Positions 1 to 64,000 of a stretch of 64,000 bases of DNA are shown one piece after another. The position numbers and the translations under genes were made by a program. The notes under the pieces were generated by a model. The model was not told where the DNA came from. It saw only the letters and a program-made list of their open reading frames with translations, and did no database searches. The DNA is from Mesorhizobium sp. (GTDB lineage Bacteria > Pseudomonadota > Alphaproteobacteria > Rhizobiales > Rhizobiaceae), in contig NZ_JAEULZ010000018.1 in assembly GCF_016793485.1 (NCBI RefSeq), forward strand, positions 124,001-188,000, given 5' to 3'. Each line of letters opens with the position of its first letter. Positions within the stretch are counted from its first letter, which is position 1.

Positions 1-684
1 CCCTTCCGGCGAGGCGGCAATCACCCCGTCCGCGCCGAGCGTCACGATCACGGTTCGGCCGGTGCGTTTTGCAAAATGGCTCATGCGGGTCTTGCGGTCA
101 CCGCCATCCAGTTTGAGAGCATCCGCATAGAGATCGAATTCGGTCTCGTTGGCGACGACGAAATCGGACATTGGCAGCAACTTCGCCGCTTCGGCACGAA
201 AAGGCGCTGTGTTAAGCACGCTTATACCGCCGGCCTCCGTGACAGCTTGCAGTGCAGCCTCGACCGTAGCGAGGGGAATTTCGAGCTGCATCAGCACGAC
301 CTCGCTCTTTCGGAAGTCTGTCCTGGCTAGATCACCGGGGAGCACCGTATCGTTTGCGCCAGGCGCAATGACGATGACGTTTTCGCCTTTTCCATCGACG
401 AAGATCAATGCGATGCCGGTCGCCGCCGCCGCCTCACGCACGCTCGAGAGTTGGACGCCGCCTTCCTTCAGACAGCCAAGCGCCTCGGCGGCGAAACCAT
501 CCCTGCCAACCGCGCCGATCATGCGCACTTGCCCGCCGGCGCGCGCGGCGGCAAGCGCCTGGTTCGCGCCCTTGCCGCCAGGAGCCGTCGCGAAGCCGCC
601 GCTGCGCAGGGTTTCTCCCGGTGCGGGCAAACGGTCGACATTGGCGATGAGGTCGAGATTGATGGAGCCGACGACAGTGATCAA
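1..684 (-). CDS. rbsK: Ribokinase (PfkB family), C-terminus cut by window edge
   Basis: It should phosphorylate ribose to ribose-5-phosphate in the cytoplasm. The visible 228 codons begin ITVVGSINLDLIANVDRLP, then show GGKGANQALAAARAG, the PfkB N-terminal sugar-binding signature, and a later VANETEFDLYA segment. I place the start at a TTG (684) because a GGGAGG ribosome site lies about 6 bases upstream and the protein then begins just before the conserved VVGS strand. The reading frame is open to base 1, so the C-terminal ATP-binding half and the DTxGAGD motif lie outside the window. Other PfkB sugar kinases are possible, but the N-terminal motifs fit ribokinase best. Confidence 0.85.
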   Translation of the reverse strand, partial: MITVVGSINLDLIANVDRLPAPGETLRSGGFATAPGGKGANQALAAARAGGQVRMIGAVGRDGFAAEALGCLKEGGVQLSSVREAAAATGIALIFVDGKGENVIVIAPGANDTVLPGDLARTDFRKSEVVLMQLEIPLATVEAALQAVTEAGGISVLNTAPFRAEAAKLLPMSDFVVANETEFDLYADALKLDGGDRKTRMSHFAKRTGRTVIVTLGADGVIAASPEG

Positions 685-747
685 GAAGAGCCTCCCGAGT
701 CTGGCCGGGAAGCTAGCTTTTGTGGCCGGCCATTTCCAGCCGCGATT

Positions 748-1641
748 TCAGACCGAAAGCTGGCCCGCTTCCCAGCCGAGGATTGCGCGCTTGCGGGTGA
801 GGCCCCAGTGGTAGCCGGTGAGATCGCCTGATTTGCCTATGGCGCGGTGGCAAGGCACCACGAAAGAGATCGGATTTGCGCCGTTGGCAGCGCCCACGGC
901 GCGGCTGGCCGATGGCGAGCCGATCTCGCCCGCGATCGCGCCGTAGCTGCGCACCTTGCCCATCGGGATGCGCAGGAGAGCCTGCCAGACGCGGACCTGA
1001 AAATCGGTGCCTATCATCACGACATGAAGCGGCCGGTCGGAGCGCCAATGCGACGGATCGAAAATGCGCGCGGCATAGGGGCCAGTTATGCCCATGTCCT
1101 CGACAAAGGACGCATTGGGCCAACGAGCGGACATGTCCGCAAACGCAGCGCGTTCTTCGCCCGGATCGCAGAATGCGAGGCCGGCAAGGCCGCGATCGGT
1201 CGCCATGACCAGCGATAGCCCGAACGGCGAGATGTGATAGCCGTAGCGGATGACGAGGCCTGCGCCGCGAGTCTTGTAGTCGCCCGGCGACATTGCCTCG
1301 TGCGTCACGAAGAGATCATGCAGGCGGCCCGGGCCGGACATGCCGAGCTCGAAAGACGTTTCGAGCAGCGGCAGGCCGCTGTCCAGCATGCGGCGCGCGT
1401 GATCGAGGGTCACGGCCTGCAGGAACGCCTTCGGCGACAGGCCGGCCCAGCGCGTGAACAGTTTTTGCAGCGCGGTGGGCGTCAGACCGACGTCTTCTGC
1501 GAGCGTCTCCAGCGAAGGTTGGTCGCGATAATCGAGGCTGATCTTCTCGATCACGCGACGCACGATCTCGTAGTCACCACCTTCCGGCGTGATGTCGCGG
1601 CTGAGCACCGCTGTGGGCTTGATGGACGAATGAGCGTTCAT
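748..1641 (-). CDS. AraC-type HTH fused to O6-alkylguanine-DNA alkyltransferase (Ada-like)
   Basis: The 297-residue protein joins an AraC-family helix-turn-helix (about residues 25-120) to a methylated-DNA-cysteine methyltransferase domain (about 130-295). The active-site motif VPCHRAIG is intact with Cys at about 264, followed by GYHWGLTRK. It should remove alkyl groups from O6-guanine and may regulate adaptive-response genes. It lacks the N-terminal four-cysteine phosphotriester domain of E. coli Ada, so it is the shorter form common in alphaproteobacteria. The start at 1641 is chosen because AAGGAG lies just upstream; an in-frame extension to 1734 would overlap the end of the neighbouring gene. 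Confidence 0.88.
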   Translation of the reverse strand: MNAHSSIKPTAVLSRDITPEGGDYEIVRRVIEKISLDYRDQPSLETLAEDVGLTPTALQKLFTRWAGLSPKAFLQAVTLDHARRMLDSGLPLLETSFELGMSGPGRLHDLFVTHEAMSPGDYKTRGAGLVIRYGYHISPFGLSLVMATDRGLAGLAFCDPGEERAAFADMSARWPNASFVEDMGITGPYAARIFDPSHWRSDRPLHVVMIGTDFQVRVWQALLRIPMGKVRSYGAIAGEIGSPSASRAVGAANGANPISFVVPCHRAIGKSGDLTGYHWGLTRKRAILGWEAGQLSV

Positions 1642-1711
1642 GGCGGAATCTCCTTGTCCGCCAATATCTGATTTCGTCGGAGCCTTCGCCACCCGATTCC
1701 TGCCGCCCGGC

Positions 1712-2203
1712 CTAGCGCGACTTCGCCGTCGCAAGCGCGCGGGAGAAGGCGGTGGCGAAGCTTTCGCGGTCGTCGGGATTGAGGAAGCCGCCGATCGGCA
1801 CGGAGCGCCCCTGCCCCTCGACCGCCATACGGGTTATGCCGATCTCGTCGTGCCGCGCCACCGCGAACTTCGCCCAGAACGGATTGAAGTGATGGTCCTC
1901 CGAGCGGCCCGACGGGGCGATCTTGCGGATGTCGAGGCTGGTGCGCGAGACGGAAACCTCCTCGCGGGCGCGGGCAGCCCGGTAGTTGAGTTTGAAACAG
2001 ACATAGACGAGCAGGACGTCCAGGCCGAGAAAGCCAAAGATCGGCCAGGCGCCGTGCGACAGGAAGATCAGACCGGTGACGAGCCAGCCGAAGAGAAGCG
2101 CGCCCATCAGGACCGTAAATCCTGTCCGCCCCAGCGAGCGGTGCGGGGTCAGAAGCGCCTGAAAGAACGGTTCGTCAGCCGGGGCAGCGTTTGTGTCGCT
2201 CAT
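1712..2203 (-). CDS. DUF2244 family membrane protein
   Basis: This 163-residue protein has two adjacent hydrophobic segments at about residues 27-70, followed by a soluble C-terminal part with arginine-rich stretches and the FNPFWAKF segment typical of DUF2244 proteins. These are found next to nth or DNA-repair genes in many Rhizobiales, but their function is unknown. It is divergent from endonuclease III, with the two starts only about 20 bases apart, so the promoters must overlap. Family assignment rests on recalled sequence pattern. Confidence 0.75.
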   Translation of the reverse strand: MSDTNAAPADEPFFQALLTPHRSLGRTGFTVLMGALLFGWLVTGLIFLSHGAWPIFGFLGLDVLLVYVCFKLNYRAARAREEVSVSRTSLDIRKIAPSGRSEDHHFNPFWAKFAVARHDEIGITRMAVEGQGRSVPIGGFLNPDDRESFATAFSRALATAKSR

Positions 2204-2225
2204 GGCGAATAATTATAGAGGGACG

Positions 2226-2996
2226 ATGGAAAAGCCCAAGCGAAAAACCGCCGCACCCGCGCTACGGGATGGTTCCAATGCCAAGCGGCGGCCGCGCCCG
2301 GTGCGGCCCTATTCGCTCTATACGCCGGCGGAGGTGCACGAGATCTTCCGCCGGTTCTCCGTGCAGCGGCCGGAGCCGAAGGGCGAACTGGAGCACGTCA
2401 ACGCATTCACCTTGCTGGTTGCCGTGGTGCTGTCTGCGCAGGCGACCGATGCAGGCGTCAACAAGGCTACGCGTGCACTGTTCAAGATAGCCGATACGCC
2501 GCAGAAGATGCTTGCTCTCGGCGAGACGAAGGTCGGCGACCATATCCGCACGATCGGGCTATGGCGCAACAAGGCAAAGAACGTGATCGCCCTGTCGGAG
2601 GCGCTGATCCGCGACCATGGCGGCGAAGTTCCCGGCGACCGGGACGAACTGACCAAGCTGCCGGGCGTCGGTCGCAAGACCGCCAACGTCGTGCTCAACA
2701 TGGCTTTCGGCCAGCCAACCATGGCTGTCGACACGCATATTTTCCGGATCGGCAACCGGCTGGGCCTGGCTCCCGGCAAGACGCCCGAACAGGTCGAGGA
2801 AGGGCTGATCCGCATCATCCCGCCGGAATACATGCGCCACGCCCATCACTGGCTCATCCTGCACGGGCGCTACGTCTGCAAGGCGCGCCGGCCTGAATGC
2901 GAGCGCTGCGTCATCGCCGACATCTGCAAGGCGGCGGAGAAGACGACGGACATTCCCGCGCCGCTGGTGGAGCTGGCACCGGGCGCGGTGCCCTGA
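2226..2996 (+). CDS. nth: Endonuclease III (DNA glycosylase/AP lyase)
   Basis: This base-excision repair enzyme removes oxidised pyrimidines and cuts abasic sites. The 256-residue protein carries the helix-hairpin-helix LPGVGRKTANVV with the catalytic lysine, the catalytic aspartate in AVDTHIFRIGNR, and the C-terminal iron-sulfur cluster cysteines spaced C-X6-C-X2-C-X5-C. I prefer the ATG at 2226, preceded by AGAGGGA, over an in-frame ATG at 2193 that would overlap the start of the divergent DUF2244 gene. A basic N-terminal tail of about 25 residues is usual for rhizobial Nth. Confidence 0.95.
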   Translation: MEKPKRKTAAPALRDGSNAKRRPRPVRPYSLYTPAEVHEIFRRFSVQRPEPKGELEHVNAFTLLVAVVLSAQATDAGVNKATRALFKIADTPQKMLALGETKVGDHIRTIGLWRNKAKNVIALSEALIRDHGGEVPGDRDELTKLPGVGRKTANVVLNMAFGQPTMAVDTHIFRIGNRLGLAPGKTPEQVEEGLIRIIPPEYMRHAHHWLILHGRYVCKARRPECERCVIADICKAAEKTTDIPAPLVELAPGAVP

Positions 2997-3005
2997 AAGC
3001 GAAAG

Positions 3006-3443
3006 TCAGACGCCTATACCGCGTGCCATGGCGGCGGCGAACATCAGCACGAGCGCCAGGAAGAACACTTCGCCCTTGATCCATGACCGAACCGCCGTGA
3101 TTTCAACGGCCGGAACCTCTCCGCTCCTGCGCCATGCGAGGATGCGCATGGTCGGCCGGATGGAAAGCAGGCCGACAATCACGAAGGCGACCATCTTGCC
3201 CCAGAAGGCGTGGTTGGACACGTAGTATTCCCAGCCCTTGAGGCCGAAGATCACGCGGCAGATGCCGACCACGATCACCGCAGCCGCCACGCCGCCGTAG
3301 GCGCCGTCGATGCGGCCGAGCAAGGCAAGGTTCGGGCCGGAGAGGCCGGGGCGCACCAGCGCAAGTTCCGCCGCCAGCAGACCGGCAAGCGTGAAGACGA
3401 GGAAATGGTGCAGGATAGCGAGAAGAAGATCGACGATGTCCAT
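3006..3443 (-). CDS. DUF2214-like integral membrane protein
   Basis: The 145-residue protein has about four hydrophobic helices (residues 5-28, 48-66, 82-98 and 122-140) and the HHFLVF and KGWEYY segments seen in DUF2214 proteins. No enzymatic motif is visible and the function is unknown. It is convergent with nth, with 9 bases between the stops and no clear terminator. Confidence 0.65.
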   Translation of the reverse strand: MDIVDLLLAILHHFLVFTLAGLLAAELALVRPGLSGPNLALLGRIDGAYGGVAAAVIVVGICRVIFGLKGWEYYVSNHAFWGKMVAFVIVGLLSIRPTMRILAWRRSGEVPAVEITAVRSWIKGEVFFLALVLMFAAAMARGIGV

Positions 3444-3615
3444 GTTGTCCTCTGGCTCTCGTTTGCTTGAGGTCGTCTGCGGTAGATAGAACCTGCCACG
3501 GTGGACGGCACGCCGATAGCTGCCACCTCTTGCCAGACAGCGGGCAAGTCTCGCCTGGCCCTATCGTTTCAGGCCGGGAACTTCGACAACCGCCGAAGAT
3601 CACAGGACGACTGCA

Positions 3616-4134
3616 ATGGCCAAAGCATCAGGCATCGAAACCGACCGCACGATCCTCAGGCCTCCCGTACTTGACGATTTCGACAGCTACGCGACGCTGT
3701 GGGCCGACCCTGCCGTCATGCGTTTCATCGGTGGCAAGGCGCGCACCCGCGAGGAAAGCTGGATCCGCTTCCTGGTGATCGTCGGCATGTGGGAGGTGCT
3801 CGGCTACGGTCTTTGGACCGTGTTGGACCGCATGTCAGGCAAGGTCATCGGCGTCGCGGGCTTCCATGAGATGAAGCGCGACATGGTGCCCTCCTTCGAA
3901 GGGACGCCGGAGGCCGGCTGGATATTTGCGCCGGCGGCGCAAGGTCGGGGATTTGCAACCGAGGTCGTCACGGCCATGCTTGGTTGGGCGCAGGGTCGTC
4001 CCGGATTCGAGAAGACCGCCTGCATCATCGATCCCGAGAACGGTGCATCGCTGGCCGTCGCGCGCAAGTGCGGCTATCGCGAAAAGGCGAAGACGACCTA
4101 TCAGGGGGCGCCGACGATCCTGCTCGAACGGTAG
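3616..4134 (+). CDS. GNAT family N-acetyltransferase (RimJ/RimL-like)
   Basis: The 172-residue protein has GNAT layout: an N-terminal ETDRTILRPP strand, a central beta region, and the acetyl-CoA-binding segment GWIFAPAAQGRGFATEVV (Q/R-x-x-G-x-G/A type), then a C-terminal ENGASLAVARKCGYRE helix typical of RimJ/RimL-like enzymes. The substrate cannot be deduced. The gene stands alone between the DUF2214 gene and the ArsR operon. Confidence 0.85.
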   Translation: MAKASGIETDRTILRPPVLDDFDSYATLWADPAVMRFIGGKARTREESWIRFLVIVGMWEVLGYGLWTVLDRMSGKVIGVAGFHEMKRDMVPSFEGTPEAGWIFAPAAQGRGFATEVVTAMLGWAQGRPGFEKTACIIDPENGASLAVARKCGYREKAKTTYQGAPTILLER

Positions 4135-4158
4135 CGCCACCGCCTCGTCAAAAAACAT

Positions 4159-4213
4159 TCAACCGAACGGTTGACTATTTGGACTGGGCGAGTATATTTA
4201 ACCACATGGTTGA
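4159..4213. promoter_or_regulatory. Pair of ArsR-type operator palindromes
   Basis: Two related inverted repeats lie just upstream of and across the arsR start: TCAACCGAACGGTTGA at 4159-4174 and TTAACCACATGGTTGA at 4198-4213. Their centres are 39 bases apart. The second contains the ATG of the regulator (4206), so a bound dimer would block both initiation and transcription. The match in arms (AACC...GGTT) at two sites next to an ArsR gene supports autoregulation; this is inference from position and symmetry. Confidence 0.7.
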
Positions 4214-4571
4214 ATATCTTGCTCCCGCACTCGATCCTGTCTTTCATGCGCTCGGCGATGCCACGCGACGGCGCATGCTGCGCCGGCTGGCAGACGGCGA
4301 ACAGACCGTCGGCCAGCTTGCCGAACCTTTCGCCATTTCGCTGGCGGCGGCTTCCAAGCACATCAAGACCCTGGAAGCGGCGGGCCTGATCCGCCGCGAG
4401 GTGCGAGGACGCACTCATGTCTGCCGGCTCGAGCCGGGACCGCTTGCCAGCGCGCATGAGTGGCTCGGCTTCTACGAGCGTTTCTGGACCGATCGCCTCG
4501 ACGTCCTCGACCGCCTGTTGCGCGAGGAAGACGCCCGCAACACAAAAACCGACAAAGGAGAAAAAGCATGA
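4206..4571 (+). CDS. ArsR family transcriptional regulator
   Basis: The 121-residue winged-helix protein has the ArsR core: FHALGDATRRRMLRRLA, then TVGQLAEPFAISLAAASKHI as recognition region and a wing ending GRTHVCRLEPG. No metal-binding cysteine pair is seen, so it belongs to the group that is paired with SRPBCC/AHSA1 genes rather than a metal sensor. The ATG at 4206 sits inside an operator-like palindrome. Its stop overlaps the start of the first SRPBCC gene (ATGA), so the two are translationally coupled. Confidence 0.92.
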   Translation: MVEYLAPALDPVFHALGDATRRRMLRRLADGEQTVGQLAEPFAISLAAASKHIKTLEAAGLIRREVRGRTHVCRLEPGPLASAHEWLGFYERFWTDRLDVLDRLLREEDARNTKTDKGEKA

Positions 4572-5104
4572 ACGACATGAGCAATCCGGATGCATTCGGC
4601 GTGCTGACAGAACCGGCCATGCTGACCATCAAGCGCGTCCTGCCCGGCCCGGTCGAACGCGTCTGGGCCTATCTGACGGAGAGCGACCTGCGCCGCAAAT
4701 GGATGGCGGCGGGCGATATGGAACTAGCTGTTGGAGCCCCGTTTGAATTGACCTGGCGCAACGACGAGTTGACCAATCCCCCCGGTCGGCGTCCCGAGGA
4801 TTTCGGGGAGGTACACAGCATGCGATCCGAGATCACCGAAGTCGACCCTCCCCGCAGGCTGTCCTTCACCTGGGGAAACACCGGCGGCGTCACCTTCCAA
4901 CTGGAACCGCTGGGCGACAACAAGGCGCTTTTGACAGTAATTCACCGGCGCGTCGCCGACCCTTCAGTACGATTGAACGTCTGTGCCGGCTGGCACGCTC
5001 ATCTCGACGTGCTTGCCGCGCGCATGAGTGGCACGGAACCGGAAACGTTCTGGGATCACTGGAGCAAGCTCAAGCAGGAATATCAAACGCGCCTGTCCGC
5101 GTGA
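4568..5104 (+). CDS. SRPBCC (AHSA1/ START-like) family protein
   Basis: This 178-residue protein has the AHSA1-type helix-grip fold pattern: TIKRVLPGPVERVWAYLTE, DLRRKWMAAG, SEITEVDPPRRLSFTWG and a C-terminal WHAHLDVLAARM helix. The fold binds hydrophobic ligands, but the ligand is unknown. The ATG at 4568 has AAAGGAG upstream and overlaps the arsR stop. Gene order arsR-SRPBCC is common; these pairs probably respond to an organic ligand. Confidence 0.88.
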   Translation: MNDMSNPDAFGVLTEPAMLTIKRVLPGPVERVWAYLTESDLRRKWMAAGDMELAVGAPFELTWRNDELTNPPGRRPEDFGEVHSMRSEITEVDPPRRLSFTWGNTGGVTFQLEPLGDNKALLTVIHRRVADPSVRLNVCAGWHAHLDVLAARMSGTEPETFWDHWSKLKQEYQTRLSA

Positions 5105-5147
5105 CCTGAACGCGCCCCGAGACAACATCGCAACAGAGGAGAGCACG

Positions 5148-5636
5148 ATGACAGACGCAAACTTCACGACCGGCTTCACTGTGGACCGCACGCCGCAGGA
5201 GGTATTCGCTGCCATAAACAATGTGCGTGGGTGGTGGTCGGAAGACATTCGCGGACGCACCGAGAAAGTCGGCGACATCTTCAATTATCGCTTCCGGGAC
5301 ATCCATCGCTGCACGGTGAAGATCAAAACGTCTGTTCCCGGCAAGAAGGTCGTCTGGAGCATCTTGGACAATTATTTCAACTTCACCGAGGACAAGAGCG
5401 AGTGGAAGGGAACGCAGGTCGTCTTCGATATCGTTCCTGCAAAAGACGGGACCGAACTGAAAGTCACGCATGTCGGGCTAGTGCCTGACTATGAATGCTT
5501 TGACGTCTGCACCGCCGGTTGGACTACCTACGTCAACGGCAGTCTGCGCGACCTCATCCTGACCGGCAAGGGGCAGCCCAATATCGGCGAGCCCAGAAAC
5601 GAAACCGAGCGGGCGCTCGCCGAAGAGGCGCTCTGA
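5148..5636 (+). CDS. SRPBCC family protein
   Basis: The 162-residue protein has an SRPBCC-type N-terminus, FTVDRTPQEVFAAINNVRGW, then GRTEKVGDIFNYRF and a C-terminal CFDVCTAGWTTYVNGSLRDL helix. The start at 5148 follows an AGAGGAGA ribosome site, 43 bases after the previous gene, so it is probably the third gene of the arsR operon. Ligand unknown. It is only distantly similar to the preceding SRPBCC protein, so it is not a recent duplicate. Confidence 0.85.
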   Translation: MTDANFTTGFTVDRTPQEVFAAINNVRGWWSEDIRGRTEKVGDIFNYRFRDIHRCTVKIKTSVPGKKVVWSILDNYFNFTEDKSEWKGTQVVFDIVPAKDGTELKVTHVGLVPDYECFDVCTAGWTTYVNGSLRDLILTGKGQPNIGEPRNETERALAEEAL

Positions 5637-5642
5637 CGCGCC

Positions 5643-6266
5643 CTAAACTTCCCGCACCGCGATCGCGTCGACCAGCACCTTGTTCTGGCGGCGGATCGCG
5701 GTGCGAAGATCGCGAAGCGTCATCGCGTCGTCCTTCACGAACTCGATGAACATCATGTTCATGTTGTTGAAGATGATCTCGCCTGCTGACCGGATATCCA
5801 TGCCGGGGCGCACGAGCCCGAGCGCCTGCAGTCGCTCCACCAGTTCGCAGGTCTGGTCGGCAAGGCCCCGGTCTAGTCCCGTATAGGTCTTGCCGAAAGG
5901 GCTGTCTGGCTGTTGCGTCGAGGTCGCCATCGCCTGCCGCCACATCTCCTTCGACAGGTAGATCAGCGCGTGGTCGATGTAGATGCCGATCAGCGTGTCG
6001 ATGGCATCCGCGACGTTTGCAGGCGGCATCGCCACGACGCCGCGCCCGGCGTTCAGCACCTCGTTCACTTCCATCGACACGATGGCGACGAGGATGTCTC
6101 CCTTGTTTCGGTAATAATTGTAGATCGTACCGACCGACACGCCTGCGTCGGCCGCGATCGCCTCTATCTTCGCACCCTCGTAGCCGGCCTGGCGAAACAG
6201 CGAGGCGCCCGCCTCCAGGATGCGGCGATGCCGATCAGCCCTTTGTCTCTCGCGCAAGCCGCTCAT
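5643..6266 (-). CDS. TetR family transcriptional regulator
   Basis: The 207-residue protein has an N-terminal TetR helix-turn-helix: RRILEAGASLFRQAGYEG, then IAADAGVSVGTIYNYYRNKG. The C-terminal part is the variable ligand-binding domain. The gene is divergent from a polyamine-type ABC transporter operon and probably controls it. I use the ATG at 6266; a GTG at 6281 in frame would add five residues. It is convergent with the SRPBCC gene, 6 bases away. Confidence 0.9.
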   Translation of the reverse strand: MSGLRERQRADRHRRILEAGASLFRQAGYEGAKIEAIAADAGVSVGTIYNYYRNKGDILVAIVSMEVNEVLNAGRGVVAMPPANVADAIDTLIGIYIDHALIYLSKEMWRQAMATSTQQPDSPFGKTYTGLDRGLADQTCELVERLQALGLVRPGMDIRSAGEIIFNNMNMMFIEFVKDDAMTLRDLRTAIRRQNKVLVDAIAVREV

Positions 6267-6307
6267 GAGTCGACACTGCACTGATTTTGGAATTGACTCA
6301 AGTTTGT

Positions 6308-6320
6308 AACTGGTTCAGTT
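6308..6320. promoter_or_regulatory. Inverted repeat in the TetR/ABC divergent promoter region
   Basis: AACTGGTTCAGTT has two perfect 5-base arms (AACTG and CAGTT) around GTT. It lies in the short space between the TetR start and the substrate-binding protein start. It may be the TetR operator. The arms are short and chance symmetry is possible. Confidence 0.4.
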
Positions 6321-6358
6321 TTTCCCAAACAGCCAGAATGGCAATGGGAGCCCTCACA

Positions 6359-7426
6359 ATGAAATCCGTCCTCAGGAAGCATGCCCGCGCGTCCGCGCTC
6401 GCCGCAGCGACAGTCGCCTTGTTCGCCGCCTCGCCCGTCTTTTCGCAGGAACTCAACGCGCTGATCTGGTGCGATCACGCCGACCCGGCGCTTCTGCAGC
6501 CCTTCGAGGAGGCCAATGGCGTCAAGGTCAACGTCAAGGAGTTCGAGGGCACAGGTGCCGGCCTTGCAATCGTCGAGCAGTCACAGCCGGGCGACTGGGA
6601 CGTCATGGTGATCGACACGATCGACATTCCGCGCGGCGTCGAGAAGGGCCTGTTCGCGGAGCTGCCGGAGGACCAGTTGCCGATTGCCGACATCTTCCCG
6701 GAAGTGAAAATGGACGCTTCCACCGTCATCAATGGCAAGCGCTACGGCATCACCGAAAAGTTCGGCTACAACACGATCGGCTTCAACAACACCAAGGTCG
6801 ATCCGGCCGACATGCAATCGCTGGCGTCGCTGAGCGACGAGAAATACAAGGGCCGCATCGCCATCTATGACTACTACCTGCCTGTCATCGGTATGGCGGC
6901 GCTGGCGCTTGGCAAGGAGACGGCCAAGCTGACGGAAGCCGACCTTCCGGCTATCCGCGACGAACTGATGAAGATGAAGGCCAACGCCAAGCTGGTCGGC
7001 GAGGTCACCGCCAGCCAGACGGCGCTGGCGACCGGCGAGGTCGACATCCTGGTGGGCGGCGGCGAATGGGTCACGGCTGGCCTCGCCAAGGAAAACCCGG
7101 CGCTCGACTTCTCGATCCCGAAGGAAGGCGCGGTGCTGTGGTCGCAGGCGCTCGCCATGTTCGAGAATTCCAAGAACAAGGACCTGGCGCTGAAATTCAT
7201 CCAGTACATCATGAGCCCCGAGGGACAGGCGCGTCTCGCCACCTCGTCGTGCTACTGGGGCATGCCTGCCAGCACCAAGGCAGCGCTGAGCGCCGATGAG
7301 AAGAAGACGCTGCGCTTCGACGAGCAGCCCGGCTTCCTCGCCCGCGCGCAACCCTACCCGTCGCCCGACGCCGATCTCGACAAGAAGATGCAGGACATCT
7401 GGACAGAAATGCTCCAGGCGCAATAA
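6359..7426 (+). CDS. ABC transporter periplasmic substrate-binding protein (polyamine type)
   Basis: The 355-residue protein begins with a signal peptide (MKSVLRKHARASALAAATVA, cleaved near VFSQ-E), then LNALIWCDHADPALLQPFEE, as in PotD/PotF-like proteins. Central segments such as KFGYNTIGFNN and the C-terminal MSPEGQARLAT are typical of extracellular solute-binding family 1/PotF. It should deliver substrate to the two permeases downstream. The start at 6359 was chosen over two upstream in-frame ATGs because only it gives a clean signal peptide and has GGGAG about 9 bases upstream. The real substrate may be a polyamine or another small cation. Confidence 0.88.
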   Translation: MKSVLRKHARASALAAATVALFAASPVFSQELNALIWCDHADPALLQPFEEANGVKVNVKEFEGTGAGLAIVEQSQPGDWDVMVIDTIDIPRGVEKGLFAELPEDQLPIADIFPEVKMDASTVINGKRYGITEKFGYNTIGFNNTKVDPADMQSLASLSDEKYKGRIAIYDYYLPVIGMAALALGKETAKLTEADLPAIRDELMKMKANAKLVGEVTASQTALATGEVDILVGGGEWVTAGLAKENPALDFSIPKEGAVLWSQALAMFENSKNKDLALKFIQYIMSPEGQARLATSSCYWGMPASTKAALSADEKKTLRFDEQPGFLARAQPYPSPDADLDKKMQDIWTEMLQAQ

Positions 7427-7435
7427 TCCGAAGCT

Positions 7436-8278
7436 GTGAGCGAATCGCAGCCCGGACGGCTCCTGCCCTGGGCGCTGGTGACGCCAGCGCTCCTGTGGAC
7501 GCTTGTTTTCTTCGTCCTGCCCTTCCTCGCCATGGTCGTGCTGAGCCTGACCCATCACGACGACGGCCGGGCGACCTTCGAGAATTACCGCCAGTTCTTC
7601 GATAACCCGAGCTACTGGCGGGCGATGGTCAACTCGCTGCAGGTGACGTCGATCGTGACGGTCATCTCGGTGCTGCTGGCCTATCCCTTCGCGTGGATCC
7701 TCGCCGAGATCGTGCCGCCGCGCCTGCAGCGGCTGGCGCTGGTGCTGGCGATCCTGCCCTTCTGGACGTCCTATGTCGTACGCTCCTACAGCTGGCTGCT
7801 GGTGCTGGCGCAGAACGGCGTCGTCAACCAGGCGCTGACCGGCTCAGGGCTGTTCGACACGCCTTTGCAGATCGCCAACACCCGCGCAGCGACCGTCATC
7901 GGCTTCGTGCATTTTTTCGTCATGCTGCTGACGCTGACCATCTTTGCCAATCTCAAGCAGTTGTCGCCGAGCTACCGGCGCGCGGCGGCAGACCTCGGCG
8001 CCGGGCCGGTGCGCACCTTCCTGCATGTCATTCTTCCGCTGACGCTGCCGGGCATCATGGTCGGCGCGTTCCTGACCTTCGTGCTGGCCATCGGCGACTA
8101 CATCACGCCGCAAATCCTCGGCGGCAACAACGAACTGCTGATGCCGCAGCTCATCATGATGCAGATCGGCCGGCGCGGCGACTTCCCGCTCGCCTCGGCG
8201 CTCGCCATCATCCTGATGGTGGTGGTGACCATCGCCTACATCGTCTGTTCCCGCTGGCTGAAGATCGAGCGGACGTGA
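7436..8278 (+). CDS. ABC transporter permease (PotB-like)
   Basis: The 280-residue inner-membrane protein has about six transmembrane helices and the binding-protein-dependent permease EAA-like loop YRRAAADLGAGPVRTFLHVI, which contacts the ATPase. It starts at GTG 7436, nine bases after the substrate-binding gene, and ends in a TGATG overlap with the second permease. It should form a heterodimeric channel with that partner. Confidence 0.9.
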   Translation: MSESQPGRLLPWALVTPALLWTLVFFVLPFLAMVVLSLTHHDDGRATFENYRQFFDNPSYWRAMVNSLQVTSIVTVISVLLAYPFAWILAEIVPPRLQRLALVLAILPFWTSYVVRSYSWLLVLAQNGVVNQALTGSGLFDTPLQIANTRAATVIGFVHFFVMLLTLTIFANLKQLSPSYRRAAADLGAGPVRTFLHVILPLTLPGIMVGAFLTFVLAIGDYITPQILGGNNELLMPQLIMMQIGRRGDFPLASALAIILMVVVTIAYIVCSRWLKIERT

Positions 8279-9060
8279 TGAAGACAGCCGGCAAGATACT
8301 CGTCTCCGCCTACGCGCTCGCCATCTACGGCTTCATCTTCCTGCCGGTCATCGTGCTCGTGCTGTTCTCGCTGCAGGCGAGTTCCTTCCCGATTCCGCCC
8401 TTCACCGGGCCGTCGCTGCGCTGGTACGAGGCGGTGCTCTCCGACCGGCGACTGATGTCGGCGCTGTTCAATTCCGTCGTGCTGGCCGGCCTCTCTTCGG
8501 CCGTGGCCGTGACGCTCGGCTTCCTCGCCGCCTGGGGTTTTGCGCGCTATCATCTGCCGCGCTCTAGCCTGATGCGCGCGCTGATCACGCTGCCGCTCAC
8601 CGTCAGCTACCTGATCATCGGCATGGGCCTGCTGATCGTCTTCAACTGGGCGGGCGTGCCTAAATCGCTGCTCGCCGCCGGCATCGGCCATGTGGTCATC
8701 AACCTGCCGCTCTGCTTCGCCATCATCTACAGCCAGATGGGCGACAACCAGGTGAATTTCGAACGCGCCGCGCGTGACCTCGGCGCCAGCGAATGGAAGG
8801 TGCTGTTCCTCGTCAGCGTGCCGGTGCTCTGGCCCGCCATCTTCGCCAGTTTCTTCCTGTCGATGACCTTCTCGTGGGACGAGTTCGTCATCGCATTCCT
8901 GCTCACGCGCTTCGACACGACGCTGCCGGTGGAAATCTGGAACCTGCTGCGCTCGGGGCTGAACCCACGCACCAACGCCATCGGCTCGCTGGTGTTCGGC
9001 GTCTCTATCGTCATGGCGCTGCTCCTCGAACTCGTTTTCCTGCGGAGGACCCGCCGATGA
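8278..9060 (+). CDS. ABC transporter permease (PotC-like)
   Basis: The 260-residue inner-membrane protein starts with a transmembrane helix (residues 9-30) and carries the loop FERAARDLGASEWKVLFLVS, the EAA-type ATPase contact. The start ATG overlaps the stop of the first permease, and its stop overlaps the ATG of the ATPase gene. This coupling supports one transporter complex of two permeases and one ATPase. Confidence 0.9.
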   Translation: MKTAGKILVSAYALAIYGFIFLPVIVLVLFSLQASSFPIPPFTGPSLRWYEAVLSDRRLMSALFNSVVLAGLSSAVAVTLGFLAAWGFARYHLPRSSLMRALITLPLTVSYLIIGMGLLIVFNWAGVPKSLLAAGIGHVVINLPLCFAIIYSQMGDNQVNFERAARDLGASEWKVLFLVSVPVLWPAIFASFFLSMTFSWDEFVIAFLLTRFDTTLPVEIWNLLRSGLNPRTNAIGSLVFGVSIVMALLLELVFLRRTRR

Positions 9061-10148
9061 CTGGAACCCTCCCCGGGCAGTCCCTCTCCGGGCCTCTGGT
9101 CGAAATCCGCAAGCTCTCGCACAGCTTCGGCGGACACAAGGCGCTGAACGAGGTGTCGCTGACCGTCGAGCCCGGCAGCTACACCGTGCTGCTCGGACCT
9201 TCGGGCTCCGGCAAGACAACCTTGCTCTCCATCATCGGCGGCTTCGTTCATCCCAACGAGGGCAGCGTCTTCATCCGCGGCAACGATTTTACGCGTGCCC
9301 CGCCGGCACGCCGGCCGACTGCGACCGTATTCCAGGACTACGCGCTGTTCCCCCACCTGACGGTCGGCAACAATGTCGGCTTCGGCCTGCGCATGCGTGG
9401 CGTGCCCCGCGCGGCACGCGCTTCCAAGGTGCGCGATGCGCTGGCGATGGTCGGCCTAGCCGACGCCATCCACAAGCGGCCGCACCAGCTCTCGGGCGGG
9501 CAGCGGCAACGCGTAGCATTGGCGCGCGCGCTCGTCGTGGAGCCCGCAGTGCTGCTGCTCGACGAGCCGCTCGGCGCGCTCGACCTGAAGCTTCGCCGCC
9601 AGATGCAGGATGAGCTGAAAGCGCTGCAGAAACGCGTCGGCACTGCCTTCATTCACGTCACCCACGATCAGGAGGAGGCGATGGCGCTGGCCGACCACTG
9701 CGTCGTCATGAGCGACGGCCGCATCGAGGACCAGGGACCGGCGGAGCGTGTCTATTCGCGGCCGGCCTCTCGCTTCAGCGCCACCTTCATGGGCGAATCG
9801 ACGCTGATCTCGGGCAAGATCCTCGACCTCGGCATGGACGAGATTCGCGTCGATACGCAGGTCGGGCCGCTGTCGCTCGCCGGCGCCGGCGAGCCCGGCT
9901 TCGACGTGTCGCTCGCGATCCGGCCGGAGCACATCACGCTGGTGCCCGAGAGCGGCTCGGTCTCGCTCGGCGAGGCTGTCGTCACCGACGTCGTCTTCCA
10001 GGGCAGCTTCAAGCGGGTTCTGGCAGTCTCAACGCGCGACCCTGACGTCACCTTTATCGCCAAGCTGCGTTCGAGCTATGGCGTGGCCATCGGCGACAAG
10101 GTCGAGCTCTACGCCACGCCGGCCGACATGGTGCTGCTGTCACGATGA
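9057..10148 (+). CDS. ABC transporter ATP-binding protein (PotA-like)
   Basis: The 363-residue cytoplasmic ATPase drives the permease pair. Walker A GPSGSGKTT is at residues 47-55, the signature LSGGQRQR starts at 145, Walker B LLLDEP is at 166-171 and the H-loop lies in IHVTHDQEEAMALAD. A C-terminal TOBE-like domain follows (about 270-360), as in PotA. It overlaps the upstream permease and the downstream hydrolase by ATGA. Confidence 0.93.
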   Translation: MTGTLPGQSLSGPLVEIRKLSHSFGGHKALNEVSLTVEPGSYTVLLGPSGSGKTTLLSIIGGFVHPNEGSVFIRGNDFTRAPPARRPTATVFQDYALFPHLTVGNNVGFGLRMRGVPRAARASKVRDALAMVGLADAIHKRPHQLSGGQRQRVALARALVVEPAVLLLDEPLGALDLKLRRQMQDELKALQKRVGTAFIHVTHDQEEAMALADHCVVMSDGRIEDQGPAERVYSRPASRFSATFMGESTLISGKILDLGMDEIRVDTQVGPLSLAGAGEPGFDVSLAIRPEHITLVPESGSVSLGEAVVTDVVFQGSFKRVLAVSTRDPDVTFIAKLRSSYGVAIGDKVELYATPADMVLLSR

Positions 10149-10888
10149 CACAGCCCATCAAGGCCACGGATTGGTACGAGACCGTCAAACTCGGCGACAG
10201 CGTGACGCTGATCCACGAGCCTTGGATCACGCCGTTCTACCGCTGTAACATCTGGCATGTGCGCGGACGCGACCGCGACCTGTTGTTCGACAGCGGGCTC
10301 GGCCATTTCAGCCTGCGCCAGCATGTGCCGCTGGTGACGGAGAAGAAGCTCGTCTGCGTCGCCAGCCATACGCATTTCGACCATATCGGCTGCCACCATG
10401 AATTCCCGCATCGCTGCGTGCATCGCGCCGAGGCGGAGATCCTCGCCGACCCGCGCAACGAATTGACGGTCGCCGACCGCTACGCGACCGACGAGATGTT
10501 CATCGTCCCGCCCGAGGGCTGGGATGCCAGCCGCTACCGCATTCAGCGCGCCACGGCCGATCGCATCCTCGAAGCCGGGGACGTGATCGATCTCGGCGAC
10601 CGCGCCTTCGAGGTGATCCACACGCCCGGCCATTCGCCGGGCGGCATCGCGCTTTATGAGAAGAAGACCGGCATCCTGCTGTCGGGCGACATCGTCTATG
10701 ACGGCCCACTGATCGACGACGCCTATCACTCCGACATCGCTGACTATCTGGCGACTCTGGAAAAGATGCGCAGCCTGCCCGTCACGATCGTTCACGGCGG
10801 CCACTTCCCGAGCTTCGGTCCGACGCGCTACCGACAGCTCATCGACGAATATCTGGCGTCGAAGCGAAAGCCGGGCTGCCACCTTTGA
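10145..10888 (+). CDS. MBL-fold metallo-hydrolase
   Basis: The 247-residue protein has the metallo-beta-lactamase motif SHTHFDHIGCHHEF for two metals, further ligands in HTPGHSPGGIALYE and LSGDIVYDG, and a C-terminal VHGGHFPSFG. It lacks a signal peptide, so it acts in the cytoplasm. The ATGA overlap with the ATPase gene makes it the last gene of the transporter operon. It probably hydrolyses the imported compound, perhaps an ester, thioester or lactone; this is inference. Confidence 0.87.
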   Translation: MTQPIKATDWYETVKLGDSVTLIHEPWITPFYRCNIWHVRGRDRDLLFDSGLGHFSLRQHVPLVTEKKLVCVASHTHFDHIGCHHEFPHRCVHRAEAEILADPRNELTVADRYATDEMFIVPPEGWDASRYRIQRATADRILEAGDVIDLGDRAFEVIHTPGHSPGGIALYEKKTGILLSGDIVYDGPLIDDAYHSDIADYLATLEKMRSLPVTIVHGGHFPSFGPTRYRQLIDEYLASKRKPGCHL

Positions 10889-11002
10889 ATTAGGTGCCAA
10901 GTGAGCACGGCCCTCGCAAGCGTCGCCGCACCTTTCCGCAACGGCAAATCGGCTATAAGCTGAACTGTATTGCAGGCCGATCAGCCACTACTGGAGCACC
11001 TG

Positions 11003-11413
11003 ATGATTCGATTGATTGCAACCACGGTTATCGAACTGGCTGCGAATGCCATCGGGCTGCTGATCGCCGCCTGGCTGTTGCCGGGCTTCTCGATTGGCGT
11101 GATCGGTTTCATCATCGTCGTAGCGCTGTTCACCGTCGCCAAGTTCATTCTCGGGCCACTGATCTTCAAGCTTTCGTTCAAATATGTGCGCGCGCTCAAC
11201 GGCGGCGTCGCGCTCGCCATCACCTTCGTCGGCCTTGTTGTGACTACATGGCTGACCACCCATCTTGTGATCACAGGCTTCACCACCTGGGTGCTGTCGA
11301 CTCTGATCGTCTGGCTGTGCGGCGTGCTCGCCTCAATCTTGCTGCCGCTGGTCATTTTCAAGAAGGCGCTCGCCGAACGCAGGAGCCCGCGCCCAATTCC
11401 ACCCGTCGTCTGA
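11003..11413 (+). CDS. Small four-helix membrane protein (phage-holin superfamily IV-like)
   Basis: The 136-residue protein has about four hydrophobic helices (residues 5-28, 30-52, 66-88 and 95-118). The second hairpin and GFIIVVALFTVAKFILGPLI resemble the 4-TMS phage-holin superfamily IV family (PF04020), which is widespread in bacterial chromosomes and not itself evidence of a phage. I chose ATG 11003 after CTGGAG. There is no phage gene nearby. Function unknown. Confidence 0.6.
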   Translation: MIRLIATTVIELAANAIGLLIAAWLLPGFSIGVIGFIIVVALFTVAKFILGPLIFKLSFKYVRALNGGVALAITFVGLVVTTWLTTHLVITGFTTWVLSTLIVWLCGVLASILLPLVIFKKALAERRSPRPIPPVV

Positions 11414-11592
11414 CGGAGCGCTCCGCCGTGACCGCCTGCCGGATGTGCGTGACCACCGGCGGCGGAAACCTGCCTCGTTTCGAGTTGCAAATCAGCACGC
11501 CCGCGATAATTTCACGTCAGGCGTGTGCTGCGTGCGCCGGGCACGGTCCCGATACGGAGAATGTTCTGGCATTTTTCGAGGAGTCGTAGCCC

Positions 11593-12807
11593 ATGCCGCA
11601 CGAAATCCATGATCGTCGGGTTCTCCGGCGTCCGTTTTCCGTCTTGAGAGAATTCCTGGACAACGCGTCGTCAGGCGGCCTCGTCCTGATGGGTGCCGCG
11701 GCGCTGGCGATCCTGGTCGCCAACTCGCCGCTCGCCCCCACCTATTTCGCCACCCTGAAGGCCTATGTCGGACCGCTCAGCGTTTCGCACTGGATCAACG
11801 ACGCGCTCATGGCGCTGTTCTTCCTGATGGTCGGCCTCGAAATCAAGCGCGAAGTGCTCGACGGTCAGCTCGGATCGTGGAGCCGGCGCATTCTTCCGGG
11901 CGTCGCGGCGCTGGGCGGCATGGCGGTCCCCGCTGCCATCTTCCTTGCTTTCAACTGGAACGACCCTGTCGCAGCGCGCGGATGGGCAATCCCCTCGGCG
12001 ACCGACATCGCCTTTTCGCTCGGCGTGCTGTCGCTGCTGGGCAACCGGGTACCGACCTCGCTGAAGCTGTTCCTGACGGCTCTGGCGATCATAGACGACC
12101 TTGGCGCGGTCATCGTCATCGCCATCTTCTATACCGGTAACCTTTCCGTGCCATATCTAGCGCTTGCGGCCGGCGTGGTCGTAGCGCTGCTTGCGATGAA
12201 CCGCCTCGGCGTGATGCGGCTGGCCCCCTACCTGTTGCTTGGGCTTGTCCTCTGGTATCTCGTCTTCAGGTCGGGCGTTCACGCCACCATCGCCGGCGTG
12301 CTTCTGGCGATCACCATTCCGCTGCGCCCGGCTCCTTCGCGCCCCGACGACATGGGCTCGCCGCTGCACCGGCTCGAGCACCGACTGCAGAAATGGGTGA
12401 CCTTCCTCGTCATCCCGATCTTCGGCTTCGCCAATGCCGGCGTTTCGTTCGCCGGCCTGTCGCTCGGCGTGCTTGGCGACAACCTGACGCTCGGCGTGGC
12501 GCTTGGGCTGCTCGTTGGCAAGCTGGTAGGCGTGTTCGGCAGCGCATGGCTGGTCATTCGGTCCGGCCTCGCCGACATGCCGATGGGCGTCGGAACCTTC
12601 CAACTCGCCGGCGTGTCGCTTCTCTGCGGCATCGGCTTCACCATGAGCCTTTTCATCGGCCTGCTGGCGTTCGCTGACTATCCGGCCCTCCAGGAAGAGG
12701 TGAAGGTTGGCATCCTGTGCGGGTCGATCGCGGCGGGTATACTCGGCTATGCGGTGCTGCGTGTCGCGCCGAGGGATGTGCCACCGCCGCCAGCCCGTAA
12801 CGGCTAA
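11593..12807 (+). CDS. nhaA: Na+/H+ antiporter NhaA
   Basis: This inner-membrane antiporter exchanges sodium for protons and supports pH and salt homeostasis. The 404 residues match the usual family length and have about twelve hydrophobic segments. [18 protein letters not shown] carries the two aspartates that bind Na+, and [19 protein letters not shown] is the conserved TM4 unwound-helix region. GAGGAG precedes the ATG by about ten bases. The gene stands alone. Confidence 0.95.
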
Positions 12808-12815
12808 ACCGGAGT

Positions 12816-13052
12816 TCAGGCTTCCGACGGCAACAGATCCGCCAGGCTGGAGACAGTCTTCAGCGCGGCGATCTCGTCGGGCGTGAGTTGGCGGCCGAGC
12901 TTCTCCTCGAATGCCAGGATGATCGACAGATGCGCGATGCTGTCCCACTGCGGCAGCGACCCCACCGGTGCGTCCGCGGGCACGTCCTGCGGACGGCATC
13001 CCAAGACGCCGGCGATGATGCCTGCAACCACCGTCTGGCGCGTTTCATCCAT
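12816..13052 (-). CDS. Acyl carrier protein-like phosphopantetheine-binding protein
   Basis: The 78-residue protein has the acyl carrier fold: acidic helices and the attachment motif LPQWDSIAHLSII, with the likely phosphopantetheine serine at residue 38 (WDS rather than the commoner GxDS). It is the last gene of a minus-strand operon with an acyl-adenylate ligase and two GNATs, and overlaps the previous GNAT by 8 bases. It probably carries the acyl or aminoacyl group loaded by the ligase (inference). It is not the fatty-acid ACP, which has DSLD. Confidence 0.82.
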   Translation of the reverse strand: MDETRQTVVAGIIAGVLGCRPQDVPADAPVGSLPQWDSIAHLSIILAFEEKLGRQLTPDEIAALKTVSSLADLLPSEA

Positions 13053-13605
13053 TGCGTTCCGCCTTCCGCCGCACCCATTCCTCGCGGAACATCTCGAAGA
13101 TCAGCATGTCGTGAACCTGACCGGTTGCTGGATCGCATTGCGCGCGATGCAGTGTGCCGACATTTGCGAAACCGAGCTTCTGGCAATTGAACACCGAGGG
13201 AAGATTGCTGGCCGCCACCTCGGCATACAAGCGTTCCACGCCGGAATTCTCGAACAGATGGTCGATCATCCGCGTGCGGACCTCCCGCGCTACACCTTTC
13301 CTTCGCCAACTCCGATCATGGATTCCAATACCGAAACGGCATGATCTGTAGCCGCTCAAGGACATGATATGGATCCCGATCGCGACAGTCTGGCCACGCG
13401 GCACGATGGCATGGACGAACCGCTTCCGCTTCTTGGGGCGGACCATCTCCCGAAACCACCTCCAGCGCGACCTCGGCGCTCCCGAACCTGAAAAGCTGGT
13501 GATGAACTCAGTATCCCGCGTCCACGGATAGGTGAGGCGGAATGCCTGCCAGACATTGAGGGGCACCAGATCGAAACGTTCGGTTTCGATGCGCGCCTCA
13601 TCCAC
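13045..13605 (-). CDS. GNAT family N-acyltransferase, paralog A
   Basis: The 186-residue protein has a RimJ/RimL-like GNAT pattern: ETERFDLVPLN at the start, GIHDRSWRRKGVAREVRTRM as acetyl/acyl-CoA-binding loop (R-x-K-G-V-A) and NLPSVFNCQKLGF near the end. It is closely similar over its whole length to the next gene upstream, so the two arose by tandem duplication. The overlap with the ACP gene and with the second GNAT gene supports co-translation. It may transfer an acyl group from the ACP to an amine (inference). Confidence 0.85.
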   Translation of the reverse strand: MDEARIETERFDLVPLNVWQAFRLTYPWTRDTEFITSFSGSGAPRSRWRWFREMVRPKKRKRFVHAIVPRGQTVAIGIHIMSLSGYRSCRFGIGIHDRSWRRKGVAREVRTRMIDHLFENSGVERLYAEVAASNLPSVFNCQKLGFANVGTLHRAQCDPATGQVHDMLIFEMFREEWVRRKAERNG

Positions 13606-14170
13606 GACGTTCCGCCTTTCGCTTCATCCATTCGTCGCGGAATATCTCGAAGATCAGCATGTCGTGAACCTGACCAGTCACAGGATCGAACTTTGACCGG
13701 TGCATCGTGCCTACATGCGCGAAACCGAGCTTCTGGTAGTTGAAGACCGACGGGAGATTGCGGCCCACCACCTGGGCATGCAGCCTTTCAACGTCAGAAT
13801 GCTCGAAAACATGATCGATCAGGCGCGTGCGCACCTCCTGAACGACGCCCTTGCCCCACCAGCTACGGTCCTGGATGCCGATACCGAGGCGACAGGACCT
13901 GTAGCCATATATCGACATGGAGTGCACGCCGATCGGCGCCGACTCACCACGCGGCACGATCCCGTGGACGAAGCGCGTCTTGTTGTTGGGGCGGATCATC
14001 TCCCGATACCATTTGCGGGGCGAGCGCGGCGCACCGGACCCGGAAAAACTGGCGATGAATTCGGCATCCCGCGTCCACGGATAGGTCAGGCGAAATGTCT
14101 GCCAGACATTGAGCGGCACGAGATCGAAGCGCTCGCTTTCGATCCGCGCCCGCAAGGCGTGGCGACCCAC
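13598..14170 (-). CDS. GNAT family N-acyltransferase, paralog B
   Basis: The 190-residue protein aligns end to end with paralog A: ESERFDLVPLNVWQTFRLTY, GIQDRSWWGKGVVQEVRTRL and NLPSVFNYQKLGFAHVGTMH. Its acyl-CoA loop reads WWGKGVVQE, different from paralog A at several positions, so the substrate may differ. The start is uncertain: I take GTG 14170, six bases after the ligase stop and preceded by GGGAG; TTG 14155 would give the same start as paralog A. A longer in-frame extension would lie entirely inside the ligase gene and is rejected. Confidence 0.82.
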   Translation of the reverse strand: MGRHALRARIESERFDLVPLNVWQTFRLTYPWTRDAEFIASFSGSGAPRSPRKWYREMIRPNNKTRFVHGIVPRGESAPIGVHSMSIYGYRSCRLGIGIQDRSWWGKGVVQEVRTRLIDHVFEHSDVERLHAQVVGRNLPSVFNYQKLGFAHVGTMHRSKFDPVTGQVHDMLIFEIFRDEWMKRKAERRG

Positions 14171-14175
14171 GCCGC

Positions 14176-15582
14176 TCAGGCTCCCGGCCCCGATGCGAGC
14201 GCTGCTTCGCGCACGCGGTCGCGCACGATCTTGCCGCGATCGTTGCGCGGGATCGCGTCGAGCACGAAGATTTTTGACGGCACAGCCTCGGCTCGGCACC
14301 GCTCCCGGCACCACGCGCGGATCGCGGGTATCTCCGCGTCCTCGGCCAGAACGATCGCGGCCGCCACCGCCTCGCCCGCGATCGGGTCGGGCAGGCCGAA
14401 CGCGCATGCCTCGCGCACGGCAGGATGGCGCTCCAGCAACATGTCTATCTCTTCCGCCGGTACCTTGACGCCGCCACGGTTGATCTCGTTCTTGATCCGG
14501 CCGACGAGCGTCAGGCGGCCACCGCCATCGATCCTGCCGGTGTCGCCGGTGCGCAACCAGGAACCATGGAATGCGGCGCGGGTCTCGACCTCCATGCCGA
14601 GGTAACCAGACATGATCGAAGGGGTGGCCACGAGCACTTCGCCCGATCCCTCCCGCAGGATTTGCCCGGACTCGTCCAGAACCGCGGCGCTGCCACCCCA
14701 TGGCTTGCCGACGAGGCCATCCGCTGCCCCCGGTTCGTCAAGGCTGGCGCCGCCAATCCAGTTGGCCGTCTCGGTCATGCCGTACATGTTGAAGACGTTG
14801 CGCGTCCCCGTCCAGCCGGCAATCGCGCGCCAGTGTTCAATCGAAAGCGGGGCGGAGCCGACATGCACGCGCCGCATGACATGAACGGGACGCGTGGACA
14901 GACGCATGGCCACCGTCCAGAACGAGGGGGTGGAACTCATGAAGGTGATGCGGCGCGCATCCACCAACCCGCCGAAGCCGCGCATCTCCTCGATCGAAGG
15001 TTGCGGCCACAGGACGAGCATGCCGCCGGCCGCCATGGCCGTGAAGATGTTGCCGATCAGCCCATGGCCGAAATGCAAGGGAAGCACGCAAAGCGATGTT
15101 TCGAGATCGGCTTGGCCTATTGCCGCCACGTTGAGGGCGACGCGAGCCGCGAGACTGCGCTGGGTGTGCACAATTCCCTTGGGGCGGCCGGTGGTGCCTG
15201 ATGTCATCAGGGTCAGGGCGGGATCGTCGGGACCGAGCGGAATGGATCCGGTCGAAACAGTGTCGGCGGCCAGCGCAACCGCGTCATCATCGAGCAGGGC
15301 TGACGCTCCCGTCGCCCGCATTACATTGGAGCGTTCTTCCTGCGTGATACCCGGGTTGACGGCGACGGCCATGGCGCCGGCCTCCCACAGCGCAAAGACG
15401 TCGCGGAGATAATCAAGCGGTGCAGGACGCGCCACGACGGCGCAACATCCTTGTCCGATTCCTGCCTCGCGAAAAGCGATGGCCCGTTGCTCGACGTCAG
15501 CTACGAAACGACCGAGCCCCAGTTCGGTCCCGGTGCGCGCATCGATCAGCCTTGTGTGTCTGTGGGTCAGCGAGAGCAGCAT
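14176..15582 (-). CDS. AMP-dependent acyl-CoA/acyl-ACP synthetase (ANL family)
   Basis: The 468-residue adenylating enzyme has the phosphate loop LMTSGTTGRPKGIVH, the substrate-pocket motif VFNMYGMTE, the hinge LRTGDTGRIDGGGRLTLVGR and the C-terminal catalytic lysine segment IPRNDRGKIVRD. It should activate a carboxylic acid with ATP and load CoA or the nearby acyl carrier protein. It heads an operon with two GNATs and the ACP. It is rather short for the family. The substrate is unknown; benzoate-like, fatty or amino acids are all possible. Confidence 0.88.
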   Translation of the reverse strand: MLLSLTHRHTRLIDARTGTELGLGRFVADVEQRAIAFREAGIGQGCCAVVARPAPLDYLRDVFALWEAGAMAVAVNPGITQEERSNVMRATGASALLDDDAVALAADTVSTGSIPLGPDDPALTLMTSGTTGRPKGIVHTQRSLAARVALNVAAIGQADLETSLCVLPLHFGHGLIGNIFTAMAAGGMLVLWPQPSIEEMRGFGGLVDARRITFMSSTPSFWTVAMRLSTRPVHVMRRVHVGSAPLSIEHWRAIAGWTGTRNVFNMYGMTETANWIGGASLDEPGAADGLVGKPWGGSAAVLDESGQILREGSGEVLVATPSIMSGYLGMEVETRAAFHGSWLRTGDTGRIDGGGRLTLVGRIKNEINRGGVKVPAEEIDMLLERHPAVREACAFGLPDPIAGEAVAAAIVLAEDAEIPAIRAWCRERCRAEAVPSKIFVLDAIPRNDRGKIVRDRVREAALASGPGA

Positions 15583-16015
15583 GAATCGTAAACATATGTG
15601 ACCTCGCCGTGTCGCGTGCGTTTTCCCGCGCGCGTCGCACAGACGGGCTGACTGCTACCCAATCACTCGAACCCACCGGAAATCTGTTCGTTGGGGTCCG
15701 CCGTTACGGCCTGCAACACAAATGGGGACTTGGACAACGAAGGCCGCACATAGCGTCTGCGCTGATTGGGCAAGGGCCGGTCTTCGGATCTGCTGGCTTC
15801 GGACTTCATCTCGGCATCCCCTTCCTGCAAACACGCCGGATTCTAACGAAATCGTTGCGAAGCAGCAAGATTCGAAATTTCCGCACCTTCGACAGGATAG
15901 AAGGGCAATACCCGTCAAAAAAGGCGGCTTTCCTTTCAAAGGTGGTGTCCGGTTGCGGGTCGCGGGCTTGACCGGGCCGCCAGGTTGCATCAAAACCGCC
16001 TCCGGTCTGGAGGAT
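15583..16015. other. Divergent promoter region between the ligase and PqqD operons
   Basis: About 430 bases separate the two divergent operons. No well-supported gene is seen on either strand. A 120-codon plus-strand frame (15609-15971) lacks a ribosome site and has unconvincing composition. I looked for a short precursor peptide, which PqqD and kinase neighbours could imply, but found no convincing one. The long spacing suggests promoters for both arms and regulatory sites; no clear terminator or operator palindrome was recognised. Confidence 0.5.
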
Positions 16016-16327
16016 ATGGGCGTGACGACTGAACAATCCGGCGGGGATATATCCTCGTCGACCAAGCTCGAACTGGCTCCCGAGGTCATCGTCAAGGCGA
16101 TGGGCGAGGACGAAGGCGGCGTTCTGCTCCGGCGCGATTCCGGCGAAATGTTCACCGCCAACGATACGACGATCTTTTTCCTGAACGCGTTGGACGGGAC
16201 GAAACAGGTGAAGGACATCGCCGCGAGCATGGCCAATGTCTTCGAGGTCACCGCCGCCGAACTCGAAAGCGATCTCGTCGAGTTGGCGCGCGAGCTACTC
16301 AGCCAGAACCTGGTGCGGGTCGCCTGA
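16016..16327 (+). CDS. PqqD-like peptide chaperone (RRE-type) protein
   Basis: The 103-residue protein has the PqqD fold pattern: GGVLLRRDSGEMFTANDTTI, then FFLNALDGTKQVKDIAASMA and a C-terminal ELARELLSQNLVRVA helix. Such domains bind leader peptides of RiPP precursors or act with HPr-kinase-like partners. ATG 16016 follows CTGGAGGAT. It is five bases upstream of the HPr-kinase-like gene and starts a three-gene operon. No precursor peptide or radical SAM/cyclase gene is next to it, so the RiPP role is not proven. Confidence 0.82.
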   Translation: MGVTTEQSGGDISSSTKLELAPEVIVKAMGEDEGGVLLRRDSGEMFTANDTTIFFLNALDGTKQVKDIAASMANVFEVTAAELESDLVELARELLSQNLVRVA

Positions 16328-16332
16328 CGCTT

Positions 16333-17394
16333 GTGGCAACGACCGGATCGCCTGTCGCTTCAACCCAATCGAATTTGGCTGATCCCGTGTCCGAGCAAAC
16401 CCTCCATCTGAACTTCCGGGGCGCAGGCCTGGTGATATCGGCCAGCGACCGCGCCTGGGTCGATGCCATAGCGGCCGCCTATGCATCCTTCGTCGACGAA
16501 GGCCAACCATCGCCGGGTGCATTCAGGTTGAGCATTGTCGATACCGACGCGCTTCCGCCCGATCCGCACATGCCGCTGACATGGGAAGGCCTGAACAATT
16601 CGGGCGTGCCCTGCCGTATCTTCGAGTCGGAGACCGAGCAGTTCTTCGTCGCCGACGAAAAGGTGGTCAAGGTAGAGACCCACGCGAGCGGGGTCGCCAC
16701 GGTCTTCGCGCTGCCGGAAAGCAGGAAGGCTTTCCTCTCGTCGATCCTCATTCCGGTCATCGAGTCCACGCTCTTTCACGGCGGCCAGTATCTGCTGCAC
16801 GCGGCTTGCCTCGTCGAGGATGCCTCAGGGCGGAGCGTCCTGGTGTGCGCACCATCCGGATACGGCAAGACGACCACCGCGATGACGCTCGCCCATGACG
16901 GCTTCTCATTGATGACCGACGACGTTGCTGTGGTCGTTCCTAAGCCCGAAGGGGTGCAGGCATGGGGCGTACCCCGGGCATTGAAGGTTCACAGGAGGAC
17001 AGCCGAGCTTCTCTCCTGGATCGGCCCGCTGCCGGACGACCGCTGGGACGAGAATGGCGAGCAGGGCATTGCTCTCGAAAAGATCGCTGACCGGATCGGG
17101 GTCATGACGCCCGAGGCAAGGCCACTGGCCGCGATCATCGTATTGGGATCGCGCTCGCCAGCCGGCCATGTTCTCAAGCCTGCATCGCGACCCGAAGTTC
17201 TCGCCGTGCTTGCGCATGACAACGTCGCGGGCCGGGCGGCGGGTATAACCACCAAGGCGCTGGACAGGTTCATGACGTTCGCCGACATGATCCAGCGCAC
17301 ACCGGCATTCACGCTGCATGCAGGCGAGAATCTCGCGAGTTTGCCAGGTATCGTCTCCGGCGCTCTCGGAGGCAAAAGCGGATTCGAGCCGTGA
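16333..17394 (+). CDS. HPr kinase-like P-loop protein (HprK-related)
   Basis: The 353-residue protein has a P-loop APSGYGKTT at about 173-181 and the acidic motif SLMTDDVAVVV at about 192-202, the arrangement of HprK C-terminal kinase domains. The N-terminal about 140 residues are unlike classic HprK. Such proteins occur with PqqD and nucleotidyltransferase genes in lasso-peptide clusters, where some phosphorylate the peptide, and in polysaccharide loci. The start is GTG 16333, five bases after the pqqD-like stop; the stop overlaps the next gene (GTGA). Substrate unknown. Confidence 0.82.
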   Translation: MATTGSPVASTQSNLADPVSEQTLHLNFRGAGLVISASDRAWVDAIAAAYASFVDEGQPSPGAFRLSIVDTDALPPDPHMPLTWEGLNNSGVPCRIFESETEQFFVADEKVVKVETHASGVATVFALPESRKAFLSSILIPVIESTLFHGGQYLLHAACLVEDASGRSVLVCAPSGYGKTTTAMTLAHDGFSLMTDDVAVVVPKPEGVQAWGVPRALKVHRRTAELLSWIGPLPDDRWDENGEQGIALEKIADRIGVMTPEARPLAAIIVLGSRSPAGHVLKPASRPEVLAVLAHDNVAGRAAGITTKALDRFMTFADMIQRTPAFTLHAGENLASLPGIVSGALGGKSGFEP

Positions 17395-18422
17395 AGACCG
17401 GCAGGACAGAAGCGTGGCTGGCGCGATTGTCCGACCCGAGGGGAGCGAACGACAGATTCCGGCCGAGGCCGTTCGATGTGGCGGAACGCGGCCAGATGGA
17501 GCGCCTCGTTGCCCTCGCTGCCCGCCACAATGTGCGCCCAGCCTTCTCACGCAACCTGCTGCGACAGCTCAAGGAAGCGCCGCAGGATTTCCTGACGGGG
17601 GATGCACAGGCAGCCGCCGCAACCTCGTCATGGCTGTCGGACCACGCAAACGATCTGCGTGTCGGGGATTTTGCGCGCGCCAGCCTGTTGGCTGAAGTGG
17701 CCGGTACGGTCAGGGAGAAGATCGCGGCTGCGGCCCTGCCCGCCGTGATCGTCAAGGGCGTGGACTTCGCCGAGGTCGCCTATGGCGGGCTCCACCTGCG
17801 CACATTCTCCGACGTCGACCTGCTGGTCCGGCCCGATGCCGCGGATGCTCTTGGCGCGATCTTGAGGGACCTCGGTTTCACCGAGCACGTCCCTTCCGGC
17901 AAGCGCGTGGACTACACCGAGCGTGCCTGGACGCGCGCGGACCACCACGGCACCACGCTCGTCGAGGTGCATACCGATGTCGTGCACGCTCCGGAATTGC
18001 GCGCCGCCCAGTCCCTCACCTACGACCTTTACGCCGATCCGGCGCTTGGCGGCGTCACGCCGGCTGCAAGGCTGGTGCTGGCCGCGCTGCATGGCTCCAC
18101 GTCGCATCTTTTCGGCCGGTTGCAATATGTGGTCGACGGGCTGATGGTCGCGCGCCTCGACCCCGACCCGGACGAACTGCTCGTGCGCGCGAAACGATCA
18201 GGCGCGACGCTGCCGCTCGTCACGATGCTGCGGCTGGCGACCGAAATCTATGGCTGCGAGATCAGCGCCGACCTGCTCCGGCGGCTCGGTCCCCTTCGCT
18301 GGGGAGGACTGGAAGCACGACTCATCCCCGCCTACATGGTGCTCGCCGCCAAGGGCGAAGGCCGCTGGATGCTGCTGCCGCAGCGCTATATCTATCGCCG
18401 GCTGCTTCGCACCACGTTCTGA
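17391..18422 (+). CDS. Nucleotidyltransferase family protein (NTP_transf_5-like)
   Basis: The 343-residue protein has AVIVKGVDFAEVAYGG followed by LRTFSDVDLLVRPDAADAL, with the two catalytic aspartates at about residues 141 and 143, the pattern of the uncharacterised nucleotidyltransferase family PF14907. These proteins are the usual third partner of PqqD and HprK-like genes. It may transfer a nucleotide to a peptide, sugar or protein. GTG 17391 overlaps the previous stop by four bases, so the two are translated together. Confidence 0.83.
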   Translation: MKTGRTEAWLARLSDPRGANDRFRPRPFDVAERGQMERLVALAARHNVRPAFSRNLLRQLKEAPQDFLTGDAQAAAATSSWLSDHANDLRVGDFARASLLAEVAGTVREKIAAAALPAVIVKGVDFAEVAYGGLHLRTFSDVDLLVRPDAADALGAILRDLGFTEHVPSGKRVDYTERAWTRADHHGTTLVEVHTDVVHAPELRAAQSLTYDLYADPALGGVTPAARLVLAALHGSTSHLFGRLQYVVDGLMVARLDPDPDELLVRAKRSGATLPLVTMLRLATEIYGCEISADLLRRLGPLRWGGLEARLIPAYMVLAAKGEGRWMLLPQRYIYRRLLRTTF

Positions 18423-18515
18423 AATCAGGACAGACCGTCGCCCGCACGGTGCTTGTCGTGATCGCCGGAAGTGCCTAACTGCGGCATCTCTGGAATGCGG
18501 CAAAGCAGGCACATC

Positions 18516-19537
18516 ATGAAGAAAATCGGCTTCCTCTCCTTTGGCCACTGTTCACCGTCGCCCCAGTCGGGCACGCGCTCGGCCTCCGACGCGTTGCTGC
18601 AGTCGATCGACCTCGCGGTCGCGGCGGAGGAAATCGGCGCCGACGGCGCCTATTTCCGCGTCCATCATTTCGCCCGCCAGCTCGGCTCTCCCTTTCCGCT
18701 GCTCGCGGCAGCCGGCGCGAGACAAGCCGCATCGAGCTTGGCACCGCCGTCATCGACATGCGCTACGAGAACCCGCTCTACATGGCCGAGGACGCCGGCG
18801 CGGCCGACATCATCGCCGGCGGCCGCCTGCAACTCGGCATCAGCCGCGGCTCGCCCGAGCAGGTGATCGACGGGTGGCGCTATTTCGGCTACGCGCCAGA
18901 GGAGGGCCAGACCGACGCCGACATGGCGCGCCGCCATGCCGAGGTCTTCCTCGACGTCATCCGTGGGCAAGGCTTCGCACAGCCCAACCCACGGCCGATG
19001 TTTCCCAATCCGCCCGGCCTGCTCCGGCTCGAACCCCATTCGGAAGGCCTGCGCGACCGCATCTGGTGGGGTGCGGCGACCACGCCGACCGCGCAGTGGA
19101 CGGGCAAGATGGGCATGAACCTGCAGAGTTCCACGCTGGTCATGGCCGAATCCGACAAGCCGTTCCATATCCAGCAGGCCGAACAGATCGCCGCCTTCCG
19201 CGCAGCTTGGAAGGAAGCCGGCCACACACGCGAGCCGCGCGTCTCCGTCAGCCGCTCGATCTTCGCTATCGTCAACGACATGGACCGCGCCTATTTCGGC
19301 GGCGAGGGCGGCAACCAGGATCATTTCGGCTACATCGAGCCCGGCAAGCAGGCCGTCTTCGGCCGGTCCTATGCCGCCGAACCCGACAAGCTGATCAAGC
19401 AGTTGAGCGAGGACGAGGCGATCAAGGCCGCGGACACGCTGCTGCTTACCGTCCCGAACCAGCTTGGCGTCGACTACAACGCCCACGTCATCGAGGCGAT
19501 CCTGAAACACGTCGCGCCCGGCCTCGGCTGGCGCTGA
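18516..19537 (+). pseudogene. LLM-class flavin monooxygenase, frameshifted
   Basis: The reading frame from ATG 18516 encodes KKIGFLSFGHCS and ADGAYFRVHHFARQLGSPFP, the start of a bacterial luciferase-like monooxygenase. The rest of the protein (from DMRYENPLYMAEDAGAADII to HVAPGLGWR) is in a different frame. The junction is near 18720-18726, where GARQAAS replaces the expected GARTSRIELG; removal of one base explains it. The intact protein would be about 340 residues, as usual for the family. Either the gene is dead or the sequence has an error. Confidence 0.85.
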
Positions 19538-19599
19538 CGCGCTTCGACGGCCCTGCCGCAGGTCTCGAATCCGCGCTATGAACGCACAGAGGGTGCGTC

Positions 19600-20670
19600 A
19601 TGGCGAACACGGGTTCCGGACTGCTCGACTGGCTGGACAGGCTTGATCCCGGCGTCCACCGCCGCATCAAGGGGCTCCGGCTCGTCACCGCCTTCGGCAT
19701 CGCAGCCATGGCGGGCCGCATGCCCGAGGTCGTTAATGCGCTCGATGCCGGCCCGTCGCTGAGCGTCCTTGCCGGTGGCTTTGCGCTTTGGGCAAGCGTT
19801 TCGGAGGCGCGCGAAAGCCGGTTCGATTCCGGCCGCGACTTGTTGTGCCTGTGTATCGCCGCGGCGGCAGGCGCGATGGTCTATGTGCTCCTCGAGCCGC
19901 TGCTGTCGTCGGTCAGCACGTTTGGCCCGGAACTGGTCCTCGTCACCGGCGCATTCTGCACCGGCTATCTCCGGCGCTTCGGCATTCTCGGGACCGGCCT
20001 CGGTTCCCAGATCTACATCGGGCAGCTTCTTGCCTACACGTCTGGCCTGGGGCCAGGCGACCTCTGGACGATCGCGCTCGCCGGCGTGATCGCCTCCGTC
20101 GCAGCAATCGTGCCGCGCGTGTTGAGCGGTCCTTCCGAGAAGCCTGCGCTCGCTCTTCCTGTCCCCGAGGTTCGCGTTACGGGACTGCCCGGAATGCGCC
20201 CCCAGCTTGCGATGGGCCTGCAGGCGGCGACCGGAGCGCTCGCGATCATCGGGCTGACGTCGCTGCTCGGCTTGCAGCAGCCGGCCTGGGCAATCACGGC
20301 CTGTACCTATGTGATCGCCGGTTCGGCGGCCGGCACGCTCGACCGCGTGCGACGCAGGATCGTCGGCACCGCCATCGGCGTGCCGCTTGGCCTGATCTGC
20401 CTGCCGCTTGCCCAGGAGGCCCCGCTGCTTCTCTGGCTTGCGGCAGCCTTGGCGATGGTGATCTACGCGATGGCCCTGCCCGAGCGCTACGACATCGCCT
20501 GTGGCGCGTTCGCCTTTGCGCTGGTCGTTACCCTCGCGGCCTCGGGCGAACATTCTGTGCCCCTGCTCTTCTCGCGCGCATGGGAAACCGTCCTCGGCGG
20601 GGTGATCGGCCTTCTGGCTGCGCTGTCCCTTCTGCCGCTAAAGCCGGTCCGGCCTCAGCCGATATCGTGA
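19600..20670 (+). CDS. FUSC-like inner-membrane protein
   Basis: The 356-residue protein has two blocks of hydrophobic helices: about residues 20-150 and about 205-345. The second block, QPAWAITACTYVIAGSAAGT then RRRIVGTAIGVPLGLI, matches the FUSC/aromatic-acid exporter-like pattern in which W-A, G-x-R and G-x-x-G segments recur. It may be an efflux component or simply a conserved membrane protein. It stands alone downstream of the broken monooxygenase. Confidence 0.75.
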   Translation: MANTGSGLLDWLDRLDPGVHRRIKGLRLVTAFGIAAMAGRMPEVVNALDAGPSLSVLAGGFALWASVSEARESRFDSGRDLLCLCIAAAAGAMVYVLLEPLLSSVSTFGPELVLVTGAFCTGYLRRFGILGTGLGSQIYIGQLLAYTSGLGPGDLWTIALAGVIASVAAIVPRVLSGPSEKPALALPVPEVRVTGLPGMRPQLAMGLQAATGALAIIGLTSLLGLQQPAWAITACTYVIAGSAAGTLDRVRRRIVGTAIGVPLGLICLPLAQEAPLLLWLAAALAMVIYAMALPERYDIACGAFAFALVVTLAASGEHSVPLLFSRAWETVLGGVIGLLAALSLLPLKPVRPQPIS

Positions 20671-20768
20671 CCCTGGCTCAGGGGTCAGCGGTTTTCTTCA
20701 CGGCGGGCTTGTTGTAGGACGGCATGCCAGCCCGTTTGGCAGCACGCCTGAAGGAATACAGAAAAGAA

Positions 20769-22157
20769 ATGCCCGCGCTTTCCCCTGTCCTCGATCACAT
20801 CGACACGCATCTGGATGACAGCCTCGAACGGCTGTTCGCGCTGCTGCGCATCCAGTCGATCTCCACCGATCCCGATTATGCGGCGGAGTGCCGGAAGGCT
20901 GCCGAATGGCTGGTCGCCGAGTTGAAGACGATCGGCTTCGACGCCAGCGTACGCGACACATCAGGCCATCCCATGGTGGTAGCGCATCACGCCGGGCCGT
21001 CGGCGGACAGCCCGCATGTCCTGTTCTACGGTCACTATGACGTCCAGCCCGTCGATCCGATCGAACTGTGGGACAACCCGCCCTTCGATCCGGCCGTCAG
21101 GGAGATCGAGCCGGGCCGGAAGGTGATCACCGGGCGCGGATCGTCCGACGACAAGGGACAGCTCATGCTGTTCGTGGAAGCCTGCCGCGCCTTCAAGGCC
21201 GAGCACGGGCAGCTTCCGTGCCGCGTGACGATCCTGTTCGAGGGCGAGGAAGAATCGGGCTCGCCTTCGCTGAAGCCCTTTCTCGAAGCCAACCGCGAAG
21301 AGCTGAAGGCCGACTTCGCGCTGGTCTGCGACACCGACATGTTCGACGCGCAGACGCCGTCCATCTGCGCATCGCTGCGCGGGCTCGTCGGCGTCGAGGT
21401 CACCGTCAAGGCGGCCAGCCGCGATCTTCATTCCGGCATGTATGGCGGGCCGGCGGCCAATCCTATCCGCATCCTTGCCGGCATCCTCGCGGACATCCAC
21501 GACGAGAACGGCCAGGTGACGATCCCCGGCTTCTACGACGGCGTCGAGGAAACCCCGTCGCAGGTGCTGCAGTCGTGGCAGACGCTCGGCGTGACCCCGG
21601 AAAGCTTCCTCGGTCCTATCGGCCTGTCGGTGCCCGCCGGCGAAAAAGGCCGCTCGGTTCTCGAAATGGTCTGGGCGCGGCCGACCGCCGAGTTCAACGG
21701 CATCACCGGCGGCTACACCGGCAAGGGCTTCAAGACGGTCATCGCGGCCGAGGTGTCGGCGAAGATTTCGTTCCGCCTCGTCCACAAGCAGGACCCCGCG
21801 AAGATCGCCGAAGCGTTCCAGAAGTTCGTGCGCGACAGGCTGCCGGCGGACTGCGCAGTCGAATTCCACCCGCATGGCGGCTCACCGGCGATCCAGCTTT
21901 CCTACGACGCGCCGTTCCTGACCAGCGCGAAGCAGGCGCTTTCGGAGGAATGGCCGAAGCCCGCGGTTACCATAGGCGGTGGCGGGTCGATACCGATCGT
22001 CGGCGATTTCCGCACCTATCTCGGGATGGAATCGCTGCTCGTCGGCTTTGCTCTTTCGGACGACCGCATCCACTCGCCGAACGAAAAGTACGAACTCAAT
22101 TCCTTCCACCGGGGTCAGCGCTCGTGGGCGCGAATCCTCGATGCCCTGTCGCGCTGA
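20769..22157 (+). CDS. M20/M25/M40 family zinc dipeptidase
   Basis: The 462-residue cytoplasmic enzyme should hydrolyse dipeptides or related amides. Metal and catalytic motifs are visible in order: FYGHYDVQPVDP (His and following Asp), GRGSSDDKGQLML, FEGEEESGSPSL (catalytic and metal Glu), DTDMFD, DLHSGMYGG (dimerisation domain) and a late RIHSPNEKYE (metal His). The start is uncertain; ATG 20769 fits the family's beginning, while ATG 20724 in frame would add 15 residues. Confidence 0.9.
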   Translation: MPALSPVLDHIDTHLDDSLERLFALLRIQSISTDPDYAAECRKAAEWLVAELKTIGFDASVRDTSGHPMVVAHHAGPSADSPHVLFYGHYDVQPVDPIELWDNPPFDPAVREIEPGRKVITGRGSSDDKGQLMLFVEACRAFKAEHGQLPCRVTILFEGEEESGSPSLKPFLEANREELKADFALVCDTDMFDAQTPSICASLRGLVGVEVTVKAASRDLHSGMYGGPAANPIRILAGILADIHDENGQVTIPGFYDGVEETPSQVLQSWQTLGVTPESFLGPIGLSVPAGEKGRSVLEMVWARPTAEFNGITGGYTGKGFKTVIAAEVSAKISFRLVHKQDPAKIAEAFQKFVRDRLPADCAVEFHPHGGSPAIQLSYDAPFLTSAKQALSEEWPKPAVTIGGGGSIPIVGDFRTYLGMESLLVGFALSDDRIHSPNEKYELNSFHRGQRSWARILDALSR

Positions 22158-22177
22158 CCGATTTGCGGGGAGACCAG

Positions 22178-22798
22178 ATGACCAATATCCGCTTCCACAA
22201 GAACGACCTGCCGGACCTGGCAAACTACGACGTGCCGGCGGTGGCGATCGATACGGAGACGCTGGGGCTGAACCCGCATCGCGACCGGCTCTGCGTCGTC
22301 CAGCTTTCGCCGGGTGATGGAAGCGCCGATGTGGTGCAAATCGCGCAAGGACAGCGCGAGGCTCCCAACCTGTCCAAACTGTTGCGCGATCCGGCGATCA
22401 CCAAGATTTTCCACTACGGCCGGTTCGACATCGCGGTGCTCTACAATGCGTTCGGCGCTATGGCCGAGCCCGTCTTCTGCACCAAGATCGCATCGCGCCT
22501 GACGCGAACCTATACCGACCGCCACGGGCTGAAGGATATCTGCGCCGAACTGCTCGGCGTAGCCATCTCCAAGCAACAGCAATCGTCGGACTGGGCAGCG
22601 ACGACGCTGACGCATGAGCAATTGGAATATGCCGCGTCAGACGTGCTCTACCTGCACCGGCTGCGCGAAGTGCTGGCGGGTCGTCTGGCGCGCGAGAACC
22701 GGACCGAGGTGGCCGACGCGTGCTTCCGCTTCCTGCCGACACGCGCAAAACTCGACCTGCTGGGCTGGCCCGAGGAAGACATCTTCGCGCATAGCTAG
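22178..22798 (+). CDS. Ribonuclease D family 3'-5' exonuclease
   Basis: The 206-residue protein has the DEDD nuclease motifs: AIDTETLGLN (Exo I), HYGRFDIAVL (Exo II) and YAASDVLYLHRL (Exo III). It lacks the HRDC domains of long RNase D, so it is the short alphaproteobacterial type. It probably trims RNA 3' ends. ATG 22178 follows GGGGAGA and is 20 bases after the dipeptidase stop. Confidence 0.9.
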   Translation: MTNIRFHKNDLPDLANYDVPAVAIDTETLGLNPHRDRLCVVQLSPGDGSADVVQIAQGQREAPNLSKLLRDPAITKIFHYGRFDIAVLYNAFGAMAEPVFCTKIASRLTRTYTDRHGLKDICAELLGVAISKQQQSSDWAATTLTHEQLEYAASDVLYLHRLREVLAGRLARENRTEVADACFRFLPTRAKLDLLGWPEEDIFAHS

Positions 22799-22806
22799 AC
22801 GGCTAC

Positions 22807-22938
22807 TTATCCCGGAACCTTCTTTATGGGACCGCGCACCGGACGGGCCGGGCTTCTGGCCGGCTGCGTCTGCGCAACTGGAGTTGTCCACCAGCGATAG
22901 AGCGCATAGCCGGCAAGCGCGAGGATGATGCGTTTCAT
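22807..22938 (-). CDS. Small membrane-anchored protein
   Basis: The 43-residue protein begins MKRIILALAGYALYRWW, a likely membrane anchor, followed by a short proline/arginine-rich tail. AAAGGA lies about eight bases before ATG 22938. It has no recognised homolog. It is convergent with RNase D. The ribosome site and hydrophobic start support a real gene, but the short length leaves doubt. Confidence 0.55.
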   Translation of the reverse strand: MKRIILALAGYALYRWWTTPVAQTQPARSPARPVRGPIKKVPG

Positions 22939-23083
22939 GGCTTTTCCTTTCATTGTCTTCGCGCCAAGAATTCGCCGGAGGCAGCTTCGTTCCGTCCACG
23001 CCTGAAAACCAACCTCGGCGTGAAACCAAATGCCGCCTGGTGCATTGTAGATGTCCGCATACGGAACCTGAGGGGGGTTCATC

Positions 23084-23332
23084 ATGACAAATCCGCAGCC
23101 TATCGCCACCGCGCCCAAGGACGGGCGCAAGGTCACGGTCCTCTGGACCGACCGCGACGGCCAGGAAAACGAATCGATCGCTCAGTACCGTTCACTTGAC
23201 CGCCTGAAGACGTCGGGCGGCGAATGGGACGCGAGCGACGAGGGCTGGTGGGCCTATGTCGATGGCGACACGCTGAAGCGCATCCAGCCGCACGGTTGGA
23301 AGCCCCCCGGCGCCGAAGACGATGACGAGTGA
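23084..23332 (+). CDS. Conserved hypothetical protein (DUF551-like size)
   Basis: The 82-residue acidic protein begins TNPQPIATAPKDGRKVTVLW, then has aromatic and Asp/Gly-rich segments (EWDASDEGWWAYVDGD) and an acidic tail EDDDE. The IATAPKDG motif occurs in small bacterial and phage proteins of unknown function. It is followed by a terminator hairpin. No function can be given. Confidence 0.65.
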   Translation: MTNPQPIATAPKDGRKVTVLWTDRDGQENESIAQYRSLDRLKTSGGEWDASDEGWWAYVDGDTLKRIQPHGWKPPGAEDDDE

Positions 23333-23334
23333 AC

Positions 23335-23357
23335 CGCCGCTGGCCGGGCGGCGTTTC
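23335..23357 (+). terminator. Rho-independent terminator
   Basis: CGCCGC (23335-23340), a seven-base loop, and GCGGCG (23348-23353) form a perfect six-base stem, followed by TTTCT. It begins two bases after the stop of the 82-residue hypothetical gene, the expected place. Confidence 0.65.
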
Positions 23358-23454
23358 TCGTCCACTGCATTATCCGGTATGATTGATTCGATGCACGGTC
23401 GATTCGTGCCGCCCCATGGCCCGAACTCGTGCCTCACAACGGAGGGAAATCGCC

Positions 23455-23709
23455 ATGGGCATTGAAAGTCTGATTGTATTCCTCATCGTCGGCGCGATCG
23501 CCGGCTGGCTGGCTGGGCTGATCGTCAAGGGCTTCGGCTTCGGCCTGCTGGGTAACATCGTCGTCGGTATCGTCGGCGCGATCATCGCGGGCTGGCTGTT
23601 GCCGCGTATCGGCCTCATCATCGGAGGCGGCATCATCGCCGACATCATCAACGCCGTGATCGGTGCGGTGATCCTCCTGCTCATCATTCGGCTCGTCAAA
23701 CGGGCCTGA
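23455..23709 (+). CDS. GlsB/YeaQ/YmgE family stress-associated membrane protein
   Basis: The 84-residue, strongly hydrophobic protein has about three helices and glycine-rich segments AGWLAGLIVKGFGFGLLGNI and AGWLLPRIGLIIGG, the typical pattern of GlsB/YeaQ/YmgE (transglycosylase-associated) proteins. GGAGGG precedes ATG 23455. These proteins are stress-linked but of unknown function. Followed 32 bases later by another small membrane gene. Confidence 0.88.
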   Translation: MGIESLIVFLIVGAIAGWLAGLIVKGFGFGLLGNIVVGIVGAIIAGWLLPRIGLIIGGGIIADIINAVIGAVILLLIIRLVKRA

Positions 23710-23741
23710 ACCGAGCCTAAACCCATCTCAGGAGTGCGCCG

Positions 23742-23888
23742 ATGCGGCAGAACCAACTCTATCTCGTCATCGGCGCGCTTCTAGTCGCTGTTATCGCGCT
23801 CGGCGTCTATGTCTGGCGCGAGGAATCGAAGCCGGACGGAGTCGAGCTGAGAATCGACGAATCGGGCGTTTCGATCGAGCAGAACTGA
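23742..23888 (+). CDS. Small membrane protein
   Basis: The 48-residue protein has an N-terminal helix QLYLVIGALLVAVIALGVYV and a short soluble tail with EESKPDGVELRIDESGVSI. CAGGAG lies upstream of ATG 23742. Probably in one transcript with the GlsB gene. It is a single-pass anchor of unknown function, of the kind seen in many Rhizobiales small proteins. Confidence 0.6.
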   Translation: MRQNQLYLVIGALLVAVIALGVYVWREESKPDGVELRIDESGVSIEQN

Positions 23889-23992
23889 GTTTCCGGGATC
23901 GCGCGGCCTCCGCGCGGTCCCTTTGCCCGGTCAGGCACTTAACCCCACCTTAAAAGTAAGTGCTTGAAATCATTAGCGCGTGTTACCGGCGT

Positions 23993-24091
23993 TCAGACCC
24001 AACCCAGCAACCCGGCGAGAATGTAAGCCGAAACGGCAGAGCTGATGATGACCACGACCGCAGCCGCCAGTTCCATCCTTTTCAACCGCAT
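23993..24091 (-). CDS. Possible small membrane protein
   Basis: The 32-residue frame begins MRLKRMELAAAVVVIISSAV, a basic start followed by a hydrophobic helix. It begins about a dozen bases after the stop of the truncated gene upstream on the same strand, so they may have formed one operon. No homolog or clear ribosome site; it could be chance. Confidence 0.35.
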   Translation of the reverse strand: MRLKRMELAAAVVVIISSAVSAYILAGLLGWV

Positions 24092-24102
24092 GCCTGTAAT
24101 GC

Positions 24103-24512
24103 TCAGTCCATTTCAAGGAAAAGGCCGCGAATGATTACGGCTTGCATGATTTGGGCAACGATCACGTCGTGAGAAACCTCATCGGGTAGTTGCGGCCTCA
24201 CGAGGGTCAGAAGTTCCGACAGAGTGACTGAACTTCCGGGTGTATATCCTTCCAGCGCGTTGAGGATGATTTCCCTCAAAAGTCGCTCATCCGAAGGTGG
24301 CTTGCTCAGATCATCCCGGTTGCCCATCGTATTCCCCAGCCCAGTCGCCAAGGGAACAACATCAGCCTTGGCTTTGGCAAGTGCGTCATGTTCGCCGAGG
24401 GCCTTGGCTAACAGCCCTGTCATTGACATACCTTCGGCTCTGGCAGACGCTAGAACGATGAGGGTCTGCAAGGACTTTTTGGTAGTGCCACCAGCCGGGG
24501 CGCGATAACGTA
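24103..24512 (-). pseudogene. Hypothetical gene truncated by IS256 insertion
   Basis: About 136 codons remain (VRYRAPAGGTTKKSLQTLIV to GLFLEMD). The N-terminus is replaced by the IS end. The visible part has an alternating charged/hydrophobic pattern and a C-terminal segment LTLVRPQLPDEVSHDVIVAQ. I do not recognise the family. The continuous open frame that runs into the IS is accidental. It was probably a real gene because codon use and reading frame are good to the IS border. Confidence 0.55.
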
Positions 24513-24527
24513 CAGAATCTTTCGCAC
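24513..24527 (+). repeat. IS256-family left terminal inverted repeat
   Basis: CAGAATCTTTCGCAC is the 15-base perfect core that pairs with the right end. It lies 43 bases upstream of the transposase start. Confidence 0.8.
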
Positions 24528-24569
24528 TTTCAGGGTTGTCGGCTTCTTCTAGAATGAAGGAGCAATGAA

Positions 24570-25775
24570 ATGAGCGAAGGTACAGAGATGGGTCAGGTGA
24601 TCCGGATCGACGAAGCCCGCATAAGGGATCATCTTGGGGAGATGGTCCGGGGGACGGTCGAGGAGACACTGAATGCGATGCTGGATGCGGAGGCGGACCG
24701 GCTGTGTGGCGCGGCCCGCTATGAACGCAAGGAAGGTCGCCAGGATACGCGAGCTGGCAGTTATGAGCGAACGCTGCAAACTCAAGCCGGCGACGTCACC
24801 CTCAAGGTCCCCAAGTTGCGTCGTCAGACATTCGAGACGGCGATCATCGAGCGTTACCGCCGGCGGGAGAGCTCTGTAGAGGAAGCGCTGATTGAGATGT
24901 ACCTGGCCGGCATTTCGGTCAGGCGCGTGGAAGATATCACCGAAGCACTGTGGGGCACGCGGGTCAGCCCGAGCACGGTGTCGAACCTGAACAAGAAGAT
25001 CTACGCCAAGATCGATGCGTGGCGGAACCGGCGCATCGAAGGTGAGCACCCTTATCTCTACCTTGATGGCATCGTCATGAAGCGCAGCTGGGCCGGTGAA
25101 GTCCGCAATGTTTCACTACTGGTGGCGAGCGCCGTCAATTCCGAGGGGTTCCGCGAGATCCTCGGCATCTGCGAGGGTGCAAAGGAAGACAAGTCCGGCT
25201 GGTCCGCCTTCCTGCGCCACCTTGTCGATCGGGGTCTCACGGGCGTGCAGTTGATCATTTCCGACGCTTGCCGCGGCCTGACCGAGAGTGTGTCGGAGTA
25301 TCTGCCGCAAGCCCGCTGGCAGCGCTGCATGGTGCATTTTTACCGTAACGTATTCAGCCATGTTCCGGCGACGAAAGTGCGCGAGGTCAGCCATATGCTC
25401 AAGGCCATTCATGCCCAGGAGAGCCGGGATGCGGCTGATGACAAGGCGCGGGTAATCGTTGAGAATCTGAGAGCTGCCCGGATGCACAAGGCTGCAGATC
25501 TGATCGAGCTCAATGTCCACGAGACGCTGACCTACTACGGCTTCCCCGACATTCACTGGCAGAAGATCCGTACCAACAATCCACTGGAGCGGATCATGAA
25601 GGAAATTCGCCGACGAACCCGCGTCGTCGGTGCTTTCCCCGATGGGCAGTCATGCCTCAATCTTGCGGCAGCCCGGCTACGGCACATCGCCGGAACGAGC
25701 TGGTCAGCAAAATGCTACATGAACATGCGGCCGCTCTATCAGCCGGAAACGATTCAAACCGAAGCCGTCGCTTGA
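24570..25775 (+). CDS. IS256-family transposase
   Basis: The 401-residue DDE transposase has the family's usual length. It shows YLYLDGIVMKRSW (first Asp), LIISDACRGL (second Asp), the C/H region RWQRCMVHFYRNVFSH, and TNNPLERIMKEIRRRTRVVG with the catalytic Glu, as in other Mutator-like IS256 proteins. The frame is intact. ATG 24588 is an alternative start. Stop is five bases before the right inverted repeat. Confidence 0.95.
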   Translation: MSEGTEMGQVIRIDEARIRDHLGEMVRGTVEETLNAMLDAEADRLCGAARYERKEGRQDTRAGSYERTLQTQAGDVTLKVPKLRRQTFETAIIERYRRRESSVEEALIEMYLAGISVRRVEDITEALWGTRVSPSTVSNLNKKIYAKIDAWRNRRIEGEHPYLYLDGIVMKRSWAGEVRNVSLLVASAVNSEGFREILGICEGAKEDKSGWSAFLRHLVDRGLTGVQLIISDACRGLTESVSEYLPQARWQRCMVHFYRNVFSHVPATKVREVSHMLKAIHAQESRDAADDKARVIVENLRAARMHKAADLIELNVHETLTYYGFPDIHWQKIRTNNPLERIMKEIRRRTRVVGAFPDGQSCLNLAAARLRHIAGTSWSAKCYMNMRPLYQPETIQTEAVA

Positions 25776-25780
25776 AAAAT

Positions 25781-25795
25781 GTGCGAAAGATTCTG
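25781..25795 (-). repeat. IS256-family right terminal inverted repeat
   Basis: GTGCGAAAGATTCTG is the exact reverse complement of the left core repeat. Confidence 0.8.
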
Positions 25796-26110
25796 GACAC
25801 TACCCGGGGCGCAGTTCGATGACCTCGATCTGCACAAGCAGGTGTTGAGCGCATTGAACGCTCGCTTCCCAGAATGCACGTGGGAAATTTATCCAGCAGC
25901 CAGCATCGCGACGACAGCTTGCCGTGATACCAGCCAGAAGCGCTTTGCCGAAGGCCGGCGACAAACTGGCGCTCTCGATCGAAGAGATGCAAGAGACGCC
26001 ACGTTCCTACATTTCCAGTTCCTTGAGCCTACCAAACGGATCAACTGAAATGAGCCTTACTGCAGAGAACTGAGGTGTAAAGTGACACCGAAGATTCGGG
26101 GGGTAAACCT
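25796..26110. other. Region of gene debris right of the IS
   Basis: About 315 bases lack a convincing gene. A plus-strand frame here gives GAQFDDLDLHKQVLSALNAR and then WEIYPAAS before its composition becomes unlikely; a second frame from about 25925 to 26048 gives SIEEMQETPRSYISSS. They may be pieces of one broken gene or an older insertion. I do not recognise either. No matching remainder of the gene cut at 24512 is found here. Confidence 0.4.
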
Positions 26111-26731
26111 GTGACCAAAACTCGTAGTAAGAACGCTGCGCTGTTGGCGAACGAAATCTACGACATTCTGGTTCGTACACATCCCGCCATTCGATCCAGG
26201 TCAGCATCGGGCGCAAGCAAGGTGGCCGGCTACGTGGCCGCCGCGATACTGGAGCTCCCTCGCCGAAACTACGATCAATTCTGGGCAATTGACCCACGGC
26301 GTCTGGAATCCGTCGTCAGTCACATGCTTGTCCAGCTTGTGGGGGACGCCCCATTGGTTTCCGAGCCTCCTGAAGTAGCGGCCGACGATTCGGGAAGAAC
26401 CTTGGCTCCGGTCTCGGAATGGGCAGGCCCGGTAGGCGGCCCTACCTTCCTGGAAACCAATTATGGTATCGCGCGGTCTACTCTACACCGCTGGCAAAAG
26501 CTGGGAGAGGTAATCGCTCTGCGGGTGGGAGGGAAGCGGCACGTATTCCCATTGGAGCAGTTTGTCGACGGCCGACCAGTGGCCGGACTAGACCGTGTAA
26601 TCAAATGGTTCCCCACGCATCGAGCGGCGTGGCTCTGGCTGATGGAACCGAACAACACGCTCCGAGGCAGAAGACCGATCGAGGATCTGCGAAATGACAA
26701 TCTCGATGGCGTCATAAGGGCCAAAAAGTAA
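26111..26731 (+). CDS. Xre/MbcA/ParS-type antitoxin-like protein, solitary
   Basis: The 206-residue protein has a HTH-like segment (ETNYGIARSTLHRWQKLGEV then KRHVFPLEQFVDGRP) and a C-terminal MbcA/ParS/Xre toxin-binding pattern: AAWLWLMEPNNTLRGRRPIE. The N-terminal about 90 residues are unassigned. In the RES-Xre systems the toxin gene normally lies directly downstream, but here a terminator and a convergent porin follow instead. GTG 26111 is the start. It is either an orphan antitoxin, a remnant, or a regulator. Confidence 0.6.
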   Translation: MTKTRSKNAALLANEIYDILVRTHPAIRSRSASGASKVAGYVAAAILELPRRNYDQFWAIDPRRLESVVSHMLVQLVGDAPLVSEPPEVAADDSGRTLAPVSEWAGPVGGPTFLETNYGIARSTLHRWQKLGEVIALRVGGKRHVFPLEQFVDGRPVAGLDRVIKWFPTHRAAWLWLMEPNNTLRGRRPIEDLRNDNLDGVIRAKK

Positions 26732-26759
26732 GTGGCCCGTGTCGAAAGACACGGGCCAC
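26732..26759 (-). terminator. Porin transcription terminator
   Basis: A perfect 12-base stem, GTGGCCCGTGTC (26732-26743) and GACACGGGCCAC (26748-26759), encloses a four-base loop. On the minus strand it lies 28 bases after the porin stop and is followed by TTACTTTTT. It also lies right after the plus-strand antitoxin stop and may work both ways, but the plus side has few T's. Confidence 0.88.
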
Positions 26760-26787
26760 CTTAGATCAGACAGTCGAACGACTAGGA

Positions 26788-28047
26788 TCAAGAACCCCAG
26801 TTGTACTGCAGGCGAAGCTTGCCGCCCCATGCATCAGCGTCATCTGAGTCGAAGTTATCGGTGTAGGAAACTTCTGGCGTTATCCGGAAGTTGTTGACCA
26901 ATTCGTATTCAACGTTGGCAACAGCTGCGAAGTTTTCGATCTCGTCATACGAGAGCTGAACGTTCAGGCCAGTCTTTTCGTTGAACCGCCAGGAGCCGCC
27001 GCCCCACAGAGCCCAGGAACCACCCCAGTTGCCGTAGTAGTTAAACACATCTTCATCGTCTTTCAGGCCGCCCATGATGAACAGCGCGAGAGATTCATTG
27101 ACATTGAAGTCAGCGCGAACTTTACCAGCCCAGGTCTCCCAGACCGAGTCGTAGCCGACAACACCGCTGATGCCACCCCAACCGGCCGTGTAGCCTATAC
27201 CGCCGACAACATGCGGAACGTAGGAATCGATTGCATAGACGTCAGCCGCCACAAGAGTAGCTATGCCACCAAACGGCGCAGGCAGGAAGGTCGAGTAACC
27301 CGTGCCCGTTTCAAGCGCGACACCTGCCGAGAAGCCATTACCGCCCGTAAAGGTGTACGACAGCTGGTTGGTTCCGAACGGACCATAGCCGATCAGATCG
27401 TCATTTATCACGTTGCCGGCATAACCGGTGAACGTTGTGAAGTACGAATCTGTCCGGCCAGCACGGAAGCCGCCGAGTTCGATGTAGGCCTGATTGACCT
27501 CAACCGTATCGGCCATGGTCGTGACGCCGTAAAGACCGTCGAAGAAAGCGCTCGGATCAATGTTCACGCCACTTATTCCAGCGATGGAGATGCCATCGGT
27601 GTAGCTTGAACTGTTGAAACGGATTTCGCCGTAACCGCGCAGGGTGCCGAGTTCGGTCTCCTGGCGGGCGTCGACGCGCATCTCGAAGCGAGCCTGCTTG
27701 TAGTACGTGTCGTTGGTGTTCAGATAGTCGTCAAGATCGGGTTCTTCACCTTCCTCACCGCCAGCTTCATAGGCAGCTACAGCGTTGACGTAATCGTTGA
27801 AATCGCTCTTGTCGATCACGTCTTCCAGGCCACGTGCGCCGACACCGATGTCATAGCGCATGTAGCCGGAGAACTTCAGGCAGGTTTCGGTGCCCGGGAT
27901 GTAGTAGAAGCCGGCGCCGTAGGTGTCGCAGATGCGAACGTATTCCATGGGTTCCGGCTCGGCGATCACCACCGCATCGGCAGCGCGAGCACCGGAGACT
28001 GCGACGAGAGCCGCAGCGGAGCCGAGAAGCAGGCTCTTGATGTTCAT
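26788..28047 (-). CDS. Rhizobiales outer-membrane porin (Porin_2 family)
   Basis: The 419-residue outer-membrane protein has a signal peptide (MNIKSLLLGSAAALVAVSGA, cleavage near ARA-A), then VRICDTYGAGFYYIPGTETCLKFSGY, with two cysteines, the hallmark of the Rhizobiales porin family. The rest is a beta-barrel pattern with alternating aromatic residues and ends in LQYNWGS. A perfect GGAGGT precedes ATG 28047. A long promoter region lies upstream and a strong terminator downstream, as for a highly expressed gene. It contains an acidic insert at about residues 85-115. Confidence 0.93.
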   Translation of the reverse strand: MNIKSLLLGSAAALVAVSGARAADAVVIAEPEPMEYVRICDTYGAGFYYIPGTETCLKFSGYMRYDIGVGARGLEDVIDKSDFNDYVNAVAAYEAGGEEGEEPDLDDYLNTNDTYYKQARFEMRVDARQETELGTLRGYGEIRFNSSSYTDGISIAGISGVNIDPSAFFDGLYGVTTMADTVEVNQAYIELGGFRAGRTDSYFTTFTGYAGNVINDDLIGYGPFGTNQLSYTFTGGNGFSAGVALETGTGYSTFLPAPFGGIATLVAADVYAIDSYVPHVVGGIGYTAGWGGISGVVGYDSVWETWAGKVRADFNVNESLALFIMGGLKDDEDVFNYYGNWGGSWALWGGGSWRFNEKTGLNVQLSYDEIENFAAVANVEYELVNNFRITPEVSYTDNFDSDDADAWGGKLRLQYNWGS

Positions 28048-28432
28048 TTTTCTGACCTCCAGTCATTGCTAAAATTTGAACCGGATTTGGTGTCCCTGCC
28101 CCGGCCCTATTAGAAAAAGCTGCGAATGTCGCCCCTCTCTCTGTTGGAGTTATTGCCCACCTCATTCACTGACGACAACAGCAAACGACAGGGAGAGAGC
28201 CTTGTGACAGGCAGTTGCCCTCGGCGCGTGGCAATTATGTCACAAATCGAGGGGGTACAGATAGAAACTGTTTACCAAGCACGCCGGATTCAGCCTGTCT
28301 GATGACAGATTATCCCGGCGTTGGATATATAGCAGTGTCGACTTCCAGTCGGTGGCGGCCTCGAATCGCAAGCCCACATTCCCTGCGGGCCCGGTTTGGG
28401 GCCGTGTTTTTTTGACGCTACCAAGCCTCGAA
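28048..28432. other. Porin promoter region and prophage border
   Basis: The 385 bases between the porin start and the first phage gene (28433) hold the porin promoter and leader. Near the right side, a hairpin at 28386-28404 (CGGGCCC / GGGGCCG with one mismatch) is followed by seven T's (28407-28413) on the plus strand, a terminator-like signal without an upstream plus-strand gene. The prophage left attachment site should lie here or close by, but no partner repeat can be checked in this window. Confidence 0.4.
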
Positions 28433-28708
28433 TCAAACTTGTTCTCTCGTTCTTTCCAACCGCTCAAGAATGTCTTCCAGTTTCCCCTCCATGGCCGACT
28501 GCTTCTTGTTTTCGAGGATGTCGCCGATCCGGTTCACACCCGCGATCAGTTGATCCATCTGCTGGCGGTTGCCGAGTTCGATGCCGACGCCGGTCAGCAC
28601 CGGATTGGGCGGCGACGCGTTCAGCGACTTCAGGTATTTGCCGATCGCGCCGAGGACGATAAGCAGCCCGACGACGCCGGTCACGATGACGTCAGGTGTC
28701 AGTTCCAT
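28433..28708 (-). CDS. Phage small membrane protein with coiled coil
   Basis: The 91-residue protein has one hydrophobic helix (VIVTGVVGLLIVLGAIGKYL) and a C-terminal charged coiled-coil-like segment (GNRQQMDQLIAGVNRIGDIL). It lies last in the late operon, next to holin-like and endolysin genes, so it may be a spanin- or holin-like lysis accessory. ATG 28708 is the start; its coding end overlaps nothing. Not recognised. Confidence 0.6.
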   Translation of the reverse strand: MELTPDVIVTGVVGLLIVLGAIGKYLKSLNASPPNPVLTGVGIELGNRQQMDQLIAGVNRIGDILENKKQSAMEGKLEDILERLERTREQV

Positions 28709-29078
28709 TGCGCGGGCTCCGGCTGTGAATGCGATCTGAAGAGCCGGCATCGCCTGCGGCACGAAACGCGTTATAGACATCCAGCGCGAACAGCACCGGG
28801 TAGATCGCAAGCCCGGTTCCGAACGTCCCGGCCTGCAGGAAGCCGAGGCTGATCTGGAACCAGAAGAAGCAGGAGATGAAGGCGGCCAGCGCCCTCAGGT
28901 GTGGGGATCGTCGCCATGCCCCGTTGATCGCCAGCATGACCAGCCGCCCGCCGCCGACGACGAGGCAGAGCATCGCCCAGGTCGATTGCTGGACCATCTG
29001 CGCAAGCGGGCCGAATGACGGCGCATTCTTGAACAGGTCCGGGTTGACCTGCAGCACGATGGCCCAGAGGAACAGCAT
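28692..29078 (-). CDS. Phage membrane protein of the lysis region
   Basis: The 128-residue protein has three to four hydrophobic segments (residues 1-12, 33-50, 62-85 and 88-104). It overlaps the next small gene by 17 bases. No start codon exists upstream of ATG 29078 in frame, although coding-like sequence (FPTRASEWALGA) extends to about 29147, just after the stop of the previous gene. It may be truncated by a frameshift or start at a rare codon. Function unknown, probably lysis related. Confidence 0.55.
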   Translation of the reverse strand: MLFLWAIVLQVNPDLFKNAPSFGPLAQMVQQSTWAMLCLVVGGGRLVMLAINGAWRRSPHLRALAAFISCFFWFQISLGFLQAGTFGTGLAIYPVLFALDVYNAFRAAGDAGSSDRIHSRSPRNGTDT

Positions 29079-29148
29079 CGCCCCGAGAGCCCATTCCGAC
29101 GCCCGGGTCGGGAACGTCCGCGGAGCGATTGGGAGAGGTGCGCCCAGA

Positions 29149-29565
29149 TCATCGGAACAACGGCTTCTTCGCGATGAAGCGCGAGTACAGCGGGGTGAGC
29201 GCTGTAACGATTACGCCTACAGGTATCATCCACTCCGCGAAGGACTGCACGGTGTCATCCGTCCAGAACACGCGTATGGTTTCTGCCGCCGTGATGATGC
29301 CGACGAGCGAGCCCCAGAGGTTGCGGCTCGACAGGTGAGGTTCAGTGTCGGTCGCGTGCTCGACGCGGGCCTGAACTTCCTTCTGGACCTCAGCCTGTAT
29401 CTCAGCGGCGATGACCGGAGCGTCGGACTTGTCCAGGCTGTTGTTCGGCTTCTTCGCCACCTTCTCGACCGCCTTGTCGATGGCGAGATCGACGCCCTTC
29501 TTTACGAGCGCGCCGGCAATCAGGCCGCCGAGGAACTGCTGTTTCTGTGCGTTTGTCATGGTCAT
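29149..29565 (-). CDS. Holin-like phage membrane protein
   Basis: The 138-residue protein starts with a glycine-rich segment (FLGGLIAGALVKKGVDLAID), followed by a charged middle and two hydrophobic helices (WGSLVGIITAAETIRVFW and WMIPVGVIVTALTPLYSRFI), and ends in basic residues. It directly follows the endolysin gene with a four-base overlap (GTCATGGTCAT region), the usual place for a holin. No family motif was recognised. Confidence 0.6.
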   Translation of the reverse strand: MTMTNAQKQQFLGGLIAGALVKKGVDLAIDKAVEKVAKKPNNSLDKSDAPVIAAEIQAEVQKEVQARVEHATDTEPHLSSRNLWGSLVGIITAAETIRVFWTDDTVQSFAEWMIPVGVIVTALTPLYSRFIAKKPLFR

Positions 29566-30488
29566 TTGCCTTTCGCGGGGAGGATGAAGGAGAAGAGCCA
29601 GGCCCAGAAGCCGATCGGTTCGGGTGCGGCCGGCGCGACGGGTTTCGGAGCGACAGGGGACGGCGCCGGCTTAGCTGGCTGATTGGCCTTGATCTCGGCA
29701 GGCGACATGGTGCTGAGCGCCGTCCAGGTCGCAGAACCGGCAATGCCGTCCACGACCAGCCCCTTGGCCTTCTGGAATGCTTTCAGCGCGGCGTCGGTCT
29801 TTGCACCCCGTATGCCGTCAACCGCCACCTTGAAGCCGTGGGCGACAAGCCGCGTCTGAAGCATCGTGACCGAGCTATCCGGCGAAGGCTTCACCGTAGC
29901 CGTGCCTGCCTTCCACCTCTTGTAGGCGGCTGCCATCTTTGTGTCGTAGGCATTCTTGCGGAACGCTGGCCCATTGTAGCCACGAGCGAACGCCGCCCAG
30001 TCCTTTGACTTCAGCACGCCGCCCAGCCCGGCCTTGTCGATGAACTTCGCCATCAACTCGACCTGCCCCGCCGCGCCGCTGCGGCAGAGGTTGACCAGTT
30101 CGGTGACCGATCCGAAGCCGAGCCATTTCCAATGCGCGCCCATGACCTGCCCGAGGCCCCAGGACACGGATTCCAGTGCGGCGTCCGCATTGATCTCGAT
30201 TGCACGCTCGAGCATGCGCCAGCGCGCGGCCTGTGATGCCGGGTTCGCTACGGCTCCAGCGGTTGGGTTCGCCAGCCCTGCGGCGCGCGCCTTCTTCTGA
30301 TCCTTCTCGTCCAGCCGGCGATCGAAGTAATGGCCCTCGAACCGGATCAGAGGCTCTTGCTTGCCATTGACGATGGCGAAGACGGTTCCACCGCTTTCAA
30401 CTTCGCCTACTGCCAGCAAAGCCGCCGGCTCGTACCCATAGCGCGCGGCAATGGTCTCGACCGCGCGCACGGTCGCTGCATCAAACAT
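29562..30488 (-). CDS. Phage endolysin (N-acetylmuramidase plus peptidoglycan-binding domain)
   Basis: The 308-residue protein cuts peptidoglycan during host lysis. The N-terminal domain (residues 1-185) has AALLAVGEVESGG and SVSWGLGQVMGAHWKWLGF of the DUF3380/N-acetylmuramidase type, with the likely catalytic Glu in VESGG. A peptidoglycan-binding_1 domain (about 195-255) shows LVAHGFKVAVDGIRGAKTDA. A proline-rich linker and a C-terminal hydrophobic FWAWLFSFILP suggest membrane tethering, uncommon for endolysins. ATG 30488. Confidence 0.85.
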   Translation of the reverse strand: MFDAATVRAVETIAARYGYEPAALLAVGEVESGGTVFAIVNGKQEPLIRFEGHYFDRRLDEKDQKKARAAGLANPTAGAVANPASQAARWRMLERAIEINADAALESVSWGLGQVMGAHWKWLGFGSVTELVNLCRSGAAGQVELMAKFIDKAGLGGVLKSKDWAAFARGYNGPAFRKNAYDTKMAAAYKRWKAGTATVKPSPDSSVTMLQTRLVAHGFKVAVDGIRGAKTDAALKAFQKAKGLVVDGIAGSATWTALSTMSPAEIKANQPAKPAPSPVAPKPVAPAAPEPIGFWAWLFSFILPAKGK

Positions 30489-30513
30489 GGGGCAGTTCCT
30501 TCTTTGTTGAGAT

Positions 30514-30585
30514 TCAGGCCAGCGTCCCGGCGTGGGCTGTCGTCAGCGTAGCGGCCAGCGCCGCCACGCAGATCGCGAGACGCAT
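30514..30585 (-). CDS. Possible 23-residue peptide with signal-like sequence
   Basis: The short frame reads MRLAICVAALAATLTTAHAG, followed by three residues; it looks like a bare signal peptide with cleavage site AHA-G. It lies just upstream of the endolysin gene. No clear ribosome site is seen. It could be a tiny phage protein or chance. Confidence 0.25.
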   Translation of the reverse strand: MRLAICVAALAATLTTAHAGTLA

Positions 30586-30614
30586 GGGTAGTCTTTCAGG
30601 GTTTCAGATCAGCG

Positions 30615-30698
30615 CTAGAACAGCAGCTCGTAGAGCAGCACCCAACATGCGGCGCTGAAGAATATGGCGATAACCCAGCCCCTGGCGCGGTTTGTCAT
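30615..30698 (-). CDS. Phage small membrane peptide
   Basis: The 27-residue frame begins MTNRARGWVIAIFFSAACWV and ends LLYELLF: a basic start and one hydrophobic helix. GGGAGG stands four bases before the ATG at 30698, a strong ribosome site. It belongs to the small cluster upstream of the endolysin gene. Confidence 0.5.
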   Translation of the reverse strand: MTNRARGWVIAIFFSAACWVLLYELLF

Positions 30699-30732
30699 CT
30701 GGCCTCCCCCCGAATGCCTTAGACTGTACGGC

Positions 30733-30837
30733 TTAGCCGGTCAGCCATAACAGCAGGACGAAAAAGAGCGCAGTCCCTATAGCCCCCGCCGCAAAGGCGA
30801 TCCGTGTTCGGCGGGGGTAAGGGTCTTCGTCCTGCAT
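30733..30837 (-). CDS. Phage small membrane peptide
   Basis: The 34-residue frame begins MQDEDPYPRRTRIAFAAGA, then a hydrophobic helix (GTALFFVLLLWLTG). One-pass peptide with a charged N-terminus. No perfect ribosome site, but it is in line with the next small peptide gene downstream. Possible holin or antiholin-like role. Confidence 0.45.
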   Translation of the reverse strand: MQDEDPYPRRTRIAFAAGAIGTALFFVLLLWLTG

Positions 30838-30895
30838 GAGCGCGAAAGTTCCGTTTAGGATTTCAAACTTCGGATAGTGGTACTTACCCTCAATC

Positions 30896-30911
30896 CTGAC
30901 CGTTCGGTCAG
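30896..30911. promoter_or_regulatory. Perfect palindrome upstream of the plus-strand moron operon
   Basis: CTGACCGTTCGGTCAG has two perfect seven-base arms around TT. It directly abuts GATAAT (30911-30916), a possible -10 element for the plus strand. Such a site may bind a dimeric regulator. No cognate regulator is seen nearby. Confidence 0.45.
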
Positions 30912-31029
30912 ATAATACTCAACTGATGGTCAGTGCATTTGCTCTGGACAACCGCGTACAACCATCGATAGGTTTTTTTGGGGCAACTCTATTTAGCACT
31001 ACATCAAAAGAAGCAATGTGTGTTTCCTC

Positions 31030-31227
31030 ATGAAAAAGCCGAGGAAAGATGGACCGTCGATATACGGAGAGCGGATTGATTATGTTGTCCACATGCTTTT
31101 CGAATTGGAGAGAATTGCCGAGAAGGAAGGATATCTCTTCGCGTCTTACTTGATGGGCCTTGCCAGGACCGACATCGAAGAGAAGCAGCTTCAGGGATCC
31201 GATAAGGATATGCAGAAAGATGTTTAA
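31030..31227 (+). CDS. Small hypothetical protein of the moron operon
   Basis: The 65-residue, charged protein begins MKKPRKDGPSIYGERIDYVV and has a helical middle (MLFELERIAEKEGYLFASYL). It lies in AT-richer DNA on the plus strand, against the direction of the phage genes. Its end overlaps the start of the methyltransferase gene by eight bases, so the two are likely co-translated. Function unknown. Confidence 0.55.
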   Translation: MKKPRKDGPSIYGERIDYVVHMLFELERIAEKEGYLFASYLMGLARTDIEEKQLQGSDKDMQKDV

Positions 31228-31864
31228 GGAAGGCCGCCTCGAATTCATGATTCGCTGGCACGGTTACCGCCGCTGGAAGCGTAGAAGCACAAAGCTTGCC
31301 GAATACAAATTCTACAAGCTAATGGACGTTACGCCGCCGGGAATCTTCGTCGACCTCGGGGCGAACTTCGGGACCGTATCCGGGAAAGCGCTGGACTTTG
31401 GCCACAAGGTTTACGCGTTTGAGCCTGACCCGCATGCCCTTTCCCGATTGCGGAAGCGCATAGGGAACAACCCGAACGCCACTATAATCCCCAAGGCTGT
31501 GGGGAATTCATCCCGAACCGCCAAATTCTTCCGACGCCCAGATGCTGACGCGGGCGACTTCTCTCAGATTTCATCACTGATGAAGCTTGATGTGCATGAC
31601 CACGAGGTCGAGGTGGAGGTCGTAGACATTGTGGAATTCTTGCGCGGGCTTCCTGAGCCTCCAGCGGTCGTGAAGATGGACATCGAGGGTGGGGAAGCTG
31701 AATGCCTGGAGGCTATCCTTGATGCCGGGCTCCATACCTCAATCGGTCATATATTGGTCGAGACGCACGAGCGGTTTTCAACTGACATTGCCGCTCGGAT
31801 CGATCGTGTCCGTGATCGAATAGAGCGCGAAAAAATCAGCAATATTGACCTCAACTGGATATGA
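31220..31864 (+). CDS. FkbM-family SAM-dependent methyltransferase
   Basis: The 214-residue protein has the class I methyltransferase motif IFVDLGANFGTVSG (SAM binding), followed by VYAFEPDPHALSRLRKRIG (motif II/acidic residue), and the FkbM-type late motif VKMDIEGGEAECLEA. FkbM enzymes O-methylate sugars. It is co-translated with a glycosyltransferase (ATGA overlap) and reads opposite to the phage late genes, so it looks like a moron for surface-sugar modification (inference). Confidence 0.87.
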   Translation: MFKEGRLEFMIRWHGYRRWKRRSTKLAEYKFYKLMDVTPPGIFVDLGANFGTVSGKALDFGHKVYAFEPDPHALSRLRKRIGNNPNATIIPKAVGNSSRTAKFFRRPDADAGDFSQISSLMKLDVHDHEVEVEVVDIVEFLRGLPEPPAVVKMDIEGGEAECLEAILDAGLHTSIGHILVETHERFSTDIAARIDRVRDRIEREKISNIDLNWI

Positions 31865-32613
31865 GCAAGGTCGCATATACCATTGGCACCCTAGTCAATG
31901 ACTGGGGACTATACGATCAGATGTTGCGATCTATGCGAAAGCGCGGCTTCGGCGACGACTGCGAGTTCATCACCATCGATAATTCAGTTGCCAATCAAGG
32001 CGATGGATACGCCGGGTTGAATGACATTCTGAACCGGGCCTCCGGCCGCTATGTCATCCTATGCCATCAAGACGTGGAACTGGTCGATGATGGAAGGGAG
32101 CAACTAGATGCATGCCTTGCTCATCTGGACGCGATTGATCCGACGTGGGCGCTAGCCGGGAATGCTGGAGCATCGCGCTTTAAGCACTATCATCTTTACA
32201 TTTCAGACAACTTTGGAGCCAGGCTCCATACAGGGATGCCGGCACGCGTATACAGCCTCGACGAGAACTTCATTGTGGTTAAGCCAGAGGCGCGTCTTTC
32301 CTTCTCTCGTGACCTGGCCGGGTTCCACATGTATGGCCCGGATATCTGCATGATCGCAGACGTCCTGGGTTGGTCTGCTTATGTGATCCCATTCCACCTC
32401 GTACACTACGGCAAGGCACTTACGGGAAAGCCATTCGCCGATTCCAAGGCAGCGTTTATCACCAAGTGGCGCCGCGCGCTTAGGCATCGGCAAATGCAGA
32501 CGACTGTAACCTACATGGTCTTGGTCGGCCAAAATTGCCCCCGCTGGTACGCAAGGCTTAAGCAGAGGTGGCTACGATCAACCACTCGCAGGCCATACCC
32601 TCGGCAGCCATGA
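31861..32613 (+). CDS. Family 2-like glycosyltransferase
   Basis: The 250-residue protein has a GT-A-like layout: an N-terminal VAYTIGTLVNDWGLYDQML, then DNSVANQGDGYAGLNDILNR, and the acidic motif YVILCHQDVELVDDG in place of DxD. A later AFITKWRRALRHRQ helix and a basic C-terminal tail follow. It overlaps the methyltransferase gene by four bases. The two may change the host O-antigen or glycosylate phage proteins. Donor and acceptor are unknown. Confidence 0.72.
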   Translation: MSKVAYTIGTLVNDWGLYDQMLRSMRKRGFGDDCEFITIDNSVANQGDGYAGLNDILNRASGRYVILCHQDVELVDDGREQLDACLAHLDAIDPTWALAGNAGASRFKHYHLYISDNFGARLHTGMPARVYSLDENFIVVKPEARLSFSRDLAGFHMYGPDICMIADVLGWSAYVIPFHLVHYGKALTGKPFADSKAAFITKWRRALRHRQMQTTVTYMVLVGQNCPRWYARLKQRWLRSTTRRPYPRQP

Positions 32614-32617
32614 TCGC

Positions 32618-33085
32618 TTAAAACTCCGGCCAGATGATCACCGGCAATTCGCTGACGAAGCCGGCGATGGGTGGTGCTTCTCTTTGGCCGTTCATCGCCT
32701 TGTCGAGTTCGGCATAGGCGTAGACCCAGACAGCATCGCGCCATGCGACGAAGGCAGCAGCCTCTTCGGCCCATTGTGGATTGGTTGAGCCGAGATAGCT
32801 GGCGATGCTGATAGAGCCGTCGTAGCGACGCGACTGCGCGGCCGCGTCGAGATGGGCGGTAATCGCCGCCTGGTAGTCCGCAAGATGAGGCACGGGCGGC
32901 ACGACGCTCACGGCCTGACCTACGATCCACCAATCCGCATTGTTGAGCGAGGGCGCTTCGGCAGCAAAGGCTTCAGGCCAGCGCTCGAGATAAGCCGAGA
33001 TATGTGCCTGCGCTTCCGCATGCGTCTCGAATACGGCAAACTTGGCCGCGCGGTTGGCTTCGACGGCCATGATGGCTACGAACAT
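32618..33085 (-). CDS. Tail-fibre-associated phage protein (assembly-like)
   Basis: The 155-residue protein has an N-terminal FAVFETHAEAQAHISAYLER region and a C-terminal part rich in A, W and Y (DPxW-like SxNPQWAEEAAAFVAWRDAV), typical of small proteins after tail-fibre genes. It follows the fibre gene with 9 bases between them and probably aids fibre folding or attachment (inference from position and the WAEEAxxFxxWRD pattern). Confidence 0.6.
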   Translation of the reverse strand: MFVAIMAVEANRAAKFAVFETHAEAQAHISAYLERWPEAFAAEAPSLNNADWWIVGQAVSVVPPVPHLADYQAAITAHLDAAAQSRRYDGSISIASYLGSTNPQWAEEAAAFVAWRDAVWVYAYAELDKAMNGQREAPPIAGFVSELPVIIWPEF

Positions 33086-33094
33086 CTTGCAACC

Positions 33095-34720
33095 TCATAT
33101 CATGTAAGAGACGTTGGCAGTACCGGCGTCAAATGTGTCGGTCCCGTTCACCATCGTAATGCGAACCGTGGTGATGGCTTGGGAAAGCGATTTGGACCCG
33201 CCCTCGACAGCGCCATAGGCAGCATTCGAGCCGCCCATATTGGCGGCGCAAACCCATGTATTGTTGGTCGCGTCAAGCAGGTCCAGCTCCCACTTACCGT
33301 GAATGACGTCCGCGCCGCTGCTAATGCCAATGCCAAAGCCGGTCGTGGTATTGGAGCCGGTGCCGCCCGTATAGGCTCCACTAAGATAACCGGTTGTCTC
33401 AATCCCGCCAGCATCGCCAAGCTGGACGATGACGTGGCTCGACCCGCTCTTCGACAGCCCCGCCACGTTGACCATGATCTTCTTGGCGTTCGTCGGGACA
33501 GTGAAATCTTTCGTGGTTCCAGACGTGGTTCCCTGGGGCGTCAGCAGGGTGATCCCGCTTCCCCCGTTTGCCAGCACGAAAGCCGTCGTCGCAATCTGAG
33601 TGTTGTTGGTGCCATTGGCCGCCGTCGGGGCTGTCGGCGTGCCGGTCAGCGCAGGGCTGTTCAACGGTGCCTTCAACCCCAACTCTGTCGCAATTTCCGC
33701 GAGAGTGTCGAACGCACTGGAGACGCCGTTGAGCACCGCATTGATTGCTGCAGTGACGAACGCCGTGGTCGCGAGGCGCGTCGTATTGTTGCCTGCCGTC
33801 TGTGTCGGCGCGGTTGGGTTACCTGTTAGTGCCGGCGAGTTCAAGGGAGCTTTTAGCGCCAGTTCGGTGGCGATTTCCGACAGCGTGTCGAAAGCCGACG
33901 AGACCCCGTTGCGAATTGCCGCGATGGCTGCAGCGACATAGGTGACGACCGCCGCCTGCGAAGGAACGACAGCGTCGCTGTTTGCGGCCATCGTGCCGTC
34001 GGTGTCTTTGGTGAAGGTCACCGACGCCGCTGCCGCTTCAGCCGCGTTCTTAAAGCCTTCGGCTTGGTTGCGGAAAGTCATTGCCTGCCCGGCTGATGTT
34101 GACGCCGTTCCTGCGGCGCCCGTGGCGGTACCAGCCGCAGCCGTTGCAGTCCCGGCAGCGGCAACCGCCGTGTCCTTGTGACCCTCAGCAGTGCTCGCCG
34201 AGGTCGCCGCAGCACCGGCAGAGGCAGAGGCCGCGCCCGCAGCCGCCGTTGCCGTACCTGCCGCGCCGACCGCCGTATCCTTTGCTGCCACAGCGACATC
34301 TCTGGCGTCCATGACATCCTGCGCAGCGGAATCCGTCATGTAGAGCGCCAGGGTGATGATATCGGCCCCGATGACCGGCTTGTCTGTTTGGAATGCGTAA
34401 ACGTTGCCTGCGTTCGTCGCGCCGGCCTGGATGTGAACCGTCGTGCCTTTCTGTAGATTGCGAGACGAGCGCGCATCCGTGGACCGATGCCATTCGCCCT
34501 CGCTCGCGTCGTAGATGCCGTTCAACACGCCATTGTTCTTGACGAGGATGCGTTCACCGACCAGCGGCGTCGCGCCGTCGACCGTTTGCAGTCCGAATAT
34601 CCGCTCGCGGCCGTCGACGAGCGTCGCCGCGAGCGCAGTCGTGGTAGCGTATCGGACGGGTTCGCGCTCGCCCGTGGTCAGGCGGATAGCGGCGGTTGCA
34701 GGACGGCCCATGTAAACCAT
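33095..34720 (-). CDS. Phage tail fibre protein
   Basis: The 541-residue protein has a globular N-terminal part, a long Ala/Thr/Gly-rich region (about residues 130-230) that should form a trimeric coiled fibre, and two adjacent near-copies of a segment (each about 60 residues, sharing SSAFDTLxEIATEL, KAPLNSPALTG and PTAPT). The C-terminal about 150 residues are a distinct beta-rich tip. It follows the internal virion genes and precedes the assembly-like gene, as in T7-like podoviruses. It should bind the host surface. ATG 34711 is an alternative start. Confidence 0.85.
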   Translation of the reverse strand: MVYMGRPATAAIRLTTGEREPVRYATTTALAATLVDGRERIFGLQTVDGATPLVGERILVKNNGVLNGIYDASEGEWHRSTDARSSRNLQKGTTVHIQAGATNAGNVYAFQTDKPVIGADIITLALYMTDSAAQDVMDARDVAVAAKDTAVGAAGTATAAAGAASASAGAAATSASTAEGHKDTAVAAAGTATAAAGTATGAAGTASTSAGQAMTFRNQAEGFKNAAEAAAASVTFTKDTDGTMAANSDAVVPSQAAVVTYVAAAIAAIRNGVSSAFDTLSEIATELALKAPLNSPALTGNPTAPTQTAGNNTTRLATTAFVTAAINAVLNGVSSAFDTLAEIATELGLKAPLNSPALTGTPTAPTAANGTNNTQIATTAFVLANGGSGITLLTPQGTTSGTTKDFTVPTNAKKIMVNVAGLSKSGSSHVIVQLGDAGGIETTGYLSGAYTGGTGSNTTTGFGIGISSGADVIHGKWELDLLDATNNTWVCAANMGGSNAAYGAVEGGSKSLSQAITTVRITMVNGTDTFDAGTANVSYMI

Positions 34721-34773
34721 GCCTCCGGAGGTGAGCTTGAAAAGTCGAAGAATTCGGAGTTCAGTGCGCGGCT

Positions 34774-35163
34774 ATGAGATTTTCACTCGCCATCGCCATG
34801 TTGATCGCCGCCGCCTCTACTGGGCACGCTGGCTTCTATGAAGTTAGCCAAACCGATACGTTTTCCAGCTTGAGCCGCGCCTTCGAGGAAATCGCGGAGC
34901 GGACGGAAATCTCCGAACAGCCGGCGATCTCTGCCAAGCAGGTTGCAGCAGGTTGGTATTTCGTCGGTCCTTGCCAAGGCGTCGCCGCTGAAGTTCGCAA
35001 TGCTGACACGGCCGTTGATCTGGTGGTGAACGCGAACCCGAAAACCCCTTACGGCAGCGCCATCCTTCAGATGGTCGGCGTCATGGTGCGCGAGAGCGTG
35101 CTTGGAAGGCAGCCGACGCCGAATGCCTGTGCATTTGCGAAGGCCATGGCGAACGCGAATTGA
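34774..35163 (+). CDS. Small secreted protein, probable moron
   Basis: The 129-residue protein has a clear signal peptide (MRFSLAIAMLIAAASTGHAG) and no other membrane segment, with two cysteines in the mature part (GPCQGVA and NACAFAKA) that could form a disulfide. It is on the plus strand, against all neighbours, and its last 97 bases overlap the 3' end of the large virion gene. No ribosome site is strong. The periplasmic location suggests a superinfection-exclusion or lysogenic role (inference). Family not recognised. Confidence 0.6.
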   Translation: MRFSLAIAMLIAAASTGHAGFYEVSQTDTFSSLSRAFEEIAERTEISEQPAISAKQVAAGWYFVGPCQGVAAEVRNADTAVDLVVNANPKTPYGSAILQMVGVMVRESVLGRQPTPNACAFAKAMANAN

Positions 35164-38100
35164 TTCCGCCGCGTCTCAGGCAGGCCGAGCGCATTGCCTG
35201 AAGCTTTTTCAACCTGATCGAGTAGCCGACGGACGTAAAACAGGTTCTGCATAGGCAGCAACTGACGGAGCTTGCGCAGATCGGCTTGCGACGGGTCGCC
35301 GGCAAACACCGATCCCGACACCTGAAAGATATCGGACACCGCGTCCACCGAAGGGCCGAAGAATGCGCCGGCGACGTTGCGGGACGCATAGCGGGAAACC
35401 TGCTCCCCGGTGAAAGCTGAGAGGCCTACCCGACCGCGTGTCGCCTTTTCAGAGATGTTGTTCGCCTCCATCAACCATCCGGCGATTCCGGACTTGTCGA
35501 AGGCTTCCACGGCCCAGACCGATGGCTTGTCCGAAAGGTCCCGGCCGGCGGTGGTTTGCTTCAGGTAGTAAGACAGCGCGCCGAGGCCCATCATCAGCAT
35601 CAGGCCGTTCAAGGTCGCAGCGTCACGCTGTTGCAGCCCAGCGAGAACCGTCCGCTGCATGGTGGAAACGGCAAAGCTCTTGAACTGACCAACCGTCTTG
35701 CCGAGTTCGGTCGACATCCACAGCGGCTTGTCCTGCCCTGGAGTGACGATGATGCGGTCGACATCTCGCACCACTGCGGTGCGGAATGCTTCGCGAGCGA
35801 GGTCATCGTCCCAGTCGGCGGCCTTGGCGAGAAGCACGCCGCCTTGCGCATCACCATAAGCCGTAAACTGGCTGGCGATCCTTTTCGCGAGATCGTCATC
35901 AATACCCGACGCGGCGAGCTTTCGGATGTCCTCTGCCGTGCCCTTTCCAGTGGCGATGCGCTCAGCAGCCCGAAGAATATTGGTCATCGTCACGAGACCA
36001 GAGAACTGCTTCAGCGCCGCGTTCCACGGAGCCATGGCAGACACCAGCCCGAACTTGGTCGACAAGGCCGACAGACCACGCTCAAACCGCGAATTGCGCC
36101 CGAATTCGTCAACCATATCGGCCATCGCCATCGTGCGGCTATCGAGCACCATATCCAGCGCGGTGCCGGCGTCCTTCACCTCTTCGGCCGCCATGCGGAA
36201 GGCGCGCCAATTCGTGAGCATCGGGATGAAGCCATCGCGGAAGGTCCGGATCAGGCCGTGAGTGAAGACCACCTTCGCCAAATCGGGGACGGCTGAAATT
36301 GTCATCCCGCCGAGAAGCCGCAGATAGTTGATGTTGCGGACCACACGGCCAGCGCGCAGGACCATCGAAGACGGATCAGCCGGCAGACCATACTCGCCCC
36401 GCAGCCGGTCCCTGATACCTTCGACATCGCGGATGGCAGCCTTGCGCGCTTTGTCGATCGCGCGTGCCTGTGACTTGTTCTCTGCCTTTGCCGCTTTCAT
36501 GTCGGCCTCGTCGTTGATCTTGCGAATCTCTTCCGCCATGTCGATCGAGCCGAACTTCTTCTGCAGTTCGATGTCCGGCGCCATCGTGCGCACCTGTGCG
36601 CGCATGACTGTCTCGATATCGTTTTCGACGAACTCGTGAATCTTCGCCGTCTCGATTTTCAGCAGGCGTTCTTTCAGCGCGCCGCGCGGTCCTGAGACGA
36701 TGTCGTAAGGAATGCGTCCGTCGGCGTAGCCCAGGATATTATTGATGACCTCGTCCGCGAGGCTTTCAAGCTCCTGCTTCGAAAGGTTCGCGAACTCGTC
36801 CGCCTTCTCGCCATCCGCCCGAGACGGAACCATAGGCTCCAGCTTGTCGGCCTTTTCCTTCATCTTCGCGATACGTTGGCGTACGCGGCCGACATCGACT
36901 TTCTTTGCGGCCAGTTCGGACAGGATTTCGGGGGTCGCACCGCCTTCGTCATCAAGCCGGTTGATCGCGTCGATGCGCTTCGAAAGGTTGCGCTCATCGA
37001 GCTTCGCTTTAAACAGGTCGCGCTTCGTCGTCGCGTAATCCACGATCAGGCCAACACGCGGCGATGCGTTCGCCAAGTCGCGCACCTTCTCAATCTCGGC
37101 TTCGAGCTCGTTCAGTCCGTCCCGGATCGTTCGGACTTCAGCATCGTTGATTTTCTGTTCGTCGACCAGTTTCGCGGTTGCGGCGTCGAAGTCGGTCAAC
37201 TCGCGTTCAAAGCGAGAGATGCGCGTGTCCAGACCTTCCGTGTTACGCTCCGCCGCCGCAACGCGATTGATGAAGGCGCGCACATCAGAGACCGTCGCGT
37301 TTGCCGGCAGGCCGACCGCTTCGAGCCATTCCGACGCCACGCGGTCTATGTTGTCGAGATATGCTTCCGCAGCCAGGTCATCGGCGGATTTCAGCGGCGA
37401 GCCGCCCAGTTCCGATCGGATGGCTTCATGGATCGCACGGGAATCTACATACATGCCCGTTTCATCAAGCGGCAGGCCTGCGAGGAAGTCATCTTCGCTC
37501 GACACGAAATTGTCCACGTCGCCGATGCCGCCCTTGTTCCGGAACAGGCCCGGATGCGTCTTCGGCGTCACGTCCATCGCGCGCAGAGCGGAATCCAGTT
37601 GCGAACCGATACGGACGCCACCTTTGCTCTTGATCAGGTTGAGGACGGGCTGACGTTCAGCAAAGGGCTTCTTCGCGTTCGCCGATCGGGCAGCAGCGCG
37701 GGACTGCTTGACCGCGTCAATCATGACGGCGTTTTCGTCTGAGCCGCGCAGCATGTCGACGAGGGGCTTGGGAGCACGCGTCTTGAGAACGTCATCACGA
37801 TCGCGACGGAGCGCGTCCAGCGCTGTGCCACGGCGCGTCCGGGAAAGTGCCCTGCCGGAAAGACGATCTTCGATGCCGGTCAGCCGCCGCGTCGCTTGTT
37901 CGAATCGTTCAAGCGTTCGATCGGCGCGGACAATCGTGTTGCCCAGGGCGATCTCTTCCGCGCGAATTCCCGCCGAGGCCTGTCCGCTCATGAAGAAGTC
38001 GACCAGCCGGCCACGGAAGACACCGCGCTCAGCGATGATGCGTTCCTTGTTGTACATGCGGAAGCGGTGCGAGATGTCGCCAGCCACCTTCACGTCTTCA

Positions 38101-39302
38101 GAGAAGATGCCAGCCTGAATTGCCGCGCGCTTCAGAAGGTCGTCAAAATCGCGATAAACAGCAGCCGCTTGGCGCACCTCGGGGATTTCGTGTTCGCCAC
38201 CCATGTAAGCGGCGCGGCCAACCTCTTCCTTGAACTGCTTGAAGGTGAGGCGCTGGCCACCGCGCATCCGATCCCATTCGGAAAGCGCCGGAGAGAGCCG
38301 ACGCTGCCAGGCTGTGGGCTCGGGCGTCTTGTGGAAATAGCTCGCATAGATCGTGTCCATGCTGCGCAGGTCGCGCGCCAGCGGCGCATTCCACATCTTG
38401 ATCCGGGTTTCGACCGAACCGCCGCGTTCCGTGGCCACGCCGATCGCATTGTCGGCATACTCCAGAGGTGTTTCGGCAAGCTGCCTTACGACCTGTCGGC
38501 CGGCATCGAGACGCCCTAGCTGGAGGCGGATAAGCGGGTCCTGCCGGTTGACGATCGGCAGCTTGGAAATGATGGCCTCGTCCTTCAATACGGTGGGGCC
38601 GCGATCAGCCGCCGCAGCGCCAGCCGACTGGGCTTGAGAGAATGCGCGATCGATGTCTTCGAAGTCGCGTTCCTGCCTCTCGATTTTTCGAGCAATGGCA
38701 TGACTGCTTGCTCCATTCAGGTACCGACCGGCGAGCGTGCCAAGCGCGCCGCCGAGCACAATCGACCCACCGATATTCAGTGTGGTCTCTTCTCCGGTTC
38801 GAGTTGCCTGAGTTGCCTGGAGACCAGCTTCGGACACAGCCGCATCGAGGCCGGCGCCGACCGCCGCCTGCCGAAGCAATTGAAATCCACGCGCGCCACG
38901 GCCGACGACGCCCAGCGGGAGCAGGGTTGGAAGATCGGGAATTCCCACGGCCATTGATGCGACCGCACCCATGACGCCAGAGGAATCGAGCGTCATCCGA
39001 TCCCTGTTCTCCCGAAGCACCTGCGTGCGCTTCACCTCGGCAGCACGCCGGTTGGAAATGCCCGCGAACTCTTCGATGTGCGGAACAAGGTCGGGCTGCT
39101 CCTTTGCCCAGTCGATCGGGTTGAAACCTTCCTCGACCTTGTAGGCATCGTCGGTGCCGAGCATCGACATTGCAGAGCCGATGACGCTTTGCGTGCGCCA
39201 CGCCGCGCCGAGCGTTTCGGAAAGCGTCGGGTCATCCTCCTGCTCCGGCATGGGCAGGTCGACCAAGTTCGACACTGTGGGTCGCGTTTCGTAGAACGGC
39301 AT
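35067..39302 (-). CDS. Large internal virion protein (T7 gp16-like position)
   Basis: This 1411-residue protein is the largest in the phage. It has a Gly-rich hydrophobic stretch (about 120-190), long charged helices likely to form coiled coils (about 680-860), and late glycine/hydrophobic segments. It should be ejected with the genome and help DNA cross the envelope, as T7 gp16 does. It overlaps the preceding lysozyme-bearing protein gene by one base and stands where gp16-like genes usually stand. No transglycosylase motif was recognised here. Confidence 0.7.
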   Translation of the reverse strand: MPFYETRPTVSNLVDLPMPEQEDDPTLSETLGAAWRTQSVIGSAMSMLGTDDAYKVEEGFNPIDWAKEQPDLVPHIEEFAGISNRRAAEVKRTQVLRENRDRMTLDSSGVMGAVASMAVGIPDLPTLLPLGVVGRGARGFQLLRQAAVGAGLDAAVSEAGLQATQATRTGEETTLNIGGSIVLGGALGTLAGRYLNGASSHAIARKIERQERDFEDIDRAFSQAQSAGAAAADRGPTVLKDEAIISKLPIVNRQDPLIRLQLGRLDAGRQVVRQLAETPLEYADNAIGVATERGGSVETRIKMWNAPLARDLRSMDTIYASYFHKTPEPTAWQRRLSPALSEWDRMRGGQRLTFKQFKEEVGRAAYMGGEHEIPEVRQAAAVYRDFDDLLKRAAIQAGIFSEDVKVAGDISHRFRMYNKERIIAERGVFRGRLVDFFMSGQASAGIRAEEIALGNTIVRADRTLERFEQATRRLTGIEDRLSGRALSRTRRGTALDALRRDRDDVLKTRAPKPLVDMLRGSDENAVMIDAVKQSRAAARSANAKKPFAERQPVLNLIKSKGGVRIGSQLDSALRAMDVTPKTHPGLFRNKGGIGDVDNFVSSEDDFLAGLPLDETGMYVDSRAIHEAIRSELGGSPLKSADDLAAEAYLDNIDRVASEWLEAVGLPANATVSDVRAFINRVAAAERNTEGLDTRISRFERELTDFDAATAKLVDEQKINDAEVRTIRDGLNELEAEIEKVRDLANASPRVGLIVDYATTKRDLFKAKLDERNLSKRIDAINRLDDEGGATPEILSELAAKKVDVGRVRQRIAKMKEKADKLEPMVPSRADGEKADEFANLSKQELESLADEVINNILGYADGRIPYDIVSGPRGALKERLLKIETAKIHEFVENDIETVMRAQVRTMAPDIELQKKFGSIDMAEEIRKINDEADMKAAKAENKSQARAIDKARKAAIRDVEGIRDRLRGEYGLPADPSSMVLRAGRVVRNINYLRLLGGMTISAVPDLAKVVFTHGLIRTFRDGFIPMLTNWRAFRMAAEEVKDAGTALDMVLDSRTMAMADMVDEFGRNSRFERGLSALSTKFGLVSAMAPWNAALKQFSGLVTMTNILRAAERIATGKGTAEDIRKLAASGIDDDLAKRIASQFTAYGDAQGGVLLAKAADWDDDLAREAFRTAVVRDVDRIIVTPGQDKPLWMSTELGKTVGQFKSFAVSTMQRTVLAGLQQRDAATLNGLMLMMGLGALSYYLKQTTAGRDLSDKPSVWAVEAFDKSGIAGWLMEANNISEKATRGRVGLSAFTGEQVSRYASRNVAGAFFGPSVDAVSDIFQVSGSVFAGDPSQADLRKLRQLLPMQNLFYVRRLLDQVEKASGNALGLPETRRNQFAFAMAFANAQAFGVGCLPSTLSRTMTPTI

Positions 39303-41998
39303 CAGTACTGATCCCCCATGGGGTTGCCGATATCGCGCTCACCATCTTCCCAGTCGCGACCAGGCTTCTCAGGCTCAGGAGGCGTCCACGTAGGATTCGG
39401 ATTGTTCGGCGTCGCGGGGCCAGCAAGGAACTCATCCATCGCACGATTGCGCTCATCGTCATCCGGATAAAGCGCGTCGGCCTTGTAAGCCGCATCGATC
39501 GCACGGCGATTGCGCTCGTCTTCCGAGACCTTTTCAAGCTCAAGCATTTTCGTCGGGTCCGGCCGCCAATGCTGCCCAGGCATGGTTTGGAGCCGCCCTT
39601 CCTTGTCTGTCCACATGATGGCGTAACCCGGCATCTTGCCCGCCTTGATCTCGCGGTCAGTCTCCGGCGTCGTCAGTAGGCGGATGGAACCCGGCATGTA
39701 GTTGGGATCAACCGTTGCGACATCGGCCGCCAGTTGCGTCCGCGCATAGCGGAAAGGATCTGCACCGACGCCCATAGGCCCGCCCTCGCCTGAAGCTTTC
39801 GACTGCGGCCAATACTTCTCGGGAGGATGTTTCATGATCACTCGGCTGCCGGCCAGATCGCTGACGCCGTAGAGGTTCTTCATCTTCTTAATGGCGCGGT
39901 CCTTCGCCAGTTCGGCATTGCCGTTGGCCGCGAAGAACTCATCTTCCGCGATGGCAAGGTATTCTCCCTTGATCGCGAGTTCCTGATCCGACGCGAACTG
40001 CGGGTCACTCCACCCCCAATCGTCGAAATTTGACGCCAGGTCTTCTTGATCGATCGCCTTCAAGAACTCCTTCGAGGCAGGCTCCAGCGTCTTCCGGTCA
40101 AAGCGCTTGTCCGGGTTAGCACTATCGATCAACCGCTGCGCCGCCTCTTCCGGAGGAAGATTGAGCCGGTTGACATAAAACCCGAAATCGTCGGCAGCCT
40201 TCTGCACCTCAGAGCCGCCGTCGCGTCGACCAAGGGCAGCAGGGTCCATCTGCGATACGCGCTGCGCTGTCTGCGCTGCGGCGACCACGTCCTGCGGGTT
40301 CTGACTGGCGAGCCCGCGACGGATCGTGTTGATGACCGGCTGAGGGACAACGCCGGTCTGTTCGAAGATCGCCCCTGAAACCGCCGTCGCCTGATCCGGG
40401 CCGACACGCTTCATCGTCTCGGTATAGAGATTGTCCGCGCGCGTCTTGTCCTTCGACGAGTAGGGATCGAGCACGAGGGTATTGTTGCCGAGCGCCGCGA
40501 GATCAGAACTAAGCTGGATGGTGCTTTCGCTCTGCGTCCGCCACGAGCGCGTAAGGGAAGCCTTGTCGCCGTCTTTCAGACGAGGATCGTTCAGGATCAG
40601 TCCTTCGTCGGCGATCTCGCCTCGAACGACCTGAAGCTCGACTGAGTCCTTGTAAGCGGCATAGTCGGCGTTCGCTTGCGCCTCCCCCGCGCGCTGGACC
40701 TGGCCGAGCTGCACATCTGCCTGATTGGCGAGTACAAGGCGGCGATCGAGTGAGATGTTGGCGTATTGCGGGTCGGGGCCCGACACAGCGCCGACACCTT
40801 CCATGCCGCCCTGTCCTCGGATCATGGCAGCCTCAGCCTTGCGGCGAGAAGCGTTGACGCCGTTGTTGTGCCCCTGAAGACCTTCAACAGAAGCCGCGAT
40901 GGTTTCGATGTTGCCAGTCTTCACCGCATTGACGACACTGTTGGGCAGATCACCATAGTTGTAGGTTACCGAGGTCAGCGCGGCTTGTGCTGCAGGAGGA
41001 AGCGCCCCCCATTCGCGCCTGCCCACCTGCCTGACAGCCGTGTCCTCGAACTCGGCAACGCGCCGGTCAAGATCGCGCTCTGCATCGGCGCGTGAAACGG
41101 TCATTCCGGGCTGGACGCGAGCGACAGACCCGTCTTCACGCGTGATGGTGTCGGAGCCGTAGCCAATGCGGTGGGCGTTCACATCCCAATAGGGCGTCGG
41201 CCTGAAACCTTCCTTCTTGCGCAGGAGCGCCTTGGCGCCCTCACGGCCCGAGCCGATGTTCGCGACATCAACTGCGGCACCCTCAGATGCCAGCCCGAGC
41301 GCGGCTCGCGCCTTGCCGGCGAACGAAGGGTCCTTTTCCAGCTTCAGCTTGAACAGCGTCTCGTCAGCGTTGGCGAGCCAGTTTGCTTCGGCAACATCCC
41401 GCTCCAGCGCAGGAAGGCCGCTCGACCGGATCGCTTTGACGCCCTGCTGCTTGAACTCATCGAACGTGTCGACATCGTTCGGGTCCAGCGCCGCCATCGA
41501 ATTGGTGATGTTCGTCTGAAGCTTCTGCAGTTCGACGCCGTAATAGGCTTGCTCGCCCTTGTATTGATCCTGGGCGAGCCGCAGAGAGCCTTTCTTGCGA
41601 TACGCCTCGCGCTTGGCCAGGAACTCATTGCGCTGGCTCGCCGGCATGCGTTTGGCATAGCCGTCGAACAACCGGTCGAAACTTCCGGGCTTGACCGCCG
41701 TCTGCGATACGGGGTCGATCTGCCCATACACGCTGTCGTGGATGCCCGAGCCATCGGCTGGCGCATTTATCACGGCATCGTTTTCCGATTTCGCCAGATC
41801 GCTCGTGAATTCGCTTTCGATGATCTGCGCGTCGAACTGCTCTCTCTGCTGCTGCTTCGCGCGGAATCGATCAGCGACATTGGCTACAGTCGCGCCGAAC
41901 TCCTGCATTGCTTGGCCGACAGGCGAGCCTGAGGGATACTGGACGACGCCACCAACATCGAGCTGGCGCGTTGCGATTTGGAGCGGAATGTTTGCCAC
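39302..41998 (-). CDS. Internal virion protein with phage lysozyme (GH24) domain
   Basis: The 898-residue protein has long helical flanks and, at about residues 250-395, a GH24 lysozyme domain. The catalytic triad pattern is visible: LRKKEGFRPTPYWDVNAHRI with E263 and D272, then GYGSDT with T284. A later TSVTYNYGDLPNS and a RKAEAAMIRG end fit T4-type lysozymes. As part of the virion it should locally open peptidoglycan during DNA entry. The start follows the small internal protein gene closely, and its end overlaps the next gene. Confidence 0.85.
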   Translation of the reverse strand: MANIPLQIATRQLDVGGVVQYPSGSPVGQAMQEFGATVANVADRFRAKQQQREQFDAQIIESEFTSDLAKSENDAVINAPADGSGIHDSVYGQIDPVSQTAVKPGSFDRLFDGYAKRMPASQRNEFLAKREAYRKKGSLRLAQDQYKGEQAYYGVELQKLQTNITNSMAALDPNDVDTFDEFKQQGVKAIRSSGLPALERDVAEANWLANADETLFKLKLEKDPSFAGKARAALGLASEGAAVDVANIGSGREGAKALLRKKEGFRPTPYWDVNAHRIGYGSDTITREDGSVARVQPGMTVSRADAERDLDRRVAEFEDTAVRQVGRREWGALPPAAQAALTSVTYNYGDLPNSVVNAVKTGNIETIAASVEGLQGHNNGVNASRRKAEAAMIRGQGGMEGVGAVSGPDPQYANISLDRRLVLANQADVQLGQVQRAGEAQANADYAAYKDSVELQVVRGEIADEGLILNDPRLKDGDKASLTRSWRTQSESTIQLSSDLAALGNNTLVLDPYSSKDKTRADNLYTETMKRVGPDQATAVSGAIFEQTGVVPQPVINTIRRGLASQNPQDVVAAAQTAQRVSQMDPAALGRRDGGSEVQKAADDFGFYVNRLNLPPEEAAQRLIDSANPDKRFDRKTLEPASKEFLKAIDQEDLASNFDDWGWSDPQFASDQELAIKGEYLAIAEDEFFAANGNAELAKDRAIKKMKNLYGVSDLAGSRVIMKHPPEKYWPQSKASGEGGPMGVGADPFRYARTQLAADVATVDPNYMPGSIRLLTTPETDREIKAGKMPGYAIMWTDKEGRLQTMPGQHWRPDPTKMLELEKVSEDERNRRAIDAAYKADALYPDDDERNRAMDEFLAGPATPNNPNPTWTPPEPEKPGRDWEDGERDIGNPMGDQY

Positions 41999-42001
41999 GA
42001 A

Positions 42002-42490
42002 CTATGCCTGTGCGAACGGAGACCGCCCGAAGTAGGCAGCTCGATTGGGGTCATAGAGATTGGACAGGCCGGACACGAGATTTGACCCAGCGCTGAATAT
42101 GCTCGCCGTGCGCGCCTGCTTACCCGAGTAGCGCGTGATTGACGCTTGGGTCCGCATATTGTTTTGCCGAAGCTGCGCACCGTAGCGAATGGCCTGAAGG
42201 TCAAGCTCGTTCTCGCGAGCGTTCGTTAGCAGCACCGCTGTCGGCGAACCTTCCAGCGCCACGCCGGACGCTCCGGCCTGTGCAACTGCATTCGCCCGTA
42301 GGAGGTCTTGCCGTCGCTTCTCACGCGCCGTCTCGAATGCTGTTGCCTGCGCGTCAGCTTGCGCCTGCTGCTCTTGCGCACGCGCCTGATATTCGGCCAT
42401 CTGCGCTTGCTGCTGACCTTGCGCGAGAGCGCCGGCTGTCGAGATGCCGGTTCCAACGACAGTGAGCAGGGTGAGGGGATCAAGGCACAT
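42002..42490 (-). CDS. Small internal virion protein (T7 gp14-like)
   Basis: The 162-residue protein begins with a hydrophobic/glycine stretch (LTVVGTGISTAGALAQGQQQ), then an Ala/Gln-rich coiled helix (QAQMAEYQARAQEQQAQADA), and ends GSNLVSGLSNLYDPNRAAY. This is the typical layout of podovirus internal core protein B. It lies between tail tubular B and the lysozyme-bearing protein, as expected. Confidence 0.78.
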   Translation of the reverse strand: MCLDPLTLLTVVGTGISTAGALAQGQQQAQMAEYQARAQEQQAQADAQATAFETAREKRRQDLLRANAVAQAGASGVALEGSPTAVLLTNARENELDLQAIRYGAQLRQNNMRTQASITRYSGKQARTASIFSAGSNLVSGLSNLYDPNRAAYFGRSPFAQA

Positions 42491-42492
42491 GG

Positions 42493-44955
42493 CTACGGCT
42501 CTGCGTCAAAGACAGGTGTCATGGAGCGAATTGTGCAAGGCGTTGGACCATCGTGGACGATCTCAATCTTGCCTTGGCCTTCCCAGCTATCGTCGATCGG
42601 CACTTCGATGTTGCCGGTGTAGAGGTTCGCCTTACCGTCGGGCGGGACGACAGTCGGGATTTTCACCGACTCCCATTTGCCCCGCTGCTTCGACCGGATG
42701 CGCAGGCTTGTCGTGTCGGTTTCCAGCAGCGAAAGGATGACCTTGCCCACCTTCTTCCGGCGCCCGCCGAGAGAACCGTCACGACCACCGACATCGAGTT
42801 CCAAGGTCTCTGCCGTCGCAGGCCGCCTCAGGCCGATATGCGCCTTGGTGGCCGTTGCGGAACCGGGCAGCGTCACCGATCCAGACGCGACCGTCAGTTC
42901 CTTGAAGATTTTGCTATTTGCGAGAACATCGACCTTTTGGCCTTCGAGGTGCGAGAGCCCGGAGAACGTGCCCACGGCAGAACCGGTGTAGGTCAGCCCA
43001 CAATCGACCTGGAATGCGTCTTCGAGGGAACCGTACTCAAACGGCCCGGTCATGACCTCGATATAGCGCTTGGTGCTTCCGTTGATCGTCCGCTTCACGA
43101 TCAGCCACACATCGTCCACGCCATTGTCACCAGGCGTAACGACCGCCCGCTCGACGACCGCACGACCTTCAGAGAAGGCGCCGCCGATTACCTGCCGATG
43201 CAGGCCTCGAACCTCTTGCGCGGGTTGATGCGTGTAGCTGCCGAGTTCGCCGCTATCGAGCGGGAACCAGACGATGGGATCAGGGTTCGATTGGAAGTCG
43301 ATCGAGACGACACCCTTTTTCGGAATGTGCTCGCTGATCTGTGCGACATCGTCAGACTGGAATCGGCCGGTCTGGTTGGCGACCAGTTCCATGATCGCTT
43401 TCCGGCTGGCCGACACGTAGAGGAAGGATGGTCCGGCATCGACGGGATCGATGGCAGCGCAGCCCGTGGTGCGCGACCGCCTGTTCTTGAACGATGACGG
43501 CTTCAGAGCCTCATCAATGCCCGAGCCTGACAGCGCGCGGATGCCGCCCGTCGTTGCCAGCAGCAGGAAGCCATCGGCATCTCGGAGCCAGACAATATCG
43601 TTCGCCTGCCCGCCGCCGGCATTGCGGAACACCATCGCGTCGTCATCTTCCTCGCCTACGCCGAAGTCTTCGAATTTGAACGACGCGGACAGATACGCTG
43701 AGAAGCGGCGACTCATTGCCAATCGCTCTTCGAAGACCTGCACCGAAGCGGGATACATCCCGTCGATGAACGTGCCGAGTTGCCAGCGAGAGATCGGCGT
43801 AAGGTCGGGGAGCGCATGGCCATAAAGCTGGACGGTAACGACCGTCGTGCTTGTCCGAGCAATGATACGTGCCCACCGCCAGCGGCCGTCGGACGCCATC
43901 AGGCGAATGGCGCGACCAACGTCTGTCGTCTGGAATCCCGCGCCGCCATTGATGCCGGTCACGGCCGAGGCCGTCAGGTTGAACGGCGTCTGGTCCGTGG
44001 CCTTACGGTGAATTCCGATCTCCGCAAGGTCCGCATTGTTGGCGTCGGGCCCCCCGCCTCCCTGGAAGTCGAAGCGGTAGTACTCATAAGCGACACTGTT
44101 CTCGAATTCAAAGAACCGCGTCTCACTGTTTTGCCACGCAGTTTCACCTTTGCGGCTATCGAGCGTCACCCAGTTGGTGCCATCGTTCGAGCCTTTGAAC
44201 TGCCAGATGCTCGGCATGTCGTCGTCCAACGTGTTATTGTTGGTCGACACGACATAATAGGCGTCGGCGATGACCTTCGCGCCGCCTGCCTGCCGATACT
44301 GGACATATCCAGCCGCGCCTCCCGTAAGAATATCGCCGGTATCCACGCTGCGATCGAAGACGCGCCATGCGGTCGACGACGAGTTCCCAGCCGCCACGGT
44401 ACCGCTTGGCGCGGTATTGCTAGTCATCGTCGGCGTGATCGAACCGTGAGCCGCTGGAGTGATCGTTGTGCCCTGTGTGTCTTCTTCATCATAGGGACCA
44501 TCGTCGATGACGAACTGGGTAAACGACCAGGTCGTGTGGCCGGTTCGCGTCAGCACTCGCGGCGCGTAAGACGGGTGCACGATCCACATCTGGTCGGCAG
44601 ACTGGTAGAAACGCAGCCGCTCGATATCCGCTTCGAGATACGGCGTGGCGACTTCAAGCGAGCTGCCGACGCGGGAACCATAGGCATAGATGCGGATGTA
44701 GAGGTCGCCAACCTCCAGGCAGTAGGCTTGCTCCGACGAGTAGATAAACGGTATGAGGATCGTCTTCTTCGCGGAGTTCTTCACCTCAGCGCAGAAATAC
44801 GTGCCACCGCGCTTGCGAATGCCGCCGTGGGGAAGCGTAATGAAGTTCTCACAGATCGCGAGGCCGGCTCGGTAGAGATCGAGCGATGCGCGCGCGTGCA
44901 GGCGCGGCGATAGCTCGCCACGAACGAAAGTGTCCTGTGCAGGGAAGACCGCCAC
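42493..44955 (-). CDS. Tail tubular protein B (nozzle-like)
   Basis: The 820-residue protein starts AVFPAQDTFVRGELSPRLHA, followed by GGIRKRGGTYFCAEVKN, the recurrent beginning of podovirus nozzle/tail tubular B proteins. The rest is a beta-rich tail-tube structure. I take GTG 44955, which follows the stop of tail tubular A by one base; a start at 45006 would overlap it by 50 bases. It should form the tip of the short tail. Confidence 0.82.
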   Translation of the reverse strand: MAVFPAQDTFVRGELSPRLHARASLDLYRAGLAICENFITLPHGGIRKRGGTYFCAEVKNSAKKTILIPFIYSSEQAYCLEVGDLYIRIYAYGSRVGSSLEVATPYLEADIERLRFYQSADQMWIVHPSYAPRVLTRTGHTTWSFTQFVIDDGPYDEEDTQGTTITPAAHGSITPTMTSNTAPSGTVAAGNSSSTAWRVFDRSVDTGDILTGGAAGYVQYRQAGGAKVIADAYYVVSTNNNTLDDDMPSIWQFKGSNDGTNWVTLDSRKGETAWQNSETRFFEFENSVAYEYYRFDFQGGGGPDANNADLAEIGIHRKATDQTPFNLTASAVTGINGGAGFQTTDVGRAIRLMASDGRWRWARIIARTSTTVVTVQLYGHALPDLTPISRWQLGTFIDGMYPASVQVFEERLAMSRRFSAYLSASFKFEDFGVGEEDDDAMVFRNAGGGQANDIVWLRDADGFLLLATTGGIRALSGSGIDEALKPSSFKNRRSRTTGCAAIDPVDAGPSFLYVSASRKAIMELVANQTGRFQSDDVAQISEHIPKKGVVSIDFQSNPDPIVWFPLDSGELGSYTHQPAQEVRGLHRQVIGGAFSEGRAVVERAVVTPGDNGVDDVWLIVKRTINGSTKRYIEVMTGPFEYGSLEDAFQVDCGLTYTGSAVGTFSGLSHLEGQKVDVLANSKIFKELTVASGSVTLPGSATATKAHIGLRRPATAETLELDVGGRDGSLGGRRKKVGKVILSLLETDTTSLRIRSKQRGKWESVKIPTVVPPDGKANLYTGNIEVPIDDSWEGQGKIEIVHDGPTPCTIRSMTPVFDAEP

Positions 44956-44956
44956 G

Positions 44957-45574
44957 TCAGATTGTCCGCCGTGTGTCGCCACGCGCGCGCCAATCGCCGC
45001 GAGCATGATCCCAGCCGGTCGTATTCATCGTGCCGCCGCGCTCAAAAGCGTTCGCCGTCGTCGCCGCGTCGACCGCCTCATTGTAGAAGGCCAGCGCGCG
45101 CTCATACATGCTCGCCTTGTGCGTGAGCGGATGGGCGACTTTCTTTGCCAGCGCGCCGACGTAAACGTCGGTGAACAGCGCGCTCCAATCGTTCGGGTCG
45201 ACCAGATTGGCGATGTACCGGATGATCCGGGGCCCGGACTGGTCGCTGAAGATCGCATCGCCCTCGCGTCGCCAGTTCAGCAATACGCCATCGGGCTCGC
45301 CATTGTGCGTCAGCGGCAGGACACGCAGCGCGTCTTCAGGGACGGGATAGGACCAATTCAGCGTTCCGCCGCCAGTGTCCAGATCGGTCCCGGTGACCGT
45401 TTCGCGGAAGATCGCGAACACCCACGCATGCTTCTGCAGTTCGACTTCGCGCGTGAGTTCGAAGTGCCGCTTGCACAAGCGCGCCGCCTTGCAGTCATCG
45501 TCGAGGCTGTCAATTTCAGCCTCCTCGAGAATGCCGATGGCCATGTTGGCGATGTCTTCCTGCGTGACGGGCAT
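44957..45574 (-). CDS. Tail tubular protein A (T7 gp11-like)
   Basis: The 205-residue protein has the gp11 pattern: QEDIANMAIGILEEAEIDSL, DDCKAARLCKRHFELTREVE, WVFAIFR, WSYPVPEDALRVLPL and LVDPNDWSALFTDVYVGALA. It should connect the portal to the tail nozzle. It precedes tail tubular B without space. Confidence 0.87.
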   Translation of the reverse strand: MPVTQEDIANMAIGILEEAEIDSLDDDCKAARLCKRHFELTREVELQKHAWVFAIFRETVTGTDLDTGGGTLNWSYPVPEDALRVLPLTHNGEPDGVLLNWRREGDAIFSDQSGPRIIRYIANLVDPNDWSALFTDVYVGALAKKVAHPLTHKASMYERALAFYNEAVDAATTANAFERGGTMNTTGWDHARGDWRARGDTRRTI

Positions 45575-45575
45575 G

Positions 45576-45758
45576 TCAGACCTTCATGTCGGTATGGCGC
45601 GGTGCGCGGCGCGGACGGCCACGGCTATCAAGCACCTGTACGAAAGGACTGGGGTTCAGCATTTCGGCAATGCGGCGATACTGCTTCGCGCGCCGGGATT
45701 TGCCGGAAGTGTCATCCTCGTGCTTCAGGCGCCGAGGCTTGGTCAGGCGGACGGTCAT
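45576..45758 (-). CDS. Small basic phage protein
   Basis: The 60-residue protein is rich in Arg/Lys (KPRRLKHEDDTSGKSRRAKQ) and ends RAPRHTDMKV. ATG 45758 is preceded by GGAG about 12 bases upstream. It lies between the coat gene and tail tubular A, with one base to the latter. Possibly a minor structural or DNA-binding protein. Confidence 0.55.
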   Translation of the reverse strand: MTVRLTKPRRLKHEDDTSGKSRRAKQYRRIAEMLNPSPFVQVLDSRGRPRRAPRHTDMKV

Positions 45759-45829
45759 CTTCAGGGATCTCCGGAAATGGAAAGAGGCGGGGAACCGTGG
45801 GGCACCCCGCCTTTTGTTGCTTGAGCGGA

Positions 45830-46819
45830 TCAAGCCTCAGTCGTGCGCACTGCGACGAAGGTCATGGACTTGACGCTGGACGCCGTGCGGTCCCAGTTCG
45901 CTGCCAGCGCAAGCTCTGCATCGGTGGCGAACTCACCCGCCGTCGATGCATCGAGGAAGCGCGTGCCGGGAACGTGAGGCACGACGTGACGACGGCCGAC
46001 CATTTCGGTAACGCCGCCGCCATGGCCCTGACGGGGCTTGCGGTCGAACTCCAGCGGTCCACCGTCGCCGGTAACCGGAAGTTCGTTCCACTGCACCGCC
46101 CGCTGCTTCATGAGGAACGACGTGTACTTGCTGGTCGCAATCGGCAGATCGTCGTCCGCAACGCAGCGGAAGCCCATGTAGGTCGGGATCAGCACGCCGC
46201 CCTGTTCAGACGAAGGGATGAAGTCGATCAGGTCGGCCTTCTTCAGCATCTTCATCTGCTTCGAGTGCATCCACCAGACCTTGAAGTCGCCCGCGCGGTC
46301 GCCCTGGAGGTAGGCGGCATCGATGGCGTCTTCGTCGGTGATGGAAATGCCGGTATCGAGGACCATGTCGCCGGAGTCGTTGGCGATGTTGTCCGCGATC
46401 ACGCCCTGAAGCGTGGCGATGATCATCTTCTTGTTGGCGCGCTGCCAATACTCGGTCTGAGCATCAACCGCACGCTTCACGGGATCGTCGCCGGCAAGGA
46501 TGGCCGTCAGATCGGCAAAGCCCCAGGACTGGGCACGGATGTTGCGAGCAGCAACCTCCCTGCGAGTGCCCATCTTCTTGAGCTCGATCGAGTCCGACGG
46601 ATCGTCGTTGACGGGTTCCGAGGAATCGTTGCCGAGGTCTTTCCAGCCGGGCATGTCGACGGTGCGACCGCCCATGCTCAGCTTGGCCGTGATCTCAGGG
46701 TCGGAGTAGAGCACCCCGGCCTGAAAGATTTCGAGGCTCTGCACGTGAGCTTCGAAAGCGTAGTTTGCGTACACGGACGGAACGATGGAGTCCGTGATCC
46801 TGGTCCAGGCGTCAGCCAT
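45830..46819 (-). CDS. Major capsid (coat) protein
   Basis: The 329-residue protein follows the scaffold gene and has features of HK97-like coat proteins of podoviruses: an N-terminal AWTRITDSIVPSVYANYAFE, a central EYWQRANKKMIIATLQGVIA helix, and DAAYLQGDRAGDFKVWWMHS then GVLIPTYMGFRCVADDDLPI. It should form the icosahedral shell. No frameshift or protease motif is seen. Confidence 0.85.
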   Translation of the reverse strand: MADAWTRITDSIVPSVYANYAFEAHVQSLEIFQAGVLYSDPEITAKLSMGGRTVDMPGWKDLGNDSSEPVNDDPSDSIELKKMGTRREVAARNIRAQSWGFADLTAILAGDDPVKRAVDAQTEYWQRANKKMIIATLQGVIADNIANDSGDMVLDTGISITDEDAIDAAYLQGDRAGDFKVWWMHSKQMKMLKKADLIDFIPSSEQGGVLIPTYMGFRCVADDDLPIATSKYTSFLMKQRAVQWNELPVTGDGGPLEFDRKPRQGHGGGVTEMVGRRHVVPHVPGTRFLDASTAGEFATDAELALAANWDRTASSVKSMTFVAVRTTEA

Positions 46820-46856
46820 GGTCTTCTTCCTTCATGGAAATGCGCGGCCGCCCCGA

Positions 46857-47756
46857 TCAGCGGGGATTGTTGGGCATCCACTTGTCCGGATTTTCTCCGG
46901 CCTCGACTGCCAACTGCCGTGCGCGTTGAGGGTCGCTTTGCACCAGGGCGGAAATCTTCGTGATGCTGCGGTTCCCGCTGGCGTCCTTCTTGAAGGGGTT
47001 CTCGCCAGTGTTGATGCCGCCGCCCGGAAGATTGTCTTCCTTGAACATCGCCTCGCCGATCGCCGAGAATGCTTTCGCGATCTGCGGATCGGTCAGTGCC
47101 CCATCGGGGAGCAGGATGCCTGAGGCCTTGTAGGAATCCACAAGGCCGAGGTTCTTCATTGCCCGATTCGCGAGTTCCAGCTTCGTCTTGTAGCCTTCAC
47201 TCTCTGTCGGTCCCCAGTCCTTGACCAGCGCGTCTGCGGTATCCTCGACCGACTTGGCGACCGCCTGAAGGCGAGCCTGCGTCTGTTCGGCCATGTACCC
47301 GACGAACTTGTCGTGCACCTTCTGAGCCTGCCCGGAGTTGAGCCCGGCTTCCGCCATCCATGACTTGGACGCCGTCGCCAGTTCTGCCGAGTAAGGCACG
47401 TTTTCGGGGAGCCCTTCCGGGCGCTTGAAGTCCAGCTTGTCAGGGGACTCGACCGGCCGCAGGTTCTCAGGAAGGCGGTCGTAGAATTTCTTCCACTCTT
47501 CCTGCGATGCATCGGCTGCCGGTACGGTGACCGACGCGCCAAGCTTCTGCTCGCCGTGCATGCCGGCCGTGGCCAGCGCTTCGATGTCCTTGTAGCCCTT
47601 GGTCTCGACCCACTTCCGGGTGCCTTCGGAAAGACCGGAGAATGGATTGTCACCGCCCGCAGGAGACCCGTTTGGCGCGGGAGGCGTTGGCGTTGCAGGG
47701 GTGCCCGCCGGAGGCGTTTCAGCCTCCACGGACCCGGCAGGAGCCGCTTCTGTCAT
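46857..47756 (-). CDS. Phage scaffolding protein
   Basis: The 299-residue acidic protein has a Pro/Ala/Gly-rich, disordered N-terminus (PPAGTPATPTPPAPNGS), a helical middle (KSWMAEAGLNSGQAQKVHDK) and a charged C-terminus. Its place directly before the coat gene and its composition fit a scaffold that leads coat assembly. Sequence match to a named family not claimed. Confidence 0.75.
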   Translation of the reverse strand: MTEAAPAGSVEAETPPAGTPATPTPPAPNGSPAGGDNPFSGLSEGTRKWVETKGYKDIEALATAGMHGEQKLGASVTVPAADASQEEWKKFYDRLPENLRPVESPDKLDFKRPEGLPENVPYSAELATASKSWMAEAGLNSGQAQKVHDKFVGYMAEQTQARLQAVAKSVEDTADALVKDWGPTESEGYKTKLELANRAMKNLGLVDSYKASGILLPDGALTDPQIAKAFSAIGEAMFKEDNLPGGGINTGENPFKKDASGNRSITKISALVQSDPQRARQLAVEAGENPDKWMPNNPR

Positions 47757-47829
47757 AAGGATTTTCCTTTTCAGGATATGCGGCTCACCCAGCCGCAGGG
47801 ATCAAGCCGGCATCGATCCGGCCTATTGG

Positions 47830-48405
47830 TCAGGCGTTGTCGCCCCAGTTCTCGACGAACAGCGTCAGCTTGCCGTTGACCGAGAGAATGCCGTCGCCGT
47901 CGATGTCAGTGCCGGTGGCGAAGGCGAAGTTCATGAACAGGTCGACCGCCGTGGACGTGCCGTCCAGCGTGATCGCAGTGCCGACCACGTCAGCAGGAGA
48001 GGCAGGCGATGGAGCCGCCACAGCTCCAGTCAGCGTGCGGGTGACCGTATTGATGATGTTCTGCATCGTGGTCGCCAGTGTCGCCGAGGATGCAGCGGCC
48101 GAGCCGATGCCCCAGGTCAGCGACGCCGAGTCGTTGATCGTCGAAGCGCGCGCCGTGTCGACGCCGAAGGTGAACGTGCCCGTACCACCCTTGATGCGGA
48201 TTTTGCCCTCGACAAAATCGAAAAGCTTTTGGCTCGCATAAGCCAGCGCGTCGGTGACGGTGACCTTCATGTTGGTGAAGGTGAAATCGAGACGGTATGC
48301 GCCGCCCTGTCCGCTCACCTTGCAGGCGAGACCGGCTTTGGGGACAGGTTTGCCGAGCTGCCGCATAGCGGCGCGCTGGAGCGTTCGCGGAAGTCCACGA
48401 GCCAT
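47830..48405 (-). CDS. Phage structural protein, unassigned
   Basis: The 191-residue protein has a basic start (RGLPRTLQRAAMRQLGKPVP), then a beta-rich, Thr/Ala/Gly-rich body. It lies between a small head gene and the scaffold, so it may be a head decoration or completion protein. Not recognised. Confidence 0.55.
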   Translation of the reverse strand: MARGLPRTLQRAAMRQLGKPVPKAGLACKVSGQGGAYRLDFTFTNMKVTVTDALAYASQKLFDFVEGKIRIKGGTGTFTFGVDTARASTINDSASLTWGIGSAAASSATLATTMQNIINTVTRTLTGAVAAPSPASPADVVGTAITLDGTSTAVDLFMNFAFATGTDIDGDGILSVNGKLTLFVENWGDNA

Positions 48406-48457
48406 GATCGTATTCCTTCATTCTTGGGAGGGATTGTCGGCTGTCCCCGCCGAGGGG

Positions 48458-48793
48458 TTATGCCTGCCCTTCGAGTTGGGCAGCCTTCTGGAGTTCGATC
48501 ATCTTCTCGTCATCGAGCGCCAGAAAATCGAGGATGGTTTGCACGACCTCAGCGCGAGCGGTGCAGAGCGCGCAGTGCAGTTCGTAACCAGCAGGGCTAC
48601 GGGTGCTGGCGATCCATTCGGCATAGTTCGGTCGCCTGAAGAACCCCGCCTTATCCGTGAGGTGCACGAGCAGCATGTCGGCATCTGCCTTGCTGCCATT
48701 GCCCTGAAACAGTCGACGCACCGCCAATGCAAGATCGGCCTCAGCCGCCGCCAGACCCTTCGCCTGGCGGGAGAATGCGAACCAGTTACGCAT
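48458..48793 (-). CDS. Phage head-region protein (Bbp19-like)
   Basis: The 111-residue protein is helical and has RRLFQGNGSKADADMLLVHL and AEVVQTILDFLALDDEKMIE. Its position after the portal and its helix pattern resemble the Bbp19-type small proteins of podoviruses. TGATG overlap with the portal gene sets the start at ATG 48793. Role uncertain. Confidence 0.5.
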   Translation of the reverse strand: MRNWFAFSRQAKGLAAAEADLALAVRRLFQGNGSKADADMLLVHLTDKAGFFRRPNYAEWIASTRSPAGYELHCALCTARAEVVQTILDFLALDDEKMIELQKAAQLEGQA

Positions 48794-50499
48794 CAAGCGT
48801 TCCCAGCCGGGATCAGGCCGGCATCCCGCGCTTGCACGGCGGCCGGTATGGCATCCTTGGCAAGCTGGCCTGCCTGCGTCAGCGTGGCGAGACCCTGTTG
48901 AGCCTGCTTCTCTTTCGCTCGACCGTCACGCAGCGCCGCGACCTCGTCTCGCGACCGGAGCAGCCTTTGCGGCGCGCGGCTCGCATCCTTCTTGATGCGG
49001 ATGTACTCGTCGCTGTCGATGTTATCCATGATGCTCGGGTCCTGCGAAGCCGTGGCGACCTGCACTGCCGAGTTGACCACCATGTCTGCGTCACGCGACT
49101 CCGCAGCCTTGCGCAGGATGTCCAGCGGGCTTGTGAAGGTCGGACGAACCGTCTTGCCCGCCAAACTTTCAGGCGGAAGGTAGCGGCTGTCTTCCGCGTA
49201 CAGGCCTTTCGCCTCAAGGATGGCAAGCTCACGATCGAGATTGGCGGCGAAGCCCGCCTGAATGATCGAGCCCGACGGGCCGAGTAGCTGGCCTTTTTCT
49301 TCCTGCCGGATCAGCGCCTCAGTCGCCGTCATCTGCGGGTTCTGAATGAGCGTCTGGAACAGGTTCACGAACAGCATGTCGCGAATTTCTTCCGCTCGTG
49401 ATGCTGCATACTCGAAGGCCGGCGCGGCGTTGGCGCCCGTGTTGATCGGCACGATGAGCGGTTGGCCGCTGTCACTCACCAGCCCAGGATAGTTCTGTCC
49501 GGGGTTCAACACCGGAACCACATCCAGCTTGGCCTTGGACGCGGTCGACGGGTCTGCCATTTGCTGAAGCAGTCGCAGGCCTGTCCGGCGAACCGCATTG
49601 ATCTCGCGAATGGTGGTCAGCGCATCGATCATCGGCGACGTGCCGTAAGTGTCGTCTTCGTACCGCCGCCAGTTGAAGCAGGAGACCGGGAACGAACGGA
49701 ACCCGCTTTCCTTGCCGATCGCCTCTTCGTCGCAGATCACGTGGTGCGAGACGAACTCCGTATCGAGGTAGCCGGACGGCTGATTGCCAATCCGGTACAT
49801 CCGGCGTTCGTTGCGAGGCCTCACGCTCTGAAGCAGCGTGATCTTCGTCTCGCACTTGTCGGGATCGTCGACCAGCATCTTGATCTTCGGCGGGAGCTTT
49901 TCATAACCGAAGAGCTGGGCAGCCTGGCGCGCGGTCCTGCGATACTTCCGATGGAACGTGTCGGCGATGCCCCAGCGATTGCGGGCAATGTAGGCTTCGT
50001 GTACCGGGACGGATGCATAACGGATCAGCGTTCCGGCGAAACCTTCCTCCGCGTAGAGATAGGCCGGGCCGTAGAACACGACGTTCCGAAGGCAGGATTG
50101 TGTGCCCGGAACGAAGTTAGAGTTCGCCGAGTAGCGCAGCGAGAACAGGAAGTCGCGGAGGTCTTCCGCCCATTCCTTTTCTTCGTCGGTTTCTTCGTCG
50201 TTGATGGCGGCCGTCGAAAGACCATGCCACTTTTCCGACTGGGGAATGATCAGGCTCTCGACGCCGGCAGTCAGCCGGTTGCCCGCAGAAATGGCCGTGT
50301 TGTCGTACACCCGGCTTCCACGCTGTTGCGCGCGGCTGGTCTGCGTCGACTGATCGCCGCTAAACCGACCTGAGAACGAGCTTGGCGCATCGGGGTCGCA
50401 GAATTCGGCAACGGCTTCCCATGCCGCCTCATAGGGGCGGCGAACCGCCTCCATCTCAGTCTGCTTGTCCAAGGCCTCACGAGCGCGTGAATCCGACAT
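48793..50499 (-). CDS. Portal (head-tail connector) protein
   Basis: The 568-residue protein forms the dodecameric ring through which DNA is packed and released. It has AAWEAVAEFCDPDAPSSFSG, STQTSRAQQRGSRVYDNTAI, and later DYGTSPM-like segments (YGTSPMIDALTTIREINAVR) and QTLIQNPQMTATEALIRQEE, as in T7/BPP-1-like podovirus portals. Starts four bases after the upstream gene's stop region (ATG 50499) and overlaps downstream by TGATG. Confidence 0.9.
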   Translation of the reverse strand: MSDSRAREALDKQTEMEAVRRPYEAAWEAVAEFCDPDAPSSFSGRFSGDQSTQTSRAQQRGSRVYDNTAISAGNRLTAGVESLIIPQSEKWHGLSTAAINDEETDEEKEWAEDLRDFLFSLRYSANSNFVPGTQSCLRNVVFYGPAYLYAEEGFAGTLIRYASVPVHEAYIARNRWGIADTFHRKYRRTARQAAQLFGYEKLPPKIKMLVDDPDKCETKITLLQSVRPRNERRMYRIGNQPSGYLDTEFVSHHVICDEEAIGKESGFRSFPVSCFNWRRYEDDTYGTSPMIDALTTIREINAVRRTGLRLLQQMADPSTASKAKLDVVPVLNPGQNYPGLVSDSGQPLIVPINTGANAAPAFEYAASRAEEIRDMLFVNLFQTLIQNPQMTATEALIRQEEKGQLLGPSGSIIQAGFAANLDRELAILEAKGLYAEDSRYLPPESLAGKTVRPTFTSPLDILRKAAESRDADMVVNSAVQVATASQDPSIMDNIDSDEYIRIKKDASRAPQRLLRSRDEVAALRDGRAKEKQAQQGLATLTQAGQLAKDAIPAAVQARDAGLIPAGNA

Positions 50500-51047
50500 C
50501 AGTTCACCTCTACCAAGGGCCCGAAATGAACGTTGACGCGGACAGCGGCCGGCGCGTTGATCGCAATCGCCAAGGCATAGCTGGTCTTGGCACAGGCCGG
50601 GTTGGAGAATGTGCGCGAGTGCACATGCTCGACCGACAGATCGCCGGAGAAGATGAAGTTCTCAAAGTCATTCGAGAGCATGTTGTCGGATGCGCCCTGT
50701 TCGTAGATATCGAGACCGCCCCACGCGATCACGCCGGACACGACCTGCACGCGAACGCGGCATTCCACGGTGTCCCCTTGTGCGGCAGGTTGCCCAGCCC
50801 AAGCAGGCACATGGATGATCGCCTGCTTCTCTCCCGTGCCGGCACTGGCGATCGACAGCGAGGCGAAGTTGATACCCTTTGCCGATCCAAAGTCGTTGAT
50901 CGTCACGACCGCAGTGCTGTCTCCAGCGATGACAAATGGCGCATTCGAGACGATGCGTGCCTTGCGCTTCAGCCGGTCAGCATGCGCGCGCCAATGCCAC
51001 CACGGCAGACCGCCATGGTTTCGGAAGGCACGCTTCATTGCCGGCAT
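50499..51047 (-). CDS. Phage protein, unassigned (possible head or tail component)
   Basis: The 182-residue protein begins with a basic segment (MPAMKRAFRNHGGLPWWHW) and then a beta-rich domain with GTGEKQAIIHVPAWAG and SGDLSVEHVHSRTFSNPA. Its stop overlaps the portal start by one base. Structural role is likely from position; family not recognised. Confidence 0.5.
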   Translation of the reverse strand: MPAMKRAFRNHGGLPWWHWRAHADRLKRKARIVSNAPFVIAGDSTAVVTINDFGSAKGINFASLSIASAGTGEKQAIIHVPAWAGQPAAQGDTVECRVRVQVVSGVIAWGGLDIYEQGASDNMLSNDFENFIFSGDLSVEHVHSRTFSNPACAKTSYALAIAINAPAAVRVNVHFGPLVEVN

Positions 51048-51053
51048 GGTCGA

Positions 51054-51257
51054 TCAGACCCCGAGCAGCACGCGGCGCTCGCCACGGATGGATTCGGGCG
51101 CGAGGTCCGTCTTCACGGTCGCGGCCGTTCCGCCAGACTGACGCAGACGCATCGCTTCCTGCTGCTCACGGCGCTTGACCTCTTCGTCACTCGCAGACGG
51201 GACAGGTGGAAGCGGCTTGATCTCTGGAGGCTTCGGGAAGAGGCTCGAAAGGCACAT
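51054..51257 (-). CDS. Small phage protein
   Basis: The 67-residue protein begins MCLSSLFPKPPEIKPLPPVP, is proline-rich at the start and ends in GERRVLLGV. A clean AGGAG precedes ATG 51257. Similar small MCL/MCxxLF proteins follow gp13-like genes in podoviruses and may be virion components. Role unknown. Confidence 0.6.
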   Translation of the reverse strand: MCLSSLFPKPPEIKPLPPVPSASDEEVKRREQQEAMRLRQSGGTAATVKTDLAPESIRGERRVLLGV

Positions 51258-51267
51258 GGTCCGTCTC

Positions 51268-51507
51268 CTATACGAGGTGCCAGACGCCATAGAGCCAGGC
51301 TCCGAAGGCGATCAGGATGAACAGCGTGTTGGCAATGGCCGCGAGCCGCGAGCGGGTGCCGTGGAAGTATGCAATCTGGGCGAGGTATGACGCGGCCGAG
51401 GCGACGACCGCGCTCACCAGAACCGTGGAATTGCCGACCGCGACGCCGGCAGCGGCGAGGATGGCCAGCGCCATCGCGCCGAGGATGTAGATGCCGAGTT
51501 CAGTCAT
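51268..51507 (-). CDS. Phage membrane protein
   Basis: The 79-residue protein has three hydrophobic helices (ELGIYILGAMALAILAAAGV, STVLVSAVVASAASYLAQIA and IANTLFILIAFGAWLYGVW). Possible superinfection or virion-assembly role. Its start is inside the end of the previous small gene. Confidence 0.6.
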   Translation of the reverse strand: MTELGIYILGAMALAILAAAGVAVGNSTVLVSAVVASAASYLAQIAYFHGTRSRLAAIANTLFILIAFGAWLYGVWHLV

Positions 51508-51676
51508 TGTCGGGCTCCTTGCCGAGCGTGAGCAGAAAGCTCGCAGTTGGAATCAGATCGTCCGAAGGGAAGACGGCAGCGGCGATCACAGCCCCGCACC
51601 CTTCCTCATCAACTTGAACCTGCCGGCTGGCCGCTATCACCAGCGTCGCCATTCCCCTCATCAGCGATGCGAACAT
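51500..51676 (-). CDS. Small phage protein
   Basis: The 58-residue frame begins MFASLMRGMATLVIAASRQV and ends LTLGKEPDND. It overlaps both neighbours (the gp13-like gene and the membrane protein gene) at its ends, the pattern of coupled phage genes. ATG 51661 or 51652 are alternative starts. Role unknown. Confidence 0.5.
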   Translation of the reverse strand: MFASLMRGMATLVIAASRQVQVDEEGCGAVIAAAVFPSDDLIPTASFLLTLGKEPDND

Positions 51677-52145
51677 TGCCCCAGCTTTCCCTTGTCCAGT
51701 CGAACAGGATGAAGTCTTCGCCGTTCTTGCCGTAGCCCGGCAGCAGACAGCGTTCGGTCGCACCCAGCTTGCGCAGCCATGCCAATGCCACGGGATTGTC
51801 AGCGATCGGCCGCGCCTCGACGCGCCATGCTCCACGTTCAGCGACGGCCGGCCCGAGGACCGCGAAGAAGAATTGCGTCACGCGAGGGATGCAGCGCTTC
51901 AGGCGCGGCGTTCCCCAACTCCATGCCGTCCACAGTCCACGCCGTTGCTCGCAGGCGCCGAACGCCACTTCCGGGTTGCCGTCCAGTTCCGCCACGTAGG
52001 AAAAGCCCTGCATGGCAGAGAGTGCGAGTGCTTCAGGTGTCCAGCCGTCGACCTGACAGTCGATCTCAGCGAAGTCTTCCTTCCGAAGGTTCGCTGCGAT
52101 GTAGGACAGGTCGCGGAAGTTGCCCCCACGAATGCGGCAGATCAT
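51609..52145 (-). CDS. GNAT-fold virion protein (T7 gp13/DUF2833-like)
   Basis: The 178-residue protein has a GNAT-like pattern: GGNFRDLSYIAANLRKEDFA at the start, EVAFGACEQRRGLWTAWSWG in the middle and NPVALAWLRKLGATERCLLP near the end. Small DUF2833 proteins of this kind are the T7 gp13 group (internal protein A), and whether they have enzyme activity is unknown. ATG 52145 overlaps the upstream gene by ATGA. Confidence 0.72.
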   Translation of the reverse strand: MICRIRGGNFRDLSYIAANLRKEDFAEIDCQVDGWTPEALALSAMQGFSYVAELDGNPEVAFGACEQRRGLWTAWSWGTPRLKRCIPRVTQFFFAVLGPAVAERGAWRVEARPIADNPVALAWLRKLGATERCLLPGYGKNGEDFILFDWTRESWGNVRIADEGNGDAGDSGQPAGSS

Positions 52146-52531
52146 CCCGCGTATTCCCGCCAGTTCATACGGGCTGGGTAGAAGAGCCAAGTGCGATCGG
52201 CCAAACCTACCAGGCCATCTCGCGAAGGATGCGGATCATGCAGCACACCACCACCTTGACCGACAACAGCATGCCGGCCGCTTCTTGGGCTCGCACCCGA
52301 AAGCATTACCGGAAAGTTGAAGGCGAAATGCCCTTCGAGATGGATGAGTTCGATGCCACGATTGTCGCACCAATCGTCGAGAGCGCCCGCCCAATAGGCG
52401 TCATTCGCGGCAACGAAGTGCGGGACATCGGCAAGAGCCAGATCGAGGATCGACGCCACACAGGCGCGAACGCAATCGCCCGGTATCCCTTCAGCATTGC
52501 CGGCGAGATATTGCTGATCTACCGGCGTCAC
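52142..52531 (-). CDS. C39-like cysteine peptidase-fold protein
   Basis: The 129-residue protein has IPGDCVRACVASIL with a likely active Cys at residue 20, RHAVVGQGGGVLHDPHPSRD with His 87 and Asp 99: the Cys-His-Asp order of papain/C39-like proteins. Similar small proteins are common in phages and bacteria; a peptidase function has not been shown for them to my knowledge. It lies between packaging and head genes. Confidence 0.65.
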   Translation of the reverse strand: MTPVDQQYLAGNAEGIPGDCVRACVASILDLALADVPHFVAANDAYWAGALDDWCDNRGIELIHLEGHFAFNFPVMLSGASPRSGRHAVVGQGGGVLHDPHPSRDGLVGLADRTWLFYPARMNWREYAG

Positions 52532-52759
52532 CTAGTTTTCGTCTCCGAAGACAATGTCGCGCTTCGCCTTTTCCATCAGGATCAGCGTCTCGCCAGCATT
52601 GCTGTTGCCCGCCACATACATCGTGCCATCAGGCAGTTCGCCAATTATCGCCAATCGCGAGAACTGGTTGCCTTTGGCTTCCTCCAGTATCTGGTCAGGG
52701 TCGAAGCGATAGTTTGAGCCGACCAGCGTGGGTTCGAATCTGACGACGCGTGCACTCAC
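52532..52759 (-). CDS. Small phage protein
   Basis: The 75-residue acidic protein starts MSARVVRFEPTLVGSNYRFD and has a beta-rich LPDGTMYVAGNSNAGETLIL. This pattern occurs in small phage proteins next to terminase genes. Its start overlaps the previous gene's stop by four bases. Unknown role. Confidence 0.6.
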   Translation of the reverse strand: MSARVVRFEPTLVGSNYRFDPDQILEEAKGNQFSRLAIIGELPDGTMYVAGNSNAGETLILMEKAKRDIVFGDEN

Positions 52760-52938
52760 CGGAATTCCCCCAGCGGATCGGACACCGTGACCGGCGCAGG
52801 CTTCCCCGTATCCATCGGCTCGATCTCATCCAGATCGGCAAAGGGCTTCTTCGACTGCCCGACGATCTCCCCGGATGCGACGTGGATTTTCACGTACGCT
52901 TCCAGATCCTCGTCATAGCTCTGGACGAACGCGGTCAC
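52756..52938 (-). CDS. Small phage protein
   Basis: The 60-residue acidic protein (SYDEDLEAYVKIHVASGEIV) ends DPLGEFR, the same end motif (DPLxGFR-like) as the nuclease half of the terminase just upstream (DPLAGFR). This suggests local duplication of the 3' end. It overlaps both neighbours by four bases. Unknown role. Confidence 0.55.
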   Translation of the reverse strand: MTAFVQSYDEDLEAYVKIHVASGEIVGQSKKPFADLDEIEPMDTGKPAPVTVSDPLGEFR

Positions 52939-53690
52939 CGGAAACCCGCCAGCGGATCAGACTGCACCGTGGCGGCTTTCACCGCCTTGAACGATGCAGG
53001 ATCAACCACTGCCTCACGCAACATCATCATGGCGTAACGCGTCGCTGACATCAGATCGTCCCGCAGCTTCACGATGGCCCCATCCTTACGGTGATAGAGC
53101 CGGAATTCTTCGAACCATTCGTTCAGGTGCTCGAAGACCTTGAACCGGCCCGTCTGCATGCGGTCCAGCATCTCCATGATGCCGGCCTCGACCGAGACAG
53201 AGCCGTCCGGGAATTGCGCATGCGTCGGCAGCATGTTCAGCCCGGCTTCCGTGTACTGCTTGGCCAAGGCGATGCCCGCGCCTTCCAGTGTTTCGCGCCG
53301 GCCGTCTCGTGGCCATGACCACGGCAGCCAATGACCCCATGGCCGAAGTGCGACCGCCTGCATCGCTGGCGTCTGTTGCGATGCCCGATGCGCCTTCGTC
53401 ACGTAGACGATGTCCGCTTCGGTATCCCACGCAAGCTCGACGCCGGCCGAGGGATGGTCCCAACCGAAGTCGAGACCGCCGATGCGCGGCCAGAACTTCG
53501 GAATCCTGATCGGTGCAATGGTGATGTCCGTTTCAGGCACCGGGAAGATACGCCCCGAGCCGAGAACCGGCACACCGCGAGCCCGAGCTTCACGCTCATG
53601 AGCCGGATATGCCTCAATGATCGCTGCCCGCTGCTCTGGCGTGTAGTGCTCAGCGTCGTCGATCGTCATGAAGGTGACGTGTCGCGTCAT
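52935..53690 (-). CDS. Terminase large subunit, nuclease half (split gene)
   Basis: The 251-residue protein carries the C-terminal nuclease domain of TerL: IGGLDFGWDHPSAGVELAW with the first catalytic Asp, and later acidic residues. The N-terminal MTIDDAEHYTPEQRAAIIEA is the segment that in intact terminases continues from the ATPase domain. ATG 53690 overlaps the ATPase ORF stop by four bases (ATGA), and the two are in different frames (-1). The halves may work as two chains, may need frameshifting, or the gene may be mutated. Confidence 0.85.
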   Translation of the reverse strand: MTRHVTFMTIDDAEHYTPEQRAAIIEAYPAHEREARARGVPVLGSGRIFPVPETDITIAPIRIPKFWPRIGGLDFGWDHPSAGVELAWDTEADIVYVTKAHRASQQTPAMQAVALRPWGHWLPWSWPRDGRRETLEGAGIALAKQYTEAGLNMLPTHAQFPDGSVSVEAGIMEMLDRMQTGRFKVFEHLNEWFEEFRLYHRKDGAIVKLRDDLMSATRYAMMMLREAVVDPASFKAVKAATVQSDPLAGFR

Positions 53691-54406
53691 CGCTTGGCCT
53701 TCACCATCGCCTCGACCTGCTCAGGCGTCAGGAACATCAGCACGACTTCCGACATGCCGAGCAGAGGCGTGAACGTGATCATCGTGATACCGCCCGTCGC
53801 GTTGGTGCGCGTCAGCCCCTCGCTATAGATGTCCTGCGGCGGCTCTTCGTCGAACCAGACGCCATCGAGCGTCGGACCCTGCCACTTCTCACGTCCCATC
53901 TCGTAGGACTTGAAGCCGAGGACGCTTTGCCCCGCCTGAATATCGCCGCCGCCGCCATGGCGAACCACGATGCTATCCAAGGCGTTCGGAATGCCGCGAC
54001 TGGGGAACGTGTCGACGATCGCGTCGCCGGGGATCATCCCGGTTCCCCATTCCGACTTCTTGGCCGGATCACCGACCAGCATCTTTTGCACGGTGTCGCG
54101 GGTTGAGCCCCCAGTCAGGCCCGCCGCCCACATGGCGACCGGCTTGCGGAATACCTTGCCGTCCCACCAGTTCGGATAGCGACCGCTGAGGTGCATCGCC
54201 CATTCAGCGCCGCCGGCCAGCGTCTTCCCAAGCTGGTTGCCGGCCATGAACAGGCGTTCGCGATGTTCGGCGCCGGCAATGTGGAATGTGCGCTGCTTGG
54301 CGTAAGGCTGATAGTTCGCCAGCCTGTTACGGCTCTTCCGCCTTTCCTGTTCCTCCAGCAGCAGGAGCAGTTCCCGCCTTTCCGAGGAGTTCAGCGATTC
54401 GAGCAT
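53687..54406 (-). CDS. Terminase large subunit, ATPase half (split gene)
   Basis: The 239-residue protein has the packaging motor ATPase motifs: Walker A FMAGNQLGKT (about 53-62), Walker B LDGVWFDEEPPQ and the coupling motif ITFTPLLG. It ends EQVEAMVKAKR at the four-base overlap with the nuclease ORF. ATG 54406 is preferred; an in-frame TTG at 54445 would overlap more of the small-subunit gene. Together with the next ORF it makes a terminase of about 490 residues, the usual size. Confidence 0.87.
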   Translation of the reverse strand: MLESLNSSERRELLLLLEEQERRKSRNRLANYQPYAKQRTFHIAGAEHRERLFMAGNQLGKTLAGGAEWAMHLSGRYPNWWDGKVFRKPVAMWAAGLTGGSTRDTVQKMLVGDPAKKSEWGTGMIPGDAIVDTFPSRGIPNALDSIVVRHGGGGDIQAGQSVLGFKSYEMGREKWQGPTLDGVWFDEEPPQDIYSEGLTRTNATGGITMITFTPLLGMSEVVLMFLTPEQVEAMVKAKR

Positions 54407-54860
54407 CAATGGCCTCGTCAGACGTGGTCTGGAGCGAGCCGGCAACGTTCAGGTCCAGCGTGCGGCCGTATTTCTTCGGCTTCAGCTTCTCAGCGATCCA
54501 TTGCCGCGTGCTGACCCGCAGAGCAGACCGCCGCAGCGCTTCGCCGTTCTCTGCGTAGCCGATCACCTCGCCGTCCGAGTTCTTCCGCTCCATCCAGTCG
54601 TTGGAGCCGTCGTCGGCGATATCCGTCATCTCATCGACCAGCACATCGGCCTGCGCTTCGCGCGCATACGCGTACTTGGTCCGGAATGATTCGCGAGCCG
54701 GATCAGCGAGCCACGCAAACACCGTGGACTTGCCCGGCATATCTTCCTGTTCGCAGATAGACCTCAGCGAGCGCCCGGAAGCGATCTCGTCACAGATGTA
54801 TGACGCTACCTCTTCCGAGAACTCGCTTGGCCGCCCCGCCTTACTGCTGGCTTCCGCCAT
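54327..54860 (-). CDS. Terminase small subunit (Sf6-like)
   Basis: The 177-residue protein should bind the phage pac/cos site. It has GRPSEFSEEVASYICDEIAS, SICEQEDMPGKSTVFAWLAD (HTH) and QADVLVDEMTDIADDGSND, the Sf6-type small terminase pattern. The start is ATG 54860, which overlaps the preceding gene; a long upstream extension in frame has no support. It overlaps the large-subunit ATPase gene by 80 bases. Confidence 0.87.
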   Translation of the reverse strand: MAEASSKAGRPSEFSEEVASYICDEIASGRSLRSICEQEDMPGKSTVFAWLADPARESFRTKYAYAREAQADVLVDEMTDIADDGSNDWMERKNSDGEVIGYAENGEALRRSALRVSTRQWIAEKLKPKKYGRTLDLNVAGSLQTTSDEAIDARIAELLGKAGTAPAAGGTGKAEEP

Positions 54861-55185
54861 CTTCGCCTTCCGTCTTGTCGGTCTCAGGCTCGACAGGCGT
54901 ATCCTTGCCCTTCTTGCCGCGACCAGTCTTGCCGGTCTTTGCCGCTTCAGCCTTGGCTGCCGACTTCTCGCGGACCTTCGCCACCGGATCATCACCGGGG
55001 AAGCCCCACTCGCCGGCCTTCTCGATACCGCCGCCGCGCACCATGCCAATCTTCACGCCCTTGTCGATGCGCTCGACCTTGGCATTGCCTTTGCGCACGT
55101 CGGGTGCGCCGCCTTCCATCTGTGCGATTGCACTGATGACTTCCTGACCTTCGTCGTTGGTGACGATCGTCGCCCAGCGTTCCAT
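54841..55185 (-). CDS. Phage hypothetical protein before the terminase
   Basis: The 114-residue protein starts MERWATIVTNDEGQEVISAI and has a strongly charged C-terminal third (KAEAAKTGKTGRGKKGKDTP). First gene of the late operon. ATG 55185 follows a CCTGAAAGGAAA-type ribosome site. Unknown role, possibly DNA-binding. Confidence 0.6.
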   Translation of the reverse strand: MERWATIVTNDEGQEVISAIAQMEGGAPDVRKGNAKVERIDKGVKIGMVRGGGIEKAGEWGFPGDDPVAKVREKSAAKAEAAKTGKTGRGKKGKDTPVEPETDKTEGEDGGSQQ

Positions 55186-55353
55186 GTGTTTTCCTTTCAG
55201 GGGTTGCGGGGGGATTTTCCGGCGCCGACGCTTTCCCGGTGTGTTATGCGCGCCCTCGCGAGCGCCCGTCCCCCACCAGGTTCCTCTTCAGAAACGAGCG
55301 AACAGCTTTCTCCGCATAGCCGGCATAAGCGGCGGATTCTCGGGGACGGCGAA

Positions 55354-55430
55354 TGGTTGCAGGGATCGGATTTGAACCGATGTCCTCTCGGTTATGAGCC
55401 GAGCGCGCGACCGGGCTGCGCTACCCTGCG
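55354..55430 (-). tRNA. tRNA with CAT anticodon, initiator-like
   Basis: The 77-base gene folds as tRNA: acceptor CGCAGGG/CCCTGCA, D arm, anticodon arm CTCGG-CTCATAA-CCGAG with anticodon CAT, T arm with GGTTCAAATCC, and encoded CCA. The first pair is C1 x A72, the mismatch that marks bacterial initiator tRNA. The anticodon stem has two of the three G-C pairs of initiator tRNAs (G30-C40, G31-C39; the third is C29-G41). It lies in the leader of the late operon, so it is phage-borne. Confidence 0.88.
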
Positions 55431-55872
55431 AAACGTTCCCCACCGCGACATGTGCAGTCAGGGGAACGCGCCGTTTCGAACCGACGACTTCCGGGAAAGG
55501 GAGCTACCCGCGCCCGGCACGCTGGCCCCGAGAAAGCCCGGAGCCGACCTGTTGCGAGGCAGGGCGACGAACTCCTGCATCTCTTCGCGCCATCGGCGCT
55601 ACTGGCCACCTTCCATCAAGAGCGGTGGCGCGACGGAAGTCCGTTCCGTCCTCTCGCGTCTCTGAATTTTCGGAAATGCTTCGCAACGCGCCCAGGATCA
55701 GCGCATTGCGCCTTCGTTCCTGAGCCGGGACCGTCCCGCTGGCAGCGCCCGAAGGCCCCCAAACAGTCGAACGGTTCATCCGCAGCGCTTATGTAGATTA
55801 TTTGCACGATTTCCGCAAGGATCGGGTTTCACGTGCAACAATTCACGAAACGAGAGCAGAACAAACGCCAGA
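55431..55872 (-). other. Late-operon leader and regulatory region
   Basis: The 440 bases between the NusG-like gene and the tRNA hold no recognised gene. They contain a promoter-like pair (separate entry), a hairpin GACGGAA-GTCCG-TTCCGTC at 55632-55650 without T-run, and GC-rich stretches. This is the expected place for the late promoter, a nearby terminator and the antiterminator's target site. A tRNA-like stretch at about 55470-55540 was examined and not accepted. Confidence 0.45.
55790..55818 (-). promoter_or_regulatory. Candidate late promoter, with inverted repeat
   Basis: On the minus strand TTGCGG (55818-55813) and TACATA (55795-55790) are separated by 17 bases, a good sigma70-type pair. 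It starts about 55 bases after the NusG-like stop. An inverted repeat TTGCACG...CGTGCAA (55802-55838, seven-base arms) flanks the -35, so a regulator may bind. Not tested. Confidence 0.45.
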
Positions 55873-56529
55873 TTACGCCGCTTTTGGCTTGCTGCGCTTC
55901 TCCGTTTCCTTGAGCTGGTCGGCTTCAAACTCGACAGGCGTCATCCGCCCGAAGATATCGACGAGGGCCACCACGCGATCGTCATGGCTGAGATGATCGA
56001 TTTCGGCGAGGAACGTTTCGAACGGCCCGTCTTCGACCCGGAAGATGCGACCCTTCGCAAAGCGGCTTTCCATCTTGCTCCGGTTCGTCTCGCCCCGAGC
56101 CCGCTTGCCGGCCGCCGTCGTATCGTACACGGAATTGAACTCTTCCTGCATGATGATCTCGATGACCCGAGCAGGAACACGCAGCGGCCCGTCATGACCC
56201 TTGAGCGGCCCGAGCACGCCGTTGATGCCAGTCTTCCCGTCCTTGCTCTGCACGACCTCCCGCCAGTCATCCCGCGCCAGTTGCTCGCTGCCATCCTTCC
56301 GAGGATGGACGATGAACACGTAGCCAGGCAGCAGCGGCACGTTGCGCTCGACCCAGACGCGCATCCGACGGTTCTGATTATCGTAACGACGACGCGGCAG
56401 GTATGTGTCGTACCCTTTGCCGGCGAGTTCTTCAAAGATGGAGTCTTCCATGCCGGCCCGAACGCGCAGGATGAACCAGCGTCGATCGTCGACCGTCATG
56501 TTCATGCAGGAAGGCACTGAGATTTTCAC
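55873..56529 (-). CDS. NusG paralog (phage transcription elongation/antitermination factor)
   Basis: The 218-residue protein has an N-terminal NGN domain (about residues 15-100): RRWFILRVRAGMEDSIFEEL, then YDTYLPRRRYDNQNRRMRVW and LLPGYVFIVHP. A C-terminal KOW domain follows (about 157-205): FAKGRIFRVEDGPFETFLAE and RVVALVDIFGRMTPVEFE. This is a specialised NusG paralog, like RfaH. GTG 56529 overlaps the upstream gene by GTGA. Being the last early gene, just before the candidate late promoter, it likely allows RNA polymerase to read through into late genes (inference). Confidence 0.88.
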   Translation of the reverse strand: MKISVPSCMNMTVDDRRWFILRVRAGMEDSIFEELAGKGYDTYLPRRRYDNQNRRMRVWVERNVPLLPGYVFIVHPRKDGSEQLARDDWREVVQSKDGKTGINGVLGPLKGHDGPLRVPARVIEIIMQEEFNSVYDTTAAGKRARGETNRSKMESRFAKGRIFRVEDGPFETFLAEIDHLSHDDRVVALVDIFGRMTPVEFEADQLKETEKRSKPKAA

Positions 56530-56759
56530 TGCTTGGTCCCTTTGTGCGCGTGAGCCATTTTGATGAAAGAGGCGGCATCGCCCTTGATCGCGTCCAGCCC
56601 GGCGAGCATCGTCTTTTCGTCGCCGCCGAGCTTAATCAGGAACACGCCGATCGCGGTTGACAGTGCAGCGCCGCAGACCTCGATGTCCTTGCCGAGCATG
56701 CTGATTTCCATCTTGCGCGACAGAGCGCGGATCGACTGGTGTTTCTGTTCAGGTGTCAC
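56526..56759 (-). CDS. Small phage protein
   Basis: The 77-residue helical protein has TPEQKHQSIRALSRKMEISM and MLAGLDAIKGDAASFIKMAH. It is coupled to the NusG-like gene by a four-base overlap. Unknown role. Confidence 0.55.
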   Translation of the reverse strand: MTPEQKHQSIRALSRKMEISMLGKDIEVCGAALSTAIGVFLIKLGGDEKTMLAGLDAIKGDAASFIKMAHAHKGTKQ

Positions 56760-56790
56760 GTTCTGATGCTCCTGTTCTTATACCGTTCCA

Positions 56791-57669
56791 TCAAGCGGCC
56801 CTCCGTTTCTTCCGCGTCTTCCGGAACCATTGCACCGCAATTGACCGCCAGATCGGCACCTTGTGCGTAGCACTGAAGACCTTCGCCTCCTGCTCCACGG
56901 ACTTGCCCAGGATGACGATGGCCTGCGACAGGTCGATCGCCTCGAACTCGTTGCAGTATTCCGGATCGGTCATCAGAAGTTCAGCGGCCTTGATGTGGTT
57001 GGCCTCGATCGGCGACAGAGCTGCGTTGGCTAGGACGTCCAGGATCACGCGGGCCTTCATCGCACCGCGCTTGTCGACCAATGCGCGCAACTGGCTTATG
57101 GCGACCGTCTCGCAAGGCTTGAAATCCGCGCGGCTCGGAGGCATCCGCAAGATCGTGATGCCGGCGCGGCCACACACCTGCTCGATGGTCAATGCATCCT
57201 CGTCGCCGGCCACGACTGCTGCGCGATGGATTTGAAGCGCAGTCACGCCCAAGCGCTCCGTGTTCTGCCCGACGAACGCTGCCGCTTGGACGGCGGTGTC
57301 AGCAGCCTCGACGATCATCACCGGGATCATGTCAATGTCCGGATGGCTGGCGCATGCGATGGCCGTGTGTTGCCCGTCGATAACCTTCAGGACAGACTTA
57401 CCGTTGTAATCCGCGTAGGCGCAGATCGGCGGCTTGTATTTCGTCCAGTCAAAAGCCTCGATGATCTTCCGGATCTGACGAAGGCCGCGTTCGCCGATTC
57501 CTCGCTGGTAGGCCGGGTCGACGAACAGCGTCTTGGGATCGACACGCTCGCAGATCGGCTCACCGTTTTCAGGCGCCGCCGTGTCCAGACCTTCGATGTT
57601 GATAGGCTCTATAGGCCGCAGATCGAGCACCGGGACTTCGCCGGGATCGGGATAAGCTTCATCCGACAT
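56791..57669 (-). CDS. ParB/Srx-like domain phage protein
   Basis: The 292-residue protein begins with an acidic segment and has ICERVDPKTLFVDPAYQRGI, PPICAYADYNGKSVLKVIDG then QHTAIACASHPDIDMIPVMI: the ParB/sulfiredoxin fold with the G-Q-H motif, as in DUF6551-type proteins. The rest is helical, possibly DNA-binding. It may bind DNA or hydrolyse CTP/ATP. Its start overlaps the end of the DUF3102-like gene by 11 bases. Confidence 0.78.
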   Translation of the reverse strand: MSDEAYPDPGEVPVLDLRPIEPINIEGLDTAAPENGEPICERVDPKTLFVDPAYQRGIGERGLRQIRKIIEAFDWTKYKPPICAYADYNGKSVLKVIDGQHTAIACASHPDIDMIPVMIVEAADTAVQAAAFVGQNTERLGVTALQIHRAAVVAGDEDALTIEQVCGRAGITILRMPPSRADFKPCETVAISQLRALVDKRGAMKARVILDVLANAALSPIEANHIKAAELLMTDPEYCNEFEAIDLSQAIVILGKSVEQEAKVFSATHKVPIWRSIAVQWFRKTRKKRRAA

Positions 57670-58540
57670 ATTCTGCCCTCAAATTCTGATCCGCCATCAA
57701 GTCAATTTTCGCGGCCAGTTTGCCGACGCGGTTTCCGTCGTTCGAGATACGGGCCAGCGTCTGCATCATCCGAGGATCGTGGGGCCACCTATCCATTTGA
57801 GAGAGGCACAGAACTTGAGCGCGCCGCGCGCGTAAGTAGTTTTCGCGCGAGAAGTCTCTGTCACAGGCTTCAAGCGTTTCCACCATGTGCTGGTAGCTAT
57901 GCGGCAGCGGCGCTTTGCCATCGGCGGGAGCCGAGATTAGACCGTTCAGGAATTCGCAGTCGTCGAGAAGCAAGTAGATCGGCGCGGACGATATGCTCCA
58001 CTCGGCAAGTGGAACGTCGAAGCCCTTCGCGATCGTTTCCAAGACTGCGTTCAAGAAACGGCCGTCGATGAACACGGGGTCAGATGCCAGTGGCTTCTGC
58101 GTCGTGAAGTAACAGCCATCCCGCCCTATCAGGGTCACATCGTAGTGCCCATCCACCTCCGAAGGTAGAACGCATGCGATGCTGTCTTGATGTTCGCGAT
58201 CCTCTCCGCGAACGATGAAGACCACCTCGTCAGCCGCCGGCATTTTCCATGCCGCGAGCCATTGCAAAGTCGCCTTGAACCCGCCGAGTTCGGTCACTGT
58301 GTCCGATGTCAGGCCCGAGCGAGCTATCTGCATCAGGCGGCGGGCCTGCCGATCGTGAACACCAGCCCGTACGAGGAACGGCATCCACTCGCCATGCTGG
58401 CACGCGTCCTTGGCCTGACAGAGCAGCCGGCCGGCATTGAGCATCTTTTCCGCTGCCGTACGTTCCGCAGCCGCGCCGGCTTCGTTTGCCTCCCTGACGC
58501 GTTCGGCCAGGTCAGCGAGAGAGTTTGAAAGGTCGGTCAT
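57659..58540 (-). CDS. DUF3102-like phage protein
   Basis: The 293-residue protein has an N-terminal helical region with AEKMLNAGRLLCQAKDACQH then GEWMPFLVRAGVHDRQARRL, the DUF3102 pattern (protein-size helix seen in plasmids and phages, often beside ParB). The C-terminal about 180 residues are a different domain, not recognised. ATG 58540 is used; an extension to 58615 lacks support. Role possibly in replication or partition. Confidence 0.7.
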   Translation of the reverse strand: MTDLSNSLADLAERVREANEAGAAAERTAAEKMLNAGRLLCQAKDACQHGEWMPFLVRAGVHDRQARRLMQIARSGLTSDTVTELGGFKATLQWLAAWKMPAADEVVFIVRGEDREHQDSIACVLPSEVDGHYDVTLIGRDGCYFTTQKPLASDPVFIDGRFLNAVLETIAKGFDVPLAEWSISSAPIYLLLDDCEFLNGLISAPADGKAPLPHSYQHMVETLEACDRDFSRENYLRARRAQVLCLSQMDRWPHDPRMMQTLARISNDGNRVGKLAAKIDLMADQNLRAEYVG

Positions 58541-58550
58541 CGCGCGTTCC

Positions 58551-58829
58551 TCAATTCTTGATGCCGGAGTTGATGCGGACGCTTTCGGGCAGTTCGTCCC
58601 AAAGCCGCTCAACATCCTCCATCCGCCCGGTCACTTGATTCAGAAAGATCGTGCTTTCGCTCTTGCCCTGCATCGAGCCGAGCCGCCGCAATTCACCGTC
58701 AGTCAAACGGACGAGATAGAGGCCGTATTCCTCGCCCTCCCTCACGACACTCAAGCCGTAACCGGCAGGGTCGAAGTTCTCGTTATCCGCGCCCTGCTTC
58801 GCGTTACAGTTGGCGTGCATCTTGTTCAT
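58551..58829 (-). CDS. Phage hypothetical protein
   Basis: The 92-residue protein has ENFDPAGYGLSVVREGEEYG and LYLVRLTDGELRRLGSMQGK, an acidic mixed protein. GGAG stands six bases before ATG 58829. It overlaps a possible 37-residue frame upstream. Unknown. Confidence 0.6.
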   Translation of the reverse strand: MNKMHANCNAKQGADNENFDPAGYGLSVVREGEEYGLYLVRLTDGELRRLGSMQGKSESTIFLNQVTGRMEDVERLWDELPESVRINSGIKN

Positions 58830-58841
58830 CATCTGCTCCAA

Positions 58842-59312
58842 TCCTCTGTTGGATAGGCTCGCCCTTTCCGGGCTCCCCCATCACGGTTGATCCTTTCTCC
58901 AGGCACACTTCGCCCATCAGGACGAAGCGTGACGCGATTCCGTGCCTTGCGGGGACGGTCTACGCGCACATCTGGATTACGTGACTGCCTCCGAAGAAGC
59001 CCGAGCCGGGGTTGCACTGTCGGCCCTACACGCGCCTCGCTGGCAGCGGCACCTCTCAAAGACCAATCCAGACGATCAGAGAGAGGCTGCACCTCATTTT
59101 CAGGGTGCGTCCTGTGTGGGTATTGGTGCTTCTGCGATCGGAGCCGGTCTCGTATCCCGGATTGTCTCCGCCCGGCGCGGCCGGGACTTGTTGCAGCTAT
59201 GTTGTCGCTGTTGCCGGCGCGACGAACGGCTTTACCAGACCGCTTCCGGAAGAGGCTCAGGCGACGACGCCACTGCCCACAAGACCCTTTGCACCATCGG
59301 GCCAGGTTGCTT
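58842..59312. other. Early-region gap with possible small ORF
   Basis: About 470 bases lack a well-supported gene. A 37-residue minus-strand frame (58804-58917, MGEVCLEKGSTVMGEPGKGE and then IQQRIGADDEQDARQL) overlaps the next gene start and is possible. A 190-codon minus-strand frame here is Arg/Ser-rich and lacks a ribosome site, so I do not accept it. The gap may hold an origin, regulatory RNA or a decayed gene. Confidence 0.4.
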
Positions 59313-60248
59313 CTACAAGACAGCCTCCCGGACAAAGTTGGACAGAAGGCGTTGCACCGCGAAGATGCCCTCACGTCTGTGCAGGTCGTTGAGATCGTCA
59401 CCCAGCAACGGCGGCATCAGGTATGGCAGGCCGGTTTGCCGCGCATACCATTCGCCCGTACCGAGCCCTTCGAACTGCGGCTGCGGCTTGTCATTGTCGG
59501 TGACGATCGCCCGGCGCTTGCGTTGCAGCGACTTGGCGACCACCTTCACATTGTAGGCCGAGAAGCAGCACAGCACGCAGTCGTTGCGATGAAGCCCCTT
59601 GAGAGCGGCGCGCAGTGACAGACCGGTGGCGTACCCTTCGCAGAACCAGATGAATTCGCCGGTCGCGAGACGGAACGCGGCATTCTCCATTTCGCCGTTG
59701 GCGAGGAACTTTTTCGTCCCGTCTTCCCAGATCAGTTGGACGCTCGACACATGGTTGCCAGGCTGCTTCGCCGGGATCAGGATTGCTTTCTCCCCGCCTT
59801 CCGGGACCAGATAGTCACTGTACTTGCCGACGACGCCGCGAACCGTGTTGGCGTCGATGACGAATGCCCGCTCGTGCGGGAAACCCTTGTTGATGAGGTA
59901 GGCGTGTTGCGCGGGCTTCGCCGCCTTCAAGAGCGCATCGGCCGTCGCCGCCGCCTCGTGCGCTTTCCGCTTCCTCTTCTTTTCGTCTTCCGCGATCCGC
60001 TGAGCGATCTCTTTGCGTTCGGCCGGCGTGTATTCGCCATCCTTCAACGGCACCGTGTGCTTCTCGCCGGTCTTCCAGTTCCAAGCGGTAACATGATGTT
60101 CGTTGACGATGACGCGGCCGTCGCCCTTGCCACGCTTGCCGCCTTGAAGGGCGTCGGTTTTCATCCACGATCCGAGGCGACCGGTATGCTTCGGCACAAC
60201 GATTCCGACCTGATCGCAGGCAGTGCTGATCGCTTGGCTGACGTTCAT
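59313..60248 (-). CDS. Toprim-domain primase-like protein
   Basis: The 311-residue protein has an N-terminal charged region and a Toprim domain (about 195-300): ATGEFIWFCEGYATGLSLRA with the catalytic Glu 204, and RRAIVTDNDKP with the metal-binding aspartates at about 251 and 253. Such domain proteins make RNA primers at phage forks. It overlaps the helicase stop by four bases. No zinc finger is seen at the N-terminus, so it may be a partial or divergent primase. Confidence 0.82.
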   Translation of the reverse strand: MNVSQAISTACDQVGIVVPKHTGRLGSWMKTDALQGGKRGKGDGRVIVNEHHVTAWNWKTGEKHTVPLKDGEYTPAERKEIAQRIAEDEKKRKRKAHEAAATADALLKAAKPAQHAYLINKGFPHERAFVIDANTVRGVVGKYSDYLVPEGGEKAILIPAKQPGNHVSSVQLIWEDGTKKFLANGEMENAAFRLATGEFIWFCEGYATGLSLRAALKGLHRNDCVLCCFSAYNVKVVAKSLQRKRRAIVTDNDKPQPQFEGLGTGEWYARQTGLPYLMPPLLGDDLNDLHRREGIFAVQRLLSNFVREAVL

Positions 60249-61828
60249 GACGAAGCCTTTTTGGTCCCGCGCCGGAACCGATTGACTTCGCGCTCGACCA
60301 GTTGCCATGCGTCGAGTTTCACGCGACTTTGATCGCAAGGGCCTTCGAATAGGCCATACGGGAGCTTGCTGCCGGGATAGATGCCGCGCCAGACGCCATA
60401 GGCCCACTTTCGAGCGACCTCTTCGCCCTTGCGCGTGTTCGTCGTGCAGTAGGCGAGCGCAGCGTGCCAGATCGCGCGGGGATCCTTTACGCATGCGGCT
60501 CGCAGTCCCTTCCGGGGCTGGAAGGCATTGCTGACGCTGAATTCCACGTCGATCAGTTCGCCATCGACGACTTGGATTTCGCCGAGTCGGTGGCGCTGCC
60601 AGCCGCAGCTATTGCAGGCGCTATGGTGCGGCTCCATCTGCATGCCGCACTCGCCGCAGAAATAGTTCTGCTTGACCTTGTCCTTCGGTTCGCGCGCCTC
60701 GCTGTCTTTCTTCTGGGCCGTCGACAGACTGTCGACGCCATGCTCGAACAGCCATGCCGTCTCTTCCGCGAACGTGATGCAGTTGCCGGAGTGATCAAGC
60801 CACAAGCCGAACTGCTTGTCGTCGGAGATACGCATGACGCGGCCGAGTTCCTGGACGTGAGACGAGAACGACTTCCGGTAGGGTCGGCAGGATATGCCGC
60901 ACTTCACGTCTGGTACGTCGAAGCCTTTGGTCAGCACCGCGCACGACACCAGTCCGTCGATCGCGCTGTCGGACTTGCGGAATTCTTCGATCTTCGCACG
61001 ACGTTCAGCGTCGGACGCGTCGAGATAGCTGATTTGCTGAAAATTGAACCCAGCCGCCGCGAACTGTCTGCAGAGTTCATCGCCGTGAGCGACCGATGGC
61101 GAGAACACGATCGTTTTGACCGGCCCGCCGAAGTGCGCGCGGGTCTGCTGAATCCATGTGTGGATGACATCGCCGATGATGGTGATGCCTCGCTGCCCAG
61201 CGTCGGTATCTTCGTATTCCCCGGTGAAGCTCTTCTTCGCGCCCTTCATGTCAGGCGTGACGCAGGCCTTGATTTTCAACGGGGCCAGCCAGCCGGCAGC
61301 TAGAAGCTGATTTGTCGTCGCACCGTTGACCAGCGCGTCCCAGTGGTCGGCCATGCCGTCGGTGAAGGGCGTCGCCGTCAAGCCGATGACGATGGCATTC
61401 TCGGCACGCTCGATCAGTTCGAGCGTCGTCTTGTATTCGCAGTGAGCTTCGTCAACGATAATCAGCTTCGGCAGCGCGTCGTCTTCATAAGTGCGGCGGC
61501 CGACCGTCTGAGCAGAAGCTACCTGCACCGGCTTCTTCGGGTCGGTCAGCCAATGGTCGGCCTGGATAATCCCGTGGTCGATCCCGTATTTCGCGAACCG
61601 CTCGCTTGTCTGGTCAATTAACGTGATGCGGTCGACGATGAACCAGGCACGCGACTGCTTCATCTGGTTCTTCAGGATCAGGTCGATGGAGGTTTCCGTC
61701 TTCCCGAATGCCGTCGGCGCCACAAGGATGATGCGCCGGGCGCCTTCCTGGATGCGCGCCCGCAACTGTTCTTCCGCCGACACTTGGTGCGGGCGCAAGC
61801 TGATCGTTTGGTGTGGCGGAGCCAACAT
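60245..61828 (-). CDS. SF2 (DEAD/DEAH-type) helicase
   Basis: The 527-residue protein has Walker A VAPTAFGKTE (about 36-45), the DEAH box IIVDEAHC (about 124-130), VIGLTATPF (motif III) and later GLVSCAVLTKGFDVPDVKCG and LGRVMRISDDK (motif VI region). A four-cysteine zinc finger CGECG...CNSCG is near the C-terminus. It should unwind or remodel phage DNA in replication. ATG 61828 overlaps the previous stop. Confidence 0.88.
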   Translation of the reverse strand: MLAPPHQTISLRPHQVSAEEQLRARIQEGARRIILVAPTAFGKTETSIDLILKNQMKQSRAWFIVDRITLIDQTSERFAKYGIDHGIIQADHWLTDPKKPVQVASAQTVGRRTYEDDALPKLIIVDEAHCEYKTTLELIERAENAIVIGLTATPFTDGMADHWDALVNGATTNQLLAAGWLAPLKIKACVTPDMKGAKKSFTGEYEDTDAGQRGITIIGDVIHTWIQQTRAHFGGPVKTIVFSPSVAHGDELCRQFAAAGFNFQQISYLDASDAERRAKIEEFRKSDSAIDGLVSCAVLTKGFDVPDVKCGISCRPYRKSFSSHVQELGRVMRISDDKQFGLWLDHSGNCITFAEETAWLFEHGVDSLSTAQKKDSEAREPKDKVKQNYFCGECGMQMEPHHSACNSCGWQRHRLGEIQVVDGELIDVEFSVSNAFQPRKGLRAACVKDPRAIWHAALAYCTTNTRKGEEVARKWAYGVWRGIYPGSKLPYGLFEGPCDQSRVKLDAWQLVEREVNRFRRGTKKASS

Positions 61829-62181
61829 CAGGCAGCAGCCCTCGGAGCTTCGTCGATCATATGCCCGCAGGTCGTCAGGAACCATGACCAGTCGATTTCG
61901 GATGCCGATGCCGGCTTCGTCATCGTCAGGAACCGGCTGAATTGTTCCGCCCACTCGCGAGGTGCCTTGCCGTCGAACTCGACGATGGCGGCGCGTTCCT
62001 CGAAGTCGATGTTCTGATCGGAGCGGAGATATTCGGCGATGGCCTTGCCGTTCTTCGCTATGAATGCCGATGCCCCGGTCGGGAGCTTCTGCTTGTTGAC
62101 AATGCGGAGCGTATTGCCATCGAGCACGATGTTCGCGCCGAATGACCGGACCCGGTCGACGAGGTCGGCGATGTTAGCCAA
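61828..62181 (-). CDS. Phage hypothetical protein
   Basis: The 117-residue protein starts MANIADLVDRVRSFGANIVL and has KNGKAIAEYLRSDQNIDFEE. Its stop is in a TGATG overlap with the helicase gene. It is probably a replication partner, but nothing is recognised. Confidence 0.6.
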   Translation of the reverse strand: MANIADLVDRVRSFGANIVLDGNTLRIVNKQKLPTGASAFIAKNGKAIAEYLRSDQNIDFEERAAIVEFDGKAPREWAEQFSRFLTMTKPASASEIDWSWFLTTCGHMIDEAPRAAA

Positions 62182-63070
62182 GGTGGATCACCTCGGTATT
62201 CTCGTCCGTCCGATCAATCTCGATTACGGCGTCGTTCGACCAGCCCAGATCAAGGGCGCGCTTCTGCCACGTCTTGCACTTGCCGACCCAGCCGGCCTTG
62301 TCTTCGCTCTCCTGCATGAGCCGAGCCTTCAAGACGCGGATTTCCTCGTCCTTGCCAGCGACCACCTTGTCGAAGCCGCCCTGCTCAAACTGGACACGCA
62401 TGTCCGAGAACTTTGCGTTCTCGTCCTTCAGCGCTTCGATCTCGGCATTTCCCGCCGCGACTTCCTGTTCCAGTTCCGCAATCCGTTCGTCGGGAGATTG
62501 CTTCGTCTTACTCTTCGAACGACGATCGGCGGCGGCCAGCTGGTGTTCTCGAATCTCGGGAGGAAGCGCGGCAGCGGCGGCTTCGTGGAATGCGGAGTGA
62601 TCCGGCTCGGTCTTTGGCAAGGTGTCAGATTTTGACACCTTCGACTTCTTCTCGGAGCGCTTCGCCTTTACCGTCTCCGCGACGGCCTTGGAGGGTTCTT
62701 GGCCAGCCGCGACACGGTCTTTCACCTCAGCCGCGACTGCTGGCAGATTTTCCTTGATTTCTCTGGCTTCGCGCTCTGAGATTTGTGACCCACGGGTCAC
62801 ATTTTGACCGGCAGCAGCGTCGAGTTCCCGGACGACCTCGGCATAGTCGATAAGGCGGTATGAGTGTCGCGCCGACATATCGAATTCTGCGCGGACATAC
62901 GCCTCCCATGTAGCGTATCCGAGCGGTTTCCACGCCTTCCGCTTGTGGGCCTCGTCGACCCAGACGTAAAGATCATCGACCGCCTTGCGGATGCGTTGCG
63001 TGATCGCGGTTGCCTCGGCTTTGTTCATCGGCCCCGAGGACTTGACCGGCTTCTTCTCGACCACGATCAC
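62174..63070 (-). CDS. DUF3102-like coiled-coil phage protein
   Basis: The 298-residue protein has EAHKRKAWKPLGYATWEAYV then DMSARHSYRLIDYAEVVREL, again a DUF3102-like helical pattern, followed by a long charged coiled coil (about 115-255) and a C-terminal WVGKCKTWQKRALDLGWS. GTG 63070 overlaps the Cro-like gene stop (GTGA). It may be a DNA-binding helper of early replication. Confidence 0.65.
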   Translation of the reverse strand: MIVVEKKPVKSSGPMNKAEATAITQRIRKAVDDLYVWVDEAHKRKAWKPLGYATWEAYVRAEFDMSARHSYRLIDYAEVVRELDAAAGQNVTRGSQISEREAREIKENLPAVAAEVKDRVAAGQEPSKAVAETVKAKRSEKKSKVSKSDTLPKTEPDHSAFHEAAAAALPPEIREHQLAAADRRSKSKTKQSPDERIAELEQEVAAGNAEIEALKDENAKFSDMRVQFEQGGFDKVVAGKDEEIRVLKARLMQESEDKAGWVGKCKTWQKRALDLGWSNDAVIEIDRTDENTEVIHLG

Positions 63071-63450
63071 GCGGCCTCTCTCGTATCCATCCGGCGCAGG
63101 TCGGCGAGCGCTTCTTCAAGGGTCCGCCCGCTCGCCGTCCTGCCCGTCACGGAATCGCGGACGATGACCGTGCCGTCTTCCGTGGTGATCGATGTGTATT
63201 CGGGATAAATGTCGGGACGCAGCTTGCACTTCGGTACGCCCGTGGCGTCCTCGATCGCTTGGCAATACTCTGCAGGCACGCCCTTCTTCGTGTGCGTCAT
63301 CCAAGTCTTCAAAGTCTGCTGATTTGCGCCGATGCTGCGGGCCAGCGCGGTTTGGCCGCCGGCACGAACGCACGCCCATGCGAGCCAATCTTGCCCGGTG
63401 GACGGCAATCCTGTTCGCTGGCCGCCCTTTTCGACAGTCTCGGTCTGCAA
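63067..63450 (-). CDS. Cro/YdaS-type early repressor
   Basis: The 127-residue protein has WACVRAGGQTALARSIGANQ and QTLKTWMTHTKKGVPAEYCQ then AIEDATGVPKCKLRPDIYPE, the YdaS/Cro helix-turn-helix pattern. A perfect AAGGAGG lies five bases before the start codon TTG 63450, so translation starts at TTG. It is divergent from the CI-like gene and is the first gene of the early operon. The C-terminal tail (about 45 residues) is an addition beyond the HTH. Confidence 0.85.
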   Translation of the reverse strand: MQTETVEKGGQRTGLPSTGQDWLAWACVRAGGQTALARSIGANQQTLKTWMTHTKKGVPAEYCQAIEDATGVPKCKLRPDIYPEYTSITTEDGTVIVRDSVTGRTASGRTLEEALADLRRMDTREAA

Positions 63451-63596
63451 CGACGCCTCCTTGCTGAATGGTGAGGGTCGGTCATTACCACAAAACTTTG
63501 ATTAACCACAAGTGCAATCGACAACAAAACGAGGGGCGACGGCGACCACTTTTCTGTGTACAAGGCAAAAGATCAATTGTGACAAGGGGTTGAGGC
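63451..63596. promoter_or_regulatory. CI/Cro divergent promoter and operator region
   Basis: The 146 bases between the two start codons should carry both promoters and the operators. TTGTGG-type sequences recur: CCACAA at 63489 and 63507 regions (minus-strand TTGTGG) and TTGTGAC at about 63577-63583 on the plus strand. These could be half sites of one operator family. No perfect symmetric operator was found by eye. Confidence 0.55.
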
Positions 63597-64000
63597 ATGG
63601 CGATCGGGGATCGGGTCAAAGAACGGCGGACAGCCTTGGGGCTGAGCCAGGCCGAGTTGGCGCAGCGTGTCGGGGTGACGCAGCAGGCGATAAATAATCT
63701 TGAAACCGGCATATCCGCGAAGTCGCGGCACATCGTCGAGATCGCCGACGCTTTGGAGACCACACCTGCCTATCTGGAATCAAAAACGGATGATCCTGGT
63801 CCTTTCGGCCTGCGGCCCGCGCGACTGGCGCCTGTACCAACTGCAAATTACATGCCGCAGGACGTGCCCGTGCTTGGCCAGGTCGTTGGCGGCGACGACG
63901 CGGATTTCGAGTTCAACGGCGAAACCATTGACTATATTCGCCGACCCAACGGCATATCGCGTATGCGCGATGTCTTCGGCCTCTACACCACCGGCAGCAG
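63597..64000 (+). CDS. CI/LexA-like phage repressor, cut by window edge
   Basis: The visible 134 residues begin MAIGDRVKERRTALGLSQAE and continue LAQRVGVTQQAINNLETGIS, an N-terminal HTH_3 domain. A linker and DVPVLGQVVGGDDADFEFNG precede FGLYTTGS, the place just before the catalytic Ser of S24 peptidases; that residue falls at the window end. It should keep the lytic genes off and be cleaved with RecA in SOS response. The C-terminal part is missing. Confidence 0.9.
   Translation, partial: MAIGDRVKERRTALGLSQAELAQRVGVTQQAINNLETGISAKSRHIVEIADALETTPAYLESKTDDPGPFGLRPARLAPVPTANYMPQDVPVLGQVVGGDDADFEFNGETIDYIRRPNGISRMRDVFGLYTTGS

Follow-up and report, generated by a model that had tools for sequence, protein, structure and literature searches.

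In phage lambda, the gene for Q precedes the late promoter, a leader and the terminase genes. NusG is a universal transcription factor, whose paralogs are associated with capsules, antibiotics, conjugation and other such tasks. In one of them, RfaH, the KOW domain folds as a helical hairpin (autoinhibition). PMC11150451 places the elements of Q and AlpA and the putative elements of GafZ between -35 and -10, and PMC12691694 states that antitermination by LoaP needs a UNCG-type hairpin in the leader RNA. RfaH-like genes on prophages have been mentioned earlier, with no role assigned to them in the passage concerned (PMC7593976), and in the open-licence literature we found no functional work on phage NusG-like late-gene systems. 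Here we analyse a prophage held by the window, i.e. the whole stretch of 64,000 nt under study (Mesorhizobium sp., contig NZ_JAEULZ010000018.1). We think it likely that its NusG-like gene encodes a phage-specific NusG paralog, which acts as a late-gene antiterminator and is recruited at the late leader.

The NusG-like gene and its relatives

The gene lies downstream of genes for a ParB-like protein, a primase and a helicase, and the packaging genes follow it on the same strand:

56526 to 56759, minus strand: 77-aa ORF whose 3' end overlaps the start of the NusG-like gene; no Pfam match, weak PHROG matches of unknown function (best 0.0052)
55873 to 56529, minus strand: NGN-KOW (NusG-like) gene, 218 aa, GTG start at 56529, alternative ATG at 56505; closes the early operon
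54841 to 55185, minus strand: 114-aa ORF, first gene downstream of the leader; no Pfam or PHROG match
54327 to 54860, minus strand: terminase small subunit, Sf6-like (PF20901)
53687 to 54445, minus strand: terminase large subunit, ATPase half (PF03237)
52935 to 53690, minus strand: terminase large subunit, nuclease half (PF17289), a separate overlapping ORF
48793 to 50499, minus strand: head-to-tail connecting protein (PF12236)

Further ORFs continue on this strand to a muramidase at about 29.6 kb; the late operon spans roughly 26 kb. Two plus-strand ORFs (31160 to 32613), perhaps inserted cargo, lie within this minus-strand region. The large terminase is split into two ORFs (54445 to 52935, minus strand), one for the ATPase half and one for the nuclease half, which overlap by ATGA; it also comes as two separate pieces in L096 and as one ORF in L088.

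By profile and by predicted fold, the protein is a member of the NusG superfamily. Pfam finds the NGN domain (PF02357, 1.9e-10) at residues 16-125 and gives no KOW match, the NCBIfam NusG profile covers residues 56-206 at 55.7 bits (cut-off 135.7), and PHROG 6386, 'transcription antiterminator', spans residues 12-207 (1.4e-22). An AlphaFold2 model (mean pLDDT 88.6, pTM 0.61) comprises the NGN domain, two linker helices and a C-terminal five-stranded barrel, and its best PDB matches in Foldseek are NusG and RfaH structures. The initial annotation had described a complete NGN-KOW protein as the last early gene, a description borne out by the ORF, the Pfam NGN match, the NCBIfam profile reaching residue 206 and the predicted barrel. 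The C-terminal domain resembles the NusG KOW (DGPF, IFGR-TPVE), and with these NusG-like residues kept, binding of Rho or S10 could still be possible.

PF02357 has two matches in the host genome, this protein and the host NusG, and the two share 24% identity. In a tree of 75 rows, the window protein falls into a clade of five phage proteins (SH-aLRT 100), with housekeeping NusG in a separate clade; this was a quick tree, in which several branches are long; it takes 37 of the 58 relatives with near-duplicates left out, and lacks L013, which the gene caller missed. A recent copy of the host NusG, the origin that the initial annotation had named as fatal to its reading, is thus ruled out by the identity and the separate phage clade. 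The protein is not the housekeeping NusG either: it scores 55.7 against 135.7 bits, sits in its own clade and has phage neighbours instead of translation genes. Taken together, the phage NGN proteins do not form one clade in the tree (10 changes), and several phage lineages may have acquired paralogs, or the deep branches may be unresolved.

The relatives come from several searches. At 1e-10, 9 of 394 family genomes matched, the window's own included, and two others are close (57%). The order-level genome search was dominated by housekeeping NusG (288 of 397 genomes) and gave tree rows only, namely 28 of the loci L039-L067, L066 being without a usable ORF. A scan of viral contigs with the protein as single query found no relative; alignment queries were needed, and the alignment-based scans gave 50 loci. 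One false positive is among these, L099, which groups with housekeeping NusG in the tree. As near-duplicates are frequent (L068/L069/L070, L082/L083, L093/L098, L105/L106 and others), the counts given here refer to loci and not to independent phages.

The position just before the terminase, noted initially for this single prophage, recurs: 46 of the 50 viral-contig loci have a gene for a large terminase subunit downstream in the same orientation, the four others being L095 and L103 at contig ends, L099 and L108. Among the genome loci the terminase is found in 6 of 8 within 8 kb, and in 7 of 8 when L016 is read further. The downstream terminases span different Pfam families (TerL_ATPase/nuclease, Terminase_6, Terminase_3 and GpA; for cluster c74, two of three proteins were checked and are Terminase_6), which argues that the NusG-like module has moved between packaging systems. 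Ten representatives of the upstream clusters comprise six replication proteins, one ParB-like protein, one repressor-like protein and two of unknown function. The gap 3' of the NusG-like genes has a median of 668 nt (n = 57), compared with 22 nt for 669 other same-strand gaps, both from our own gene caller, and some phages carry inserted genes in it.

The late leader and its conserved element

Between the NusG-like gene and the first late ORF, the window holds the following features:

55790 to 55818, minus strand: predicted late promoter TTGCGG-17-TACATA, one copy in the window
55727 to 55780, minus strand: conserved element of the late leader, predicted to fold as RNA with a cUUCGg tetraloop
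55551 to 55660, minus strand: skipping-rope RNA (Rfam RF02924), 51.3 bits against a gathering score of 36.7
55354 to 55430, minus strand: tRNA-Met(CAT) with encoded CCA and a C1-A72 mismatch, putatively initiator-type

The leader thus contains the conserved element, the skipping-rope RNA and the tRNA-Met. The promoter proposed initially directly downstream of the gene was located at 55818 to 55790, and leader comparison shows that it and its position are conserved in relatives; a generic promoter scan of 54800-56600 returned no promoter at its threshold. The leader itself exceeds the 400 bases first given: the first ORF (55185) begins after about 600 nt, and the small terminase gene (54860) after about 920 nt.

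Comparison of leaders in related prophages, which the initial annotation had proposed as a check, did yield a conserved element, at 55780 to 55727. Across the seven loci of the window clade (clade A), a single conserved block follows the gene, consisting of the promoter and then the element. The latter starts with a GGATGATTTG-like sequence (GGATGAACCG in the window) roughly 8-11 nt past the -10, and a G+C-rich stretch with a tetraloop hairpin follows; its distance to the late promoter is near-constant. The tetraloop is UUCG in five of the seven elements, the window's included, and GAAA in two. In other clades a second version, the B/D element, occupies the same place behind a similar promoter and consists of GATTTG, GCGGACC, a hairpin and GGGAATACTCGCCGG. 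Several NGN clades each have their own conserved leader block.

On the alignment of the clade-A elements (A6), RNAalifold predicts 19 pairs, five of which change on both sides, a number that 6 of 500 shuffles reach. This alignment has only seven sequences, two of them near copies, and the structure was itself derived from it. Of its cells 94.7% are paired, compared with 26-52% when slid; a single shuffle in 500 attains the covariation score, but further pair types are no more numerous than in shuffles (457/500). For 29 distinct B/D copies (A7, in which row L081 is misaligned), 96.1% are paired, compared with 45-64% when slid, no shuffle of 500 reaches the covariation score, and the apical stem covaries; the outer four pairs are invariant, and the two pairs in which both sides change stay within shuffles (91/500). 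Variants of this apical stem across 63 loci include CCTC/GAGG, CCAC/GTGG, CCCATC/GATGGG and CCTACA/TGTAGG, and in phiLM21 the first outer pair reads, by eye, U-A and not G-C. Energy-based folding of four single elements gave structures no stronger than those of shuffles. Such covariation of predicted helices is what one would expect of a leader RNA, and the alignments suggest that the element is probably structured as RNA. Covariance models of the two versions, R1 (clade A) and R2 (B/D), are weakly alike, in that six weak R1 matches (E 0.06 to 0.97) include five at leader blocks that had been identified independently. R1 matches the window element at 55791 to 55707 with 86.6 bits, the window being one of the seven sequences of the model.

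Our own scan found no terminator-like site in the seven window-clade leaders, so transcription there could be blocked by Rho. For the window leader a second scan returned a single weak site, which is below the mean of the shuffles; this lack of a convincing terminator counts against antitermination. Within 400 nt behind the B/D element, terminator-like hairpins occur in 25 of 60 loci, compared with 1 in antisense and 2.4 expected from shuffles. In L131, L152, L160 and L163 a hairpin GGCGCAT-GGAGAAATGCGCC stands just behind the element and encloses a Shine-Dalgarno-like GGAG and an ATG; only some of the phages have a T run after it.

The skipping-rope RNA is ruled out as a general part of the system, being present in 2 of 51 records (the window and L068, at about 8894-9000 on the plus strand); it also scored below the cut-off in 1 of 14 control genomes. 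The tRNA recurs more widely: a sense tRNA-Met(CAT) lies between NusG-like gene and terminase in 14 of 59 loci (the window and 13 further), and 22 of the 50 element loci with enough sequence have a tRNA-Met no more than 1.3 kb past the element. The tRNA-Met of phiLM21 is deposited on the minus strand and read on the plus strand by ARAGORN. Since position 72, the fifth from the 3' end, is A in 26 of 28 distinct leader tRNAs (opposite T in six of the 26), and since the window copy carries the C1-A72 mismatch and shares 73% identity with an initiator-type tRNA-Met of the host, the leader tRNA is probably of initiator type. An exact match to the canonical GGG/CCC initiator anticodon stem is absent from the host genome too. 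One idea is that the leader tRNA replaces a host tRNA cut by a defence nuclease.

Linkage of element and NGN gene

The clade-A pattern has five matches in the viral collection, three of them near-duplicates, all on contigs of the NusG-like family, and R1 exceeds 84 bits in 3 of 394 family genomes, those with close relatives, besides two weak matches of 28 bits. As pattern and model were made from the same loci (R1 from sequences that include the window and two of the three strongly matching genomes), this shows specificity only. The host genome has one strong R1 copy, the next best match scoring 17.8 bits.

The B/D element, used as a DNA query, led to 63 viral loci, 55 of them on contigs outside the earlier list of relatives. 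Where at least 500 nt lay upstream, an NGN match was present upstream on the same strand in 53 of 55 loci (weak in L128, 9e-5; missing in L126 and L171), and in 46 of 48 once eight previously known contigs were removed. The NGN gene ends 15-18 nt before the element in 37 of the 53. In the 394 genomes, R2 gives 24 matches in 17 genomes. Thirteen of the 24 have an NGN match within flanks of roughly 1.5 kb, and for three more (L207 in G266, L210 in G063, L211 in G377) a same-strand NGN match lies 1.9-4.1 kb upstream.

For the remaining eight, no NGN gene was found in the stretch examined. G212 accounts for four of these, three of them consecutive ahead of a terminase and the other 9 kb past a broken NGN gene; one in G257 precedes a broken terminase and two tRNA-Met genes, and those in G358, G149 and G340 have neither NGN gene nor terminase nearby. 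Such elements speak against strict dependence on the NGN gene, or mark target sites that lie before inserted genes or in remnants. Tandem promoter-plus-element units before one terminase were seen at 8104, 10599 and 15219 of L228 (G212) and at 11001 and 11749 of L015, as if inserted genes owned a copy.

The put RNA of phage HK022 is an element that works by itself or with host factors, and one could speculate that the late-leader element does the same, with the NGN gene as an accessory or hitch-hiker. A probably structured element close behind the promoter, the eight of 24 genomic elements without an NGN gene and the multiple copies in L015 (two) and G212 (four) would suit this. We nevertheless consider it unlikely, given an NGN gene upstream of 53 of 55 element matches despite differing terminases and C-terminal domains, and given the separate leader block of each of several NGN clades.

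The proteins encoded upstream of the B/D element differ in their C-terminal half. By a short motif, 39 of the 53 are of a helical type, 11 are KOW-like and three are others; L128 is helical by eye, which brings the helical total to about 40 of 53, and L127 and L146 are truncated. The loci L119-L181, L182 and L183 have helical-C-terminus NGN proteins in place of KOW ones, with the leader element in common. Three of four helical-type proteins tested in Pfam match NusG over the NGN part, while that of phiLM21 matches nothing. An AlphaFold2 model from nine aligned members shows the NGN domain plus helices (mean pLDDT 83.1), and at E up to 0.001 Foldseek matches it to RfaH and NusG structures. Because the same element occurs with both C-termini, the NGN half is its likely partner. 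This makes the exchange a natural experiment on a testable pair, in which what the NGN domain alone recognises becomes directly accessible to test.

A further alternative is that the window protein serves elongation or coupling in general, taking the place of host NusG or competing with it in all transcription, with no site specificity. Its NusG-KOW-like C-terminal domain and predicted barrel would agree with such a role, which seems to us quite improbable for a family with many members lacking a KOW domain, a pre-terminase position in 46 of 50 loci and a linked leader element with a single strong copy in the host genome.

Proposed late-gene control and comparison with known systems

Position, cis-element and covariation together point to a defined role in late-gene control. 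With a conserved late-leader element accompanying the gene and its relatives, these phages probably switch on their late genes by a factor of the NusG type and not of the Q type. The initial annotation's reading of a phage NusG-type factor for late genes is thus supported by the separate clade, the position and a leader element that predicts an NGN gene upstream.

One could imagine the opposite sign of control, with the protein repressing or terminating late transcription, or shutting off the host; according to PMC7819879, the housekeeping NusG of E. coli aids Rho termination. The specialised paralogs described in passages of PMC7819879 and PMC12691694 are antiterminators, though, and the last early position suits an activator, which leaves this a very improbable reading.

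For antitermination at the late leader, we infer a start site, a recruitment step and direct reading of RNA as follows. The paralog would be made from the last early gene, and host RNA polymerase would initiate directly behind this gene, at the late promoter. The conserved element, formed by the initial 60-70 nt of the RNA or by the non-template strand where it is exposed, would recruit the NGN domain to the elongating polymerase. So modified, the polymerase would pass terminators or Rho in the leader and throughout a late operon of roughly 26 kb. Between reading of RNA, as by LoaP, and of non-template DNA, as by RfaH, the covariation favours RNA, while the near-constant promoter distance suits either.

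With some reserve, we lean towards a broader proposal for a clan of alphaproteobacterial phages, in which NGN-domain antiterminators would be another Q-position regulator, each reading a structured element of the late transcript. NGN domain and element would constitute the recognition pair, with an exchangeable C-terminus (KOW or helical). The initiator-type tRNA would be part of the late programme, for example by replacing nuclease-cut host initiator tRNA, and extra element copies before inserted genes would make up a small regulon.

The closest annotated relatives are phages: 'NusG-like transcription antiterminator' or similar words are found in the annotation of phiLM21 and of two Rhizobium phages. 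Sinorhizobium phage phiLM21 and Rhizobium phage RHph_N28_2 share the pre-terminase position and a B-type element, and phiLM21 also the tRNA-Met, but their proteins are of the helical C-terminal type and not KOW (alignment A8), and the name is an annotation.

RfaH is likewise a specialised paralog with an NGN domain, and the NGN part of RfaH chains gives matches of about 1e-9 to our profile A4, but the window protein scores 35 bits against 144.5 for the RfaH equivalog. Its model shows a beta barrel where RfaH has a helical hairpin, although a model may miss a metamorphic state. Near-matches to the ops sequence in the window number 41 against 39.8 expected, none inside the element, so an ops element in the leader is at chance level only. 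UpxY is rejected as well (42 against 100 bits).

LoaP, which occurs in Bacillota and others, is also a NusG paralog near its target operon, and the window element with its cUUCGg tetraloop is a candidate for the corresponding hairpin. The window protein differs in scoring 24.3 bits against a LoaP cut-off of 125, in serving a phage late operon and not secondary metabolites, and in having its element close behind the promoter. The arrangement of Q and its functional analogues AlpA and GafZ is matched by a NusG-like gene before late promoter, leader and terminase and by an element at the late promoter, but here the element lies behind the -10. The protein has no match to the lambda Q family; Pfam gives NusG only, and the PHROG matches are confined to two 'transcription antiterminator' families, one of which, 6386, covers the protein. 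The best reading is that the protein would work like Q and LoaP and is a member of neither.
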